Below are positions 1-64,000 of a DNA stretch of 64,000 nucleotides, in pieces. The first letter of the stretch is position 1. Each line of letters begins with the position of its first letter. Below the pieces are notes generated by a model. That model worked only from the letters and a program-made list of their open reading frames with translations, did not search any database and had not been told where the DNA came from. Location of the stretch: NCBI RefSeq assembly GCF_019264485.1, contig NZ_JAHVAA010000011.1, positions 620,001-684,000 on the forward strand. Direction: 5' to 3'. The DNA is from Sediminibacterium sp. GTDB taxonomy: Bacteria; Bacteroidota; Bacteroidia; Chitinophagales; Chitinophagaceae. Position numbers and translations under genes: made by a program.

Positions 1-1
1 A

Positions 2-250
2 CACCAGATAAAAACCACCGCCAATTTTGCTACCAGAAATAAACTGGTAAGCTGGTTAGTAGGAGGATTGAATTTTCAGATTGAACACCACCTCTTTCCA
101 AAAATATCACATGTGCATTATCCTGCCATCAGTGAAATAGTAAGAAATGTTTGCAGAGAATACCAGCTACAATACATTGAGTACCCAACCATGCGTAAAG
201 CAGTGGTGGCGCATGTGCGCTTCCTCCGTCAGATGGGTCGACCGGAGTGA
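2..250 (+). CDS. Fatty acid desaturase, C-terminal fragment (5' end outside window)
   Basis: Open frame from the window edge: [49 protein letters not shown] is the third histidine box of membrane desaturases. Confidence 0.85.
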
Positions 251-290
251 AGGAATACCGAATAAGAAATATTGAATGATCAATAATAAA

Positions 291-333
291 AATAAAGAGG
301 GTCATCTTTTTTTAAAAGATGACCCTCTTTATT
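291..333. terminator. Bidirectional intrinsic-type terminator between convergent genes
   Basis: Perfect 20-bp stem AATAAAGAGGGTCATCTTTT / AAAAGATGACCCTCTTTATT with TTT loop, between a + gene ending at 250 and a - gene ending at 347. Confidence 0.85.
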
Positions 334-346
334 TAACGAAACAGGA

Positions 347-2923
347 TTATTTCTTTTTAACTGCAGCTTTCTTTGGGGCTGCTTTTTTAGTAGCTCCTTT
401 CTTTGCAGGGGCTTTTGTCTTTTTTGCAAAAGCATTGGGTACCTGTTCCACAATCATTTTTTTCACCTCTTCTACATCAATATCCGTTAGCTCTTCAGCT
501 GTATATTTTCCTCCATCGGTTTTGCGACCCATTTTCAGCATCTTTTTATTGAAGCGGATAAAAGGACCCCAGCGACCATTTTCTAAGCTTATTTTTTCGG
601 CAGGCCATTGTTTGATAAAACGATTGGCTTCTTTTTCCATTTTCTTCTCTATCAGTTCATTGATATCCTGTTGTGAGAGGCTGTCGAAATTGTAGGCCCT
701 GGGAATATTAATGAACATATCATTCCATTTAATAAACGGACCAAAACGTCCTTTCCCTTTGGTTACCGGTAAATCGTTATAAAAAGCAACAGGTGCATCG
801 GCCTGTTGTTTCTCATGTAAAAGTTCAATAGCTCGCTCTAATTCAATGGTGTGAAGGTCTTCGCCTTTTGGAATAGAAATAAATTGGTCACCTAATTTGA
901 TGTATGGACCAAAACGTCCCACGTTTACGGATAACTCCTGTTCTTCATAAGTACCCAACACACGCGGCAAAGCAAAAAGTTCCATGGCTTCTTCCATGGT
1001 AATAGTTTCAATACTCTGATCTGCTTTTAATTTTGCAAACCTTGGTTTCTCTTCATCTTCCGCCTGCCCAATCTGTACCATCGGGCCATAACGTCCCATG
1101 CGGGCAATTACTTTTTTACCTGTGGCTTCGTCTATGCCCAGCTCTCTTTCTCCTTTGGCCCTTTCGGCATTCTCCAGTGTATGTTCAATGTTTTCGTGGA
1201 AGGGTTTGTAGAACTCATCGATCATACTGCTCCAGCGGGTTTTTCCCTCGGCAATTTCATCGAACTCTTCCTCAATGCGTGCAGTGAAACCGAAATCCAT
1301 CACTTTACTGAAATGCTGTTTCAGAAAATCAGTAACTACCATGCCGAGATCAGTTGGGAAAAGTTTTGACTTTTCGGCACCCGTATTTTCTGTAAGAATT
1401 TCTTTTGCTATTTCCTGTTTTGGATTGAGACGTAAAATATTTACCTGTCTTTTAGTCCCCTCTTTATCGCGCTTCTCAACATAGTTTCTTTTGATAATGG
1501 TTGAAATAGTAGGCGCATAAGTAGAAGGACGGCCAATACCCAGTTCTTCCAGCTTTTTTACAAGCGATGCTTCCGTATATCTCGGAGCGGCGCGTGTAAA
1601 TTTTTCTGTTGCTGTCATTTCCCGGAAATCCAGTACCTGTCCGGCTGTTAAAGGAGGCAATATGCCATCATTGTCTTCTTCCTCTTCCTCATCTTTCCCT
1701 TCAAGGTATACTTTAAGGAAACCGTCGAATTTCATTACTTCACCGGTTGCGCTTAATGTTTCCTGATTGGTGGAGATATCTATTTTAGCCACTGTTTTTT
1801 CAAACTCTGCATCACTCATCTGAGAAGCGATGGTTCTTCTCCATATCAGTTCATACAGTTTACGGGTATCTTCATCGGCCACCGTACGATTGTTCATGTA
1901 AGTGGGGCGTATAGCTTCGTGTGCCTCCTGGGCATTTTCGTTTTTATTCTTGTATTTACGAGGCTGGTAATAATTATTTCCGTAGCTGCTGTCTATTTCT
2001 TTGCGGATATCGCCCATAGCAGTATCACTCAGGTTGATACTGTCTGTACGCATATAAGTAATCTTACCGCTCTCATATAATTTCTGCGCCAGTAACATGG
2101 TTTTACTTACACCATAACCCAGTTTGCGTGAAGCCTCCTGTTGAAGTGTGGAAGTGGTGAAAGGTGCGGCAGGAGAACGTTTGGCAGGCTTTACCGTTAC
2201 ATCCAGAACCTTATATGTGGCATTTTTGCAACTGGTTAAGAAATCAGCAGCTTTTTCTTGTGTATTAAGTTTGGATGGGCCCTCAGCCTTAAAAGAAACA
2301 TCTCTGTTATTGATGTCTTTTGCTGCAAAAATGGCTTCAATCTTATAGCTGCTTTCAGGAATAAAGTGATTAATCTCGCGTTCACGCTCCACAATCAACC
2401 TTACGGCAACACTTTGTACCCTGCCTGCACTGAGGCTGCGTTGCATACCAATTTTACGCCATAAAACGGGGCTCAGTTCAAAACCTACCAGCCTGTCGAG
2501 AACCCTGCGGGCCTGTTGGGCATTCACCAGGTTCATATTGATCAACCTTGGCTGCGCAACTGCTTTTTTAATGGCAGGTGCTGTAATCTCATGAAAAACA
2601 ATTCTTTTCGTGGTTTTGGGATCCAGACCCAATACCTCTGCGAGGTGCCAGCTGATACTTTCTCCTTCACGGTCCTCATCCGATGCCAGCCATACTTCAT
2701 CGGCTTTCTTGGCCAGTTGGCGAAGTTCTTTCACCACCCTTTCCTTGTCTTCCGGTACAATATAACGGGGTTGGTACTGATTATTTACATCAATACCCAT
2801 ATCGTCTTTTTCCAGATCGCGTATATGCCCATAACAACTTTTTACCTCAAAATCGCTTCCGAGGATCTTTTCAATTGTTTTGGCTTTTGCCGGAGACTCA
2901 ACTATCAATAAATTCTTTGCCAT
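347..2923 (-). CDS. topA: DNA topoisomerase I with Lys/Ala-rich C-terminal tail
   Basis: 858 aa; MAKNLLIVESPAKAKTIEKILG (TOPRIM), ITYMRTDSINLS active-site region, C-terminal repeat modules, tail KAPAKKGATKKAAPKKAAVKKK. Confidence 0.97.
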   Translation of the reverse strand: MAKNLLIVESPAKAKTIEKILGSDFEVKSCYGHIRDLEKDDMGIDVNNQYQPRYIVPEDKERVVKELRQLAKKADEVWLASDEDREGESISWHLAEVLGLDPKTTKRIVFHEITAPAIKKAVAQPRLINMNLVNAQQARRVLDRLVGFELSPVLWRKIGMQRSLSAGRVQSVAVRLIVEREREINHFIPESSYKIEAIFAAKDINNRDVSFKAEGPSKLNTQEKAADFLTSCKNATYKVLDVTVKPAKRSPAAPFTTSTLQQEASRKLGYGVSKTMLLAQKLYESGKITYMRTDSINLSDTAMGDIRKEIDSSYGNNYYQPRKYKNKNENAQEAHEAIRPTYMNNRTVADEDTRKLYELIWRRTIASQMSDAEFEKTVAKIDISTNQETLSATGEVMKFDGFLKVYLEGKDEEEEEDNDGILPPLTAGQVLDFREMTATEKFTRAAPRYTEASLVKKLEELGIGRPSTYAPTISTIIKRNYVEKRDKEGTKRQVNILRLNPKQEIAKEILTENTGAEKSKLFPTDLGMVVTDFLKQHFSKVMDFGFTARIEEEFDEIAEGKTRWSSMIDEFYKPFHENIEHTLENAERAKGERELGIDEATGKKVIARMGRYGPMVQIGQAEDEEKPRFAKLKADQSIETITMEEAMELFALPRVLGTYEEQELSVNVGRFGPYIKLGDQFISIPKGEDLHTIELERAIELLHEKQQADAPVAFYNDLPVTKGKGRFGPFIKWNDMFINIPRAYNFDSLSQQDINELIEKKMEKEANRFIKQWPAEKISLENGRWGPFIRFNKKMLKMGRKTDGGKYTAEELTDIDVEEVKKMIVEQVPNAFAKKTKAPAKKGATKKAAPKKAAVKKK

Positions 2924-3193
2924 CTACCGTTAAGTTGCTGTTTTGAGCAGCCTTTTTGATTGCTTTTCAAGCCATTTTTTCATCGCATTCATACATATAT
3001 ATATGCGGTAAAAAAATGGTATGCTACCCTGCAATATTAGGCGAAACCATGAAAACACAAAAAATGTTGGCAGATTAAGGAATAATTACCCCGTATTTAC
3101 CCGCAGTTAAACGATGAAAATTCAATAGTGTAAGAAAGTTTATTACTCTATGATAATGAATAGGTTAGAACAATATTTCACCTGCTTAACCAT

Positions 3194-4060
3194 TTAGTTA
3201 TTACTCAGAAAATCAAAAATGCGGGTCATTACCTGTTTATCCCGGTATATTTTATTGTGCCCCAGTCCCTCGGTTACCATAAAGTGGATATGAGGCAGTT
3301 GCAAGGATTGAACAGGAAGGGTATCACTATAAGGACAAATTCGGTCACCCTGATCATGAATCCATAAAATGGGTAAACTCATGGATTGTACAACCCTTTT
3401 TATGGAGAAATGGTCAACCGGTTTACCGGTCATTTCCATAATCAGTTGTTCAAATTCTGCCTGTACTGGTTCTTTTATCCTGAACATAGAATAAAACCCC
3501 CGTATGGCCGAGCTGGTTTCGGTAGCCGGCGCAATTAAAACCAGTTTCCTGTTCACAGACTGATCCATTTGTTCTGTAAGCAGTGATGCGGCCAATCCAC
3601 CTAAAGAATGTGCAATAATGCCATTGATGGGGCCGAATATTTGTTCAATCTTTTGTAAAAAACGCATATAGATCAGAGCGTTTACCATTTTACCCTCACT
3701 CAGTCCATGCGAAGGAGCATCGAATGCCAGTACTTCAAAACCCTCTTTTAACAATGGCTGAATGTATTTTTCAAATTTGTAGCTATAGCTGCTGAATCCA
3801 TGAACGATGAGAATTTTTTGTCCGGTGGGTTCATCGGGTTTCCATTGAAAACCTTTTGTATGTAATCCCTCAAAAAATACATCCTGTTTGATGGCTTTAT
3901 GAAAGATGACCGGTTCTTTTTGTTTTACACCCCTGCTGTACGGTGTACAGAAAACACGGAAAGCCTGTTCGGCAGCCCTGCGTGGCGATACCATGGCGAT
4001 GGTGCGAAGTTTTGTTTTGTAATAACCAATCACAACTCTTTGTGCTAATTTCATCTTCAT
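3194..4060 (-). CDS. Alpha/beta hydrolase
   Basis: IVHGFSSYSYKFEKYI, AHSLGG nucleophile elbow; start chosen at MKMKLAQRV (4060) because the longer ORF (4126) overlaps the divergent gene at 4072. Confidence 0.8.
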   Translation of the reverse strand: MKMKLAQRVVIGYYKTKLRTIAMVSPRRAAEQAFRVFCTPYSRGVKQKEPVIFHKAIKQDVFFEGLHTKGFQWKPDEPTGQKILIVHGFSSYSYKFEKYIQPLLKEGFEVLAFDAPSHGLSEGKMVNALIYMRFLQKIEQIFGPINGIIAHSLGGLAASLLTEQMDQSVNRKLVLIAPATETSSAIRGFYSMFRIKEPVQAEFEQLIMEMTGKPVDHFSIKRVVQSMSLPILWIHDQGDRICPYSDTLPVQSLQLPHIHFMVTEGLGHNKIYRDKQVMTRIFDFLSNN

Positions 4061-4071
4061 AATATAAAGAT

Positions 4072-4836
4072 ATGGACGTAGTACTGATAGGAGCCGGTAA
4101 TGTTGCACATGTATTGGGGCGTTCACTAAAACATGCCGGGCATCGTATTCTTGCCATATGGAACAGGGATATTCAAAAGGCTGTTACACTGGCAGCGGAG
4201 CTGTCAGCAACAGTTGTGGAAAGAATTGAGCAATTACCACAGGATGCAGACATTTATATATTGGCGGTAAGCGACCATGCTATTGACGAAATGGTCGCTT
4301 TATTACAGATTAAGAAGGGCATCTTGGTGCATAATGCAGGCACAGTAAGTATTGATGTATTATCCAAAGCAGCAAAAAAATACGGTGTTCTCTGGCCAAT
4401 GAAAATGCTGCGGGCTTCCATGAAAGAACTGGGCGATTGTACCATTGTAATTGACGGGAGTGATGAAAATACCCGGAAAGAGCTGGAGCAACTGGCTAAA
4501 CAGTTATCAACCAGGATAGCGGTTGCTGATGATAATACAAGGCAAAAAATGCACCTGGTAGCGGCCATCAGTTCCAATTTCACCAACCATATGTACCACC
4601 TGGCGGCAGACTACTGTACAAGTACCAATATAGATTTTGCCCTGTTTTACCCTCTTATTCAAGCTGCTGCATCGCAAATTCAAACTGCCTATCCGGGTGA
4701 AGTACAGGCGGGCCCTGCATTCAGGGGCGATCTGGAGACCATTGAACGTCACAGGGCTTTGCTAAGCAAAGAACCCGGTCTTTTGCGACTATATAATGAA
4801 CTAACCCTGAGTATCCGTGAAAAATTTGGCCGATAA
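4072..4836 (+). CDS. Rossmann-like / DUF2520 domain protein
   Basis: MDVVLIGAGNVAHVLGRSLKHAGH nucleotide-binding motif; DUF2520-like C-terminal half. Confidence 0.8.
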   Translation: MDVVLIGAGNVAHVLGRSLKHAGHRILAIWNRDIQKAVTLAAELSATVVERIEQLPQDADIYILAVSDHAIDEMVALLQIKKGILVHNAGTVSIDVLSKAAKKYGVLWPMKMLRASMKELGDCTIVIDGSDENTRKELEQLAKQLSTRIAVADDNTRQKMHLVAAISSNFTNHMYHLAADYCTSTNIDFALFYPLIQAAASQIQTAYPGEVQAGPAFRGDLETIERHRALLSKEPGLLRLYNELTLSIREKFGR

Positions 4837-4909
4837 GCCGTTTTCCACAAAATTCCTCATTCCGATGCTAAAACCCTGAATTGATGGCGGGAAAGAGACG
4901 GTTTTGAAA

Positions 4910-4917
4910 TACTTTTG
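4910..4917 (+). promoter_or_regulatory. Bacteroidota -7-like element (TACTTTTG)
   Basis: Matches TAnnTTTG 20 bp upstream of the ferredoxin ATG; no good -33 match seen. Confidence 0.4.
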
Positions 4918-4936
4918 CACTCCAAACGGAACCGAT

Positions 4937-5272
4937 ATGTACACGATTAAAGTAAAGTTTGAACAGAAAGGAATGGAGCCGGTTACTTTAACCGCAATAA
5001 AACCTGACCAGAGTTTACTGGAAGTTTGTTTAGACAATGGAATTGAATTACACCATAACTGTGGCGCTGTTTGTGCCTGCAGTACCTGTCATTTATATGT
5101 GGAGAAAGGAATGGAACACCTGGAAGAGTTAAGCGATAAAGAAGAAGACTTTATCGACCGTGCCATTAACCCCAGACTCAATTCAAGATTAGGTTGTCAG
5201 TGTGTGTTACAGGATGGTGATGGTGAAGTTGAAGTGATATTGCCTGATCAGACACAGTTTTTAGGCGAGTAA
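4937..5272 (+). CDS. 2Fe-2S ferredoxin, Isc type
   Basis: MYTIKVKFEQKG...CGAVCACSTCHLYVEKGMEHLEELSDKEEDFI...LGCQCVL; start taken at the internal Met. Confidence 0.9.
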   Translation: MYTIKVKFEQKGMEPVTLTAIKPDQSLLEVCLDNGIELHHNCGAVCACSTCHLYVEKGMEHLEELSDKEEDFIDRAINPRLNSRLGCQCVLQDGDGEVEVILPDQTQFLGE

Positions 5273-5275
5273 ATA

Positions 5276-5385
5276 ATTTGGAAATTAGGAGATTTGAAAA
5301 TTTGAAAATGATGAACTATTGTACTACAAAGTTCTCTTTCAGTTTCAAACAGTGTCAGTAAAACGAATACTCCTATTTCCAAATT
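5276..5385. repeat. 8-mer word array and inverted copy (ATTTGAAA / ATTTCCAA family)
   Basis: ATTTGGAA|ATTAGGAG|ATTTGAAA|ATTTGAAA|ATGATGAA at 5276-5315; inverted CTCCTATTTCCAAATT at about 5370-5385. Confidence 0.7.
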
Positions 5386-5456
5386 TTCATCCTGCTTTGC
5401 AAAAATTTTACATAATCATAATCCTGCTTGAGCGGGACAAATTTCCAAATTAACAT

Positions 5457-5696
5457 ATGAACCATTTTGAACCCCCGATACATTGGTCAGATCATGAAGA
5501 TATTGCTATGAAACTGTATGAACGTTTTGGTGATGAGTTTACAGAGAGTAAAATCTATCGTATTCGGTTTACCGATTTACTGGAGTGGATACTTCAGATT
5601 CCTAATTTTGATGGTAAGCGGGAAGAAAGTAATGAAGGCCACCTGGAAATGATTCAGAGTGCCTGGGTATATGAGTGGAGAGATAATCAGAAATAA
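5457..5696 (+). CDS. iscX: IscX-like Fe-S assembly protein
   Basis: HWSDHEDIAMKLYERF...RFTDLLEWILQIPNFDGKREESNEGHLEMIQSAW follows the W(T/S)D..IA..LY / RFTD..W / SNE..LE pattern of IscX. Confidence 0.85.
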   Translation: MNHFEPPIHWSDHEDIAMKLYERFGDEFTESKIYRIRFTDLLEWILQIPNFDGKREESNEGHLEMIQSAWVYEWRDNQK

Positions 5697-5707
5697 TAAC
5701 AGCTCAT

Positions 5708-6223
5708 ATGTTAGCAGCCTTTCGTTATATCAGCACTTTTGTATTTGATGTAGACGGTGTAATGACCGATGGCAGTTTGTTGATATTGCCTGATGGTATT
5801 ATGGCACGTCGCATGAATATTAAAGATGGTTATGCTTTACAGCTGGCTATTAAAAAAGGGTACAGGGTGTTGGTTATTTCAGGAGGTGATGCCCCGGAGG
5901 TAAAAGACCGTTTGAACAAACTCGGAGTTGCCGATGTTTGGATGAAAACCCATCATAAGAAAGAAGTGTTGGCCGATTACCTGAAAAAACAGGGTATTAC
6001 TAAGGAACAGGTTTTATATATGGGTGATGATATTCCTGATCTGGATGTAATTCAACTGGCAGGTTTACCTTGTTGCCCTTCGGATGCAGTAGAGGAAATA
6101 AAAGACAAATCGATTTATATTTCTCCCGTAGCAGGAGGTGCTGGCTGTGTAAGAGATGTGATTGAAAAAGTAATGAAACTACGCGGTGACTGGAATGAAG
6201 ATACTTCCGTAAGGTCCAGGTAA
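5708..6223 (+). CDS. HAD-family KdsC-like phosphatase (3-deoxy-D-manno-octulosonate 8-phosphate phosphatase)
   Basis: FVFDVDGVMTDGSL, ISGGDAPEVKDRL, YMGDDIPDLDVIQLAGLPCCPSDAVEEIK. Confidence 0.9.
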   Translation: MLAAFRYISTFVFDVDGVMTDGSLLILPDGIMARRMNIKDGYALQLAIKKGYRVLVISGGDAPEVKDRLNKLGVADVWMKTHHKKEVLADYLKKQGITKEQVLYMGDDIPDLDVIQLAGLPCCPSDAVEEIKDKSIYISPVAGGAGCVRDVIEKVMKLRGDWNEDTSVRSR

Positions 6224-6282
6224 CATTTATTTGATACCCCTTGTTCAGACTCATTGTTTATCTTGTATCATAAATTCTTTTT

Positions 6283-7215
6283 TTGAAATTAATAACCGCT
6301 TTTTTACAGTTGGTGCGCTGGCCCAATCTGCTGTTTATCATGCTCACTCAGCTTTTGTTTGAGTATTGTATTTATGAGCGTATTTATGGCGCAGCAGAAG
6401 GGTTGAGTCAATACCAGTTCTGGTACATTATAATTGCTTCTGTTTTTATTGCTGCAGCCGGAAATATTATTAATGATTATTTCGACCTGAATATCGATCA
6501 GGTAAATAAACCTGATAAGGTTGTGGTAAACGTTGTTATCAACAGGCGTTGGGTTATCTTCTGGCATATGTTACTGAGTATGCTGGGTTTGTTTTTTACG
6601 GTAGTAGCCTTACCTGTATCACTTTACTGGCACCTGGTACTGGCCAATATTGGGAGTGTGTTATTACTCTGGTTTTATTCTACCAATTTCAAAAAGCAAT
6701 TACTGGTTGGTAATATTGTGATCTCCCTGCTTACTGCATGGGTAATATTAATCCTGTTTTTTGCGAAACAACCATTGCAGATCGAACATCTTTTATCTGC
6801 CGGGCATAATGAAATCCGTTTTTTCCGTCTTGCCATGCTTTACGCGTCTTTTGCATTTGTGATTTCACTTATCAGAGAAGTGGTAAAAGATGTGGAAGAT
6901 ATGGAAGGCGACAGAAAATATGGCTGTAAAACATTACCTATTGTTTGGGGCGTTCAGGCAGCTAAAATATTTGTAGCAGTGTGGCTCGTGGTTCTCATAG
7001 CTGCGCTGACTATTTTACAACTCTATGTATTGCCTCTTGGTTGGTGGCATAGTGCCTTATACTGTCTGATTGCCATAATAGTACCTTTGATCTGGATTTT
7101 CATACAGCTCTTTAAAGCGTCTACTCCTGCCGATTTCCATCGATTGAGCTCGGTTATAAAACTGGTTATGCTTACAGGTATTTTATCGATGGTATTTTTC
7201 AGGATATATGAGTGA
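6283..7215 (+). CDS. UbiA-family prenyltransferase
   Basis: NIINDYFDLNIDQVNKPDK (NDxxD) and DVEDMEGDRKYGCKTLP; apparent TTG start. Confidence 0.9.
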   Translation: MKLITAFLQLVRWPNLLFIMLTQLLFEYCIYERIYGAAEGLSQYQFWYIIIASVFIAAAGNIINDYFDLNIDQVNKPDKVVVNVVINRRWVIFWHMLLSMLGLFFTVVALPVSLYWHLVLANIGSVLLLWFYSTNFKKQLLVGNIVISLLTAWVILILFFAKQPLQIEHLLSAGHNEIRFFRLAMLYASFAFVISLIREVVKDVEDMEGDRKYGCKTLPIVWGVQAAKIFVAVWLVVLIAALTILQLYVLPLGWWHSALYCLIAIIVPLIWIFIQLFKASTPADFHRLSSVIKLVMLTGILSMVFFRIYE

Positions 7216-7246
7216 GTGGTGAGTAATGAGTAGTAGCGAGTAAGAG
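7212..7246 (+). repeat. 7-mer word array (GTGAGTR family) beginning in the stop codon of the UbiA gene
   Basis: GTGAGTG|GTGAGTA|ATGAGTA|GTAGCGA|GTAAGAG. Confidence 0.7.
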
Positions 7247-7296
7247 ATTTTTTTGAGCGTAAAAAATAAATATAATCGCAGTCGAGTTCCCCATAT

Positions 7297-7380
7297 TGAC
7301 CATTGACCATTGACCATTGACCATTGACCATTGACCATTGACCATTGACCATTGACCATTGACCATTGACCATTGACCAT
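7297..7380. repeat. Exact tandem repeat, 12 x TGACCAT
   Basis: 84 bp of uninterrupted 7-bp units ending 1 bp before the maf ATG at 7382. Confidence 0.99.
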
Positions 7381-7381
7381 C

Positions 7382-7963
7382 ATGCAACACATCATTCTAG
7401 CATCACAATCTCCTCGCCGTAAAATGTTACTCGAATGGGCAGAAGTACCCTTTGAAGTAATTGTTAAGCCAACAGATGAATCCTTTCCGGCTGAAATGCC
7501 TGTTGAAGAGGTGCCGGTGCATATTGCAAAAGAAAAAGCGATGACAGTAAGAAAATATGTGCAGGATGCTTATCATGGGGAGTATGCTGACAGAGCCATT
7601 CTTGCAGCAGATACAGTGGTGGTGCTTAATACAGAGATCATCGGTAAACCCAATGACAGGGATCATGCCATTGAGATATTAAAAAAATTATCGGGCCAAA
7701 CACATCAGGTAATTACAGGTGTTGTGATTCTGTCGGGTGAGTCAGAAATGAGTTTCGCAGACATTACAGAAGTTCAGTTCCATCCACTTACAGAAGAACA
7801 GATCATTTTTTATGTAGATAAATACCAGCCTTATGATAAAGCTGGTGCTTATGCCATACAGGAATGGATAGGGGTGGTGGGTATTCAATCCATCAAAGGC
7901 GATTTTTACAACGTGATGGGCTTGCCCGTAAGCAGGGTGGTAAAAGCACTTCAACGTTTATGA
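7382..7963 (+). CDS. maf: Maf-family nucleotide pyrophosphatase
   Basis: MQHIILASQSPRRKMLLEWAEVPFEVI...ADTVVVLN...GKPNDRDHAIEILKKLSGQTHQVITGV; ATG preferred over the TTG at 7373, which lies in the repeat. Confidence 0.93.
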   Translation: MQHIILASQSPRRKMLLEWAEVPFEVIVKPTDESFPAEMPVEEVPVHIAKEKAMTVRKYVQDAYHGEYADRAILAADTVVVLNTEIIGKPNDRDHAIEILKKLSGQTHQVITGVVILSGESEMSFADITEVQFHPLTEEQIIFYVDKYQPYDKAGAYAIQEWIGVVGIQSIKGDFYNVMGLPVSRVVKALQRL

Positions 7964-8009
7964 CTTTAAAAATCAGGTATAAACCGCAATAGTGTTCTGG
8001 GTATTTTTC

Positions 8010-8027
8010 GAGGAAACAAATTTCCTC
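8010..8027 (+). promoter_or_regulatory. 5' UTR hairpin ending 2 nt before ATG
   Basis: GAGGAAA-CAAA-TTTCCTC, preceded by a -7-like TATTTTTC. Confidence 0.5.
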
Positions 8028-8029
8028 TT

Positions 8030-9298
8030 ATGAACGAGCGTTTATTACAGTTTATCTGGCAGTTCCAGCATTATAATACCAGGGAACTAACCCTGTCTTC
8101 CGGAGAACCCCTGAAAATTATTTCTCCAGGTTCATGGAACCATCACCAGGGGCCTGATTTTTCTTCAGCTAAAATCAGGGTCGGTAATACTATTTGGGCG
8201 GGTAATATTGAATTACATATACTGGCATCAGACTGGTACAAACATGCGCATGATGATGATCCTAATTATCAAAATATTATTCTGCATGTAGTATGGCAGG
8301 AAGATGCAATGGTAAAAGACAGGTTTAATCAACCCGTACCCACACTTGTTTTATCGGGCAGGATATCTGGTTTATTACTCGATCGATACGGACAGATGAT
8401 GGACACTGTGAGACAGGTTCCCTGTCATCATTTTTTACCCGGAGCCAATGAACTTACCTGGTATTCATGGAAAGAAAGACTGATGGTAGAAAGACTGGAA
8501 AGGAAATCGGGTATTATTATGAAACAGTTGCAGGAAACGGGAAATCACTGGGATGAAGTTTTCTGGCGACAACTGGCCATGGGTTTTGGCTCAAAAACCA
8601 ATGCTGCTTTTTTTGAACAGGTAGCAAGAAGCCTTCCTTACAGCATATTACAAAGACACCGGAATATACCTGATGAACTGGAAGCACTTTTGTTTGGACA
8701 GGCGCAATTATTAAACAAAAAAAGAACAGATACTTATCCGCAGAAACTTGCGAAAACATACCTGCATCTTCAAAGAAAATACAAATTGATAAGTGCCGGC
8801 GGACAACCCGCTTTTCTAAGGATGCGTCCTGCGTCGTTTCCCACCATCAGACTCTCACAATTAGCCATGCTCATACACCTGCGTGAAAACCTGTTCTACC
8901 AGGTAAGAAATATTGAAACGATAGACAACCTTGTGCAACTTTTTCACGTAAAAACAAGTCAGTACTGGAACCAGCACTATCGTTTTGATGAACCTGCAAC
9001 CCAATCGCTGAAATGGGTTGGCAGGCAAATGACTGTTCACCTGCTCATCAATTCAATAGTGCCCATGGTTTTTACGTATGGTCTTGAGATGAAGCAACAG
9101 GCATATAAAGACAAAACCCTGCAATGGCTTTATTCATTGGAAGCAGAGCAAAACAGGATTACAAGTTACTGGCAGTCTGCAGGTATTCATAACCGATGTG
9201 CACTCGATTCACAATCGCTGATAGAACTCAATACGCAATATTGTGTTAATAAACGTTGTCTCGATTGCGCCATAGGCAACAAACTGTTGAGCCAATGA
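8030..9298 (+). CDS. DUF2851 family protein
   Basis: 422 aa; MNERLLQFIWQFQHYNTRELTLSSGEPLKIISPGSWNHHQGPDFSSAKIRVGNTIWAGNIELHILASDWYKHAHDDDPNYQNIILHVVW is typical of this Bacteroidota family. Confidence 0.85.
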   Translation: MNERLLQFIWQFQHYNTRELTLSSGEPLKIISPGSWNHHQGPDFSSAKIRVGNTIWAGNIELHILASDWYKHAHDDDPNYQNIILHVVWQEDAMVKDRFNQPVPTLVLSGRISGLLLDRYGQMMDTVRQVPCHHFLPGANELTWYSWKERLMVERLERKSGIIMKQLQETGNHWDEVFWRQLAMGFGSKTNAAFFEQVARSLPYSILQRHRNIPDELEALLFGQAQLLNKKRTDTYPQKLAKTYLHLQRKYKLISAGGQPAFLRMRPASFPTIRLSQLAMLIHLRENLFYQVRNIETIDNLVQLFHVKTSQYWNQHYRFDEPATQSLKWVGRQMTVHLLINSIVPMVFTYGLEMKQQAYKDKTLQWLYSLEAEQNRITSYWQSAGIHNRCALDSQSLIELNTQYCVNKRCLDCAIGNKLLSQ

Positions 9299-9322
9299 GT
9301 CCTATGAGAAATTTACCTGCAA

Positions 9323-9371
9323 CTTGTAGCTTGTGACTTGCAGCTTCAAGCCACAAGCTACAAGCTGCAAG
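9323..9371. repeat. In-phase 7-mer palindromic word array (CTTGNNG family) between convergent genes
   Basis: CTTGTAG|CTTGTGA|CTTGCAG|CTTCAAG|CCACAAG|CTACAAG|CTGCAAG; stem 9323-9339 / 9348-9364 pairs 16 of 17. Confidence 0.95.
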
Positions 9372-9384
9372 AGATTCTGCCTTA

Positions 9385-9789
9385 CTACCAGTAAAAAGCC
9401 ATATCCAGTTCCATATCCGGATGAAGGCTTCTTTCAACCGGGCAGGTACGGGCAGTGCGTTCAAGTAGTTCTTTGGTTTTATCGTCGAGTTGCAGTGTTG
9501 ATGGAAAATATACGTGTGTAATGATCTTGCCGATTCGACGGGGATCACTCAACATAATTTTGGTGGTATCAACACGGGTGCCATCCAGATCAATGTTCAA
9601 AGTGCGTGCCTTAATGGCCATGGTGGTAACCATACAGGTGCTTAGGGCTGTAGCTACGAGGTCGGTAGGAGAGAAACGCTCACCTTTACCCTGGTTATCG
9701 GTAGGGGCATCGGTTTCAATACTGGTTCCGCTCTGAAGATGGGTAGCGATGGTTCGCAACTCACCTTTATAAATAATTTGTGAAGTCAT
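9385..9789 (-). CDS. OsmC family protein
   Basis: MTSQIIYKGELRTIATHLQSGTSIETDAPTDNQGKGERFSPTDLVATALSTCMVTTMAI...RTCPVERSLHPD. Confidence 0.92.
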   Translation of the reverse strand: MTSQIIYKGELRTIATHLQSGTSIETDAPTDNQGKGERFSPTDLVATALSTCMVTTMAIKARTLNIDLDGTRVDTTKIMLSDPRRIGKIITHVYFPSTLQLDDKTKELLERTARTCPVERSLHPDMELDMAFYW

Positions 9790-9828
9790 TGCGTCAATTT
9801 TGCTATAAATTTACAAGTAACAAATCTA

Positions 9829-10656
9829 ATGGAAGTGAAGAAGCTATTTATCATTGTTAGTCTCCTCGGTTCAGTTGCCATTTCTGCACAACAGAAAACG
9901 CAGTCACCGGCCCAAATGGAGAAAGCCAGGAAAAAGGCAGAGAGAAAGGAAAAGATCAATCAAATGATCAAACAGGAAGAGGAGGGTGCCCTTGTTTTTA
10001 ATAAACAGGGATCATTCAGCTTCAAATTCAATTCAGACGGATGGGGCATGTTTTATGAACGTGGTAAATATAAAACCGTCACCAAAACCAATCTCTGGTG
10101 GATTGAATTGGGTGAACACAAGCATCCCAAAGAAGAAAAAGTGCCTACTATCAGTGCTTCAGGCGGTTTTCTGATTGTTTCCAGCTATATATATGGTAAG
10201 CGAAATAATTTCTACAACCTTAAATTAGGTCTGGGTCAACAAAAACTGATCGGAGGGAAGGGAAATAAAAATGGGGTAGCGGTTTCAGCCATTTATGGTG
10301 GCGGTCTTACGGCTGGTCTTCTGAAACCTTACTATATCGAGATTCAAAACCCCAACAACAATAAGCAGGAACAGATTAAATACGATAATAACGATAACCT
10401 GTTTTTGGATCCTACCATTATCCTCGGCCGTGGTGGGCTCACCAAGGGTTTTGGCGAAATGAAATTCGTTCCCGGCGCCCATGTAAGAACGGCTCTTCGG
10501 TTTGATTATGGCCGTTACAATGAAGTGGTATCTGCACTGGAAGTGGGCTTAAATGCAGAATATTATTCACAGAAAATGCCCATTTTATTACTAAATAAGG
10601 AAAAATCATTCTTTTTTAACGCCTATGTAGCCCTCACTTTTGGTAAGCGAAAGTGA
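9829..10656 (+). CDS. Hypothetical secreted / outer-membrane-like protein
   Basis: 275 aa with signal-peptide-like N-terminus; family not recognised. Confidence 0.7.
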   Translation: MEVKKLFIIVSLLGSVAISAQQKTQSPAQMEKARKKAERKEKINQMIKQEEEGALVFNKQGSFSFKFNSDGWGMFYERGKYKTVTKTNLWWIELGEHKHPKEEKVPTISASGGFLIVSSYIYGKRNNFYNLKLGLGQQKLIGGKGNKNGVAVSAIYGGGLTAGLLKPYYIEIQNPNNNKQEQIKYDNNDNLFLDPTIILGRGGLTKGFGEMKFVPGAHVRTALRFDYGRYNEVVSALEVGLNAEYYSQKMPILLLNKEKSFFFNAYVALTFGKRK

Positions 10657-10687
10657 CCTATTTTTGTGGTTTGAAAGTCAGTCAGAA

Positions 10688-10812
10688 AGACCGGAAGTCG
10701 GAAAGTCCGAAAGAAGGTGCTCTGATATGCAGGAGACTTGTAAAACAATTACAGGTACTCGTTAATTAAACTTTCAATCTTTCGGACTTTCGGACTTCCC
10801 GACTTCCGGTCT
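10688..10812. repeat. 8-mer word array hairpin upstream of lipA
   Basis: Left AGACCGGA|AGTCGGAA|AGTCCGAA; right CTTTCGGA|CTTTCGGA|CTTCCCGA|CTTCCGGT|CT, with CTTTCAAT immediately before. Confidence 0.93.
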
Positions 10813-10826
10813 AAAAAAGGAGTTAC

Positions 10827-11762
10827 ATGCAAGAGTTACCCGTTGTTGCTAAAATTGATCCCGCCAGTTCCAAAATACAAAAACCTTCCTGGTTAAGGGT
10901 TAAACTACCCATTGGTGAAAGTTATAAGCATGTTCGCGGATTGGTGGATACCCATAAGCTGCATACTATCTGTGAAAGTGGTAATTGTCCAAATATGGGA
11001 GAGTGCTGGGGAGAAGGTACGGCCACATTTATGATTCTCGGAAATGTATGTACGCGTAGCTGTGGCTTTTGTGCAGTAGCTACCGGCAGACCTGAACCGG
11101 TGGATTGGGATGAACCCCAGCGTGTGGCAGAAGCCATACACCTCATGAAAGTAAAACATGCAGTATTAACCAGCGTAGATAGAGATGAATTGAAAGATGG
11201 AGGTTCCATTATCTGGTACAATACCATCAAGGCAGTTAAAAACCTGAATCCTGATACCACACTTGAAACACTGATCCCCGATTTTAAAGGTTATGCCGAT
11301 CAGGTACAACGTATTATTGATGCTGCCCCTGAAGTAGTGAGTCATAATATGGAAACCGTAGAACGTTTAACGCGTCAGGTAAGGGTACAGGCCAAATACC
11401 AGAGGAGTCTGGAAGTGCTGAACCTGCTGAAAAAAGGAGGTATGCGTACCAAAACAGGAATGATGCTGGGTCTCGGTGAAACCAAAGAAGAAGTAGTACA
11501 AAGTATGAAGGATCTGGTGAATGTGGGTTGTGATGTGCTTACCCTGGGGCAATATCTTCAACCCACTAAGAAACATTTAGCCGTTCAGCGTTTTGTGCAT
11601 CCTGATGAGTTTGCGGAACTGCGAGAGATAGGATACGATCTCGGATTTGATTATGTAGAGAGCGGTCCCTTGGTACGTTCCTCTTACCATAGCGAGAAAC
11701 ACGTAATTAAAGGATGGGGAAGGAACAAATGGATGGAAGAGAAAGCTGCCATGGTGGGTTGA
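10827..11762 (+). CDS. lipA: Lipoyl synthase
   Basis: [41 protein letters not shown], the two Cys clusters of LipA. Confidence 0.97.
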
Positions 11763-11797
11763 GTGAGTAGTGAATAGTTAGTACTGATTGAACTGAT
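11763..11797 (+). repeat. 7-mer word array (GTGAGTA family) directly after lipA stop
   Basis: GTGAGTA|GTGAATA|GTTAGTA|CTGATTG|AACTGAT. Confidence 0.65.
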
Positions 11798-11886
11798 TAT
11801 TATGGTTGAACATCAAACTGCACATGCGTATATTTTAAATAGTCTTCTCAGTTTTTCTGCCGGCACTCGCTAATATATCACTATCA

Positions 11887-12597
11887 ATGATAGCAAAGGA
11901 ACAGAATCAGGCTTTACTGACAGTTGGGAATGCAGCATTAAAAAATCCTGCCTGGGTTGATTATGCGAATTACTGTTTTGACAGAGAAAAAGGCCTTCGA
12001 AAGCAAGCATTCCATCAGCTTGATAATTTTCTGAAATCTACAGACAGTTGGACCGAAGAAAGAAAAAAGGAGTTTGTACAATTCCTCTTCCCTTTTATGG
12101 AAACAGTGCAGGACGCTGACTATGGTCCTTTTCCTCAACTGCTAAGTGAGCAACTGGTTAAGCCTGTTCTGGAGAAATGGTGTGAAACGGAGAAAACAGA
12201 TGCAAGGCCATTCCGATGGTTTGGTACATATTATCGCAGTGAAGAATATTTGTTTAAAGCTTTGGATATTGATCCTGCGGATGATATTGCAAGGAAGATA
12301 ATTTTAAAAAACTGGACAGACAGTATTAATTATTCTCTTCATCATTTACCGGAATATTATATTGGAGATCCTATAGAAGATATACAACTCGCCGAAAAAA
12401 TAAAAATACAAATTGACCAATTAGCTACTGCTTCGCAACGTGAACATTGGGTAAACATACTCGAGGCTGATATGGAGCTTGTAAGAAATTATATTGAATG
12501 GCAGACATCCGGGCATAAGAATTTCGCGGAGTGGGGACTGGAAAATAAAAAGAAAACCGGTTACGATACAATACAAACATATTACTACGAGAAATAA
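11887..12597 (+). CDS. Hypothetical protein
   Basis: 236-aa ORF with good coding character; family not recognised. Confidence 0.65.
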   Translation: MIAKEQNQALLTVGNAALKNPAWVDYANYCFDREKGLRKQAFHQLDNFLKSTDSWTEERKKEFVQFLFPFMETVQDADYGPFPQLLSEQLVKPVLEKWCETEKTDARPFRWFGTYYRSEEYLFKALDIDPADDIARKIILKNWTDSINYSLHHLPEYYIGDPIEDIQLAEKIKIQIDQLATASQREHWVNILEADMELVRNYIEWQTSGHKNFAEWGLENKKKTGYDTIQTYYYEK

Positions 12598-12619
12598 GAG
12601 CATTTATTCTGATATTTTT

Positions 12620-13576
12620 ATGAGCAAAAAAATATACTTCCTGCTGTTTCATGTAATTCTTATTTCTGGATTACAGGCACAAATAAAATGGATAAATGTC
12701 GACTCGCTGTTTCAGCCCTTACCATCATCCGTTCATGTGTACAAAACCACTGATTTTTTAGATGGCAAGTTCAATATAGCCTATTATGTGAGTGTTGACC
12801 TGAACGATAAAAAACTTGATCTGACAACAGCGGTAGGCAATGGTAAAAGATATACGCCTGCAGCATATTTTGAGCAACAAAATCAACCACTACTCGTTAT
12901 GAACACTACTTTCTTTGAATTCGTTCATAACAGTAACCTCAATGTGGTCATCAACAATGGTAAACTGTTATCGTATCAACAACATACAATTGCAGGCAGG
13001 GGAAAGGATACACTTACTTACCGCCATCCTTTTGGCAGTGCAATTGGTATCAGTAAAAAGAGAAAGGCAGATATTGCCTGGCTTTACACCGATACTGCTC
13101 AACTGGTAGCTTATGCAAGTCAGACGCCTGTTTCCTTTTTTAAAGACAGTATTGCAGATCCGCCAGCAAAGGAAATGCTGAAGAAAGGGGTATTCAAAAA
13201 ATGGAAAATGAAAACGGCTGTTGGGGGAGGCCCCGTACTGGTACAAAATGGTGAAATCAGTATCTCTAATAACCAGGAAATAAAATTTGCAGGTAAGGCT
13301 ATCGATGATAAACACCCGCGTTCAGCGATGGGTTACACAAAAGAGGGCAAACTTATATTCATGGTAATTGAAGGACGGTTTCCGGGAAAAGCAGAAGGAG
13401 CCACACTTACACAAACAGCTCAGTTGTTAAAAGATATTGGCTGCTTAGAAGCCCTTAACCTCGACGGTGGTGGTAGCAGTTGTTTACTCATCAACGGCAA
13501 AGAAACCATCACCCCAAGTGATAAAACAGGACAAAGGGCGGTGCCGGCAGTGTTTGTGGTTAAGAAAAAATTGTAA
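12620..13576 (+). CDS. Phosphodiester glycosidase (NAGPA-like) family secreted protein
   Basis: MSKKIYFLLFHVILISGLQAQ signal peptide; ...AVGGGPVLVQNGE...HPRSAMGYTKEGKLIFMVIEGR...EALNLDGGGSSCLLINGK. Confidence 0.88.
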   Translation: MSKKIYFLLFHVILISGLQAQIKWINVDSLFQPLPSSVHVYKTTDFLDGKFNIAYYVSVDLNDKKLDLTTAVGNGKRYTPAAYFEQQNQPLLVMNTTFFEFVHNSNLNVVINNGKLLSYQQHTIAGRGKDTLTYRHPFGSAIGISKKRKADIAWLYTDTAQLVAYASQTPVSFFKDSIADPPAKEMLKKGVFKKWKMKTAVGGGPVLVQNGEISISNNQEIKFAGKAIDDKHPRSAMGYTKEGKLIFMVIEGRFPGKAEGATLTQTAQLLKDIGCLEALNLDGGGSSCLLINGKETITPSDKTGQRAVPAVFVVKKKL

Positions 13577-13581
13577 ATCTT

Positions 13582-13685
13582 AAGCAATAAGTTACAAGCT
13601 ACAAGCAACAAGCCTCAAGCTGCAAGAAAATAAATGTTTATCAACACAGATCAACTTGTAGCTTGAGGCTTGTTGCTTGTAGCTT
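13582..13685. repeat. 7-mer word array hairpin (AAGCNNC / CTTGNNG family) between convergent genes
   Basis: 31-bp arms 13596-13626 and 13655-13685 pair at 30 of 31 positions; left array starts with AAGCAAT|AAGTTAC at 13582; right arm followed by T run. Confidence 0.97.
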
Positions 13686-13692
13686 TTTTCCA

Positions 13693-14670
13693 CTAATTCT
13701 TCTCCCACACCAATGCAGAAGCACCTAAAATTGCCGCATCAGATTCCTTCAGATGACTTACCAGTATTTTTACTTTGTTCTGGAACACCTGAATCAGGTT
13801 GTCTTCCATGCTTTCGCGGGTAGGCTTTAAAATAAGGTCACCGGCTTTGGTAAGACCACCGAATAATACGATGGCTTCCGGACTTGAGAACATCACAAAA
13901 TTGGCAAGGGCAAGACCTAATATTTTACCGGTATATTCAAAAATTTCTTTGGCCAGTTCATCACCTTCCATCGCAGCGTCATATACTTTTCTGGAATCGA
14001 TTTCATCTTTTGGTACATTTCTCAACCAACTGGGCTGATCGCTTTTCTCCAGTAGTTCCAGTGTGGTAAGGCGTACACCCGTTGCTGATGCATAACTTTC
14101 CAGCGATCCGCGTTTACCGGTACCATCGTGTAATCGTCCATCAGGAATAATGATCGTATGTCCCAACTCACCTGCAAAACCATCATGACCATATACCAGC
14201 TTTCCATTGGCAACAATGCCACTGCCTACACCAGTACCGAGGGTAATCATAATAAAATCGTTCATACCCTGTGCTGCGCCATACATCATTTCGCCAATGG
14301 CGGCCGCATTGGCGTCGTTGGTAAGTGTTACAGGTAATTTAAATTTATCTTCTATGAGTTTGGCCAGTGGAATAATACCTTTCCAGGGAAGATTAGGGGC
14401 ATATTCAATAGTACCGGTATAAAAATTTCCATTAGGGGCGCCAACGCCAATACCTTTCATTCTTCCAATACCACCAGCTTTGGCAATCAATTCAGATAAT
14501 AGACTGTGTAATTCATCAATGAATGAGTCTACTTCTGCATGTTTGCGGGTCGACATTTCGTTGGAGAATAAAACATTCCCAATCCGGTCTACAATACCAA
14601 ATTTGGTTCCTGTACCTCCAATATCAATACCTATTGCAAGTGGTTCTAAAGATGTTGTATTGCTAGCCAT
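13693..14670 (-). CDS. ROK family kinase (glucokinase-like)
   Basis: IGIDIGGTGTKFGIVD, LTNDANAAAIGE, LGTGVGSGIV, GHTIIIPDGRLHDGTGKRGSLESYAS. Confidence 0.9.
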   Translation of the reverse strand: MASNTTSLEPLAIGIDIGGTGTKFGIVDRIGNVLFSNEMSTRKHAEVDSFIDELHSLLSELIAKAGGIGRMKGIGVGAPNGNFYTGTIEYAPNLPWKGIIPLAKLIEDKFKLPVTLTNDANAAAIGEMMYGAAQGMNDFIMITLGTGVGSGIVANGKLVYGHDGFAGELGHTIIIPDGRLHDGTGKRGSLESYASATGVRLTTLELLEKSDQPSWLRNVPKDEIDSRKVYDAAMEGDELAKEIFEYTGKILGLALANFVMFSSPEAIVLFGGLTKAGDLILKPTRESMEDNLIQVFQNKVKILVSHLKESDAAILGASALVWEKN

Positions 14671-14697
14671 ATCAAATCAAATTTGTCGTCCACAAAA

Positions 14698-16305
14698 TTA
14701 ATGTCCACCGCTTACTTGCGCATCGAAATCAAGTCCCTGTGATTGTAATACTTTTTTCATTTTAATTGCCAGGAAACCAAGGAAAGCAAAACAACCGGCA
14801 GCAAGTAAATAAGACCGATGCATACCAACCGATTCAAGATCGCCGATAGCACCCTGTAATGGAGGAATAATGGCACCTCCGAGAATCATCATAATCAGGA
14901 ACGCCGAACCCTGGCTGGTGTATTTACCAAGTCCGCCAACGCCTAATGAGAATATGCAGGGCCACATCACAGAACAGCAGAGTCCGCCAGCCATTAAGGC
15001 ATAAACTGAAACAATGCCACTCGTAAACACACCTACCAACATGGCCACTGTTGCCAGTATGGAAACAGCCAGCAATGTTTTTGCAGGTTTTTCCTGTCCG
15101 TAGAAAAAAGCAATCAGCGTAATGATAATACATACAGCATATCCCCATAAATCACTGATATCACTTCCATAGAGCGAGTTTACACCCAGTACTACCATAA
15201 AAGCAATAAAAGGAACCACAATGGTAAGTATCCTTCGCATGCTGGCCGATACATTAAAAACACTAATGGCTCCCGTCCACCGGCCAATCATCAGGCTCCC
15301 CCAATAAAGGGAAATATATTTCGAGATCATGCTTTCATCAAGTCCCATTTCAGTGAGATAACCGGGGGTTTTTAACAGCGCACCAAAATTATTGTCGATG
15401 GTAACTTCCACACCTACATATACAAAAATGCCAATCATCCCATAAATTAATTGTTGGTATTTCATGGCACCCCAGCCTGCATTGTTTTTAACGGCACTGG
15501 CATTTGAATAAAATAAAATTCCTACAACCGACACCAGCGCTATTAATAATAAAGTGAGTTTAGGCACTTCGGTTAATTGTCCGACTACAATAATGGCACC
15601 GATCAATAAAGTCATGATGGTTAAAGAAGCGGCTGCTTTATTTGCTTTTTCAAATTTCTCGTCATTCTTGCCATCGGGTAATTTGGAGAAGGCAAAAAAC
15701 AATGCTACCAATGCAAAGACTCCAGCTACAATCAGGTATAAGACATTGATATTTGTAACAGTTACTTCGCTTTGTTCACCGCCAATAGAACCAAAAAGGA
15801 AAAAACTAACGATAATAGGTCCCAGTGTGGTACCCAGTGAGTTTACTCCTCCTGCCAGGTTAAGTCGGTGTGCACCTGTAGATGCATCACCTAAAGAGAT
15901 AGCAAAGGGTTGAGCTGATGTTTGTTGAAGGGAGAATCCGAGTGCCACTACAAAAAAGGAAGCCAGTAAGGCAGGAAATGAATTGGCATTTGCAGATGGA
16001 ATAATCAGTAATGCACCTGCTACAGATATCCATAATCCATAAATAATACCTTTTTTATATCCGATTTTGTTGAGGATATCATAACCCAAAACGTTAGAAG
16101 ATATAAACAGAATCAGTGATCCTATAAAATAAGCCCCATAGAATGCGGAGCCGATTAATTGAGATTGGAACTGGTTGAGCTGAAAATGTGTTTTACAGAA
16201 TGGAATCAGGATACTGTTTGAAGCTGCAATAAATCCCCAGAAGAAAAAAACGATGACAAGTGTTGCAAGTGCACTTGTATTAGTGGGTTGTTTTGGTTGG
16301 GTCAT
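14698..16305 (-). CDS. Sugar MFS transporter, FucP-like
   Basis: 535 aa multi-pass; FFFWGFIAASNSILIPFCKTHFQLNQFQSQLIGSAFYGAYFIGSL; NLAGGVNSLGTTLGPIIVS. Confidence 0.85.
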   Translation of the reverse strand: MTQPKQPTNTSALATLVIVFFFWGFIAASNSILIPFCKTHFQLNQFQSQLIGSAFYGAYFIGSLILFISSNVLGYDILNKIGYKKGIIYGLWISVAGALLIIPSANANSFPALLASFFVVALGFSLQQTSAQPFAISLGDASTGAHRLNLAGGVNSLGTTLGPIIVSFFLFGSIGGEQSEVTVTNINVLYLIVAGVFALVALFFAFSKLPDGKNDEKFEKANKAAASLTIMTLLIGAIIVVGQLTEVPKLTLLLIALVSVVGILFYSNASAVKNNAGWGAMKYQQLIYGMIGIFVYVGVEVTIDNNFGALLKTPGYLTEMGLDESMISKYISLYWGSLMIGRWTGAISVFNVSASMRRILTIVVPFIAFMVVLGVNSLYGSDISDLWGYAVCIIITLIAFFYGQEKPAKTLLAVSILATVAMLVGVFTSGIVSVYALMAGGLCCSVMWPCIFSLGVGGLGKYTSQGSAFLIMMILGGAIIPPLQGAIGDLESVGMHRSYLLAAGCFAFLGFLAIKMKKVLQSQGLDFDAQVSGGH

Positions 16306-16430
16306 AACAATCGGTCGTTTAATGTGGGCTGTAAAATAACGAGAAAAATCAGCCTGAAAAATTTTAAAGTAGAATTTGACAGTACCATTTTACTTCCTAA
16401 CTTGAAAGCAAATCAGACAAACTGCTGTTC

Positions 16431-17846
16431 ATGGAGATCATTCATGTGAGTGCCGAATGTTATCCGGTAGCCAAAGCTGGCGGACTGGGAGATGTGGTAG
16501 GGGCACTTCCTAAATACCAGGTTAAAGCCGGCCATATTGCCAAAGTGGTGATGCCTATGTACAGGACCAAGTTCCTGTATGAAAATGACTGGACGGTTGA
16601 TTTTAAAGGGCAGGCGAATTTAGGGAACTGGTTTTTTGATTATACAGTAATCAAGGAAAGCAGTAATAAACTGGGATATGATCTTTACCTGATCGATATC
16701 AATGGACTCCTCGACCGACAAAAGATTTATGGTTATGATGATGATGCGGAAAGATTTACCGCCTTTCAGATTGCTTTTGTTAACTGGATGATTCATTGGG
16801 AACACCAGCCCGATGTAATTCATTGCCATGATTATCATACCGGACTTATTCCTTTTATGATGCAGTATTGTTATGATTATAACGGGCTGAAACGTATTCC
16901 TTCCGTTATTACCATTCATAATGCACAATACCAGGGGTGGATGGGATGGGAGAAGAGTCGTTATATACCACGCTGGGATCTCTGGAAAAGAGGTATGCTC
17001 GACTGGAATGACAACATTAATCCATTGGCATCGGGAATAAAATGCGCCAGTAAGGTAACTACGGTAAGCTGGAGTTATATGGATGAACTCAGGATAAGCT
17101 CAAATGGCCTTGAGAAATTATTTGAATTTGAAAGAGGTAAATGTGTAGGTATATTGAATGGTATAGATAATGAAGTATGGAACCCTGCCACAGATAAATA
17201 CCTCGAACATCATTTCAGTGTTAAAAATGTGGCGACAGGAAAGAAGAAAAATAAAGCTGTTTTATGTGAACGTTTTGGTCTTGATGCAGATAAGCCATTA
17301 TTCGTTTTTATCGGGCGACTGGTAGGAGAGAAAGCTGCTGATATTTTACCCTATGCCATTCGACTGGCGATTGAACAAACACAGGGGCAGGCCAGTTTTC
17401 TGGTATTGGGAAGTGGTGAAACAGCAGTAGAATGGGAGTTTCAGCAAATGACAGAACCTTATAAAGGTGTTTTTAATGTGGTGATTGGCTATGATGAAAC
17501 CCTCAGTCATTTAATGTATGCCGGTGCAGATTTTCTGCTCATGCCCAGCAGGGTAGAACCTTGTGGATTGAACCAGATGTATTCCATGCGTTATGGTACT
17601 GTACCAATTGTAAGGAGTACAGGAGGTTTGCAGGATACGGTGGTAGATATGGGCGATCCGGATGGTTTTGGTATCCGCTTTAATCATGCAACACCTGAAG
17701 ATGTGAACTATTCCATCGGCAGGGCTGTTTCAGTTTATCAGGACAGTACACATATGGAATGGATGCGGAAGCGTATGATGCAGATAGATCATAGCTGGGA
17801 GAGTACGGTGGATGAGTATACCAATGTGTATAAAAGCCTGAAATAA
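16431..17846 (+). CDS. glgA: Glycogen synthase
   Basis: EIIHVSAECYPVAKAGGLGDVVGALPKYQ (KxGGL) and RVEPCGLNQMYSMRYGTVPIVRSTGGLQDTV. Confidence 0.96.
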   Translation: MEIIHVSAECYPVAKAGGLGDVVGALPKYQVKAGHIAKVVMPMYRTKFLYENDWTVDFKGQANLGNWFFDYTVIKESSNKLGYDLYLIDINGLLDRQKIYGYDDDAERFTAFQIAFVNWMIHWEHQPDVIHCHDYHTGLIPFMMQYCYDYNGLKRIPSVITIHNAQYQGWMGWEKSRYIPRWDLWKRGMLDWNDNINPLASGIKCASKVTTVSWSYMDELRISSNGLEKLFEFERGKCVGILNGIDNEVWNPATDKYLEHHFSVKNVATGKKKNKAVLCERFGLDADKPLFVFIGRLVGEKAADILPYAIRLAIEQTQGQASFLVLGSGETAVEWEFQQMTEPYKGVFNVVIGYDETLSHLMYAGADFLLMPSRVEPCGLNQMYSMRYGTVPIVRSTGGLQDTVVDMGDPDGFGIRFNHATPEDVNYSIGRAVSVYQDSTHMEWMRKRMMQIDHSWESTVDEYTNVYKSLK

Positions 17847-17851
17847 AGTTA

Positions 17852-17901
17852 GATTGTTCAATCTTTGATTTTTGGATTTTTAAATCACAGATCGAACAAT
17901 C
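17852..17901. repeat. Imperfect inverted repeat between glgA and glgC
   Basis: GATTGTTCAATCTTTGATTT / AAATCACAGATCGAACAATC, 18 of 20 paired, 10-nt loop. Confidence 0.8.
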
Positions 17902-17925
17902 GGAAAATCTATAAATAACGACCAT

Positions 17926-19209
17926 ATGAACAGTATTTCAACATCTGTATTAGCAGTAATTCTTGGAGGTGGTGCGGGTACCCGGTTGTATCCATTAACG
18001 GCCAGTCGATCCAAACCTGCTGTTCCAATCGCGGGTAAATACCGCCTGGTGGATATACCCATCAGTAACTGTATCAACAGTAATATCAACCGGATGTTTG
18101 TACTGACGCAGTTTAATTCTGCATCATTAAATAAGCATATCAAGAATACCTATCATTTCAGTGCATTCAGCACTGGCTTTGTAGATATACTGGCCGCCGA
18201 ACAAACACCCGATAATCCGGGCTGGTACCAGGGTACTGCAGATGCGGTACGGCAGTCGCTCAGACATATATCCAATATGGATTTTGAGTATATACTGATT
18301 TTAAGTGGAGACCAGTTATACCAGATGGATTTCAGTGAGATGCTTGAAAGCCACAAATCAAAAGGCGCTGATATTTCTATTGCCACTATTCCTGTGAATG
18401 AGAAAGACGCACCCGAATTTGGTATCCTGAAAGCCGATGAAGAAAATTATATCACTTCCTTTATCGAAAAACCCAAAAAAGAATTATTGCCGGAATGGGT
18501 GAGCGATACTGGTGCCGAGATGCAAAAAGCAGGTCGTCACTACCTCGCGTCAATGGGTATATATATATTCAGTAAGAAAGCATTGTATCATTTATTGAGT
18601 GAAGTGCATCCAAATGCTACCGACTTTGGTAAAGAAATTATTCCGGATTCCATTCAGAATTATAAAGTGGTAAGTTTTCAATATGATGGTTACTGGACCG
18701 ATATCGGAAATATCTATTCATTCTACGAGGCCAACCTGGCACTTACACAGGAAATACCACCGTTTAATTTGTTTGATAATACTAAAACCGTATACAGTCG
18801 TGCACGTATGCTGCCACCTGCTAAAATAAGTGGCACCACGCTTGAGAAAACAATCATTGCAGAAGGTTCTATTATTCATGCGAGCAGAATTGAACAAAGT
18901 GTGGTAGGTATCAGATCACGAATTGGTCATGGTACTACAGTGGTAAACAGTTACCTGATGGGTAATGATTATTATGAAACCATTGAAGAAATGGCAACAA
19001 ACACAGCAAAAGGGCTACCCAAAATAGGCATCGGTGAAAGATGTTATATTAAAGATGCCATCATCGATAAAAACTGCAGAATAGGCAATGATGTAAGAAT
19101 CAATGGCGGTAATCATCTGTCAAATACCGACCATGCTTTGTATACAGTAAAAGACGGTATTGTGGTGGTGAAGAAATTAGCAGTACTGCCAGACGGCTTC
19201 GTAATTTAA
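17926..19209 (+). CDS. glgC: Glucose-1-phosphate adenylyltransferase
   Basis: VLAVILGGGAGTRLYPLTASRSKPAVPIAGKYRLVDIPISNCINS. Confidence 0.96.
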   Translation: MNSISTSVLAVILGGGAGTRLYPLTASRSKPAVPIAGKYRLVDIPISNCINSNINRMFVLTQFNSASLNKHIKNTYHFSAFSTGFVDILAAEQTPDNPGWYQGTADAVRQSLRHISNMDFEYILILSGDQLYQMDFSEMLESHKSKGADISIATIPVNEKDAPEFGILKADEENYITSFIEKPKKELLPEWVSDTGAEMQKAGRHYLASMGIYIFSKKALYHLLSEVHPNATDFGKEIIPDSIQNYKVVSFQYDGYWTDIGNIYSFYEANLALTQEIPPFNLFDNTKTVYSRARMLPPAKISGTTLEKTIIAEGSIIHASRIEQSVVGIRSRIGHGTTVVNSYLMGNDYYETIEEMATNTAKGLPKIGIGERCYIKDAIIDKNCRIGNDVRINGGNHLSNTDHALYTVKDGIVVVKKLAVLPDGFVI

Positions 19210-19247
19210 ATGATAGTGATAAAAACACTGCGTAATCTCTGTTACTC

Positions 19248-19281
19248 CTTTCTCTGCGGTAAAAATTCACCGCAGAGAAAG
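19248..19281. terminator. Perfect hairpin downstream of glgC
   Basis: CTTTCTCTGCGGT / ACCGCAGAGAAAG, 13 bp, 8-nt loop; no T tract. Confidence 0.55.
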
Positions 19282-19390
19282 TGAGGGTGCAGGGTTTGTG
19301 TTTTACAAATGGTGGAATATTCATTCACTACTTTATAAAAATACGCTACATTTAAGTATATGTAATTACTACACATTGTAAACGATTGCC

Positions 19391-20779
19391 ATGGCCAGCT
19401 CAGTACCACATTCTCCTGTCTCTTCAGGATTGATGCCCAAACCCCGTTTATCACTTACCCAGATATTTTTCATGAGTTTTGGATTTCTGGGTGTTCAATT
19501 CGGCTTCGCATTGCAAAACGGAAATACCAGTCGTATACTCCGCTCTTTTGGTGCCGATGTAGAACATCTTCCTATGTTCTGGATTGTTGCACCCTTAATG
19601 GGAATGATTGTGCAACCCCTGATTGGTCACTACAGCGACAGAACCTGGAACAGGGTAGGAAGACGGAAACCTTATTTTCTGGTGGGGGCATTGCTTTCAT
19701 CTGCGGCACTTGTATTTCTTCCCAATTCTGGAGCTATGTCATCTGTTATTCCGGCATTATGGATTGGAGCAGGGATGGTGATGATCATGGATGCATCGTT
19801 TAATGTAGCAATGGAACCCTTTCGTGCGCTGGTAGCAGATAATTTACCCGATTCGCAAAGAACAAGTGGCTTTGCTGTTCAGACTTTCCTGATAGGAGTG
19901 GGTGCTGTCATTGGCTCAGAACTGCCATCCATTCTTGCCAAAAATGGCTTCTCACAGGAAGCCGGTGAATCGGGAGTAGCTGATAATATTAAATATGCGT
20001 TTTATATTGGTGCCGCTGTATTTATTGTTGCTATCCTGATAACGGTTTTTTTATCAAGAGAATATCCCCCTGCTGAGTATGAAAAATACCACGGTAAACC
20101 AGATGAAGCTTCTCAGAAAGCAGGGATAAGTGAAATATTCAAAGACTTTAAAAAAATGCCCAGAACCATGAAACAATTGGGACTGGTGCAGTTTTTTTCG
20201 TGGTTCGCATTATTTAGTATGTGGGTATTTACAACCGATGCAGTAGCTACACATGTATACGGATTATCACCAGATGATGCCAGATCGGTAGCTTATAACG
20301 ATGCAGGTAATAAAGTAAGTTCTGCTTTTGGTACTTATAACCTTGTTGCTGCTATTTATGCCTTATTTATTCCAATAGTTGCGAAGTTTTTGGGAAGAAA
20401 AGGTACGCATGCGTTTTCTCTTATTGCCGGAGGGGTAGGTCTTATTTCCATTTATTTTATTAAAGATCCTTCTATGCTCACCTATTCCATGATAGGGGTA
20501 GGACTGGCATGGGCCAGCATTTTAGCAATGCCTTATGTAATACTATCAGGTTCTATTCCTGCCGGGAAACTGGGTATTTATATGGGTATTTTTAATTTCT
20601 TTATCACGCTGCCGCAAATTATAAATGGTATTGGTGGTGGATGGATCGTTAAAAATATTTATGGTGGCCAACCTATTTATGCCATCGTACTCGCAGGTTT
20701 CTTTATGTTATGTGCGGCCGTAAGTGTATTGTTTGTGTATGATGCAGGCGCCATTCGTATCAGGCAGGAAAAAAAATAA
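19391..20779 (+). CDS. MFS transporter (glycoside/disaccharide type)
   Basis: 462 aa; FGFLGVQFGFALQNGNTSRILRSFGADVEHLPMFWIVAPLMGMIVQPLIGHYSDRTWNRVGRRKPYFLVGA. Confidence 0.88.
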   Translation: MASSVPHSPVSSGLMPKPRLSLTQIFFMSFGFLGVQFGFALQNGNTSRILRSFGADVEHLPMFWIVAPLMGMIVQPLIGHYSDRTWNRVGRRKPYFLVGALLSSAALVFLPNSGAMSSVIPALWIGAGMVMIMDASFNVAMEPFRALVADNLPDSQRTSGFAVQTFLIGVGAVIGSELPSILAKNGFSQEAGESGVADNIKYAFYIGAAVFIVAILITVFLSREYPPAEYEKYHGKPDEASQKAGISEIFKDFKKMPRTMKQLGLVQFFSWFALFSMWVFTTDAVATHVYGLSPDDARSVAYNDAGNKVSSAFGTYNLVAAIYALFIPIVAKFLGRKGTHAFSLIAGGVGLISIYFIKDPSMLTYSMIGVGLAWASILAMPYVILSGSIPAGKLGIYMGIFNFFITLPQIINGIGGGWIVKNIYGGQPIYAIVLAGFFMLCAAVSVLFVYDAGAIRIRQEKK

Positions 20780-20816
20780 GGTACAGCGTTTATTACTGAA
20801 TCAAACGGGTATGGTC

Positions 20817-22685
20817 ATGAAAAAATTCTTTTACATAGTAATGTTATTGCTTGTATCAGTATTGGTTAAGGCAGAAGATATTGCTGTATATCCATCACAC
20901 TGGTTTACAGACATGCAATACAATAATGTACAACTCATACTGAAAGGAAGTGACACTGCATTCTGGCGTTATCGCTTTACCATTACCTACCCCGGGGTAC
21001 AAAAGCTACGGTCGCACAGGTTCAGCAATGGTAAATATGTGGGGCTGGATATCTCCATCTCTAAAGAAGCAAAACCCGGTGATGTAAAAATAGTCGGTGT
21101 ATACAATGGCAAAACCATTGAGTTGATATGGAAGCTCAAACCAAGAAGGGCTGGCAGAAATACAATTTTTGCCCAGGGAGTAACTTCAAAAGATTTTATT
21201 TACCTGATTATGCCAGACAGGTTCAGTAACGGAGATCCATCCAACGACCAGTTTAATAACCTCTATGATATAAGCAGTAACAGAAAAGATGTATTGCTTC
21301 GTCATGGTGGCGATTTAAAAGGAGTACAGAATCATTTATCATACCTGAAAGATTTAGGCGTGAGTACTGTTTGGATGACACCTGTTATTGAGAATAATAT
21401 GCCACTCAACAAAGAATCAGCAGGGATGATGAGTGGCTATCATGGCTATTGGTTTACCGATCATTATAAAGTAGATCCACGTTTGGGAGGTAATCAGACC
21501 TATCGTGAACTCTCTGATGCATTACATGCCAATGGTATGAAGCTGATACAGGATGCAGTGTATAATCATATCGGCTCACATCACTGGATAGCTCAGGAGC
21601 CACCATCTCCCGACTGGATTAACCGATGGAATAGCTATACAGGCAGTAACCATAGGGATGAAGCAATTTTCGGAAAATATGCAAGTGCAAAAGATAAACA
21701 GCAAATGCTTGATGGTTGGTTTGTACCCCATCTTCCGGATGTGAATCAACGAAACCCATTTGTGGCCAATTTTCTTATTCAACATGCAATTTGGAGCACG
21801 GAAGAATTTGGTGTAGATGGATGGCGTGTAGATACCTATAAATATTGTGATGAGGCTTTTCTGAATAAAATCAACGATGCACTTTTAAAAGAATATCCCA
21901 GGTTAACCATATTCGGCGAAGCATGGACCAATACGGTTACAGGCAGTGCATATTTCACGCGAAACAATATGAATGTTCCTTTCAAGCACAATGCAGAAGG
22001 AGTAACAGATTTTCCATTGAATGCCGGCATCATGGCCACCCTTAATCAACCCTTTGGCTGGACTGAAGGGGCAAATAAATTATACATGACATTGGCGCAG
22101 GATATTTTATACCAGCAACCTCTAAGCAACTGTATATTCCTGGATAATCATGATATGGATCGTTTTTATTCTGTGGCAGGGGAGAATATGAATAAGTTTA
22201 AACAGGGTATAGGACTACTGCTTACACTCAGAGGTATTCCACAAATGTATTATGGTACGGAAATACTCATGAAAAATTTCAAGAACCCGAGTGATGCGAT
22301 GGTGAGACTTGATTTCCCGGGAGGATTTGACGGGGATGCCGTAAATAAATTTAATAAAACCGGTAGAACAGCTCAGGAGCAGGAAGCTTTTGATTTTGTG
22401 CGGACTCTGGCATTGTTCAGAAAAAAATCTACAGCACTCACTACTGGTAAAACCATGCAATTCCTGCCGGCTGATGGATTGTATGTGTATTTCCGTTATG
22501 ACGATCGTCAGACCATTATGTGTATTGTTAATACCAGCGATACAAAAAAACAAGTTGTTTTAGCCGATTATGCAGAACGAACCAAAGGCTTTACAAAAGC
22601 AGTTGATATTTTTTCAGGGAAAAATTATGGAGAAGCCATAGAACTCCCTGCCCAGGGACTGATGATTGTAGAGTTAACGAAATAG
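20817..22685 (+). CDS. GH13 alpha-glucan hydrolase (neopullulanase/cyclomaltodextrinase-like)
   Basis: Signal peptide MKKFFYIVMLLLVSVLVKA; DAVYNHIGSHH, GVDGWRVDTYKYCD, IFGEAW, FLDNHDMDRF catalytic regions. Confidence 0.9.
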   Translation: MKKFFYIVMLLLVSVLVKAEDIAVYPSHWFTDMQYNNVQLILKGSDTAFWRYRFTITYPGVQKLRSHRFSNGKYVGLDISISKEAKPGDVKIVGVYNGKTIELIWKLKPRRAGRNTIFAQGVTSKDFIYLIMPDRFSNGDPSNDQFNNLYDISSNRKDVLLRHGGDLKGVQNHLSYLKDLGVSTVWMTPVIENNMPLNKESAGMMSGYHGYWFTDHYKVDPRLGGNQTYRELSDALHANGMKLIQDAVYNHIGSHHWIAQEPPSPDWINRWNSYTGSNHRDEAIFGKYASAKDKQQMLDGWFVPHLPDVNQRNPFVANFLIQHAIWSTEEFGVDGWRVDTYKYCDEAFLNKINDALLKEYPRLTIFGEAWTNTVTGSAYFTRNNMNVPFKHNAEGVTDFPLNAGIMATLNQPFGWTEGANKLYMTLAQDILYQQPLSNCIFLDNHDMDRFYSVAGENMNKFKQGIGLLLTLRGIPQMYYGTEILMKNFKNPSDAMVRLDFPGGFDGDAVNKFNKTGRTAQEQEAFDFVRTLALFRKKSTALTTGKTMQFLPADGLYVYFRYDDRQTIMCIVNTSDTKKQVVLADYAERTKGFTKAVDIFSGKNYGEAIELPAQGLMIVELTK

Positions 22686-22783
22686 TAACTTGTAGTTTGT
22701 ATTTGAAGCCATTCTGTTAATCTGCTCATAGAACTACGCCACGGTTATGAAATCCGGCTCGGAGCACTTATATTGCAATCAGC

Positions 22784-23965
22784 ATGACTACATCTATCAT
22801 CATTACTTTATGTATACTGATATTACTGGCTTATTTATTTGATATCAGTTCGGCGAAAACGAGAATACCTGCGGTTATTCTTTTATTATTGCTGGGTTGG
22901 GTACTGAAACAATTAACAGTATTCTTTGCTGTTCCTTTACCTGAACTCTCGTCTCTGTTACCTTTACTGGGTACTGTTGGGTTAATACTGATTGTATTGG
23001 AAGGTTCTCTTGAATTGGAACTCAATAAGTCCAAACTGCCATTGGTAAAAAAAGCAGCCGTAGTTTCTTTTTTCCCCCTACTTGCAAGTGCATTGATACT
23101 CGCCTGGTTATTCAGTTATTTCGGGGGGTATTCTTATAAACAAGCGCTGGTTAATATGCTGCCATTTGCAATCATCAGCAGTGCCATTGCTATACCCAGT
23201 GCCAGAAACCTGAATGGATATAACCGTGAATTTGTTACATATGAAAGTAGTTTATCTGATATCATCGGTGTAATCATTTTTAATTTTGTAATGCTTAATG
23301 CAGTCATAGATGCTACTGCTTTTATGCACTTTGGCTGGCAACTGTTGCTGATACTTGTCGTTTCATTCCTTGCTACTGTTGGTCTTTCCTATTTACTCGG
23401 GAGAATACAACACCATATTAAGTTCATTCCCATTATGGTAATGGTGATACTTATTTATATTGTTTCCAAGCACTATCACCTGCCTTCACTGCTGTTTATT
23501 TTATTGTTTGGAATATTCCTGGGTAACCTCGACGAACTCAAGCGATATAAATGGATTGCAAAACTGAATCCCGATGACCTGAATAAAGAAGTACATAAAT
23601 TCAAGGAAATAGCCACAGAAGCGGCTTTTGTAATCCGTACTTTTTTCTTTCTTGTATTTGGTTACCTGATAGAGACCAATGAATTATTAAATACAGATAC
23701 TTTATTATGGGCTGGTATTGTTGTAGTGGTAATCTTTACTATAAGAGCCATTCAGTTGAAAATTGCTAAACTGCCTCTCTTCCCACTCTTATTTATTGCT
23801 CCTCGTGGGTTGATCAGTATATTGTTATTCCTGTCTATTTCACCAACTGACAAAATTGGTATAGTAAATAATTCACTGATTATACAGGTCATTATTTTAA
23901 CGGCATTAATAATGATGGGGGGAATGATGGGCGTGAAAAAAATAAAAGACGAAATACCCGCATAA
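22784..23965 (+). CDS. Cation:proton antiporter family membrane protein
   Basis: 393 aa multi-pass; LLLLGWVLKQLTVFF, LIVLEGSLELELNKSKL, FAIISSAIAIPSARNL. Confidence 0.8.
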   Translation: MTTSIIITLCILILLAYLFDISSAKTRIPAVILLLLLGWVLKQLTVFFAVPLPELSSLLPLLGTVGLILIVLEGSLELELNKSKLPLVKKAAVVSFFPLLASALILAWLFSYFGGYSYKQALVNMLPFAIISSAIAIPSARNLNGYNREFVTYESSLSDIIGVIIFNFVMLNAVIDATAFMHFGWQLLLILVVSFLATVGLSYLLGRIQHHIKFIPIMVMVILIYIVSKHYHLPSLLFILLFGIFLGNLDELKRYKWIAKLNPDDLNKEVHKFKEIATEAAFVIRTFFFLVFGYLIETNELLNTDTLLWAGIVVVVIFTIRAIQLKIAKLPLFPLLFIAPRGLISILLFLSISPTDKIGIVNNSLIIQVIILTALIMMGGMMGVKKIKDEIPA

Positions 23966-23975
23966 ACTATATCCG

Positions 23976-24341
23976 ATGCATATACGTATTCAAGAGATTG
24001 AAATGGGTGCTGCAGAGCCCGGTCAGACGACAAACTTCTTTTCATCTGTCTTGAAATTACCAGTAAAACTGCAGGAAAATACACTAACTGTTTTTGACGG
24101 CGGCATACCGGGACTGGATATCAATATTGCAGATCACCTTCCACCTGGTGCTGTGCGTATTAGTTTTTTGACCGACGACCTGCAATCTCTTATTACTATA
24201 ATTAAAGAACAGCAATTGTTATTTGAAGGTCCTTATGAATCGCACCTGGGTATGTTGGCTATCCGGTTTAAAACACCTGATGGTATTGAAATTGTTGTGA
24301 ATACGGCTACAGACAGTTCTCCCGGGTGGTTAAAATGTTAA
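23976..24341 (+). CDS. VOC (glyoxalase-like) family protein
   Basis: 121 aa; TTNFFSSVLKLPV...RFKTPDGIEIVVN. Confidence 0.6.
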   Translation: MHIRIQEIEMGAAEPGQTTNFFSSVLKLPVKLQENTLTVFDGGIPGLDINIADHLPPGAVRISFLTDDLQSLITIIKEQQLLFEGPYESHLGMLAIRFKTPDGIEIVVNTATDSSPGWLKC

Positions 24342-24357
24342 GTCAAATGATCACGCC

Positions 24358-25293
24358 ATGAAATACCTGTTCATACTATGTAGCTGGGTTGTTCTGGGCT
24401 CTTTTATCGGACCCTCACCGGGTAAGGGTTTATGGACAGTAGCAGTTGACCCCAGTGGTCGTTTTGCAATAACGGGAGGAGATGACCGGGAACTCCGACT
24501 CTACCAGATAAAAGATATGAAATTGCTGAAATCGTTTCCGGTTAGCTCAATGATAAGAAGACTGGCATGGCAACCCTTTGGCCAATTACTGGCGGTTGCT
24601 ACCAACGATAAGCATATGCACCTGCGTAATATGGTTACAGGCGACTCTGTTTCATTGCAGGGTATTGAATATGGTGGAAGAGGAATTACCTGGAGCTATA
24701 ACGGAAAATTTCTTGCTGTAACAGATAATCATCTTATTAAAATATTCAATGAAAAAGGGCAGTTGATCAGAATCATTCCCAAAGAAGATAAAACAAGCTA
24801 TTTTGATATTGACTGGCACCCGTCGAAAAATATATTACTGGTAAGTGGAGATGATATTCGCCTGTATGAAATGAGCGGAAAAAAACTGGCCATCCTCAAA
24901 CACCGGGAAGAACATACGGGCGTATTGTCTGTTGAATGGCATCCATCCGGACAATTTTTTGTGAGTGGGGATTATGGGCATGATGAGGAAGGCATACCAA
25001 GCTTATTACAATACTGGACACCAGAAGGCAAACTGTTCAAAACCATCAAAGGCAGCAAAATGGAATACCGGGATCTGCAATGGAATCAGGATGGTACTTT
25101 ATTGGCCACTGCCAGTGATAAATTGCGCATCTGGACCAAAGACGGAGCCTTAAAATATGAAGGAGGCAACGGAAAAGAAAACCTTTGGGGCGTGAGTTGG
25201 AATGATTATTCAAAAGAACTGGTGACTGTATATTTCACAGGAATTTTAGAAAAATGGAACAACAAAGCTGTTTCTTTGCACCGATTCGAATAG
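24358..25293 (+). CDS. WD40-repeat protein, likely exported
   Basis: Repeating W-x-P-x-G-x-x-x-(A/V)-(T/S)-G/D-x blocks: LWTVAVDPSGRFAITGGDDRELRLYQ, LAWQPFGQLLAVATNDKHMHLRN, VEWHPSGQFFVSGDYG. Confidence 0.85.
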   Translation: MKYLFILCSWVVLGSFIGPSPGKGLWTVAVDPSGRFAITGGDDRELRLYQIKDMKLLKSFPVSSMIRRLAWQPFGQLLAVATNDKHMHLRNMVTGDSVSLQGIEYGGRGITWSYNGKFLAVTDNHLIKIFNEKGQLIRIIPKEDKTSYFDIDWHPSKNILLVSGDDIRLYEMSGKKLAILKHREEHTGVLSVEWHPSGQFFVSGDYGHDEEGIPSLLQYWTPEGKLFKTIKGSKMEYRDLQWNQDGTLLATASDKLRIWTKDGALKYEGGNGKENLWGVSWNDYSKELVTVYFTGILEKWNNKAVSLHRFE

Positions 25294-25311
25294 CTAACTA
25301 AAAGCCATTAT

Positions 25312-25734
25312 ATGAAAAATGCCATAAAAGCTCTTTTTTTAGGGCTATGCACCTGTATTACAGTTCAGTCAGTTTCTGCCCAGGAAATGAATGATACAGA
25401 ATTAAAAAAATATATCAGGCCTGTAAATGATGCCACCAATCAGATTCTGAAATTAAAACCGCAAATGTTTGAGTACAAAGCTGAATTCAATCGTTCATTG
25501 AAATTACCCGCGGGCAGACAATTTGGGTTTGGTATCGAAAATGTTGAAACAGTATTTCCACAACTGGTTAAAAGCCGGACCATTTCTTATACAGCCGGGA
25601 AAAATTTGTTCAAACAGGCTTATGTAAAAGAGGTTGAAATGGAGGGATTGATTCCTGTATTGGTAGAGTCGATTAAAGAATTGCAAATACAGATATCTCA
25701 ATTAAAAGCAGAGTTACAGGCTTTGAAAAAATAA
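25312..25734 (+). CDS. Secreted free-standing S74-type (intramolecular chaperone) domain protein
   Basis: Signal peptide then NDTELKKYIRPVNDATNQILKLKPQMFEYK...LPAGRQFGFGIENVETVFPQLV...VLVESIKELQIQISQLKAELQALKK. Confidence 0.75.
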   Translation: MKNAIKALFLGLCTCITVQSVSAQEMNDTELKKYIRPVNDATNQILKLKPQMFEYKAEFNRSLKLPAGRQFGFGIENVETVFPQLVKSRTISYTAGKNLFKQAYVKEVEMEGLIPVLVESIKELQIQISQLKAELQALKK

Positions 25735-25828
25735 CTTTACCCAGCCACATAAAACAACCAGCCCTTCAGCTTAGATTGAATATATTTAGCGTTTCCCGAT
25801 TCAGGGGTATGCTAAACAGGGCACTATC

Positions 25829-26401
25829 ATGTTGAAACAACAGGAAAACAGGCAACAACAGGCGAAAGTATTAAGGGTGTTCAGAAAAGTGCACAGGATT
25901 ACCGGGGCATTATTATTTGTATTCTTTTTTATTGTAGCAGTAACGGGTCTTTTATTGGGATGGAAAAAGAACAGTAATGGTTATTTACTGGCCAAATCAT
26001 ACAAAGGATCATCGACGGATACAAAAAACTGGTTATCCATAGACAGTCTCAGCCGAAAAGCCATTCATTACCTGCACGACAGTGTTGATGCAAATTTAAC
26101 CGGTACCATTGACCGGATTGATTTCAGACCTGAAAAGGGTATGGTTAAAATTCTTTTTAACGATCACTTTACAGCACTTCAACTCGATGCCAGTACCGGT
26201 GCATTATTGCATATTGAAACACGTAGGGCCGATTTTATTGAAAAAATACACGATGGGTCGGTGGTAGACCATTACCTGGGTATCACATCGGGGAGCTTCA
26301 AACTTTTTTATACCAGTGTAATGGGAGCGGCGTTGCTATTATTTACTGTTACCGGTTTTTGGCTATGGTATGGGCCCAAAAGAATGCGGGCAAGAAAATA
26401 A
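25829..26401 (+). CDS. PepSY-associated TM helix domain protein
   Basis: RKVHRITGALLFVFFFIVAVTGLLLGWKKN...IEKIHDGSVVDHYLGITSGSFKLFYTSVMGAALLLFTVTGFWLWYGPK. Confidence 0.85.
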   Translation: MLKQQENRQQQAKVLRVFRKVHRITGALLFVFFFIVAVTGLLLGWKKNSNGYLLAKSYKGSSTDTKNWLSIDSLSRKAIHYLHDSVDANLTGTIDRIDFRPEKGMVKILFNDHFTALQLDASTGALLHIETRRADFIEKIHDGSVVDHYLGITSGSFKLFYTSVMGAALLLFTVTGFWLWYGPKRMRARK

Positions 26402-26521
26402 AAAGGAAAGTCCGTGAGTCTGTGGCCGATAGTAATACCCCCAAAACTATACAGCCATATAAACCCCCGGACTTCCCAGTATACATTTCATTCTCACGTA
26501 TCGGTAAAGTTCCGACTTCAG

Positions 26522-27259
26522 TTATAGCAAAGAATTCCACAATATTCGTGCCGCTTCTTTGCCCCAGTCCTTCATCGCTTTATTTAAATCAGTTGAAAGT
26601 TGTGTCCAACTTGCTTTTTTCCCTTTTTGTGAAGGAGAGAGCTGTGCAGGCGTTGGATCAACCAATTCTACTTTGGTAGCAAACCAGGTAGTATGTAATC
26701 TGGGAACGGCCAGCCCGAGTATCATACCAGGCAAACCACTAAAACTTTCCGGGCCGCTGTTAACCATAATCTGGTCTGTATAGAAAGCAACCACATAAAC
26801 GGAGTCGCAGATTTTAGTGACCGCTTTTTTGCATTCAAAGCCTGCAATAGTGCGTGTTTCATCAGTAATGCGCCATTCGAGCTGGCGTAAACTGTCCTGA
26901 ATCAGGTAAGTTTGTTCAAATACATCACGTTGCATGGAGATGGTACCTTTATTGATGTCTTTAATGGTAACATCCGATTCGGAAGGCTTACCCATCCAGA
27001 GGTATTTATTATCCGGATTTTCTTTGAGTAATCGATACACAGATCTTTCATTATTGAACCGAAGCTCATAATGATCGGTGATCATTTTCGGATAGTTTTT
27101 TTTCATTTCAGCAATCCAGGGGCCTTCATTTTCTCCTTCCAACTGACTGTGCTGGTTGTATTTTCTTTCAAATTCAACCCTGCCCGAGCTGATAAACCTG
27201 GCCTGTGAAAAACTGGTTGTTGCCGACAGCAGGAATAATAGGATGAATATATTTTTCAT
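26522..27259 (-). CDS. GLPGLI family protein
   Basis: GPESFSGLPGMILGL motif; signal peptide MKNIFILLFLLSATTSFSQ. Confidence 0.9.
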   Translation of the reverse strand: MKNIFILLFLLSATTSFSQARFISSGRVEFERKYNQHSQLEGENEGPWIAEMKKNYPKMITDHYELRFNNERSVYRLLKENPDNKYLWMGKPSESDVTIKDINKGTISMQRDVFEQTYLIQDSLRQLEWRITDETRTIAGFECKKAVTKICDSVYVVAFYTDQIMVNSGPESFSGLPGMILGLAVPRLHTTWFATKVELVDPTPAQLSPSQKGKKASWTQLSTDLNKAMKDWGKEAARILWNSLL

Positions 27260-27272
27260 GGTTATGATCTGT

Positions 27273-30041
27273 TTAAAATCCGTTAGTAGGTTTTCCGTTT
27301 TTACTGAAATTATAAGCAATACTCAATAACCAGAAACGCTGGATATTCTGCTGAATGGTTTCTGTAATAAAATTGGTGCTGATATTTCTTCTGATATTCT
27401 GATTCTGGTTGAAAATATCGTTGATGGCGAGTTTCATTTCCAGCTTATCACTTTTGCCAAAAGTTTTTCCTAGTGAGCTGTTCACGATATAAACATTACT
27501 GTTACCAGCGAATACAGAAGTTCTCTGATAAAGGTTTATCTGAGATGAAGTAGTAAATATAAATTTCGCAGGTAATTTAAGTGTCAGATCTGCCCATGAA
27601 GAATAAGACCAGTACTTCGTGGTTGCATTGGGGCGAATGGAAGAACTTGAGTGGTTATAACGGGCATCAAAGCTGACATAAAAATTGAATTTCTTTTCCG
27701 ACCAGTGACTAATACCCAGGTTTATACCCAATGAATTGTTCTTACTGATATTTTCCAGACCATTCACAAAGTTTACAAAACGCGATACTGAAGGGGAAAG
27801 ACCAAAATTCAGGTTATAAGAAGGGAATAGATCAAATCCATACCTGCTCCACATAGATCCGGTATAATTACCGTTCACGTTGATGGCCTGGTTAATTCTT
27901 CTTCCAATACTGTCAATAAAGTTTGCATTGGTAATGGCATTATTGGTAGTACTGAAATTTGCACTCAGGTAAATATTCTTGCTTTTCAGGACTTTGTAAT
28001 CACTGAAACTCATGTTGAAATTATGCCTGAACTCCTGTTTCAGGTTGGGGTTACCTATGGTGATATTTAATGGATCAATATTGTCAATAAATGGCTGTAT
28101 CTGCTGCAGACTGGGGTTACGCGTGGTACCATTATAATTCAGGTTAATCCTTCTTTGTTTTTTGGGATTAAATGTAATACCTGCAGTAGGTAGAAAATTT
28201 GTAAAACTGATATTTCTGTTAGTACCTTTATTAATATCATCAAGGTTAAACTTCACCGAACCCAAAGAAGCACCACCATATAAACTGAATTTCTTCTCAT
28301 TTAATCTGAGCGTAAACCCACCAGTATGGTTATTGCTGTTGTAAATAAAATGATTGCTCAATGTGTCAATCATATTTTCATATTTACCACCTGGTGCATT
28401 ACGCTCGAGTGTATTTCTTTCTGCATCGTTACGATTAAAAGCAAAACGATAATTCAGCTCCATAAAAGTATTCTTCCAGAGCGGTTCTGTATAAGAAAGC
28501 CTTCCGTTTACACTGGATAATGCTTCTTTGTTTGTTTTAAACTGATCGAGGTTATCCTGACGAACCAAAGAACCGTTTTTATCGTAAAAATCATTTTTGG
28601 CGAAAAGGAACCCGTCATTTGTTTTATCCATGACTGAAAAATCGCCACTGAAGGAAAGGGTACGTCCTTTTTTCTTTAAACGTTTCTGCCATTGTAAGGA
28701 ACCCAAGAGGTTTCTGTCTTCCCCATCATTGGTAGTGGTACGATCAGACTGGTTAATGATCTGGCCATCTTCACTGATGGCTTTGCCTAAAAAGCTGTTG
28801 GCATTCCTGTTGGAAACAATAGATCCTGTTAATGATAATTTTAATGTACTGGTAGAATCAATCCGAAGATCATACTTGCTGTTGATGCGGTTTCTTCTCC
28901 TGTCACTCACAAAATTCTGATCCTGCGTATTGATGAAAGTAGTATCAGGTAATATGGTTTGTGTGGTAGTTTGTGTTCTGCCTTTTACATTCAGGTTATT
29001 ATACTGGTATGAATTATTGATATTGTGTTTGTCCTGGTTCCATTTGTTACTGAAAAGAAAACCTCCGGTAGTAGAAGTAGGCAAACCCTGCCCATATGAA
29101 AATTCATCACCACTGCTATACATCATAATTCCTCCATCATCCATTACCTCCATATTGGTATTGTTAGAACCATAGTTATTTCTTTCGTTCCAGTTCAGTG
29201 ATTCAAACCTGGTATTATCATTGGTGATGTAAGCAGCTAATTTTCTTTTGCCTTTAAATGCGTTCAGCATTCCCTTTCCATATTTATAACGATCAAAATC
29301 TGAGCCGGCTTCAATTTTTCCGAAATAACCTTTTTTGGCATCTTCTTTTAACTGAAGATTAATGGTTTTGGCCGTCTGTCCGTCATCAATACCTGTGAAA
29401 ACGGCCTGGTCACTTTTTTTATCGAACACCTGTACCTTTTCAACGGCATCGGCTCGCAGGTTTTGTGTAACTACTGCTGGGTCATCACTAAAGAATTCTT
29501 CGCCATCAACCAGTATTTTCTCTACTTTCTGTCCCTGTGCACTGATCTCCCCCTTTGAATTTACCTGTATACCCGGCATCCTCTTTAACAGGTCCTGTAC
29601 ATTGGCATTGGGACCCACATAAAAACTATCTGCCCGGTATTCGGTAGTATCGCCTTTCATGCGAATGGCAGAAATACGTTGTTTAACAATTACTTCTTCC
29701 AGCAAATGCGCCTTGGTGGTTACATAGATATTACCCAGCGTTTTTTGTGGTTGTGCCGACAGGTCGATATCATCCACAAAATCGGCATAATCGGGGTACG
29801 AGATAATCATGATATACTTTGTTGCAGGAAGATTGCCAAAGTTGAACTGGCCCTGCTGATCGGTTCTTACAAACTTCACCAATACTGAATCTTTGGGTCT
29901 TAATAAAGACACAACTGCATGTTGCAGATTTACTTTATTGGTAGTGTCAACAACCGTACCTTTAAGGGAGGCGTTTTGTGCGTAAACATTTGTAAGGGCA
30001 AATAATCCCATTACAAAAAGAAGGGCAGTCAGTTTTTTCAT
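27273..30041 (-). CDS. TonB-receptor-like outer membrane beta-barrel protein with N-terminal carboxypeptidase-regulatory-like domain
   Basis: 922 aa; ASLKGTVVDTTNKVNLQHAVVSLLRPKD...LLKRMPGIQVNSKGEISAQGQKVEKILVDGEEFFSDDPAVVTQNLRADAVEKVQVFDKKSDQA. Confidence 0.93.
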   Translation of the reverse strand: MKKLTALLFVMGLFALTNVYAQNASLKGTVVDTTNKVNLQHAVVSLLRPKDSVLVKFVRTDQQGQFNFGNLPATKYIMIISYPDYADFVDDIDLSAQPQKTLGNIYVTTKAHLLEEVIVKQRISAIRMKGDTTEYRADSFYVGPNANVQDLLKRMPGIQVNSKGEISAQGQKVEKILVDGEEFFSDDPAVVTQNLRADAVEKVQVFDKKSDQAVFTGIDDGQTAKTINLQLKEDAKKGYFGKIEAGSDFDRYKYGKGMLNAFKGKRKLAAYITNDNTRFESLNWNERNNYGSNNTNMEVMDDGGIMMYSSGDEFSYGQGLPTSTTGGFLFSNKWNQDKHNINNSYQYNNLNVKGRTQTTTQTILPDTTFINTQDQNFVSDRRRNRINSKYDLRIDSTSTLKLSLTGSIVSNRNANSFLGKAISEDGQIINQSDRTTTNDGEDRNLLGSLQWQKRLKKKGRTLSFSGDFSVMDKTNDGFLFAKNDFYDKNGSLVRQDNLDQFKTNKEALSSVNGRLSYTEPLWKNTFMELNYRFAFNRNDAERNTLERNAPGGKYENMIDTLSNHFIYNSNNHTGGFTLRLNEKKFSLYGGASLGSVKFNLDDINKGTNRNISFTNFLPTAGITFNPKKQRRINLNYNGTTRNPSLQQIQPFIDNIDPLNITIGNPNLKQEFRHNFNMSFSDYKVLKSKNIYLSANFSTTNNAITNANFIDSIGRRINQAINVNGNYTGSMWSRYGFDLFPSYNLNFGLSPSVSRFVNFVNGLENISKNNSLGINLGISHWSEKKFNFYVSFDARYNHSSSSIRPNATTKYWSYSSWADLTLKLPAKFIFTTSSQINLYQRTSVFAGNSNVYIVNSSLGKTFGKSDKLEMKLAINDIFNQNQNIRRNISTNFITETIQQNIQRFWLLSIAYNFSKNGKPTNGF

Positions 30042-30160
30042 TGTGTTTAGTTGCAGTATTTGATGCCTGATATGGAAAAATCCATAAAAAAAATGTAATA
30101 ACTAATTATTTAGTCGAAAAATAATGTTAATATTTTTCTTAATCTGATTATGAATGTCTT

Positions 30161-32188
30161 ATGAGCGATAAAACTAATAAGTCAAATGCCACCGATTCAG
30201 GTATTCCTGTTAAAGGAGTAGAGAAAGGAGGAAAGGTTGTAAATGAGGATAAAAAATATGAGGAGCTGCATTTTGTGGATACTACTCAGCCTGTATGGAA
30301 CTATTCTTTGTTCAGCGATACAGATGTACAGAACTTTCAACAGGGTACCCATTATCATTTGTATGATTTTTTTGGTAATAAACAGATTGAAGTATTAAAT
30401 ACACCCGGTACTTATTTTGCCGTATGGGCACCCAACGCTACTTATGTTAGTGTAACAGGATATTTCAATGAGTGGAACAAATCATCACATCCATTAAAAG
30501 TGCGTTTGGATAATTCAGGAATATGGGAAGGGTTTATTCCTTATGTGAACAGGGGGGAAGCGTATAAATATCATATTCATGGGTACAAGGGAATTAAACT
30601 CGATAAAGGCGATCCCTATGCCCATTTCTGGGAAAAGAGACCTCATACAGCTTCGATTACCTGGCAAACAGATTATGACTGGAAGGATGAAACCTGGATG
30701 AAGAACAGATCGAAACACAACGCTTTGGATGCGCCATGGTCTGTATATGAAGTACACCTCGCGAGCTGGATGCGACCCGATAAAAACGATGAAGAATCGT
30801 ACAATTCATACCAGCAGATTGCAGAACGTATGGTGCCCTATGTAAAGGAAATGGGTTTTACACATGTAGAACTGATGCCCGTCATGGAACATCCTTTCGA
30901 TGGGAGCTGGGGATACCAGGGAACAGGTTATTTTGCACCAACTTCACGCTTTGGTACACCACAGGATTATGCGGCATTTGTAGATGCTTTTCACCAGGCT
31001 GGTATTGGCGTTATTCTCGATTGGGTGCCTTCACATTTCCCTTATGATGCACATGGGTTATTTATGTTCGATGGAACACATACCTATGAATATGCAGACA
31101 TGCGGAAAGGCTATCACCCCGACTGGAACTCTTATATTTTTAATTACAAAAGGGGAGAAGTAAAATCATTTCTTATCAGCAGTGCCCGTTTCTGGTGCGA
31201 TCGTTTTCATACAGATGGCATACGGGTAGATGCGGTAAGTTCCATGTTGCGTTTAGATTACAGCCGCAACAAAGGACAGTGGGAGCCCAATGAATTCGGA
31301 GGTAATGGTAACCTGGAAGCAATTGCCTTTATCAAGGACCTCAATGAAACATTGTACCGGGATTTTCCTGATATTCAAACCATAGCAGAAGAAGCTACCG
31401 ACTGGCCCAAAATCAGCCGACCTACTTTTGAAGATGGTTTAGGTTTTGGTATGAAGTGGATGATGGGTTGGATGCATGATACACTTGATTATTTTAAAAT
31501 GGATCCCATCTTCCGCCAGTTTCATCAGGATAAGTTTACATTCAGCATGATGTATTTCTATGATGAGAATTTTATGCTGCCGCTGAGTCATGATGAAGTA
31601 GTACATGGCAAAAGCCCCATGCTATACAAAATGCCCGGCGACGAATGGCAGAAATTTGCCAACCTGCGCATATTATATACATATATGTTTACTCATCCCG
31701 GTGCCAAACTCCTGTTCATGGGTAATGAATTCGGTGCTACCAGTGAGTGGAACTATAAAAGTGAGTTGCAATGGGAGCTGCTACAGTTTCAGAGTCATGG
31801 CGGCATGAAATATTGTGTACAAAAACTCAATGAACTTTACCGCACCGAACCGGCACTCTATGAGAAACAGTTTTCTACAGAAGGTTTTGAATGGGTAGAC
31901 CTGAACCACCGCAGTGAATCGGTTATGGTATATAAACGCAAAGGAAAGAAACCCAAAGACGATATCCTCGTCATCCTCAATGTTACTCCTGTTGTTTATC
32001 ACGACTGGGAGATATATGCACACGGCAAAGAAAAATGGACTGAAATATTTAACAGTGATAACGAAGCCTTCTGGGGAACCGGAGATGTTTATAATCCCGA
32101 AATCAGCTCTACCCTGGTCGATAAAGCCTCAAAATGTTACCAGTTAAAAGTTCACCTGCCGGCATTGGGGGCAGTTGTATTAAGATGA
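30161..32188 (+). CDS. glgB: 1,4-alpha-glucan branching enzyme
   Basis: VYEVHLASW, ELMPVMEHPFDGSWGYQGTGYFAPTSRFGTPQD, DGIRVDAVSSMLRLDYSR, EEATDWP, LPLSHDEVVHGK. Confidence 0.96.
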   Translation: MSDKTNKSNATDSGIPVKGVEKGGKVVNEDKKYEELHFVDTTQPVWNYSLFSDTDVQNFQQGTHYHLYDFFGNKQIEVLNTPGTYFAVWAPNATYVSVTGYFNEWNKSSHPLKVRLDNSGIWEGFIPYVNRGEAYKYHIHGYKGIKLDKGDPYAHFWEKRPHTASITWQTDYDWKDETWMKNRSKHNALDAPWSVYEVHLASWMRPDKNDEESYNSYQQIAERMVPYVKEMGFTHVELMPVMEHPFDGSWGYQGTGYFAPTSRFGTPQDYAAFVDAFHQAGIGVILDWVPSHFPYDAHGLFMFDGTHTYEYADMRKGYHPDWNSYIFNYKRGEVKSFLISSARFWCDRFHTDGIRVDAVSSMLRLDYSRNKGQWEPNEFGGNGNLEAIAFIKDLNETLYRDFPDIQTIAEEATDWPKISRPTFEDGLGFGMKWMMGWMHDTLDYFKMDPIFRQFHQDKFTFSMMYFYDENFMLPLSHDEVVHGKSPMLYKMPGDEWQKFANLRILYTYMFTHPGAKLLFMGNEFGATSEWNYKSELQWELLQFQSHGGMKYCVQKLNELYRTEPALYEKQFSTEGFEWVDLNHRSESVMVYKRKGKKPKDDILVILNVTPVVYHDWEIYAHGKEKWTEIFNSDNEAFWGTGDVYNPEISSTLVDKASKCYQLKVHLPALGAVVLR

Positions 32189-32189
32189 G

Positions 32190-32278
32190 GCCATAAGCCT
32201 TGAGCTGCGGGTTAAATACCTGTTACAGTCTGGTAGCCAAAAACTCATGGCTCACGCCTCAAAACTCACAGCTAGCCC
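32190..32278. repeat. Degenerate 7-mer word array with inverted part (CTCANNN family)
   Basis: GCCATAA|GCCTTGA|GCTGCGG ... CTCATGG|CTCACGC|CTCAAAA|CTCACAG|CTAGCCC. Confidence 0.65.
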
Positions 32279-32329
32279 CAATTGTAACTTTTTAACTGCC
32301 GGCCCGTTACACCCAAAAACAAACCTATC

Positions 32330-32998
32330 ATGAAACAGCTAATCAGTAGTTTATTGGCAGTCACCATGCTTTTTTCTTTTGCCCTGGGGCAGGAAGTGGT
32401 ATCAGGTGATAATGCGCAGAAAAGAAATGTAGGATCATTCCACGCCGTAAAAACATCAGCAGGCATACAGGTAATATTAACAAAAGGAAGTAAGGAAGAA
32501 CTGGCTGTAACTGCCAGTGATGCCGATCTGGTTGATAAAGTAAAAACCGTTGTAACCAATGGCGTACTTCGTATTTCCCGCGACAGTGATAACTGGCGTT
32601 TCTGGGAAAGAAGAAGAAACTGGAAAGTAGTTGTATATGTGTCGTACACTGAACTCGACGGACTGGAAGCCAGCAGCGGAGGTTCCATACAGGCAAAATC
32701 AGTAAGCTTTGATAAACTCACAGCCGATGTAAGCAGCGGTGGAACAATCAGCTTAACAGGATCGGCCAGATCATTGTCTGTAGACGGCAGTAGTGGCGGT
32801 ATCTTCCGTGGTTACGAACTGGCGGTCACCAATTGTAAAGCTGATGTAAGCAGTGGTGCAGGGGTACAGGTAACAGTTACCAAAGAAATTTCTGCTGAAG
32901 CCAGCAGTGGGGGCTATGTTCGTTTTAAGGGAGAAGGACTGATACGCGATATAAATGTAAGTAGTGGTGGATCAGTGAAAAGACAGAGCGATAAATAA
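32330..32998 (+). CDS. Secreted head-GIN-domain (DUF2807) protein
   Basis: GSFHAVKTSAGIQVILTKGSKEELAVTASDADLVDKVKTVVTNGVLRIS...LEASSGGSIQ...ADVSSGG repeats. Confidence 0.9.
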   Translation: MKQLISSLLAVTMLFSFALGQEVVSGDNAQKRNVGSFHAVKTSAGIQVILTKGSKEELAVTASDADLVDKVKTVVTNGVLRISRDSDNWRFWERRRNWKVVVYVSYTELDGLEASSGGSIQAKSVSFDKLTADVSSGGTISLTGSARSLSVDGSSGGIFRGYELAVTNCKADVSSGAGVQVTVTKEISAEASSGGYVRFKGEGLIRDINVSSGGSVKRQSDK

Positions 32999-33005
32999 TC
33001 AGGTA

Positions 33006-33066
33006 GTTGATAGTCCATGGTCCATAGTAGATTCCTGCTATGGACCATGGACTATCAACTATGGAC
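33006..33066. repeat. 7-mer word array hairpin, perfect 22-bp stem (GTCCATR family)
   Basis: GTTGATAGTCCATGGTCCATAG / CTATGGACCATGGACTATCAAC, 10-nt loop, plus trailing TATGGAC. Confidence 0.98.
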
Positions 33067-33174
33067 TTCTTCTCTCATCCACAGTTTATGCACAAAAAAA
33101 TCGAGTAACAATTTCTTTACAATTTAATCATTGTTCGGTTATGTAACTGTGGTCACTTGCGCTAAATAATTTGT

Positions 33175-33468
33175 ATGAAAACAACATCTTACAGCCTGCT
33201 CGTAAATGCAGCGGGGCAATTATTACAGCAGCATGCATTTGATCATTTGTCGGATGAAAAATTATCGCGAATGAACAGTTGTCTGCATAAACTCGGTTGC
33301 CAGCCTGTTTCAGCGGATTTGCGTTCAATTGAAACAGAGTTATTGAATTATTGCAGGGAAGCAAACTTGTATGTTGAAACCACAACGCCACAATCATTGC
33401 ATCAATGGTATGCAGCCATGAGTTGTTTTGGTGAACCCATTATGCCTTTGCTGGAAGAGGCAGAATAA
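33175..33468 (+). CDS. Hypothetical protein
   Basis: 97-aa ORF; 3' end overlaps the convergent kinase gene by 29 bp. Confidence 0.6.
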   Translation: MKTTSYSLLVNAAGQLLQQHAFDHLSDEKLSRMNSCLHKLGCQPVSADLRSIETELLNYCREANLYVETTTPQSLHQWYAAMSCFGEPIMPLLEEAE

Positions 33469-34597
33469 GACGGAAACAAGTGCCTTTACCGGCTTCGCTC
33501 CATTTTACAAATAACTTACCATTGTGGTATTCTTCCATGATGCGCTTGCTCAGCGGTAATCCAAGTCCCCATCCTCTTTTCTTAGTAGTAAAACCTGGTT
33601 TGAAAACTTTATTCAGGTGTGTAGACTGAATACCTTTACCGGTATCAGTTACATCAATCATCAGACCTTCGCTTGTTATATGCGATTCTATTCGAATGGT
33701 TCCTTTTCCTTCCATTGCATCCAGTGCATTTTTTATCAGGTTCTCTATTACCCAGTCAAATAAAGGAGCACTTAGCAGTGGGTTTACTGGCAGTGTTGCT
33801 GGGTAAAACTCAAACTGTACCTGCGCACCCGAACGCTTTTTCATATACGTAATCATCTGCTCAATCTGTTCATAAGGATTACCCGGTTCCAGTTTTGGTT
33901 GGCTGCCTATTTTGCCAAACCTGTCTGTAATGAGTAATAAACGGTTTACATCTTTTGTGATCTCGGGTATAATAGCTTCATTTTCTTTTTTCTGTTTCAA
34001 TATTTCCAGCCAACCTTCCAGGCTGGAAACAGGCGTACCTAACTGATGTGCAGTTTCTCTGGCCATAGATGCCCATAACTGGTTTTCGGCACCACGGTAA
34101 TGCGACTGCACCGCCATGATGGCGATGGCAATAAAAAGTGCTACAATAACCAACTGTATCAGCGGATACAGTTTTACTTCTTTTAATAATTTACTTTGTC
34201 CATAGTAATAATGATTGGCTGTATATGGACTGTCTTTAATGACGAGTATAATAGGTTTATCATTATACCTACGGAACTCGCTAAGTTTATATTGTAGATA
34301 ACCCGGATCAGCCTGAACAAAATTACTGTCGAGGTTAAGATAATTACCGGTGATACTGTCTTTTTCGTTGGTTTCGAGAATGGGTATCTCTTTGTTTTCG
34401 AATGAAATAAAAGTAGCAAGATTTAAGCTGGCGGTGTCAGGTGTATTCAATATGGTTCGCTGTGCTTCAGCCCAAACGGTAACATATTTTCTTTCTTCTG
34501 TAGCGATTTTACCCGCTACGTACTGTGAATAAAAAATGGTACCACTCACCAGTATAATGGCAATAACAACCAATATAATCCGCCAGTTGATACGCAT
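33440..34597 (-). CDS. Sensor histidine kinase
   Basis: ARETAHQLGTPVSSLEGWLEIL (H box), NLIKNALDAMEGKG (N box), DTGKGIQ, GWGLGLPLSKRIMEEYHNG. Confidence 0.9.
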   Translation of the reverse strand: MRINWRIILVVIAIILVSGTIFYSQYVAGKIATEERKYVTVWAEAQRTILNTPDTASLNLATFISFENKEIPILETNEKDSITGNYLNLDSNFVQADPGYLQYKLSEFRRYNDKPIILVIKDSPYTANHYYYGQSKLLKEVKLYPLIQLVIVALFIAIAIMAVQSHYRGAENQLWASMARETAHQLGTPVSSLEGWLEILKQKKENEAIIPEITKDVNRLLLITDRFGKIGSQPKLEPGNPYEQIEQMITYMKKRSGAQVQFEFYPATLPVNPLLSAPLFDWVIENLIKNALDAMEGKGTIRIESHITSEGLMIDVTDTGKGIQSTHLNKVFKPGFTTKKRGWGLGLPLSKRIMEEYHNGKLFVKWSEAGKGTCFRLILPLPAKA

Positions 34598-34660
34598 GGA
34601 TGGTTTTTTGATGAAGATAGGAAAAACTGGAATGGGGTGGTGAATGTTGAATCGTCAATC

Positions 34661-34712
34661 GTGAATGGTCAATAGTGAATATAATCGTACCTATTCACTA
34701 TTGACCATTCAC
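34661..34712. repeat. 7-mer word array hairpin, perfect 21-bp stem (GTSAATR family)
   Basis: GTGAATG|GTCAATA|GTGAATA / TATTCAC|TATTGAC|CATTCAC, 10-nt loop; preceded by TTGAATC|GTCAATC. Confidence 0.98.
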
Positions 34713-34724
34713 CTCCTGCCAGCA

Positions 34725-34750
34725 AAAAGGGAACCTTTCAGTTCCCTTTT
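34725..34750 (-). terminator. Intrinsic-type terminator of the 34785-35759 gene
   Basis: AAAAGGGAAC-CTTTCA-GTTCCCTTTT. Confidence 0.8.
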
Positions 34751-34784
34751 GTCGATTGCTTGCTTATTGTTTCTTTTAGGATGC

Positions 34785-35759
34785 TTAACTAAATAAGCCA
34801 CCTTTTTTCAGCGTTTTTACACCTTCGCCAATTTTAAAACCATTATTATAGATTTCAATTTTATAATTGCCGGTTTGGTATTTCTCAGCCTGCTTCCAGT
34901 CGAAACTCACGGGTGTTACTTTACCTTGTTCGTAGTTAACGGTAACCTTGCTGGTATATATCTTCTCGCCATCTTCACGGGTAATAAATTTCGTGCCTTC
35001 AGAAATCACTTTCCCATCAGGGGCCGTTACGCATACGTAAATGTCTTTACTGCCACTTGCTGCAATACGGTTAGGATCGAGTACAAAGGAAATGCGCATC
35101 AGATCGGCACGTTTAGAAGTGCTGGTTGTTTTTTCCTTTCCACTGCTACGTACATCAATGGCAGTTATACCAATATTAGATGCATGCAGAGTAGAAGCAA
35201 CGTCTACTTTATCGTCAAGTTCTTTCTTAGTAGCACTGAGGTTTTGCTGCAGGTTTTCTTTTTCAGAAGTCAACTGCGTTTTTTCAGTGCTTAGTTGTTC
35301 ATTGGCAGCTGTAAGCTGCTTATTCTCCCCCTGCAGTTTCTCTATTTCGGCAAATAAACCATCAATCTTGCCATTCATTTCACTGATCATTTGTTTGGCT
35401 TGTGCAAGTTCTGCATCAGAAGCATTCTTACGCTTCAGGATATTGCTGATACTACCTTTCAGTTTCTGGATTTCAGAACCACGGTCTGCCAATGCTCCCT
35501 GTAACTGGATATTATTCTGTGTCAGCGAATCAGCTTTGGCAGAAACTTCCAGGAACTCCTGCTGAATGGCATTACGCGCACTGTCAACATTGGTAATCCT
35601 GGTTTCTAACTGACCAATGGCTTCCTTGGTCTGGCTTTTATCATAGAAGATATAGGCCCATGTGCTCAATAAGGCGAAAATCAGAATACCGTATATTACT
35701 TTACGGTTGTCTTTTTGCTGTGGTGCAGCGCTTGGATCTGGGGTGTTGAAGCTACTCAT
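34785..35759 (-). CDS. Coiled-coil membrane-anchored protein of unknown function
   Basis: One TM helix (VIYGILIFALLSTWAYIFY) followed by long heptad-rich coiled coil and a C-terminal beta-type domain. Confidence 0.7.
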   Translation of the reverse strand: MSSFNTPDPSAAPQQKDNRKVIYGILIFALLSTWAYIFYDKSQTKEAIGQLETRITNVDSARNAIQQEFLEVSAKADSLTQNNIQLQGALADRGSEIQKLKGSISNILKRKNASDAELAQAKQMISEMNGKIDGLFAEIEKLQGENKQLTAANEQLSTEKTQLTSEKENLQQNLSATKKELDDKVDVASTLHASNIGITAIDVRSSGKEKTTSTSKRADLMRISFVLDPNRIAASGSKDIYVCVTAPDGKVISEGTKFITREDGEKIYTSKVTVNYEQGKVTPVSFDWKQAEKYQTGNYKIEIYNNGFKIGEGVKTLKKGGLFS

Positions 35760-35801
35760 AAAATGAAATTTTCAGTTAACGGATTTTTTTAAAATTTTCT
35801 T

Positions 35802-36518
35802 ATGCTCAAGGACCTGTTATTGCTTGATATTGAAACAGTACCAGCCTGTTCATCCTTTACCAGTATGGATCCGGACTGGCAACGCCTATTTTGCGACAAA
35901 ATATCTAAAACCGTGCCAGAAGGTACGGATCCGGAAGAATCTTACCGAAAAAAAGCCGGAATACTGGCCGAATTCGGTCGGATTATCTGTATCTCCACTG
36001 CTTTTTTTCATGCAGATGAGCAGGGGCAATGGCACCTGAAAATGAAGAGTATGTATGGGGATGATGAGGTAGAAATACTGAGGATTTTTACGCAATTATG
36101 TGAGAAAATGCAACTGGCCAACCCTCATTTTCAGTTTGCAGGGCATAATATCCGGGAATTTGATATACCCTATATCGGTCGCCGGATGCTCATCAATAAC
36201 CTGTCTTTACCTTTCTGCCTGCAATTGCAGGATCGCAAACCATGGGAAGCAAAAATGTTTGATACCCTCAGCTGGTGGAAATTTGGTGACCACAAAAACT
36301 ACGTTTCGCTCGATCTTTTGGCCCATGTTTTAGGCATACCCAGCTCCAAAACCGATATGGATGGCAGCATGGTTCAGGATGTATATTATATCGATAAAGA
36401 CCTAAAACGGATCGTAGCTTATTGCGAACGGGATGTGGTGGTAACGGCCAATATTATTCTTCGATTCCTTCAGCAACCCATACTAAAGCCCGAAAATATT
36501 ATAGTGGTAACTGCCTGA
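35802..36518 (+). CDS. DEDD-type 3'-5' exonuclease (PolB-like predicted)
   Basis: LLLLDIETVPA, GHNIREFDIPYIGRRM, MFDTLSWWKFGDHKNYVSLDLLAHVLGIP, YCERDVVVTANIILRF. Confidence 0.82.
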   Translation: MLKDLLLLDIETVPACSSFTSMDPDWQRLFCDKISKTVPEGTDPEESYRKKAGILAEFGRIICISTAFFHADEQGQWHLKMKSMYGDDEVEILRIFTQLCEKMQLANPHFQFAGHNIREFDIPYIGRRMLINNLSLPFCLQLQDRKPWEAKMFDTLSWWKFGDHKNYVSLDLLAHVLGIPSSKTDMDGSMVQDVYYIDKDLKRIVAYCERDVVVTANIILRFLQQPILKPENIIVVTA

Positions 36519-36553
36519 TGGCAATATTCCGGATAAACAGGCGTTGTAAAATT

Positions 36554-36611
36554 GTGAATGGTCACTCGTGAATAGCAACAATTCATTCACGATTCACGAT
36601 TGACCATTCAC
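36554..36611. repeat. 7-mer word array hairpin (GTSAATN family)
   Basis: GTGAATG|GTCACTC|GTGAATA ... CATTCAC|GATTCAC|GATTGAC|CATTCAC; arms 36554-36573 / 36592-36611 pair 19 of 20. Confidence 0.93.
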
Positions 36612-36674
36612 GATGTTCATAACTAAACCAGCAATCATTTTTTAAATCCTTCATCAACCATCATCTTTGCACCC

Positions 36675-37673
36675 ATGTCGGCGGAGAAGATTATAACAGA
36701 ATGGAAAAAGGGGCATTTTAAGCCCATTTACTGGCTGGAAGGCGAAGAGTCTTATTTCATTGACCAGGTGGTAAATCATGCCGAGCATAATATACTCCCT
36801 GAATCGGAAGCAGGGTTTAATCTTACTGTTTTTTATGGCAAAGATGCCGACTGGGCAGCGGTGGTTAATGCCTGCAGGCGTTATCCCATGTTTGCGGAAA
36901 GACAGGTTGTCATCCTGAAAGAAGCACAGCAGATGCGGGATATTGATAAGCTAGAGCCTTATATTGAAAACCCACTCAGTTCAACTGTTTTTGTAGTAAG
37001 CTACAAGGACAAAAAAGTAGATGGTCGCTCCAAACTGGCCAAAACCCTGAAAGCAAAAGGGGAAATGCTTACCACCAAAAAAATGTATGATAACCAGTTG
37101 CCCGAATGGACCATGGATGTGGTAAAAAAACATGGATTAACCATTAACCAGAAAGCATTGATGTTATTGGTTGATCATGTAGGCAATGATTTGAGCAGGA
37201 TTGAAAATGAAATTGAAAAACTGGCCGTCAATTTGTCAAACAGAACCAATATTACTGAAGACGATATTGAAAAATACATTGGCATCAGCAAGGAATTTAA
37301 TGTATTCGAATTACAGGAAGCCATCGGAAGAAAAGATCTGTCGAAAACCATTCGTATCATTCAGTATTTTGAAGCCAATCCGAAAGCAGCACCCATACAA
37401 CAGGTTTTGCCTGCATTGTATAATTATTTCAGTAAAGTATATATGCTGTTTGGATTACAGAATCCCGATGAAAAAACAGCAGCAAGCACAATAGGGGTGA
37501 ACCCCTATTTTGTTAAAGATTATATCAGTTCTGCACGTAAATATGAATACACAGGTGTAGAGCGTGTATTGCTTCTCCTGCATCAATATAACCTGCGCAG
37601 CGTAGGCGTTCATGATGCCGGTACTTCAGATGCGGGTTTAATGAAAGAAATGGTGGTGAAAATGATGAACTAA
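36675..37673 (+). CDS. holA: DNA polymerase III subunit delta
   Basis: KPIYWLEGEESYFIDQVVNHAE...YPMFAERQVVILKEAQ...VGNDLSRIENEIEKLAVNL. Confidence 0.92.
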   Translation: MSAEKIITEWKKGHFKPIYWLEGEESYFIDQVVNHAEHNILPESEAGFNLTVFYGKDADWAAVVNACRRYPMFAERQVVILKEAQQMRDIDKLEPYIENPLSSTVFVVSYKDKKVDGRSKLAKTLKAKGEMLTTKKMYDNQLPEWTMDVVKKHGLTINQKALMLLVDHVGNDLSRIENEIEKLAVNLSNRTNITEDDIEKYIGISKEFNVFELQEAIGRKDLSKTIRIIQYFEANPKAAPIQQVLPALYNYFSKVYMLFGLQNPDEKTAASTIGVNPYFVKDYISSARKYEYTGVERVLLLLHQYNLRSVGVHDAGTSDAGLMKEMVVKMMN

Positions 37674-37708
37674 AGGTTTTGTTATAGTGGGTTTTGTAAG
37701 TTACTCGA

Positions 37709-37736
37709 GTGAGTAGTGATTGGTTGGAACTGAGTA
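37709..37736. repeat. Short 7-mer word array (GTGAGTA family)
   Basis: GTGAGTA|GTGATTG|GTTGGAA|CTGAGTA between convergent holA and ribF. Confidence 0.5.
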
Positions 37737-37777
37737 CAAATTTCCTTTCAATCTTTAATTTCCAAACCTGCCTGACA

Positions 37778-38719
37778 CTAAAAGGTAATCGCTGCCAGCG
37801 CATCTTTTTTATCCTGTGCCAATTGGGCTTTTAATGCTTCCAGACCGTCAAATTTTACTTCACTGCGTAGTTGTTGTAATACATGTATACGGAGATGTTC
37901 TCCATAAATAGCAGTATCGAAATCAAAAATATTTACTTCAATAACCCTTTTCTTGCCATCAACAGTTGGGCGGAGGCCAATATTCATCATACCTCCATAA
38001 ATGGTGTCATGACTGCCGACTATTTCAACTTTCACCGCATATACACCATTCTCAGGAATCAGTTTTTCTTCACTGCCAATATGAAGATTGGCAGTTGGAT
38101 AACCAATGGTTCTGCCGAGTTTATTGCCCTCTACTACCAGTCCCTCAAAAAAATAAGGGTAACCCAGTGCTGCATTGGCCGTATTGATATCGTTTTCTGC
38201 AATGGCTTTCCTGATTCGTGTAGAACTAACCGCAATCTCATTGAGTAATTGCTCTGTAATTTCTTTTACACTAAACCCTAATTGCCTGCCATAGGATTCG
38301 AGTAACTGGTAATCTCCTGTTCTGCCTTTGCCAAACCGATGATCGTAACCGATAATAATTGTATGGGGTTTGAAATATTTGCAGAGAAAATCTGTGATAT
38401 ACTCATCTGCAGACTGATTGGCAAAATGATGATCAAAAGGAACCACTACCAGGTGGTCGATACCTGCTTTTTCAAGTAATATTTTTTTCTCAGCCAGTGT
38501 AGTGAGCAGTTTTACATCACCGGGTACAGAGGAAACAATTTTTCGGGGATGAGGGTGAAAAGTAATAATAACGGTTTCGCCATCAATTTTTGCTGCTTCT
38601 TCTTTTAGCTGACCCAGTATCTGCTGATGCCCTTTATGTACACCATCAAAAGTGCCAATGGTAACCACAGCATTACGAAATTCGGGTAAAGAACCTGCCA
38701 GCTCACGATGTACTTTCAT
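37778..38719 (-). CDS. ribF: Bifunctional riboflavin kinase / FAD synthetase
   Basis: AVVTIGTFDGVHKGHQQILGQL...GRTIGYPTANL...ENGVYAV. Confidence 0.96.
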   Translation of the reverse strand: MKVHRELAGSLPEFRNAVVTIGTFDGVHKGHQQILGQLKEEAAKIDGETVIITFHPHPRKIVSSVPGDVKLLTTLAEKKILLEKAGIDHLVVVPFDHHFANQSADEYITDFLCKYFKPHTIIIGYDHRFGKGRTGDYQLLESYGRQLGFSVKEITEQLLNEIAVSSTRIRKAIAENDINTANAALGYPYFFEGLVVEGNKLGRTIGYPTANLHIGSEEKLIPENGVYAVKVEIVGSHDTIYGGMMNIGLRPTVDGKKRVIEVNIFDFDTAIYGEHLRIHVLQQLRSEVKFDGLEALKAQLAQDKKDALAAITF

Positions 38720-38753
38720 AGCGATGGCGAAGGTAGGAAAAACAGCAATGTAA

Positions 38754-38784
38754 GCTGCAGGCTGCAGGCTTAAAGCCGCAAGCG
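38754..38784. repeat. Short 7-mer word array (GCTGCAG family)
   Basis: GCTGCAG|GCTGCAG|GCTTAAA|GCCGCAA|GCG. Confidence 0.5.
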
Positions 38785-38836
38785 TTTAAAATTCACGATC
38801 TGCCATCTGTGATTCCCAAATCCACCTTTCAACCCT

Positions 38837-38844
38837 TACCTTTG
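38837..38844 (+). promoter_or_regulatory. Bacteroidota -7-like element (TACCTTTG)
   Basis: Exact TAnnTTTG match 58 bp upstream of the 38902 ATG; -33 element not clear. Confidence 0.4.
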
Positions 38845-38871
38845 CAGCCACGCGAATCAGCGGGGCCGCCA

Positions 38872-38900
38872 ATTTTCAAATTTTCAAATTTTCAAATTAA
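38872..38900 (+). repeat. Tandem 8-mer ATTTTCAA x3 plus partial copy, abutting start codon
   Basis: ATTTTCAA|ATTTTCAA|ATTTTCAA|ATTAA then C-ATG at 38902. Confidence 0.95.
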
Positions 38901-38901
38901 C

Positions 38902-40080
38902 ATGTCTCTCTATTCCCAACGTGGTGTATCAGCCCAGAAAGAAGAAGTCCACGCAGCTATTCAAAAGCTCGATCAGGGATTGTATGCACATGCTTTCTGT
39001 AAAATATATCCTGATTTTCTTTGTAATGACGAGGCTTTTGTAAACATTATGCATGCCGACGGAGCAGGTACCAAGAGTATACTGGCTTATCTGTACTGGA
39101 AAGAAACCGGCGATGTGAGGGTATGGGAAGGTATTGCACGAGATGCCGTAGCCATGAATCTCGATGATTTATTATGTATTGGTGTAACAGATCAGTTATT
39201 ATTCTCATCTACGATCGACCGAAATAAACTCAGGATACCCGGGGAAGTATTAGAGGCTGTCATTAATGGAACACAGGCTTTTTTTGATCAGTTAAAAACC
39301 TATGGGGTCAATATACATTATCTCGGAGGCGAAACTGCCGATGTAGGTGATGTGGTTCGTACGATCGCCGTCAATGGAACGATGACCAGCCGCTGGCCCA
39401 AAGAAAAACTCATTACCAATGAAAAAATTGCTGCCGGAGATGTAATTGTAGGTTTTGCCAGCGCAGGTAAAGCAGTGTATGAAGAAGAATACAACAGTGG
39501 GTTGGGTAGTAATGGATTGACCAGTGCCCGTCATGATGTACTCGAAAAATATTATGCTCAGCAATATCCCGAAACTTTTGAAACATCATTGGCTGATGCG
39601 GTTGTGTATATCGGAAAAAATAAGATGACGGATACCTTACCCATAAAGGGTTTTGGTGATTTGCAGGTGGGTAAATTACTGTTGAGTCCAACACGTACTT
39701 ACGCTCCACTGGTAAAACAATTACTCGATCAGTATTTTGGGCAGATTCATGGTATGATACATTGTAGTGGGGGCGGACAAACAAAATGTATGAAATACCT
39801 GCCGCAGCCATTCAAAATTGTAAAAAATAACTTGTTCGAAGCACCGCCCATTTTTAAACTGATACAGGAAAATTCGGGTGCTGATATGCGTGAAATGTAC
39901 CAGGTTTTTAACATGGGGCACCGGCTTGAAATATTTACTGATGCCACAACAGCCAATGCCATGATTGGTATTGCTGAAAAACTGGGTATCGAAGCAAAGA
40001 TTGTAGGAAGGGTAGAAGCTGCTCAGCAGGCAAGCCTTCATCTGTATAGCACAGCAGGCGAAATAGTTTATGAATATTAA
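38902..40080 (+). CDS. AIR synthase (PurM)-related protein
   Basis: MSLYSQRGVSAQKEEVHAAIQKLD...MHADGAGTKSILAYLYWKETGD...DDLLCIGVTDQLLFSSTIDRN...GGETADVGDVVRT. Confidence 0.88.
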   Translation: MSLYSQRGVSAQKEEVHAAIQKLDQGLYAHAFCKIYPDFLCNDEAFVNIMHADGAGTKSILAYLYWKETGDVRVWEGIARDAVAMNLDDLLCIGVTDQLLFSSTIDRNKLRIPGEVLEAVINGTQAFFDQLKTYGVNIHYLGGETADVGDVVRTIAVNGTMTSRWPKEKLITNEKIAAGDVIVGFASAGKAVYEEEYNSGLGSNGLTSARHDVLEKYYAQQYPETFETSLADAVVYIGKNKMTDTLPIKGFGDLQVGKLLLSPTRTYAPLVKQLLDQYFGQIHGMIHCSGGGQTKCMKYLPQPFKIVKNNLFEAPPIFKLIQENSGADMREMYQVFNMGHRLEIFTDATTANAMIGIAEKLGIEAKIVGRVEAAQQASLHLYSTAGEIVYEY

Positions 40081-40155
40081 CAGGATCAAAACCTGTTGAT
40101 CCGTATTTTTGAATAAGACCACTGAAGGTACTTGTAGAAATTGTAAATTAGAACC

Positions 40156-40836
40156 ATGTCAGAAACAGTTGTATCCATACATAATGCCAAAATTTATCAG
40201 GGGGGCAGTCTTATTTTAGAAGATGTAAATTTCTCTGTAAATAAAGGTGAGTTTGTATATCTCGTTGGTAAAACGGGTACAGGTAAAAGCAGCCTGTTAA
40301 AAACATTGTATGGTGAATTACCCCTTACAGAAGGAAGTGCATCGGTAGTAGGTTTTAACCTGCGTGATATGGACTGGAAAAAAGTACCTTTTCTCCGCAG
40401 AAACCTGGGTGTGGTGTTCCAGGATTTTCAATTGCTTACAGACAGGAATGTACATGAAAACCTGCGTTTTGTATTAAAAGCCACAGGCTGGCAGGATGAA
40501 AAACTGATTGAAGAGAAAATTAATGATGTATTAGATAAAGTAGGCCTTAAAAGCAAAGGTTTTAAGATGCCTTTTGAAATGAGTGGTGGCGAACAACAGC
40601 GTGTAGATATTGCCCGTGCTTTACTGAATTCACCCAAACTCATTCTTGCCGATGAACCAACCGGGAACCTCGACCCCGAAACCAGTGATGAAATCATGCA
40701 ATTGCTCATCCAGATCGCCCGCGATTATGGTACCGCCGTTATCATGGCCACACACGATTTTATTGTCATCAACCGTTACCCATCGCGTATTTTAAAAACA
40801 GAAAAAGGCAAGGTAATGGATAGCGCAGCGATGTGA
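40156..40836 (+). CDS. FtsE-like ABC transporter ATP-binding protein
   Basis: [17 protein letters not shown] (Walker A), [51 protein letters not shown]. Confidence 0.93.
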
Positions 40837-40845
40837 GCAGGGGCT

Positions 40846-40873
40846 AAAATTCAAAAGCCAAAATTCAAAAGTA
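40846..40873. repeat. 7-mer word array (AAAATTC|AAAAGCC x2)
   Basis: AAAATTC|AAAAGCC|AAAATTC|AAAAGTA immediately after the FtsE-like gene. Confidence 0.6.
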
Positions 40874-41002
40874 AGAAAGCAATAAGCTTGTTTAATTGGC
40901 TACTCTGTCCGCGTCAGAGACATCTAGGCGACTTAAAAATGCTAATCATTTTTAAATTTTCAAATCCTCTCAAAAGGGGTCTATCGTACAAATTTCACTC
41001 TC

Positions 41003-42136
41003 TTATAATCGAGGCCAAATCCACCCCACCTGCATTTTTGCATTTCTTTCATTATTAAATAAACTGTTGGTAAGTAACTTTCTTTGTTCCGTTTCTTCTC
41101 TGGTGAAGGGCTGCTCAAAAAGTGTTTCGGTTTTTTCAATAAAATCCTCAGCGCTATCAGCAATATGGCAAGCCGATTCAAGTCCTGAATGTTTTACAGT
41201 AGCCTCATTTACCAGACAGTGCCGGCCATTAAAAATGGCATTTACAAGTTTTATTTTAATGCCAGTGTGTGTGTAGGAAGGGAGTATGTTGATTTGTGCT
41301 TTGGCAATCATGTCCTGCATTTCTCTTTCAGAAGGGTTGGCAACAAGACAGGTATGTCCCATACTATGTGCCAGTTCTTCGAGTTTTTCAGAAGGATTAT
41401 ACCCTGCAATGACGAGTGGAATATTAATCTTGCTGAATACTTTATCGAGTAACCAGATGGCTGCTTTTTCGTTGACATCCACACTCAGATCGCCATGATA
41501 AAGACAATAAGTTCCGGTACCCTGTTTTTCTTCAATTACCCAGTTATTGGGTATGTACAAGGGTAGTTGTTCAATATTGGTGGCACCAAATTCATGTTGA
41601 TAGGTATCATCATCTGCTGTCGTCATTCCCCAGAAAATGGCTTTGGAGGCAATTTTTCGTTCATACGCTCTCAGCATGATACTTTCTCTCTTGTAATAGA
41701 GCTTTCTGAAAGCAGAACTGGCCTGTGCACAGAGATCGTTGTAGTATTGATATTCTACATTATGAAGCCTTACAAAACAGTCGCGTTTGCTGAAACGGTC
41801 ATCCATAAGCGGGTAGGTGCAGTGAACACCTTCCATCATGATGGGATAATTGTCTTTCAGGAGGTTTTGAAGCAGTTCCTCATTCTTTCGCGAAGCAACG
41901 ATATAAGGAAGAGAAGTAGAAATACCCTTATGTCCTGTGAATCGCTGGTAATATTGAACTGAGGTGCAATATTCATTGAGTGCCGGTTGTTCGCCACGGC
42001 CATAATCAAAACAATGCAGGTGAATATGTATACCTTGTTCTTTTAAAGCCTTTAGTTTGTAAAACACATCATAAAGCCCTCCCTGGTTGGCAGGATAGGG
42101 AACGGTGTAAGATATGATGTGCAGGTGTTTTTCCAT
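41003..42136 (-). CDS. Glycosyltransferase (GT1/GT4-like)
   Basis: 377 aa; HIISYTVPYPANQGGLYDVFYKLKAL...LPSYTHTGIKIKLVNAIFNGRHCLVN. Confidence 0.82.
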   Translation of the reverse strand: MEKHLHIISYTVPYPANQGGLYDVFYKLKALKEQGIHIHLHCFDYGRGEQPALNEYCTSVQYYQRFTGHKGISTSLPYIVASRKNEELLQNLLKDNYPIMMEGVHCTYPLMDDRFSKRDCFVRLHNVEYQYYNDLCAQASSAFRKLYYKRESIMLRAYERKIASKAIFWGMTTADDDTYQHEFGATNIEQLPLYIPNNWVIEEKQGTGTYCLYHGDLSVDVNEKAAIWLLDKVFSKINIPLVIAGYNPSEKLEELAHSMGHTCLVANPSEREMQDMIAKAQINILPSYTHTGIKIKLVNAIFNGRHCLVNEATVKHSGLESACHIADSAEDFIEKTETLFEQPFTREETEQRKLLTNSLFNNERNAKMQVGWIWPRL

Positions 42137-43218
42137 CAGGCTAATTCCTCGTAAAAACGGATAAGCTTAAGCGACTCATGCTCCCAATTGAGTACAGAAC
42201 GTGCTTTCAGGGCGTTTTGTTGTAAGCCTTTATAAAGAACAGTATCGGCAAGCAGTTTGTTCAGTTCCCTGGCAATTGTATGGCTGTCTGCTGTTTTAAT
42301 AAGATGTGCGAAGCCAAATTCATTGTTAATGTCCCTGTATTCGGGATAGTCAACGCATAACTGGGGGATACCTGCCATCATATAGTCAAAAAAGCGGTTG
42401 GATAATGATTGGTACTGATTAAGTCCCTTTTCATCAAAAAGGGTGAGTCCGATGGTGGCTTTCATAGTAATATCTCTTAGTGCGTCCGGCTTCATATAAC
42501 CTCTCAACTCAATTTTATCCTCCAGTTGATACTGCTTTATAAGCGCTTTTGTTTGTTCATAGTAATTACCCTTGCCACATATAACCAGTTTGGCATTTAC
42601 CTCAATCATGGCCGGGATCAGTGTATCAAAACAGCGGCCTTCATTTACAGCTCCCTGGTATAAAATATAATTATCCTTTTCAATAGTTTGTAAGGGGTAT
42701 TCCGTTGGGAGGTTTCGAATTATATCATATTGAACATCATGTCGTTCCTGCAGCCAGTTAGCAATAAATTGATTAACGGTATAGCCTTTTCTAAATCTTT
42801 TCACTGCAAATTGTTCGATCCATAACCAGATCTTTTGTATCTGTGGTCTTCGTATAATTTCAAATTGCTCGCTAAATAATTCATGTGCATCATACACCCG
42901 GATTTGTCTCTTCAGTACCGACGAAAAATAACAGGGCAGAATGGTATCAAGATCAATGGCGCAAATGCAATCTGCCTTATGCCATAAAAGAAAAAAGAAA
43001 AGCCTGATATTATACTCGATATAAAAAAGAGGCCCTTTTTCCCAAAAGCAAGAAAGCCTTTGTTGCTTAAATGATTGGGCGGATAACTTTTTTGAATCTT
43101 TCCGTACTCTTCCTACCAGTAAAACCTGGTACCCGTTGCTGCTTAGCGTACCTGCAATACGGTGCATACGCTGGTCATAATTCAGGTCGTTGGTAACTGT
43201 AAAAATTATCCGCTTCAA
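42136..43218 (-). CDS. Glycosyltransferase
   Basis: 360 aa; FTVTNDLNYDQRMHRIAGTLSSNGYQVLLVGR...LYQGAVNEGRCFDTLIPAM; overlaps next gene by 1 bp. Confidence 0.85.
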   Translation of the reverse strand: MKRIIFTVTNDLNYDQRMHRIAGTLSSNGYQVLLVGRVRKDSKKLSAQSFKQQRLSCFWEKGPLFYIEYNIRLFFFLLWHKADCICAIDLDTILPCYFSSVLKRQIRVYDAHELFSEQFEIIRRPQIQKIWLWIEQFAVKRFRKGYTVNQFIANWLQERHDVQYDIIRNLPTEYPLQTIEKDNYILYQGAVNEGRCFDTLIPAMIEVNAKLVICGKGNYYEQTKALIKQYQLEDKIELRGYMKPDALRDITMKATIGLTLFDEKGLNQYQSLSNRFFDYMMAGIPQLCVDYPEYRDINNEFGFAHLIKTADSHTIARELNKLLADTVLYKGLQQNALKARSVLNWEHESLKLIRFYEELA

Positions 43219-43457
43219 TTACTGTACTTAAGCAACAAATATACAGTCAGAATAACCGGAACTGACAGGCTGAATAAAATGATTTTTTAAATCGAATTAA
43301 TCTTCTTAACTATTTTATTATCAATTATTTGTGATGGTTTTTATTTTATTCATTTTTTTCATCATCCTTTTTCTCCACCTATTATACACAGGGTTATAAT
43401 CTTTCCAAAAAATCTACCCCTTTTCCTGTATGTTCGCAGGTACTAAACAGTGGAAAA

Positions 43458-46400
43458 GTGAGATTAAAATCATTAGAAATCAAAGGGTTCAAAAGTTTTG
43501 CTGATAAAACCATAGTGAGTTTTGATGAAGGTATAACCGGCATCATTGGTCCGAATGGTTGCGGCAAGAGTAATATCATCGACAGTATTCGTTGGGTAAT
43601 AGGCGAACAAAAAATATCGGCACTGAGAAGTGAAAACCTCGAAGCATTGGTTTTCAATGGCAGTAAAACAAGAAGTCCGAGTGGTCTGGCAGAAGTAAGT
43701 CTCACTTTCGAAAACACTAAAAATCTTTTACCAACCGAATTCAATACAGTAACTGTAACACGACGCTTTTATAAAAATGGGGAAAGCGAATACAGACTAA
43801 ACGATGTAACCTGTCGTTTGAAAGACATCCATAATCTTTTTCTTGATACCGGTGTAAGTACCGACAGTTATGCCATCATTGAATTGGGTATGGTGGATGA
43901 TATCATCAAAGACAAAGAAAACAGCCGACGCAGGATGCTGGAGCAGGCTGCAGGTATTACCATTTATAAAACACGTAAGAAAGAAGCCAAAAATAAACTC
44001 GATGCAACTGAACAGGATCTGGCACGTATTGAGGACCTGTTGTTCGAAATTAATAACCAGCTAAAAACACTGGAGAACCAGGCTAAAAAGGCAGAGAAGT
44101 ATTACGAGATTAAAAAAGAATACAAAGAAGTATCAGTAGAACTGGCTAAAGCAGCACTTGAAGGATTCAACATTACTTACAAAGAGCTGAATGAGCAACA
44201 GGAACTGGAGATCAATAAAAAAGTACAACTCGATGCAGAAATAGCGGTGGAAGAAGCAGCGATTGAGCAGGAGAAAGTAGGCTTTATTGAGAAGGAAAGG
44301 GCTTTGCAAAGTATGCAGCACGAGTTTAACGACCTTCTGCAAAACCTGCGCAGCAAAGAAAACGAACGTAACCTGGCAACCCAGAAGCTGCATTACCTGA
44401 AGGAAAAAGAAACAAGTTTAAAAGATTTTCTGGAGAAAGCATCCGGTCAGTTAAAAACCATTGGCGATTCTATTGAGTATACACAATTGCAGGTGGGTGA
44501 AGAAGAGTCGCGTTTGATAGAACTGCAGGACAGGGTAGAAACAGCCAAACTTGATATAGAAGACAAACGCCGTTTATTCGATGAACGCAGAAATGGTGTG
44601 GATGCCGTACGTAATCAGTACCAGCAGATACAGCGCAACCAGTTTGATGCAGAAAAGAAAGTAGCCGTTGCCGATACATCTATTCAGAACCTGCAGCGTG
44701 CACAGGCACAGCTGAATGAAGAAAAGCAGAACCGCGAACTGCAGCTGGAGCAATTACAAAAAGAGCTGTCAGAAAAAGAAGAAAACCTGGAAGCGCGCCG
44801 TATAGATCTGCAGCAATTACAGGAGCAGCATGATCGTACCCGTGAAAATATTTTTGAAACACAGGCACAACTCGAAGTATTACGTAATGAACTGGCAGAA
44901 GAGAACCGCAAACTCGACGCCAAGCGTAATGAATATAACCTGCTGAAAAGTCTGATCGACTCGATGGAAGGTTATCCGGAGAGTATTAAATTCCTGCATA
45001 AAAACCCCGAATGGAACCATGCGGCACCTATTCTGTCAGATATTATTTATGTAAAAGAAGAATTCCGGGCGGCCGTTGAAAATGTATTGGAGCCATACCT
45101 CAACTATTATGTGGTAAATAACCTGCAGGAAGGATTGCAGGCTATTCATTTACTCGATGCCAACAGCAAAGGGAAGGCCAACTTCTTTATGCTGGAAAAA
45201 TTTGCTGATCTGCGTGTAGAAACCCACCAGCCGGCCAATACCATCCGTGCCATGGATGTAATTGAAGTAGATGAACAATACCGCAAACTGGCAGAATATT
45301 TACTGGGCAATGTTTACATCGCCGAGAATGATGAAGCTATTGCCAATAGCAATGGTGCCGTGGTACTCGAAAAAACAGGTAAATACGTAAAAGGTAAATA
45401 CACATTAACCGGTGGCAGCGTAGGATTATTTGAAGGAAAGAAAATTGGTCGTGCCAAGAACCTCGAAAAACTGGCGGAAGAAATACTCGATCAGGAATCT
45501 GTAGTGAGCCTGCTGAAGGCCGATATTCAGGCCAAGCACAATGAAGTGATTGCATTTAATGAGCAGTTAAAAGAAAATGCAATCAAACAAACCGAAAACG
45601 AGATCAACCAGCTAACCAATCAGGTATTTGCTACTAAAAACCGTATTGAAAACTTACAGGCAGCACAACAGAATGGCTTACAGCGTTTGACGGATATTGA
45701 AACCCGTTTACAGGATGAGCAGGATGGTATTGCCGCTACAAGGGAAGAGCTGCATCTACTGAATGACCAGTTATTGCAAACCGGTGAACAGATGAAACTG
45801 GTGGAACAGGATTACCAGCTGGCTGAACAGGAATACAATTATGCATCGGTACAATACAATGAAACTAATCTTCAGTTAACCCGCCAGCAAAGTAAAATTA
45901 CTACCTTGAAACAGGAGCTGGTATTCAAAGAAAATCAGCTGAGCGAATTACATCAGCAGATTGAAAGTAATACGGCACAGTTATCTGACGCATCAGGTAA
46001 TATTGAAGAAGGTGAAAAAGCATTAATCGTTTCAGAAGAATTGCTCATAGAATTGATGCGTAAGAAAGAAGAAGAAGAGAAAAAACTGAATGAAGCAGAC
46101 CAGGCATATTATAACCTCCGTAATGCGTTACAGGAGAAAGAAAGTGAATTGAGGCTGAAAGTGAAGAGTAAGGAAATGATTGATCACCTGGTAACAGAGA
46201 TCAAAGACAGACTCAATGAACTGAAACTGCAATTGGCAGGAATGAAAGAAAGGCTGAGCGTAGAGTTTAAAGTAGAACTGGATGAAATACTCGATCAGGC
46301 ACGTACCACAGAAACTTCACTCGAAGAGTTACAGGCTACCAGCGATCGCATGAAAAAGCGACTGGAGAATATGGGAGAAGTTAACCCTACTGCCATTGAA

Positions 46401-46979
46401 GCTTTTACTGAAATGAAAAAGCGATATGAGTTTATCCTTGAACAAAAGAATGACCTTGTTTCTGCCAAAGAAAGCCTGCTTCAAACCATTCAGGAAGTAG
46501 AAGCAACAGCCAACCAGCAATTCCTTGATACGTTTAACCAGGTACGTGAAAATTTCCAGAAAGTATTCAAAGCCCTGTTTACAGAAGAAGATACGGCCGA
46601 TATGGTACTGGTAGATCCCACCAATCTTGCCGAAACAGGTATAGAAATCATAGCAAAGCCAAAAGGTAAACGCCCATCCTCCATTACACAGTTGAGTGGG
46701 GGAGAGAAAACACTTACAGCAACAGCATTGCTTTTCTCCATCTACCTGATTAAACCAGCACCATTCTGTATCCTGGATGAGGTAGATGCACCACTGGATG
46801 ATGCGAACGTGGGTAAGTTTACCCAGATGATCAAGAAGTTCAGTGATAACTCACAGTTCATCATCGTAACACACAACAAACAAACCATGGGTGCGGTTGA
46901 TGTGATTTATGGTGTAACCATGCAGGAGCCCGGAGTAAGTAAACTGGTTCCGGTAGACTTCAGAAGCCTTACGAACTAA
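43458..46979 (+). CDS. smc: Chromosome segregation protein SMC
   Basis: MRLKSLEIKGFKSFADKTIVSFDEGITGIIGPNGCGKSNIIDSIRWVIGEQ, long coiled coils, LSGGEKTLTATALLFSIYLIKPAPFCILDEVDAPLDDANV; GTG start. Confidence 0.97.
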   Translation: MRLKSLEIKGFKSFADKTIVSFDEGITGIIGPNGCGKSNIIDSIRWVIGEQKISALRSENLEALVFNGSKTRSPSGLAEVSLTFENTKNLLPTEFNTVTVTRRFYKNGESEYRLNDVTCRLKDIHNLFLDTGVSTDSYAIIELGMVDDIIKDKENSRRRMLEQAAGITIYKTRKKEAKNKLDATEQDLARIEDLLFEINNQLKTLENQAKKAEKYYEIKKEYKEVSVELAKAALEGFNITYKELNEQQELEINKKVQLDAEIAVEEAAIEQEKVGFIEKERALQSMQHEFNDLLQNLRSKENERNLATQKLHYLKEKETSLKDFLEKASGQLKTIGDSIEYTQLQVGEEESRLIELQDRVETAKLDIEDKRRLFDERRNGVDAVRNQYQQIQRNQFDAEKKVAVADTSIQNLQRAQAQLNEEKQNRELQLEQLQKELSEKEENLEARRIDLQQLQEQHDRTRENIFETQAQLEVLRNELAEENRKLDAKRNEYNLLKSLIDSMEGYPESIKFLHKNPEWNHAAPILSDIIYVKEEFRAAVENVLEPYLNYYVVNNLQEGLQAIHLLDANSKGKANFFMLEKFADLRVETHQPANTIRAMDVIEVDEQYRKLAEYLLGNVYIAENDEAIANSNGAVVLEKTGKYVKGKYTLTGGSVGLFEGKKIGRAKNLEKLAEEILDQESVVSLLKADIQAKHNEVIAFNEQLKENAIKQTENEINQLTNQVFATKNRIENLQAAQQNGLQRLTDIETRLQDEQDGIAATREELHLLNDQLLQTGEQMKLVEQDYQLAEQEYNYASVQYNETNLQLTRQQSKITTLKQELVFKENQLSELHQQIESNTAQLSDASGNIEEGEKALIVSEELLIELMRKKEEEEKKLNEADQAYYNLRNALQEKESELRLKVKSKEMIDHLVTEIKDRLNELKLQLAGMKERLSVEFKVELDEILDQARTTETSLEELQATSDRMKKRLENMGEVNPTAIEAFTEMKKRYEFILEQKNDLVSAKESLLQTIQEVEATANQQFLDTFNQVRENFQKVFKALFTEEDTADMVLVDPTNLAETGIEIIAKPKGKRPSSITQLSGGEKTLTATALLFSIYLIKPAPFCILDEVDAPLDDANVGKFTQMIKKFSDNSQFIIVTHNKQTMGAVDVIYGVTMQEPGVSKLVPVDFRSLTN

Positions 46980-46990
46980 ATAATAGAAGT

Positions 46991-47058
46991 GAGTAGTGAG
47001 TAGTCAGTAGCGAGTTGGTATTTGTACTCACTACTGACTATTCACTACTCATTTTTTT
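46991..47058. terminator. 7-mer word array hairpin with T tract after smc (GTGAGTA family)
   Basis: GAGTAGTGAGTAGTCAGTAGCGAGT / ACTCACTACTGACTATTCACTACTC, 23 of 25 paired (both others G-U capable), 10-nt loop, followed by ATTTTTTTT. Confidence 0.93.
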
Positions 47059-47076
47059 TATCCGCGCCGATATTTC

Positions 47077-47514
47077 ATGTATAAGTCTATTTTCATACTA
47101 TACCTTATCTGTTTTGGTTGTTACCTGTTATTTACCCGGCAGCCCGATTATTTTGATGGGGAGAAAGTGCCAGCCATAATCAGGCAGGTGCATAATTTAT
47201 CTGAGGGGGATACAGTGCTGAAGGCCGTTTTCAATACCGGCACAAAAGAATTTTCCATTGATCCATATTATCCGCTGAGAAGTATCAAAGAAGGTCAGCG
47301 ATTAACTGTTATCTATGAAACGGGTAACCCTGCGTCTGGTAAAGTGTATGGAGGGTGGGGGTATTGGTGGCTATGGGATGAATTATTAATGTCTGCTTTA
47401 CTGTGTTTTCTCCTTTTCCAGGTAGCAGTTTCAGTAACCAGTAATCCCGATCAGGAAGCACTAACTGAACAAGCTGAGTATAAAGAAGAAAAGAAAAGGA
47501 AATACCTTGACTGA
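47077..47514 (+). CDS. Membrane protein, DUF3592-like
   Basis: 145 aa, two TM segments flanking a small beta-rich domain. Confidence 0.55.
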   Translation: MYKSIFILYLICFGCYLLFTRQPDYFDGEKVPAIIRQVHNLSEGDTVLKAVFNTGTKEFSIDPYYPLRSIKEGQRLTVIYETGNPASGKVYGGWGYWWLWDELLMSALLCFLLFQVAVSVTSNPDQEALTEQAEYKEEKKRKYLD

Positions 47515-47515
47515 T

Positions 47516-48349
47516 TTATTGTTCGGTATACTGGTATTCAATCCTGCCTATCTGTAATTTACTTTTATCGCTACAGATTTCTCCTGTTTTAAGTCCCTTA
47601 TCATTATACTTATACTTCCATACAAAATAGTTATTGCTACCAAGCGAATACTGGGTCATTTGCGTTGGCTGATTACCGGTATTGTATTCATAAACAAAAT
47701 CGGGTAGTATCTTTTTGAGCCTGCTGTTATACCTTGCTATATCTGTCAATTGCCTGTTTGCATTATAATAGTAGTAATAGCTCTCGATGGTACGCCCGTT
47801 TTTCTTCCATCTTTCTTCGCCAATATTACCCTGTTCATCTTTAATCAGTTGAACCATGACTGTGTCGTACTGGTTTTTAATTTTAAGCATGGAAACCGGA
47901 GCGCCATACTCGTCATAAGACCATTCATGCACTTCCGAAATAGTGCTGTTCATGAATGTATCGATGGTAGACAGGCTTACCCTGCTGATACGACCCTGCG
48001 TATCATAAGTATATTCTGTTTTGTTGCTGATATTTTTATTATTGGTTTGTGTACGTTTTAAAACACCAAGGTCATAGGTATTTATGGTGACACTTGTCTG
48101 GTTATTATTTTGGGTAGTGATATTGACTCTTTTTCCATCCCTGCTGATTTCCTGTGAAACCGAAAAGCCTTCAGTAACGCTATTGTCTGGCTCATAAGAG
48201 ATCGCTTTTATACCGGCAATTTTTTGGGCCCTCCATATTTTATACTGATCATTTCCCTGACGGATGGAAATGATATCATTGAAATAGTATTGTGCACTGA
48301 CCGAGCCGGCCAGCAATAAAAAGGAAATTATGCTGAATACTTTAATCAT
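47516..48349 (-). CDS. Secreted protein of unknown function with RHS/YD-like repeats
   Basis: Signal peptide; EYTYDTQGRISRVS, HEWSYDEYGAPVSML, YYYYNANRQLTDIARYNS, WKYKYNDKGLKTGE. Confidence 0.7.
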   Translation of the reverse strand: MIKVFSIISFLLLAGSVSAQYYFNDIISIRQGNDQYKIWRAQKIAGIKAISYEPDNSVTEGFSVSQEISRDGKRVNITTQNNNQTSVTINTYDLGVLKRTQTNNKNISNKTEYTYDTQGRISRVSLSTIDTFMNSTISEVHEWSYDEYGAPVSMLKIKNQYDTVMVQLIKDEQGNIGEERWKKNGRTIESYYYYYNANRQLTDIARYNSRLKKILPDFVYEYNTGNQPTQMTQYSLGSNNYFVWKYKYNDKGLKTGEICSDKSKLQIGRIEYQYTEQ

Positions 48350-48449
48350 TTAGCAAAATTACTCAAATCTGGCTGTTCATTTTTCAACATTCAACCAAGG
48401 ACAGTTGCGGCAATGGATTAGTTGTGTATTTTTAGTCAAACGTTAACAA

Positions 48450-49574
48450 GTGTCACATTTACCCGAAAGAAAGGAAAAAATATGCCTCAATTGCGGCGCC
48501 GCCCTCCATGGACGGTTTTGTCATTATTGCGGACAGGAAAACATAGAACCCAAAGACAGTTTCTGGCACCTGGTAACACATTTTGTGTATGATATCATAC
48601 ACTTTGACGGTAAATTTTTCAGTACCCTCAAATATCTTTTATTCAGACCCGGTTTTCTTTCACATGAATATTTAAGAGGTCGCCGGGCCGATTATCTGCA
48701 TCCGATTCGGATGTATGTTTTTACATCGGCTTTCTTTTTCCTGATTTTTTTTAGTTTTTATCAGAAAGAAGAAGAGATAGTGGTGAAGGAGAAAAAGGAC
48801 ACTGCCGAATCTGTACTGAAAAAATTAGAGAGCCAAAAAGCAAGTCTGGAAAAAGCAATAAAAAATCCAACCGCAATTGTAGCCATGGGGCCAATTAGGG
48901 ATAAAATAGCGCAGACGGAAGCTGAGATAGTCATGCTCAGACGGGACAGTACATTGTTAGACAGTGTAAAAAGTTTGCCGCAAAGCGGTTTTTCAATTAT
49001 GTCCGTAGGCAATAACAAGATAAATAGAACCTTGTCTACAGTTAAAGAGTACGATTCTATTCAGGCTCTATTGCCTGAAAAAGAAAGAGATGGATTTTTT
49101 GTAAGATCCATTGAAAGACAAAATATTCATTTGCGTGAAAAATACAATGGCGACTCCAAAGCGGGCATGAAAGCCATTACGAATAAATTTATTCACCTGT
49201 TCCCGCAGATGTTATTCGTGTCACTGCCACTATTTGCCATGCTGTTACAGGCTATGTATGCAAGGAGAAGGCAGTTTTATTATGTAAATCACATCATTTA
49301 CTCTATTCATCTGTATTGCGCCATCTTTATTATTATTCTGTCGGGTTTATGGCTGCACAGCATCGTAAAAGGAATTACACATGAAGTGCATGACTGGATT
49401 GGTTCGGTATTTACGCTGGCCGGTTTTTTCTATATGTATAAATCAATGCGTAATTTCTATGGGCAAAGACGGGCTAAAACAATACTGAAGTATATCCTGT
49501 TGTTATTTGCATCCTTATTGATTATGGTATTATTATTTAGTGTGTTTTTCCTTTTCTCAGCATTTGCAGTATAA
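48450..49574 (+). CDS. DUF3667 family membrane protein with N-terminal zinc ribbon
   Basis: CLNCGAALHGRFCHYCGQ...FWHLVTHFVYDIIHFDGKFFSTLKYLLFRPGFLSHEYLRGRRADYLHPIRMYVF; GTG start. Confidence 0.88.
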   Translation: MSHLPERKEKICLNCGAALHGRFCHYCGQENIEPKDSFWHLVTHFVYDIIHFDGKFFSTLKYLLFRPGFLSHEYLRGRRADYLHPIRMYVFTSAFFFLIFFSFYQKEEEIVVKEKKDTAESVLKKLESQKASLEKAIKNPTAIVAMGPIRDKIAQTEAEIVMLRRDSTLLDSVKSLPQSGFSIMSVGNNKINRTLSTVKEYDSIQALLPEKERDGFFVRSIERQNIHLREKYNGDSKAGMKAITNKFIHLFPQMLFVSLPLFAMLLQAMYARRRQFYYVNHIIYSIHLYCAIFIIILSGLWLHSIVKGITHEVHDWIGSVFTLAGFFYMYKSMRNFYGQRRAKTILKYILLLFASLLIMVLLFSVFFLFSAFAV

Positions 49575-49595
49575 CCGGAACAAGAAAATTGAAAC

Positions 49596-50363
49596 ATGAA
49601 ATCAACCGCTGATAGTTTTCTGGCATTAGTAACCATAATGGATGAACTCAGGGAGCAATGCCCCTGGGATCGTAAACAAACCATTCATACACTTCGCTCC
49701 ATGACCCTCGAGGAAACCTATGAACTGACAGATGCAATTGATGCAGGCGACTGGAAGGGCATAAAGGAAGAATTGGGCGACCTTTTATTACACATTCTTT
49801 TTTACACTAAAATAGGAACAGAGCAACAGCAGTTTGTACTGAAAGAAGTAATTGACGGAATAGCCCAAAAACTTATTACGCGCCACCCACACATATACGG
49901 AGATGTAAAAGTGGAAGATGATGAGGACGTAAAGCGAAACTGGGAGCAGATCAAAATAAAAGAGGGTAAGACTTCTGTACTTGGAGGTGTACCCAAATCA
50001 TTACCAGCTGTTGTAAAAGCTACAAGGATACAGGAAAAGGCAAAACAGGTAGGATTTGAATGGGATAACAGGGAAGATGTATGGAAAAAAGTGGAGGAGG
50101 AGATGGAGGAACTGAAAGAAGCTATAAAAGCAGAAAGTCAGGAAGAGATAAAAGAAGAATTTGGAGATTTACTCTTTAGTCTGATCAATTATGCACGGTT
50201 TTTGCAGGTAGATGCAGAAGCTGCCCTGGAGCAGACCAATAAAAAATTCATGTATCGTTTTCAGGCAATGGAATCGATGGCGGCAGAAAAAGGATTAAAC
50301 CTGCTAGATATGTCACTGGTAGAAATGGATGAACTTTGGAACGAGATCAAACGAAAACAATAA
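49596..50363 (+). CDS. mazG: Nucleoside triphosphate pyrophosphohydrolase MazG
   Basis: LREQCPWDRKQTIHTLRSMTLEETYELTDAIDAGDWKGIKEELGDLLLHILFYTKI. Confidence 0.96.
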   Translation: MKSTADSFLALVTIMDELREQCPWDRKQTIHTLRSMTLEETYELTDAIDAGDWKGIKEELGDLLLHILFYTKIGTEQQQFVLKEVIDGIAQKLITRHPHIYGDVKVEDDEDVKRNWEQIKIKEGKTSVLGGVPKSLPAVVKATRIQEKAKQVGFEWDNREDVWKKVEEEMEELKEAIKAESQEEIKEEFGDLLFSLINYARFLQVDAEAALEQTNKKFMYRFQAMESMAAEKGLNLLDMSLVEMDELWNEIKRKQ

Positions 50364-53300
50364 ACTGTTGATCAAAACACTCAGAAAAGCTGCTTATAAA
50401 CACGGTTACCTGGCCATTACTGCTGCCTGGCTCTATACCTTTTCATTTATATTCATCAATTACTGGAGTTATAATGCCTCCCCGCAGAAGGTAAAGTCGA
50501 AACTGGAGCAACAGATCAGTAAACTCGAAAAACGGTATTATGACCTTCTCGAAGATACTACCCGGTTACATGCACTGATTGAACCTGCGAATAATACAGT
50601 AAAAGAAAAAACTGCAAAAGAGTCTTTCGGTTTATTTGTATATGCCCTTGCAGGCAAAAATACGCCTACATTGCTGTATTGGAATGCCAACAGGTATTAC
50701 ATGGTTCAGGATGATCTTTACAGGCAGGATAGTAACTGGTTTTCTGTAAAACGAAATGGAGAATTTGAGATACTAAAATCAACTGTGCCTGTTAAAGGAG
50801 GCGAACTACTTGTAGTGGGTATGATACCCATTCGATGGTCGTATTTTATTGAAAATAAGTACCTGCATAGTGATTTTGCAGGTTTTGAGGGCCTGGATGA
50901 CCAATACGAACTCACCACTGTTCCCGGTTCAGAAGTGTTACCGATTTTCAGCAGTACAGGTAAAGAACTGTTTGGTATTAAACCTAAACAGGGTAAATCA
51001 TTTATAGCGTATGACGGATTTACGATCCTGTTAAGAATATTAGCGATTGTTTGTTTACTGATTTTTCTTAATTCGGTAACAACGGAATTGATTGTCGCAC
51101 ATGGATTTAAAGCTGGGTTTAGCGTGTTGGCGGCTATTGTTTTGTTACTTCGGTTTATAGCTTACCAATTTAATTTTCCTTTCGATTACAGTAAGTTACC
51201 GCTGTATGATCCTTCAATCTATGCTTCTAATATCATACACCCTTCATTGGGCGATTTATTGGTAAATGCTATCTTATTATTCTGGCTGATTGGTGTGTAT
51301 AAAAACTATACCGACGATAAAACATGGCTCAGTAAACCCCTGCCATTGAAACTGAGAAACTATGGTAGTATTTTCCTGCTAACATTAATTGGATATGGAA
51401 TAGCCGGTATTGTTCAAAGCCTGGTACAAGACTCCAAAATATCTACTGATGTTACTAATTTTTTCAGTCTGGATATTTACAGTGTAGTAAGTTTTGTGAT
51501 TCTCTGTTTTCTGGTACTCAGTTTTTTTGGTTTGTCACAGATACTGTTGCGGCCATTGGTGGAACGTAAATTTCCTTTATTGGAACAATCTGTAACAGTA
51601 GTAATAAGTGCTTTTATTTGTTTGTTATTATTTTTCCCGAATAAAGAAATTCCTGCCGGACTGGCAATATTGCTCTGGTTACTGGCGTATTTGCTGATTA
51701 TTAATTTCAGGCGAAAAGACCTTAATCTACCCTTGCTCAGATCGACTTTTTTTATTTTCTGGGTCATGTTTTTTACTTTTTCCATTGCCGGAATGGTACT
51801 GTATGAAAACAGGATCACAGAATTTGAGCAGCGAAAACGTATTGCTGAAAAACTTGCACTGCAAATTGATCCTTCAGGTGAAAACCTGCTGAATATTGCC
51901 GCTACCAATTTCGATGACCAGTTTCTGCTCAAAAACTTCAACCGTTTTCAAAGTGAGCTTGAAAACAAATACATCAAGGATAGCCTGATCAACCAGAATT
52001 TCTCTGGTTACCTGAATAAATACGATACAAGAATTTATACATTCGACAGTTTATATCACCCACTATACAATGAAGATTCTACAGACTATGCAGCTATTAA
52101 AACTATTATTCTCAATCAGGCAAGACCTACGGTAATACCGGGTTTATATAGTTACGACAATACCTCAGAAGGTTTTAGTTATCTCTATCAGAAAGAAGTA
52201 AAAGAAAGAGGAAGAACATTGGGTTATTTATTTGTAATTGCCAAATCGAAACGCTATAAGAGTGAAGCTTTATACCCCGAATTATTTAACCAGGTACAAA
52301 ATCTGTCTTCCGATCTGAACACCAATTATGCATACGGTATTTATAATAAAGGAAAGCTGATTAATCATTTTAATACCTATCATTTCCCGTCAAGACTGAA
52401 AAAGAATGAAATCAATGAATTTGAATTTACTTATAAGGTTTCGGGTGAATACAGCGAACTCTGGTTCAATAGCGGCGATGATAAACAGGTAGTGGTGGTT
52501 AAAAGAAATACCTGGGTAGTAGAGTTTCTTACATTATTTGCTTATCTGTTTTGTTCTTTCCTGGTCATCATATTTATATTTCATATTGGTAGCCAGTTAC
52601 TGAAAGCCAGGTTCAAGTGGCGTGAAATAAAGAAACTGTTCCGGTTTAATATCCGCACGCAGATACAAGCCACCATTATATTCCTCAGTGTATTTTCTTT
52701 TCTGGTAATTGGTATAGCTACTATTTCTTTTTTTATCATCCGCTTTAACCGGAGTAATGAAGAAAGACTGTCAAAATCCATTCAGGTAATGTCGAATGAA
52801 ATCAACAGTAAACTGAATGCGCAGTTCAGTTTTGATGATGTGCTTACATTCAAGAATGTAGGATTGTCACGTGAACTGGAGCAAGACATAGCAGAAGTAT
52901 CTGATCTGCATAATGTGGATGTGAATTTTTATGATATCAATGGTAACCTGCTCACATCCACACAGCCCTATATTTATAATAAACACCTGCTTAGTACGCA
53001 GATGGAACCCAGGGCTTACCAGCAATTACATTTCGATAATAGTATTCGATACATACAGTCGGAAAAAGTAGGCGATTTTGAATACCTGAGTATCTATGTA
53101 CCGCTCTCCGACGATGCAGGTGAAAACTACGCATACCTGAATATTCCATACCTCAATTCACAAAATGAATTGAACCAGGAGATATCAGGCTTTTTGGCTA
53201 CGCTTATTAATCTCAATGCATTTATATTCCTGGTAGCCGGAGCTATCGCATTTTTCCTTACCAGCAGGATTACGGCTTCCTTCAGCCTGATAGGAGATAA

Positions 53301-54111
53301 AATGCGACAGATGAACATCGGTAAAAATAATCAGGAGATCATATGGACCCGAAATGATGAAATCGGGATGCTCGTAGGCGAGTATAATAAAATGGTGCGT
53401 AAGCTGGAACAGAGTGCTTTTGCATTGGCCAGAAGTGAGAGAGAAGGGGCATGGCGTGAGATGGCAAGACAGGTAGCACATGAAATCAAAAACCCGCTTA
53501 CACCAATGAAACTGAGTATACAGTACTTACAGAAAGCCATTCTCAATGGGTCACCTGATGTAAAAGAACTTACATCAAATATGGCCCTCACACTTATTGA
53601 ACAGATCGATCAGCTGTCGAAGATTGCCAGTGATTTTTCTCAGTTTGCAAATATTGGAAATGCAAAAATGGAAAAAATTGATTTACGTGAAGTAATAGAG
53701 TCTGTTACCCGCTTATACGCCACACATCCTGAACTGGAGATTAATTTTATCCCGCCAACAGGAATAGTGTGGGTAATGGCCGATAGGGTACAGATGAATC
53801 GTTTGCTTACCAACCTGTTACAGAATGCTGTAGAAGCTGGAAATGAGGAGGATAAAAAGGTACAGGTAAAAATCAGTATTCAACAAGAGGGAGATAAAAT
53901 TTTACTTTCCGTTCAGGATGATGCAGGAGGTATTCCTGAATCGATGCAGGCCAATATTTTTACGCCCAACTTTACCACCAAGTCATCAGGCACAGGCTTG
54001 GGTTTGGCTATTTGTAAGGGTATTGTGGAAAAAGCAAATGGAACCATCTGGTTTAATACCCGGGAGAATGAGGGAACGATTTTTTTTGTAGAACTCCCTG
54101 CTACCTCATAA
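50329..54111 (+). CDS. Large NtrY-like membrane sensor histidine kinase
   Basis: Multiple TM segments, HAMP-like region, MARQVAHEIKNPLTPMKLSIQYL (H box), NLLQNAVEAG, GTGLGLAICKGIVEKANG; true start uncertain (TTG at 50368 also possible). Confidence 0.9.
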   Translation: MNFGTRSNENNKLLIKTLRKAAYKHGYLAITAAWLYTFSFIFINYWSYNASPQKVKSKLEQQISKLEKRYYDLLEDTTRLHALIEPANNTVKEKTAKESFGLFVYALAGKNTPTLLYWNANRYYMVQDDLYRQDSNWFSVKRNGEFEILKSTVPVKGGELLVVGMIPIRWSYFIENKYLHSDFAGFEGLDDQYELTTVPGSEVLPIFSSTGKELFGIKPKQGKSFIAYDGFTILLRILAIVCLLIFLNSVTTELIVAHGFKAGFSVLAAIVLLLRFIAYQFNFPFDYSKLPLYDPSIYASNIIHPSLGDLLVNAILLFWLIGVYKNYTDDKTWLSKPLPLKLRNYGSIFLLTLIGYGIAGIVQSLVQDSKISTDVTNFFSLDIYSVVSFVILCFLVLSFFGLSQILLRPLVERKFPLLEQSVTVVISAFICLLLFFPNKEIPAGLAILLWLLAYLLIINFRRKDLNLPLLRSTFFIFWVMFFTFSIAGMVLYENRITEFEQRKRIAEKLALQIDPSGENLLNIAATNFDDQFLLKNFNRFQSELENKYIKDSLINQNFSGYLNKYDTRIYTFDSLYHPLYNEDSTDYAAIKTIILNQARPTVIPGLYSYDNTSEGFSYLYQKEVKERGRTLGYLFVIAKSKRYKSEALYPELFNQVQNLSSDLNTNYAYGIYNKGKLINHFNTYHFPSRLKKNEINEFEFTYKVSGEYSELWFNSGDDKQVVVVKRNTWVVEFLTLFAYLFCSFLVIIFIFHIGSQLLKARFKWREIKKLFRFNIRTQIQATIIFLSVFSFLVIGIATISFFIIRFNRSNEERLSKSIQVMSNEINSKLNAQFSFDDVLTFKNVGLSRELEQDIAEVSDLHNVDVNFYDINGNLLTSTQPYIYNKHLLSTQMEPRAYQQLHFDNSIRYIQSEKVGDFEYLSIYVPLSDDAGENYAYLNIPYLNSQNELNQEISGFLATLINLNAFIFLVAGAIAFFLTSRITASFSLIGDKMRQMNIGKNNQEIIWTRNDEIGMLVGEYNKMVRKLEQSAFALARSEREGAWREMARQVAHEIKNPLTPMKLSIQYLQKAILNGSPDVKELTSNMALTLIEQIDQLSKIASDFSQFANIGNAKMEKIDLREVIESVTRLYATHPELEINFIPPTGIVWVMADRVQMNRLLTNLLQNAVEAGNEEDKKVQVKISIQQEGDKILLSVQDDAGGIPESMQANIFTPNFTTKSSGTGLGLAICKGIVEKANGTIWFNTRENEGTIFFVELPATS

Positions 54112-54144
54112 AAAAAGAACCGGTTTTAAACCGGTTCTTTTTTT
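54111..54144. terminator. Bidirectional intrinsic-type terminator
   Basis: AAAAAAGAACCGGTTT-T-AAACCGGTTCTTTTTT between convergent genes. Confidence 0.88.
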
Positions 54145-54155
54145 GTTAATAATAT

Positions 54156-56357
54156 TTATAGTTGTATTTCCAATCCCGCAGAAATAAACCGGTCTAACCC
54201 AACCCTGATGCCTGTTGGTCTCCTGCTCACGATATATCTCTCATTGAATAAATTCTTACCCGATAAAGTAAAATTAACCTGCGGTGTAATGTTCCAGAAG
54301 AAAGAGGCATCCAGTACAAACCGACTGCCAATTAAACCCGTTAACCCATTGGCAGATGCGGTTGTTGTGTTGAGTTCGTCTGCAAATTGTTCCCCGGTAA
54401 AAGTGCCATAAAAACGAAATCCAGGACCATTTTTAAATTCTGCTCCTGCATTTAAATTGAGTACCAGAGAAGGAGCATAGGGTAACTTATTGTTCAGTAC
54501 GTTTTTGGCATTCGTGCCCGAGCCAATAAATCTGTTGGCCGAGTATTTAGATTCCACATAAGTAGCATTTACACCAATCGAATACTGATGTACACTCTTT
54601 AGTAATTTACCCATTTCCAATTGTATAGCTGCTTCAAGGCCCTGGTGTTTAGTTCTTCCACCATTTGCCAAACCCGTAGCATTGGTATTGCCGCTTGACT
54701 GTGATACCGGTATGATCTGGTTATCAAAATTCATGATAAAGCCTGTGATCTCTGCAGTTAAAAAATCTCCTTTGACGATACGTGTGCCTATTTCATAATT
54801 AATACTTTTTTCTGCATCAAGATCAAGTGCTATTCCGTCGGAAGTAATGGCATCTTTTGTTCGTGGGGGTGCAAAACCTTTATGAACACCAGCAAATAGC
54901 GTGATAGCTTCTGCGGCTTTATAGCTGATACCAGCGCCTGGTATGAGACTGAAAGTATTATTGCTTGTAACCAGGTTGGTATCGGCAACCACATTGTTTA
55001 CGCCGTTGATCCTGAATCGACCCCTCAAAATTCTTCTTGAGTAATCAAAGTTTTCCAGGCGGATACCCGCATTAAAACTCCAGCGGTCATCGAGTGTAAC
55101 TGTATTCTGTACATAAGCGCTAAAAGCATTACCTGTTCTCTCTTCTACATCTCTCAGATCACCACCTCTGGCATCGGCTTTACGCCCGATGAGGAATTGT
55201 TCATCCGCTTTTTCATACAATAACCTTGTTCCAATGACCAGTGCATTGCTGCCATTCAACAACCTGTGATTTACTTTTAGCTGAGGTTCAATACCCATTA
55301 CCTGAAACTGCCTGTTTCGGTGACCATTGGCATTCAACATATAAATGGCACCACCTGCAACAGAAGGATTACCCCAAACAACACCTGTCTGATTAGGAGC
55401 ACTTGCATTAGCCGTAAATTCCTGCCTTTGCCAGTTTCGAGTAGTAGTATATGCAAAACCTGTAGTCTGCAGCGAAACATGATCACTTATTTTATATTGG
55501 TGAGTCGCACTCAATGAATAACGACGAACAGGTAAACGATCATCGGGGGCCATTAGTACAAAATCCTGGCCACCTTTGTCATACATGGTTTGTGTTAAAC
55601 CTATATAAGTGCTGTTACTAATTTCATCGTACACGCCCATTTTAAGACCCAGTAATGATTTTTCATTCAGCCGGAATTTGATCTTGGCATTCAGGTCATG
55701 TATCCTGAAATTGGTATAACCGAGGTTGTCGGCTCTTTTATGCAGGTAGCTTACGATAAAACCAGTGTTATTTACTGTTTTGCCATAACTCGCATAGCTG
55801 CTGAAAAAACCTCTTTGCCCACCTTGTATTTTAAACCTTGCTGATTCTTCTGCAGGAGGGTCCTGTGTTATATAGTTTACCACGCCACCAATTGTTTGAG
55901 GTCCGAAAAGAATCTGACCGCTTCCTTTCAATACTTCCACGGTCTTCATTTTATCGATCACAGGCGTGAAATACATTTCAGGTTCCCCATAAGGGTTCAA
56001 TGCCACAGGGATACCATCTTCCAATACCAGTATATTCCGGCTCCTGTCGGGATCCAACCCACGCACACCAATATTTATCCTTAAACCGGCACCTTCTTCA
56101 TCCACCACATTCAGTCCGGGTATTTTTCTTAGTACATCATTACCACTCACAGGAGCAATCTGCCGGATTTGCTTTTGTCTTATAACAAAAACAGAACCGG
56201 GAACACGTGATAATAATCTGTCAGTATAGGATACCACTTGTATTTGTGGCATTTCAACAACCTTGCTGGTATCTTCTGAACTTACAGGTGATATAGGATT
56301 CTGGGCATATCCATAATTGGCCATTATCGTTAAGGCAATCATCTTTCCGATTTTCAT
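54156..56357 (-). CDS. TonB-dependent outer membrane receptor
   Basis: 733 aa plug + barrel; VSGNDVLRKIPGLNVVDEEGAGLRINIGVRGLDPDRSRNILVLEDGIPVALNPYGEPEMYFTPVIDKMKTVEVLKGSGQILFGPQTIGGVVNYI. Confidence 0.95.
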   Translation of the reverse strand: MKIGKMIALTIMANYGYAQNPISPVSSEDTSKVVEMPQIQVVSYTDRLLSRVPGSVFVIRQKQIRQIAPVSGNDVLRKIPGLNVVDEEGAGLRINIGVRGLDPDRSRNILVLEDGIPVALNPYGEPEMYFTPVIDKMKTVEVLKGSGQILFGPQTIGGVVNYITQDPPAEESARFKIQGGQRGFFSSYASYGKTVNNTGFIVSYLHKRADNLGYTNFRIHDLNAKIKFRLNEKSLLGLKMGVYDEISNSTYIGLTQTMYDKGGQDFVLMAPDDRLPVRRYSLSATHQYKISDHVSLQTTGFAYTTTRNWQRQEFTANASAPNQTGVVWGNPSVAGGAIYMLNANGHRNRQFQVMGIEPQLKVNHRLLNGSNALVIGTRLLYEKADEQFLIGRKADARGGDLRDVEERTGNAFSAYVQNTVTLDDRWSFNAGIRLENFDYSRRILRGRFRINGVNNVVADTNLVTSNNTFSLIPGAGISYKAAEAITLFAGVHKGFAPPRTKDAITSDGIALDLDAEKSINYEIGTRIVKGDFLTAEITGFIMNFDNQIIPVSQSSGNTNATGLANGGRTKHQGLEAAIQLEMGKLLKSVHQYSIGVNATYVESKYSANRFIGSGTNAKNVLNNKLPYAPSLVLNLNAGAEFKNGPGFRFYGTFTGEQFADELNTTTASANGLTGLIGSRFVLDASFFWNITPQVNFTLSGKNLFNERYIVSRRPTGIRVGLDRFISAGLEIQL

Positions 56358-56456
56358 GCATACTGTTTTAGATGCGCAATATTCGGAAATGATGAAACCC
56401 CGGATTGCCCGAATCGGGAAATCGATTTACGGAATGCGTAAAATCAGATAGAGATG

Positions 56457-58130
56457 CTATCTCTTGGCGTGCTGTTGCACGAGGAAGGCTTCAAAAGCAT
56501 CTTTTGAAAAACTACTCAGGTTATGTTCTTTGGTTAAACCTGCTTTCTGAGCAGCCAGAACTCCAAAACGGCAGTCATCATAACCTTCAATATAGTGTGC
56601 ATCGGGATTAATGGAAATAAGTACACCTTTCTCCAGCGCTTTGTCAATCCAGCGCCAGTCCATATCGAGCCTGCGGGGATGTGCATTAAGTTCAATGACC
56701 ACATCATTGGCCGCACAGGCATCAATGATTTTGGCATGATCAACAGGGTAGCCGTTCCTGCTCAGTAACAGACGGCCTGTCATATGACCAAGAATGCTGG
56801 TATAAGGGTTCTCGATGGCATTCATCAGCCTCATCATGGCTTTTTCTTCGGGCATTTTCAGGTTGGAGTGAATAGAAGCGATGATCAGGTCGAAATCTGC
56901 CAGTACTTCGTCGGGATAATCAAGGCTGCCATCGTTCAGGATATCGCTCTCAATACTCTTATAAATACGGAAAGGGGCCAATTTCGCATTAAGCTCATCT
57001 ACCTGCTGATGTTGCGCATATACCCGGTCAATATCAAGTCCGCTTGCATAAAAAGCCGACCGGGAATGGTCACTGATAACGAGGTATTCAAAGCCACCTT
57101 CTATAGCAGCTAAGGCCATTTCTTCCAGGGTATTACTTCCATCGCTCCATTTACTATGACTATGAATGATACCCTTAATATCATGGGGTTCAATAACAAC
57201 AGGTAACTGCTTATTGCGGGCCTGCTCAATAATGGTTTCTTTTTCGCGTAAGAAAGGAGGAATGAATGCAATGCCGGCATCTTCAAAAATAGCTTCTTCA
57301 GTTACATAATTCAGTTCAGGTTTCCAGTCTGTAATATTTTTCCAGGCAGATAAAAATGATTCACTGCAACTGGTTTCAAAAAGTTTACTGAAGCATTGTT
57401 CTTTGCTGCTGCAATAAAAACCAAGACTTACATTATCGGTTGATTTTACAGACAGGTAATCGGCAGTTGATGTGATGATTTCAAACTGTTGTGCTGAAAA
57501 AAATGCAAGCAGTTGATCTGATGAGCAGGTAGTAACCCATTCGAGTATATGCACAATTTCGTCCTGTTTTCTGTACGAACCTGTGGATAAAAAAATGGCT
57601 GCCGGGAAGCTTTCCTGGAGTTTTTGGGTCGCTTTTCCCGCAAAACCATCCATTTGCTGGTAGAGGTAACTACCAAGAGAACCGAAATAAAATTCGATTG
57701 ACTCTCTGATATTGTTCTGCGTTTTCTCACCAAATCCTTTATAAAGTGTCAAACGATTTTCGTTACAGGCATACAATAATTCACCCAGTGTTTCTATTTC
57801 GAGTTCTTTCCAGATCGTTGCAATTTTCTTCGGACCCAGTCCTTTGATCTGTAACATTTCAATAATGCCTTCTGGTGTTTTAGCTATATATTCTTCTAAC
57901 ACAGAAAGGGTTCCTGTTTCGAGTTGTTCAAGAATACGCCTGCCTGTACTTTCTCCTATTCCTTTTTGTGCGAAAATTTTATCAGGCGAAAGGGTGGAGA
58001 GTTCCATCGGCAGCTTGTCTATGCTGAAAGCCGCACTGGCATAGGATTTGGCCTTAAATGAGTTGTCTCCATGGATATCCATTAGTTTGGAAAGAAGGGA
58101 GAAATTTGCGGCAATGGCTTCGTTTGTCAT
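56457..58130 (-). CDS. PolX-PHP family protein with degenerate polymerase palm
   Basis: N-terminal helix-hairpin-helix/PolX-like region; PHP motifs IHSHSKWSDGSNT, ISDHSRSA, SIESDIL, IASIHS, ILGHMTGR, VIELNAHPRRLDMDW, NPDAH; start taken at MTNEAIAANFSLLSKL. Confidence 0.88.
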   Translation of the reverse strand: MTNEAIAANFSLLSKLMDIHGDNSFKAKSYASAAFSIDKLPMELSTLSPDKIFAQKGIGESTGRRILEQLETGTLSVLEEYIAKTPEGIIEMLQIKGLGPKKIATIWKELEIETLGELLYACNENRLTLYKGFGEKTQNNIRESIEFYFGSLGSYLYQQMDGFAGKATQKLQESFPAAIFLSTGSYRKQDEIVHILEWVTTCSSDQLLAFFSAQQFEIITSTADYLSVKSTDNVSLGFYCSSKEQCFSKLFETSCSESFLSAWKNITDWKPELNYVTEEAIFEDAGIAFIPPFLREKETIIEQARNKQLPVVIEPHDIKGIIHSHSKWSDGSNTLEEMALAAIEGGFEYLVISDHSRSAFYASGLDIDRVYAQHQQVDELNAKLAPFRIYKSIESDILNDGSLDYPDEVLADFDLIIASIHSNLKMPEEKAMMRLMNAIENPYTSILGHMTGRLLLSRNGYPVDHAKIIDACAANDVVIELNAHPRRLDMDWRWIDKALEKGVLISINPDAHYIEGYDDCRFGVLAAQKAGLTKEHNLSSFSKDAFEAFLVQQHAKR

Positions 58131-58172
58131 ACAGGAAAAAATAAGAAATAGGGGTGAAGTTAACACAAAAAA

Positions 58173-58193
58173 AGTCCCGCCTTAGGCGGGACT
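58173..58193 (-). terminator. Intrinsic-type terminator downstream of the KKAAP mini-protein gene
   Basis: AGTCCCGCC-TTA-GGCGGGACT with an A-rich + strand flank (T run on the - strand). Confidence 0.75.
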
Positions 58194-58226
58194 CTTAAAT
58201 CTATTTTAGCTAAAGCTAAACTAAGA

Positions 58227-58355
58227 TTACTTCTTTTTAGCGGCTTTTTTAGCAGCTTTTTTAGGAGCAGCTTTTTTAGCAGCTTTTTTAGGAGCAGCTT
58301 TTTTAGCAGCTTTCTTTGGTGCAGCTTTCTTAGCAGCTTTTTTTGCAGTTGCCAT
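58227..58355 (-). CDS. 42-aa Lys/Ala/Pro repeat protein (histone H1-tail-like); absent from ORF track because it is under 60 aa
   Basis: MATAKKAAKKAAPKKAAKKAAPKKAAKKAAPKKAAKKAAKKK*, with promoter-like and terminator-like flanks. Confidence 0.8.
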   Translation of the reverse strand: MATAKKAAKKAAPKKAAKKAAPKKAAKKAAPKKAAKKAAKKK

Positions 58356-58389
58356 GTTTTTTAGATTTAATGGTTAGTAAATAATACAT

Positions 58390-58419
58390 TAAAAATAAAA
58401 ACTTATTTGTAACTACAAA
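58390..58419 (-). promoter_or_regulatory. Promoter-like sequence for the KKAAP gene
   Basis: On - strand: TTTG - 18 nt - TATTTTTA (consensus TTTG-N19..21-TAnnTTTG, one mismatch). Confidence 0.45.
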
Positions 58420-58428
58420 AAAAAATTT

Positions 58429-58695
58429 TTATGCGGTCTCTGCAACGGGTGCAACCGATACAGTTGTTTTATCGTTTCTTCCTTTCCTGAATTCAACGAT
58501 TCCGTCAGATAATGCGAACAAAGTAAAGTCAGAACCCACACCTACATTTTTACCAGGATGGTAAACAGTTCCTCTCTGACGAACAATGATATTACCAGCA
58601 ATAGCAGGCTGACCACCATATATTTTTACACCGAGACGTTTGCTCTGAGAGTCGCGGCCGTTCTTTACGCTACCTTCACCTTTTTTGTGTGCCAT
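58429..58695 (-). CDS. rpmA: 50S ribosomal protein L27
   Basis: [54 protein letters not shown]. Confidence 0.98.
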
Positions 58696-58748
58696 GGTTA
58701 TTTGTTTTTGAACCGGGATCACTCAATTGATACCGGGTATGTTTTTTA

Positions 58749-59054
58749 CTAAGCGATGCTTTCGATTTTGATTCGCGTATAATGCGTTCTGTGACCATGC
58801 TTCTTGCGGAAGCCCTTTCTTCTTTTCATTTTAAAGGCGATCACTTTGTCTCCCTGAACTAAGTCACTGATGATTTCAGCTTTTACAATAGCTTTTACAC
58901 TACTGCCTGAAGCAACAGAACCGGCATTGTCTGTAAACAATACATCGGTAAATTCAACTTTGTCTCCGGTTTTACCCTGCAGGTGAGGAACATACAGGCT
59001 TTGACCTTCCTGTACCTTAAATTGCTGACCTGCGATTTTTACAACTGCTAACAT
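58749..59054 (-). CDS. rplU: 50S ribosomal protein L21
   Basis: MLAVVKIAGQQFKVQEGQSLYVPHL...AFKMKRRKGFRKKHGHRTHYTRIKI. Confidence 0.98.
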   Translation of the reverse strand: MLAVVKIAGQQFKVQEGQSLYVPHLQGKTGDKVEFTDVLFTDNAGSVASGSSVKAIVKAEIISDLVQGDKVIAFKMKRRKGFRKKHGHRTHYTRIKIESIA

Positions 59055-59075
59055 AGCTATCCAAAATTAGGACGG

Positions 59076-59108
59076 CAAAGGTAGGGATTTGGACGTTAAT
59101 TTTGCAAA
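59076..59108 (-). promoter_or_regulatory. Bacteroidota-type promoter of rplU-rpmA
   Basis: On - strand: TTTG - 21 nt - TACCTTTG, exact match to TTTG-N19..21-TAnnTTTG, about 20 nt upstream of the rplU ATG. Confidence 0.75.
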
Positions 59109-59290
59109 GATTTTTGAAATAAATCTTATTCACAGTGCTGTAAAAGCAAAATTAAGAGCTGATTTGGCTCAGTTAATCCCTTTTTCACCAAAAAAATAAA
59201 CTGATTTCGATCGGGTATTTTTATATCTAATTGATAATCATATCGATATAATAATATACCTGCTCAGCCCTTTTAAACGGAACTTCTGTC

Positions 59291-59320
59291 TATTTTTGCC
59301 CGCAGGTCGTAAAGACCTGC
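59291..59320 (+). promoter_or_regulatory. -7-like element (TATTTTTG, 59291-59298) followed by 5' UTR hairpin
   Basis: GCAGGTC-GTAAA-GACCTGC at 59302-59320, 7 nt before the ATG at 59328. Confidence 0.5.
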
Positions 59321-59327
59321 TAACGAT

Positions 59328-60827
59328 ATGAACCTGAAATCCCTGTTGGCAAAACCATTTGCCCAATATATCCATAAACAGATCAAAAGAAACAGTACTC
59401 ACGCCCTGGCCGATCAGGAAACCATCCTGAAACAACTGTTGAAAGTTGGGAAAGCCACAGAATTTGGCAAAGAGCACAGATTCAGCGACATAGCGGATTA
59501 TCAGGCATTTCAGCAGACCGTACCCCTACGCGATTACGAGGCATTCAAACCCTTTATTGAAAGGATAAAAGAAGGTAGGGAGAACGTACTCTGGAAAGGC
59601 AAACCCATTTATTTTGCCAAAACAAGCGGTACCACCAGCGGAGTGAAATATATCCCTATCACCAAAGATTCAATTCCTAACCATATTAATACCGCCCGAA
59701 ATGCCCTGCTCTGCTATATGGCAGAAACAGGAAACACTGCATTTGCCGGTGGTAAAATGATTTTTTTAAGCGGCTCACCTGTACTTGAAAGAGTGGGGGG
59801 TATTCCCACCGGCCGTTTAAGCGGTATCGTTAACCATCATGTACCCAGTTATCTGCGCGCTAACCAGCTGCCTGGTTATGAAACCAATTGTATTGAAGAC
59901 TGGGAAACCAAACTCGATAAAATAGTGGCAGAAACTATTAACAAAGACATGACCCTCATTAGTGGAATACCACCATGGATGCAGATGTATTTCGACCGGT
60001 TAATGGAAAAAAGCGGAAAAAAAGTAGGGGAGCTCTTTCCCAATTTCAGCGTAATGGTACAGGGAGGCGTAAATTTTGAACCTTACCGCGCCAAACTATT
60101 TGAAAGCATCGGTAGAAAAATAGATAGTATAGAACTGTTTCCTGCCAGTGAAGGCTTTTTTGCTTTTCAGGACCAGCAGGATGCAGAAGGATTATTACTG
60201 AATACCAATAGCGGTATTTTTTATGAGTTTGTACCTGCCGCAGAAATCTTTAATGAAAACCCCACCAGACTCAGTCTGAAAGAAGTAAAGCTGGGCGAAA
60301 ACTATGCACTTATCATTAATAATAATGCGGGGCTCTGGGGGTATAATATTGGGGATACAGTAAAGTTTGTAAGCCTAGACCCTTACCGGCTCATTGTAAG
60401 TGGCCGGACCAAACATTTTATCTCTGCTTTTGGGGAACATGTAATTGGGGAAGAAGTGGAATATGCATTATTAAAAGCAGCAATAGAAACCGGAGCGCAT
60501 ATTACAGAGTTTACAGTAGCCCCGATGATTGAACAGGGAGAAGGAAAAAGTTTTCATGAATGGTTTGTTGAGTTTGAAAAAGAACCCGAAAATTTCCAGC
60601 TTTTTATTCAGAAAACAGAGGAAAACCTGCGCCTGAAAAATGTATACTATGATGACCTCATCAGGGGCAATATTCTTCAGACATTAAAAGTTCGGAAAGT
60701 TCGCAAAAACGGCTTTATAGATTATATGCGATCTATAGGTAAACTGGGCGGACAAAATAAAGTGCCGCGTTTAAGCAACGACAGAAAACTGGCAGATGCT
60801 CTAACTGCTTTTGTGGATCATTTATAA
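59328..60827 (+). CDS. GH3 auxin-responsive promoter family protein (acyl-adenylate forming)
   Basis: YFAKTSGTTSGVKYIPITKDSI; QGGVNFEPYRAKLFESIG...ELFPASEGFFAFQ; VSGRTKHFISAFGEHVIGEEVE. Confidence 0.92.
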   Translation: MNLKSLLAKPFAQYIHKQIKRNSTHALADQETILKQLLKVGKATEFGKEHRFSDIADYQAFQQTVPLRDYEAFKPFIERIKEGRENVLWKGKPIYFAKTSGTTSGVKYIPITKDSIPNHINTARNALLCYMAETGNTAFAGGKMIFLSGSPVLERVGGIPTGRLSGIVNHHVPSYLRANQLPGYETNCIEDWETKLDKIVAETINKDMTLISGIPPWMQMYFDRLMEKSGKKVGELFPNFSVMVQGGVNFEPYRAKLFESIGRKIDSIELFPASEGFFAFQDQQDAEGLLLNTNSGIFYEFVPAAEIFNENPTRLSLKEVKLGENYALIINNNAGLWGYNIGDTVKFVSLDPYRLIVSGRTKHFISAFGEHVIGEEVEYALLKAAIETGAHITEFTVAPMIEQGEGKSFHEWFVEFEKEPENFQLFIQKTEENLRLKNVYYDDLIRGNILQTLKVRKVRKNGFIDYMRSIGKLGGQNKVPRLSNDRKLADALTAFVDHL

Positions 60828-60853
60828 GATATTCCCTTCCAAAAAACTAAGCA

Positions 60854-61600
60854 TTATTCGAGAAACAAATCGATCTGCTGCTGGGTAATATTGATGTTTT
60901 TGTATTTACCGTTTTGCGTAATCCGATTAATAAACTGTTGCTGAACAATGGGATTGTTCTTTACTGCAAGCAGGTACATGTCTAAAACAAAACGGGTGAG
61001 TATCAATAATACCGCTGCTGCCATTGCTCCTTCACCAAAAATGAAAAAGAACCCTGCTAGTATAACCACCATTTGTTGTACAAATATCCTGATATAAGGT
61101 TGCATGAATAAAGCTGTCAGTGTATATGCATGATAGCGTTGTGGTAAAAAGAAATTACGAATACTATACGCCAGGCTGGTGATGGCAATCGATGCAAAAG
61201 CCAGTTGCATATCGGTCTGCGATAATAAAAAAAGGTAGTTAGCCCATATATTAAATCCGTCTGAAGGTAATCCCGGAAGATTCTTCCCGACCGTAGAAAA
61301 AATAAAAATGGATTGAATAAAAATGAAAAAGAAATAATGTACCAGAAAAAAGGGTATCGTTCCCCATCCTTTTAATTGCCTGGAGTTTGTTGAAACAGTT
61401 ATATTTTTTTGGGTATTACCATAGCGGTAAACCATCCATAATTTGAACAGGTGTATAATGCCAATAATGATGGTTTCAAATACATAGGCAAAGACAATGA
61501 TTACTGGCCGCCATCCTAAAAAAAACAAACCAGCGAGCATCACAAACATGTTCAGCCAGATAAAGAGATTGCGTGAATCGGGTAAAAAAGTTTTGTACAT
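60854..61600 (-). CDS. DUF6498-like multi-pass membrane protein
   Basis: About 250 aa; DSRNLFIWLNMFVMLAGLFFLGWRPVIIVFAYVFETIIIGIIHLFKLW. Confidence 0.7.
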   Translation of the reverse strand: MYKTFLPDSRNLFIWLNMFVMLAGLFFLGWRPVIIVFAYVFETIIIGIIHLFKLWMVYRYGNTQKNITVSTNSRQLKGWGTIPFFLVHYFFFIFIQSIFIFSTVGKNLPGLPSDGFNIWANYLFLLSQTDMQLAFASIAITSLAYSIRNFFLPQRYHAYTLTALFMQPYIRIFVQQMVVILAGFFFIFGEGAMAAAVLLILTRFVLDMYLLAVKNNPIVQQQFINRITQNGKYKNINITQQQIDLFLE

Positions 61601-61681
61601 AAAGTGTCCGGACAATGATTATACTTGGAAGTTATTACTATTTTATATTTGAGTAAAACCTGTTTTGCCAATTCTGTCTTG

Positions 61682-61701
61682 CTGTAGTAGGCATACTACA
61701 G
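61682..61701. promoter_or_regulatory. Perfect hairpin in the divergent DUF6498/dxr intergene
   Basis: CTGTAGTA-GGCA-TACTACAG. Confidence 0.4.
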
Positions 61702-61812
61702 GCTATAAACGAATCATCATCTAAACCGTTAAAAGAAAGAAGGGCTAGTGTTCATACTCCTTTTTTTGACATAAATTGTGTAACTATGCCCGCATCTACC
61801 GGGAACGATATT

Positions 61813-62970
61813 ATGAATCAGAAAAGGATTGCCATATTTGGCTCAACAGGATCAATCGGAACACAGGCACTGGATGTAATAGCGGCCAACCCCGACCTGT
61901 TCACAGCAGAGATACTCACCGCTCAAACCAATGATGAACTGTTGATTAAACAGGCATTGGCATTCAATCCGAATGTAGTTGTAATTGGCGATGAGAGGAA
62001 ATACAACACGGTAAAGGAAGCACTCAGTAAAACTGATATAAAAGTATTTGCCGGCGAAAAAGCGCTGATAGAAGCCGCCGCCATGGATTGCTATGATATG
62101 ATGCTGGCAGCTATTGTAGGTTATGCAGGTCTCAAACCCACATTAATGGCTATTTCCAACGGTAAAGCCATTGGGTTGGCCAATAAAGAAACATTGGTAG
62201 TAGCAGGAGATATTGTGGTGAGGACGGCTATGGAAAAAAAAGTGCCCATCATTCCGGTCGATAGTGAGCATTCCGCAATTTTTCAATGTCTGGTGGGAGA
62301 GGGAAGAAATAAAATAGAAAAAATCATCCTTACGGCTAGTGGAGGGCCTTTTTTAGGGAAAAAGCCCAATTTCCTTGTAAATGTAAAAAGAGATCATGCT
62401 TTACAGCACCCCAACTGGAGCATGGGGGCTAAAATCAGTATAGATTCTGCAACTTTAATGAATAAGGGTCTGGAAATGATAGAAGCCAAATGGCTCTTCA
62501 ACCTCCATCCCGATCAGATAGAAGTGATGGTTCATGCCCAAAGTATTATTCACAGTATGGTGCAGTTTGAAGATGGTAGTATCAAAGCGCAAATGGGCCT
62601 TCCCGACATGAAACTACCCATTCAGTATGCGATGGCTTTTCCACAGAGGATACCTAATGCATTCCCCCGTTACGATTTCAGAAAGCCTAATACCCTCACT
62701 TTTGAGGAACCCGATACCAAAACCTTCAGGAATCTGGCACTGGCAACAGAAGCTTTATACAAGGGTGGAAATATGCCCTGTATACTCAATGCTGCCAATG
62801 AAATAGCCGTTTTTGCTTTTCTTCGTAACAGGATTGGCTTTCTCGATATGACCGAAGTGGTAGAGCAAACCATGCAGAAAACAACTTTTATCGAAAAACC
62901 AACACTCGAAGAGTATTTTGAAAGCGATGGAGAGGCCCGTAACTTCGCCGCTTCTTTGATTCACATGTAA
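61813..62970 (+). CDS. dxr: 1-deoxy-D-xylulose-5-phosphate reductoisomerase
   Basis: MNQKRIAIFGSTGSIGTQALDVIAANPDLF...VDSEHSAIFQCL...NKGLEMIEAKWLF...VHAQSIIHSMVQFEDGS; upstream ATG at 61786 also possible. Confidence 0.96.
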   Translation: MNQKRIAIFGSTGSIGTQALDVIAANPDLFTAEILTAQTNDELLIKQALAFNPNVVVIGDERKYNTVKEALSKTDIKVFAGEKALIEAAAMDCYDMMLAAIVGYAGLKPTLMAISNGKAIGLANKETLVVAGDIVVRTAMEKKVPIIPVDSEHSAIFQCLVGEGRNKIEKIILTASGGPFLGKKPNFLVNVKRDHALQHPNWSMGAKISIDSATLMNKGLEMIEAKWLFNLHPDQIEVMVHAQSIIHSMVQFEDGSIKAQMGLPDMKLPIQYAMAFPQRIPNAFPRYDFRKPNTLTFEEPDTKTFRNLALATEALYKGGNMPCILNAANEIAVFAFLRNRIGFLDMTEVVEQTMQKTTFIEKPTLEEYFESDGEARNFAASLIHM

Positions 62971-63042
62971 TCTTTACCTATTTTCACACCAATATACTGC
63001 ACGAAAATGAGGTATCATTATCTAAACAATCAGTAAATCTGT

Positions 63043-64000
63043 ATGACATTATTAGCAATTGACTGGGGTAGTGTGGCAGTTAAGGCCGGACAATTCATTT
63101 TATCTTTTTCCATTTTAGTCATCTTACATGAACTCGGACATTTTTTACCAGCCCGCTGGTTTAAATGTCGAGTAGAGAAATTCTATCTTTTCTTTAATCC
63201 ATGGTTCAGTCTATGGAAGAAAAAGAAAGGTGAAACAGAATATGGACTTGGCTGGGTGCCTTTTGGCGGTTATGTAAAAATCGCTGGTATGATTGATGAA
63301 AGCATGGACAAGGAGCAGATGAAACTGCCCCCGCAGCCATGGGAATTCAGGGCTAAGCCAGCCTGGCAAAGATTGATCATCATGATTGGTGGTGTAGTAG
63401 TAAACGTACTGCTGGCCATTGTAATTTTTATTGGTATTACCTGGATGTGGGGAGATGAATACCTGCCGGTAAAAAACCTGAAGTATGGTGTGCATGCTGA
63501 TTCGCTGTCGAGGTCAATCGGTGTACAGGATGGCGATAAAATTGTGGGTATCAATGGCAAGCCATTGGAAAACTTTGCTACACTCGAATCAGAAATGGTG
63601 TTAAATGATGCACAAACCATACTGGTGGAGCGTAATGGCACTGTGAGGGCATTAAGTGTACCGGAAGGGTTTACCAAACAATTGGTAAAGAACCGAAAAA
63701 CCGGGGGCATGGCTATCCCGCGCTATCCTGCTATCGTTGACAGTGTTTCAGTAAAAGATGCTGTATTCACCAATGGTAAATTATTGAAAGGCGATACCCT
63801 GATTGCACTCAATGAAACCCCGATTACATATTACCATGAATACCAGCAATTGGTGAAAAATTATACTGACTCCATTATAACTCTTACTGTATTACGTGGA
63901 ACGGATACAGCCAAAGTAAAAGTACTGGTGAATGAAAAGGGCAAGGTTGGATTTTTTGCCGTATCGCCACTGACAATATTTGGTACCGTTGAGAAAAAAT
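63043..64000 (+). CDS. rseP: RIP metalloprotease RseP / site-2 protease, 5' part (truncated by window end)
   Basis: Not in ORF track; MTLLAIDWGSVAVKAGQFILSFSILVILHELGHFLPARWFKCRVEKFYLFFNPWFSLWKKKKGETEYGLGWVPFGGYVKIAGMIDESMD; HELGH active site and PDZ-like region. Confidence 0.92.
   Translation, partial: MTLLAIDWGSVAVKAGQFILSFSILVILHELGHFLPARWFKCRVEKFYLFFNPWFSLWKKKKGETEYGLGWVPFGGYVKIAGMIDESMDKEQMKLPPQPWEFRAKPAWQRLIIMIGGVVVNVLLAIVIFIGITWMWGDEYLPVKNLKYGVHADSLSRSIGVQDGDKIVGINGKPLENFATLESEMVLNDAQTILVERNGTVRALSVPEGFTKQLVKNRKTGGMAIPRYPAIVDSVSVKDAVFTNGKLLKGDTLIALNETPITYYHEYQQLVKNYTDSIITLTVLRGTDTAKVKVLVNEKGKVGFFAVSPLTIFGTVEKK

Follow-up and report, generated by a model that had tools for sequence, protein, structure and literature searches.

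A heptamer array in front of maf in Sediminibacterium is the 3' part of a dispersed intergenic element with a conserved core

The perfect heptamer array that runs up to the maf start codon in Sediminibacterium sp. is no isolated microsatellite: comparison with other sites and species shows it to form the 3' part of a short non-coding dispersed element (~150-170 bp). In this element a degenerate heptamer 5' arm is followed by a ~45 bp core module and then by the heptamer array. The best reading, to which we assign a probability of about 0.6, is that slippage and ectopic recombination have shaped a tolerated intergenic repeat; a copy-number switch of maf is not supported, and the element is probably no gene switch. 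The source genome (3.64 Mb in 15 contigs) was compared with one genome per species; parts of the genomes were read base by base and the remainder was covered by pattern and model searches. The features of the locus and the relevant hairpins of the window (the whole stretch of 64,000 nucleotides that was analysed) are as follows.

6283..7215, + strand: UbiA-type prenyltransferase gene (ubiA), the upstream gene, normally ~15 bp from maf in relatives (spacer survey)
7208..7243, + strand: degenerate 5' heptamer arm of GTGAGTA-type words (GTGAGTG GTGAGTA ATGAGTA ...), from TRF
7248..7292, + strand: core module TTTTTTTGAGCGTAAAAAATAAATATAATCGCAGTCGAGTTCCCC (nhmmer 7243-7301, E ~1e-11; genome profile search)
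7295..7380, + strand: heptamer array (ATTGACC)12.3, the expanded 3' arm, a perfect tract
7382..7963, + strand: maf, Maf family nucleotide pyrophosphatase (NCBIfam TIGR00172, 158.7 bits against a cut-off of 117)
34661..34712, no strand assigned: intergenic word hairpin with arms GTGAATGGTCAATAGTGAATA / TATTCACTATTGACCATTCAC, in the vocabulary of the maf array and unexpanded, ATTGACC in its 3' arm
36548..36617, no strand assigned: intergenic word hairpin of the same vocabulary as that at 34661, 3' arm ATTCACGATTGACCATTCACG
46980..47061, no strand assigned: word hairpin of GTGAGTA vocabulary, directly after a stop codon, with a T run at its 3' end

The period-7 tract is perfect over 86 bp (7295-7380), corresponding to 12.3 copies of ATTGACC with 100% matches in TRF. 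Read in another register, it holds twelve exact TGACCAT copies at 7297-7380, giving 11 overlapping doublets where 100 shuffles predicted none, and only C7381 lies between it and the maf ATG at 7382. TRF, the doublet count and the TIGR00172 start thus bear out the original prediction that twelve copies end 1 bp before maf. The start is also that from which most orthologues align at residue 1, the nearest named maf being that of Sediminibacterium goheungense (81% identity). The array does not, as had been proposed, make up the whole region upstream of the ATG: the ubiA-maf spacer is 166 bp (7216-7381), of which the array is the final 86 bp and the initial ~79 bp consist of the degenerate GTGAGTA arm and the core module. 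The 5' arm overlaps the ubiA stop codon (7213-7215), uses the words of the hairpin at 46980-47061 and lies where the 5' arms of the S. goheungense copies lie. As perfect intergenic 7-nt direct repeats, the tract falls within what is described as an intergenic heptamer tandem repeat, which also admits near-perfect units. A count over 594 kb of the source genome gave seven period-7 and two period-8 perfect runs with four or more tandem copies, and none at any other period from 4 to 15; in a Markov control, periods 7 and 8 lacked runs even of 3 copies.

Alignment of all pure TTGAC-type arrays from sampled stretches of the source genome and S. goheungense revealed a common block before the array. 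This block, ~45-55 bp long and in many copies ending GTCRAGTTYC, follows a degenerate heptamer arm with words of the GTGAATG or GTGAGTA kind. Searched with a profile of the block, the source genome yielded five good module copies (the core module at maf being common to four more sites there), S. goheungense ~15 copies and a third Sediminibacterium species five model matches, three of them strong; together these amount to about 25 element sites over three species. Among the 101 genus genomes searched with the profile, two further matches appeared (E 4e-4), neither resembling the element. In all array-bearing copies the array occupies the same flank of the core, and one and the same module can be followed by arrays of the ATTGACC, ACTCACT or TTGATTT type.

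Both unit and copy number at shared loci differ between species, with one genome per species. In the S. goheungense ubiA-maf spacer a recognisable module is followed by a pure (TTGATTT)13.1 array ending directly at the maf ATG. Because this module shows weak similarity (nhmmer E about 5e-6, identity about 50%), the case for homology at maf depends on module and position together. The recent expansion deduced earlier from the perfect identity of the units agrees with this different pure array at the same site, which would fit replacement as well. At a shared locus on contig C3, the source genome has only ATTGACC+ATTCACG, S. goheungense at least 14 ACTCACT units and the third species ~10 ATTGACC units; at another, on C13, mixed arrays in one species face eight pure units in the other. 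The element can also correspond to a plain word hairpin (480k in the source genome versus 513k in S. goheungense) or to a patchwork of other words (507k in S. goheungense versus 487k in the source genome), or be present in one species only: C6:105.8k is occupied in S. goheungense while the orthologous C12:146.3k of the source genome is a short element-free gap, and 497k is occupied in the source genome while its S. goheungense counterpart is without the module. C12:143.8k of the source genome may be a reversed copy relative to C6:108.5k of S. goheungense, on a weak model match (E 0.03).

Between species, orthologous modules are 51-59% identical and non-orthologous ones 53%, while closest copies of one species reach 87-96%; the module of the window is closest to the copy at C8:497195 (87%). 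Since copies of one species resemble each other and orthologues are no closer than non-orthologues, the modules appear to have been homogenised or re-dispersed within each species. Judged from this module similarity, ectopic recombination or gene conversion between copies is probably the cause, and recombination is favoured because the arrays form long blocks of identical homology spread over the genome.

The array is also related to a broader class of intergenic hairpins, whose inverted arms have a 7- or 8-nt period and which are common in the source genome and S. goheungense. In the window, intergenic hairpins with arms of degenerate 7-/8-nt tandem words lie at 9318-9369, 10680-10812, 13596-13685, 33004-33061 and 46980-47061; window hairpin words include AAGCNAC, AAGTCCGG, GTGAGTA, GTCCATA and others, and each arm is closely mirrored by its partner. 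Genome-wide this class has at least 12 vocabularies. A word family common to the array and the hairpins at 34661 and 36548, suggested earlier, is confirmed by ATTGACC in the 3' arms of both. More widely, a GTSARTR x3 pattern was found in 76 of 200 Chitinophagaceae genomes and 53 of 104 genera, with anything between 0 and about 400 matches in a genome; the reversed-pattern control gave next to none in most genomes and at most 40 in any. Pure heptamer arrays are found again in further genera, among them one of the same family where (TATTGAC)n directly abuts the start codon of dnaE, which encodes DNA polymerase III alpha; in one genome the contig, C31, ends within this array. Repeats of other kinds were also seen. 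At 58231-58348 the window holds a 12/15/27-bp tandem repeat, TTTTTTAGCAGC, which probably encodes a lysine/alanine-rich repeat on the minus strand, and S. goheungense C1:231964-232708 contains tandem tRNA-like units with a repeated hairpin, TCCCCACAGTACTGTGGGGA, between them.

A perfect array immediately upstream of a start codon invites the idea, put forward in the original prediction, that its copy number switches maf expression, and there is precedent: in the H. influenzae hmw1A promoter, more copies of a 7-bp repeat lower expression (PMC8262952). The two cases share a heptamer array upstream of a gene, but hmw1A encodes a surface adhesin with experimentally shown phase variation, whereas maf is a housekeeping gene. 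Most maf orthologues are without any array: across 78 orthologous pairs the median ubiA-maf spacer is 14.5 bp, and it is below 60 bp in 64 of the 78. Relatives usually manage with ~15 bp, so the array is dispensable for maf. Where heptamer words occupy this gap (the source genome, S. goheungense and Sediminibacterium sp. Gen4) their vocabularies differ; in Foetidibacter luteolus the words are degenerate. No TAnnTTTG promoter lies between ubiA and maf, the sole match in 6200-7400 being inside ubiA at 7082. Moreover, the 7 nt ahead of the ATG stay as they are when whole units are gained or lost, and the A residues at -3, -6 and -13 of this spacer correspond to positive initiation determinants in F. 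johnsoniae (PMC6847099). The start-codon context is therefore constant whatever the unit number, and the same arrays stand at stop codons elsewhere, which together make a switch very unlikely. Only 2 of 20 module copies abut a start codon, both at maf; most lie at convergent gene ends, none of the 20 lies between divergent genes, and at several sites the array reaches to within a few bp of the convergent neighbour's stop codon. As arrays mostly abut the stop codons of convergent genes, the array end at the maf start is incidental. This placement, together with the unrelated unit in the S. goheungense maf spacer and the occurrence of elements in both orientations relative to co-directional genes, argues against the array being bound by a regulator of translation or transcription, as has been suggested for the TAACTGA repeats of Beggiatoaceae. 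The geometry is the same, the largest TAACTGA class ending 1 nt before the start codon (PMC4679880), and the (TATTGAC)n array at dnaE would be in keeping with such a role, which we nevertheless regard as highly improbable. A role for the element and its hairpin relatives as transcription terminators or 3'-end stabilisers, with the array a by-product of growth of a terminator arm, is unlikely, though less so. With a home-made gene caller, whose stop codons are reliable and starts approximate, word hairpins fell into 22 convergent, 36 co-directional and 6 divergent regions, against 97, 412 and 95 gene pairs (convergent versus divergent, Fisher p=0.0018 for all pairs and 3e-5 for regions of at least 60 bp). 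One S. goheungense element copy folds strongly (z=-7.0), and the hairpin at 46980 carries its T run. Intrinsic terminators are GC-rich hairpins with a U run at gene 3' ends; here the placement fits, but T runs near word hairpins exceed background only slightly (17 of 81, or 21%, versus 13.8%), folding of the element at maf is weak (-6.8 kcal/mol, z=-2.0), the maf array has no self-structure (MFE 0) and the S. goheungense maf array is incapable of pairing with its own 5' arm. The placement fits terminators or plain tolerance of gene 3' ends alike. Rfam gave no gathering-level covariance match at four array-bearing loci, and only a chance match around the window array (16.6 bits against a 90-bit cut-off).

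The constant side of the array, the presence or absence of copies between species and the nearly identical, species-specific copies could also reflect a non-autonomous mobile element of fixed polarity, whose core would be recognised by an enzyme acting in trans that makes or tolerates the 3' heptamer tail. No target-site duplication or fixed ends were seen at the copies, however, and this explanation is doubtful. A Y1/RAYT transposase, present in 148 of 200 genomes of the family, was considered as the mover and rejected: the element shares with REP/RAYT systems the form of dispersed intergenic palindromes, but the RAYT gene has its own palindrome, CCCGGATTGAAATCCGGG, and no word hairpins beside it. 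This gene, on contig C11, is the sole Y1/RAYT transposase gene of the source genome, and repeated copies of that palindrome flank it. Somewhat less probable still is a new class of small non-autonomous element whose 3' heptamer tail would be built by a dedicated repeat-adding or copying activity; such an activity would be able to switch unit and would give the fixed polarity and the wholesale replacement of units at the same site. That the array was collapsed or wrongly extended during assembly is the least credible explanation, and extremely improbable. Six S. goheungense contig ends (C1, C2, C3, C4, C5 and C6) fall in (ATTGACC)n arrays of ~97 bp, so such arrays break assembly, but the 86 bp window array is internal to a 775 kb contig, none of the seven source-genome contig ends that were read lies in an array, and related arrays occur at many sites in several species. 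Contig C7 of S. goheungense terminates just past an element at 90.3 kb and its first 35 kb are letter-identical to the first 35 kb of C5; that assembly seems to hold the stretch twice.

Under the preferred reading of slippage and recombination, what entered the normally ~15 bp gap between ubiA and maf would have been the element itself or else an ancestral word hairpin, with core and array gained afterwards. The array would have grown, and in other lineages been replaced, by replication slippage in 7-bp steps. Slippage alone fails to explain the constant array side or the wholesale replacement of units. RecA-type ectopic recombination or gene conversion, proposed because dispersed copies carry identical arrays, would probably copy modules and arrays between sites and so yield species-specific modules; re-insertion by some mobilising enzyme would give the same pattern. 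Growth would halt where selection begins, at a neighbour's start or stop codon, and the maf start would tolerate the array, since the 7 nt ahead of the ATG are identical for every whole number of units. The array would then be selectively neutral for maf.

Several known repeats resemble parts of this element. Cyanobacterial STRR heptamers are plain tandem heptamer runs. Period 7 is favoured and slippage the proposed agent both there and, as described in PMC4679880, in long simple sequence repeats with 7-nt units (Mrazek et al. 2007); these two are, in the latter case according to that description, plain tandem runs, whereas the Sediminibacterium array is one end of a dispersed structured element. 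A close parallel is with the TAACTGA heptamer direct repeats, which are intergenic, often end 1 nt before a start codon and occur sporadically across genomes, including Bacteroidetes (MacGregor 2015, PMC4679880). Heptamer units, an intergenic position, short repeat-free spacers in relatives and contig breaks within repeats are common to both. However, ATTGACC/TGACCAT is no rotation or reverse complement of TAACTGA, and one fixed unit there contrasts with several interchangeable units here, accompanied by a conserved core module and inverted arms. Membership of the TAACTGA class would also call for most copies to stand directly upstream of starts in forward orientation; the Sediminibacterium copies stand mostly at gene 3' ends, the pair at maf excepted. 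No open-access paper on heptamer hairpins in Chitinophagaceae or Sediminibacterium was found with the terms used. Heptamer arrays before starts and a general excess of 7-nt repeats are thus known, and the element with a core and a replaceable array looks like a new form of such intergenic repeats.

Simple heptamer arrays are thereby tied to a bigger structure, a dispersed element whose core is conserved, which explains why arrays recur at many sites, why contigs break in them and how array types are swapped. An array before a start codon need not be a switch. With this element, the origin, spread and continued homogeneity of 7-bp arrays become open to test, a question left by the TAACTGA repeats.
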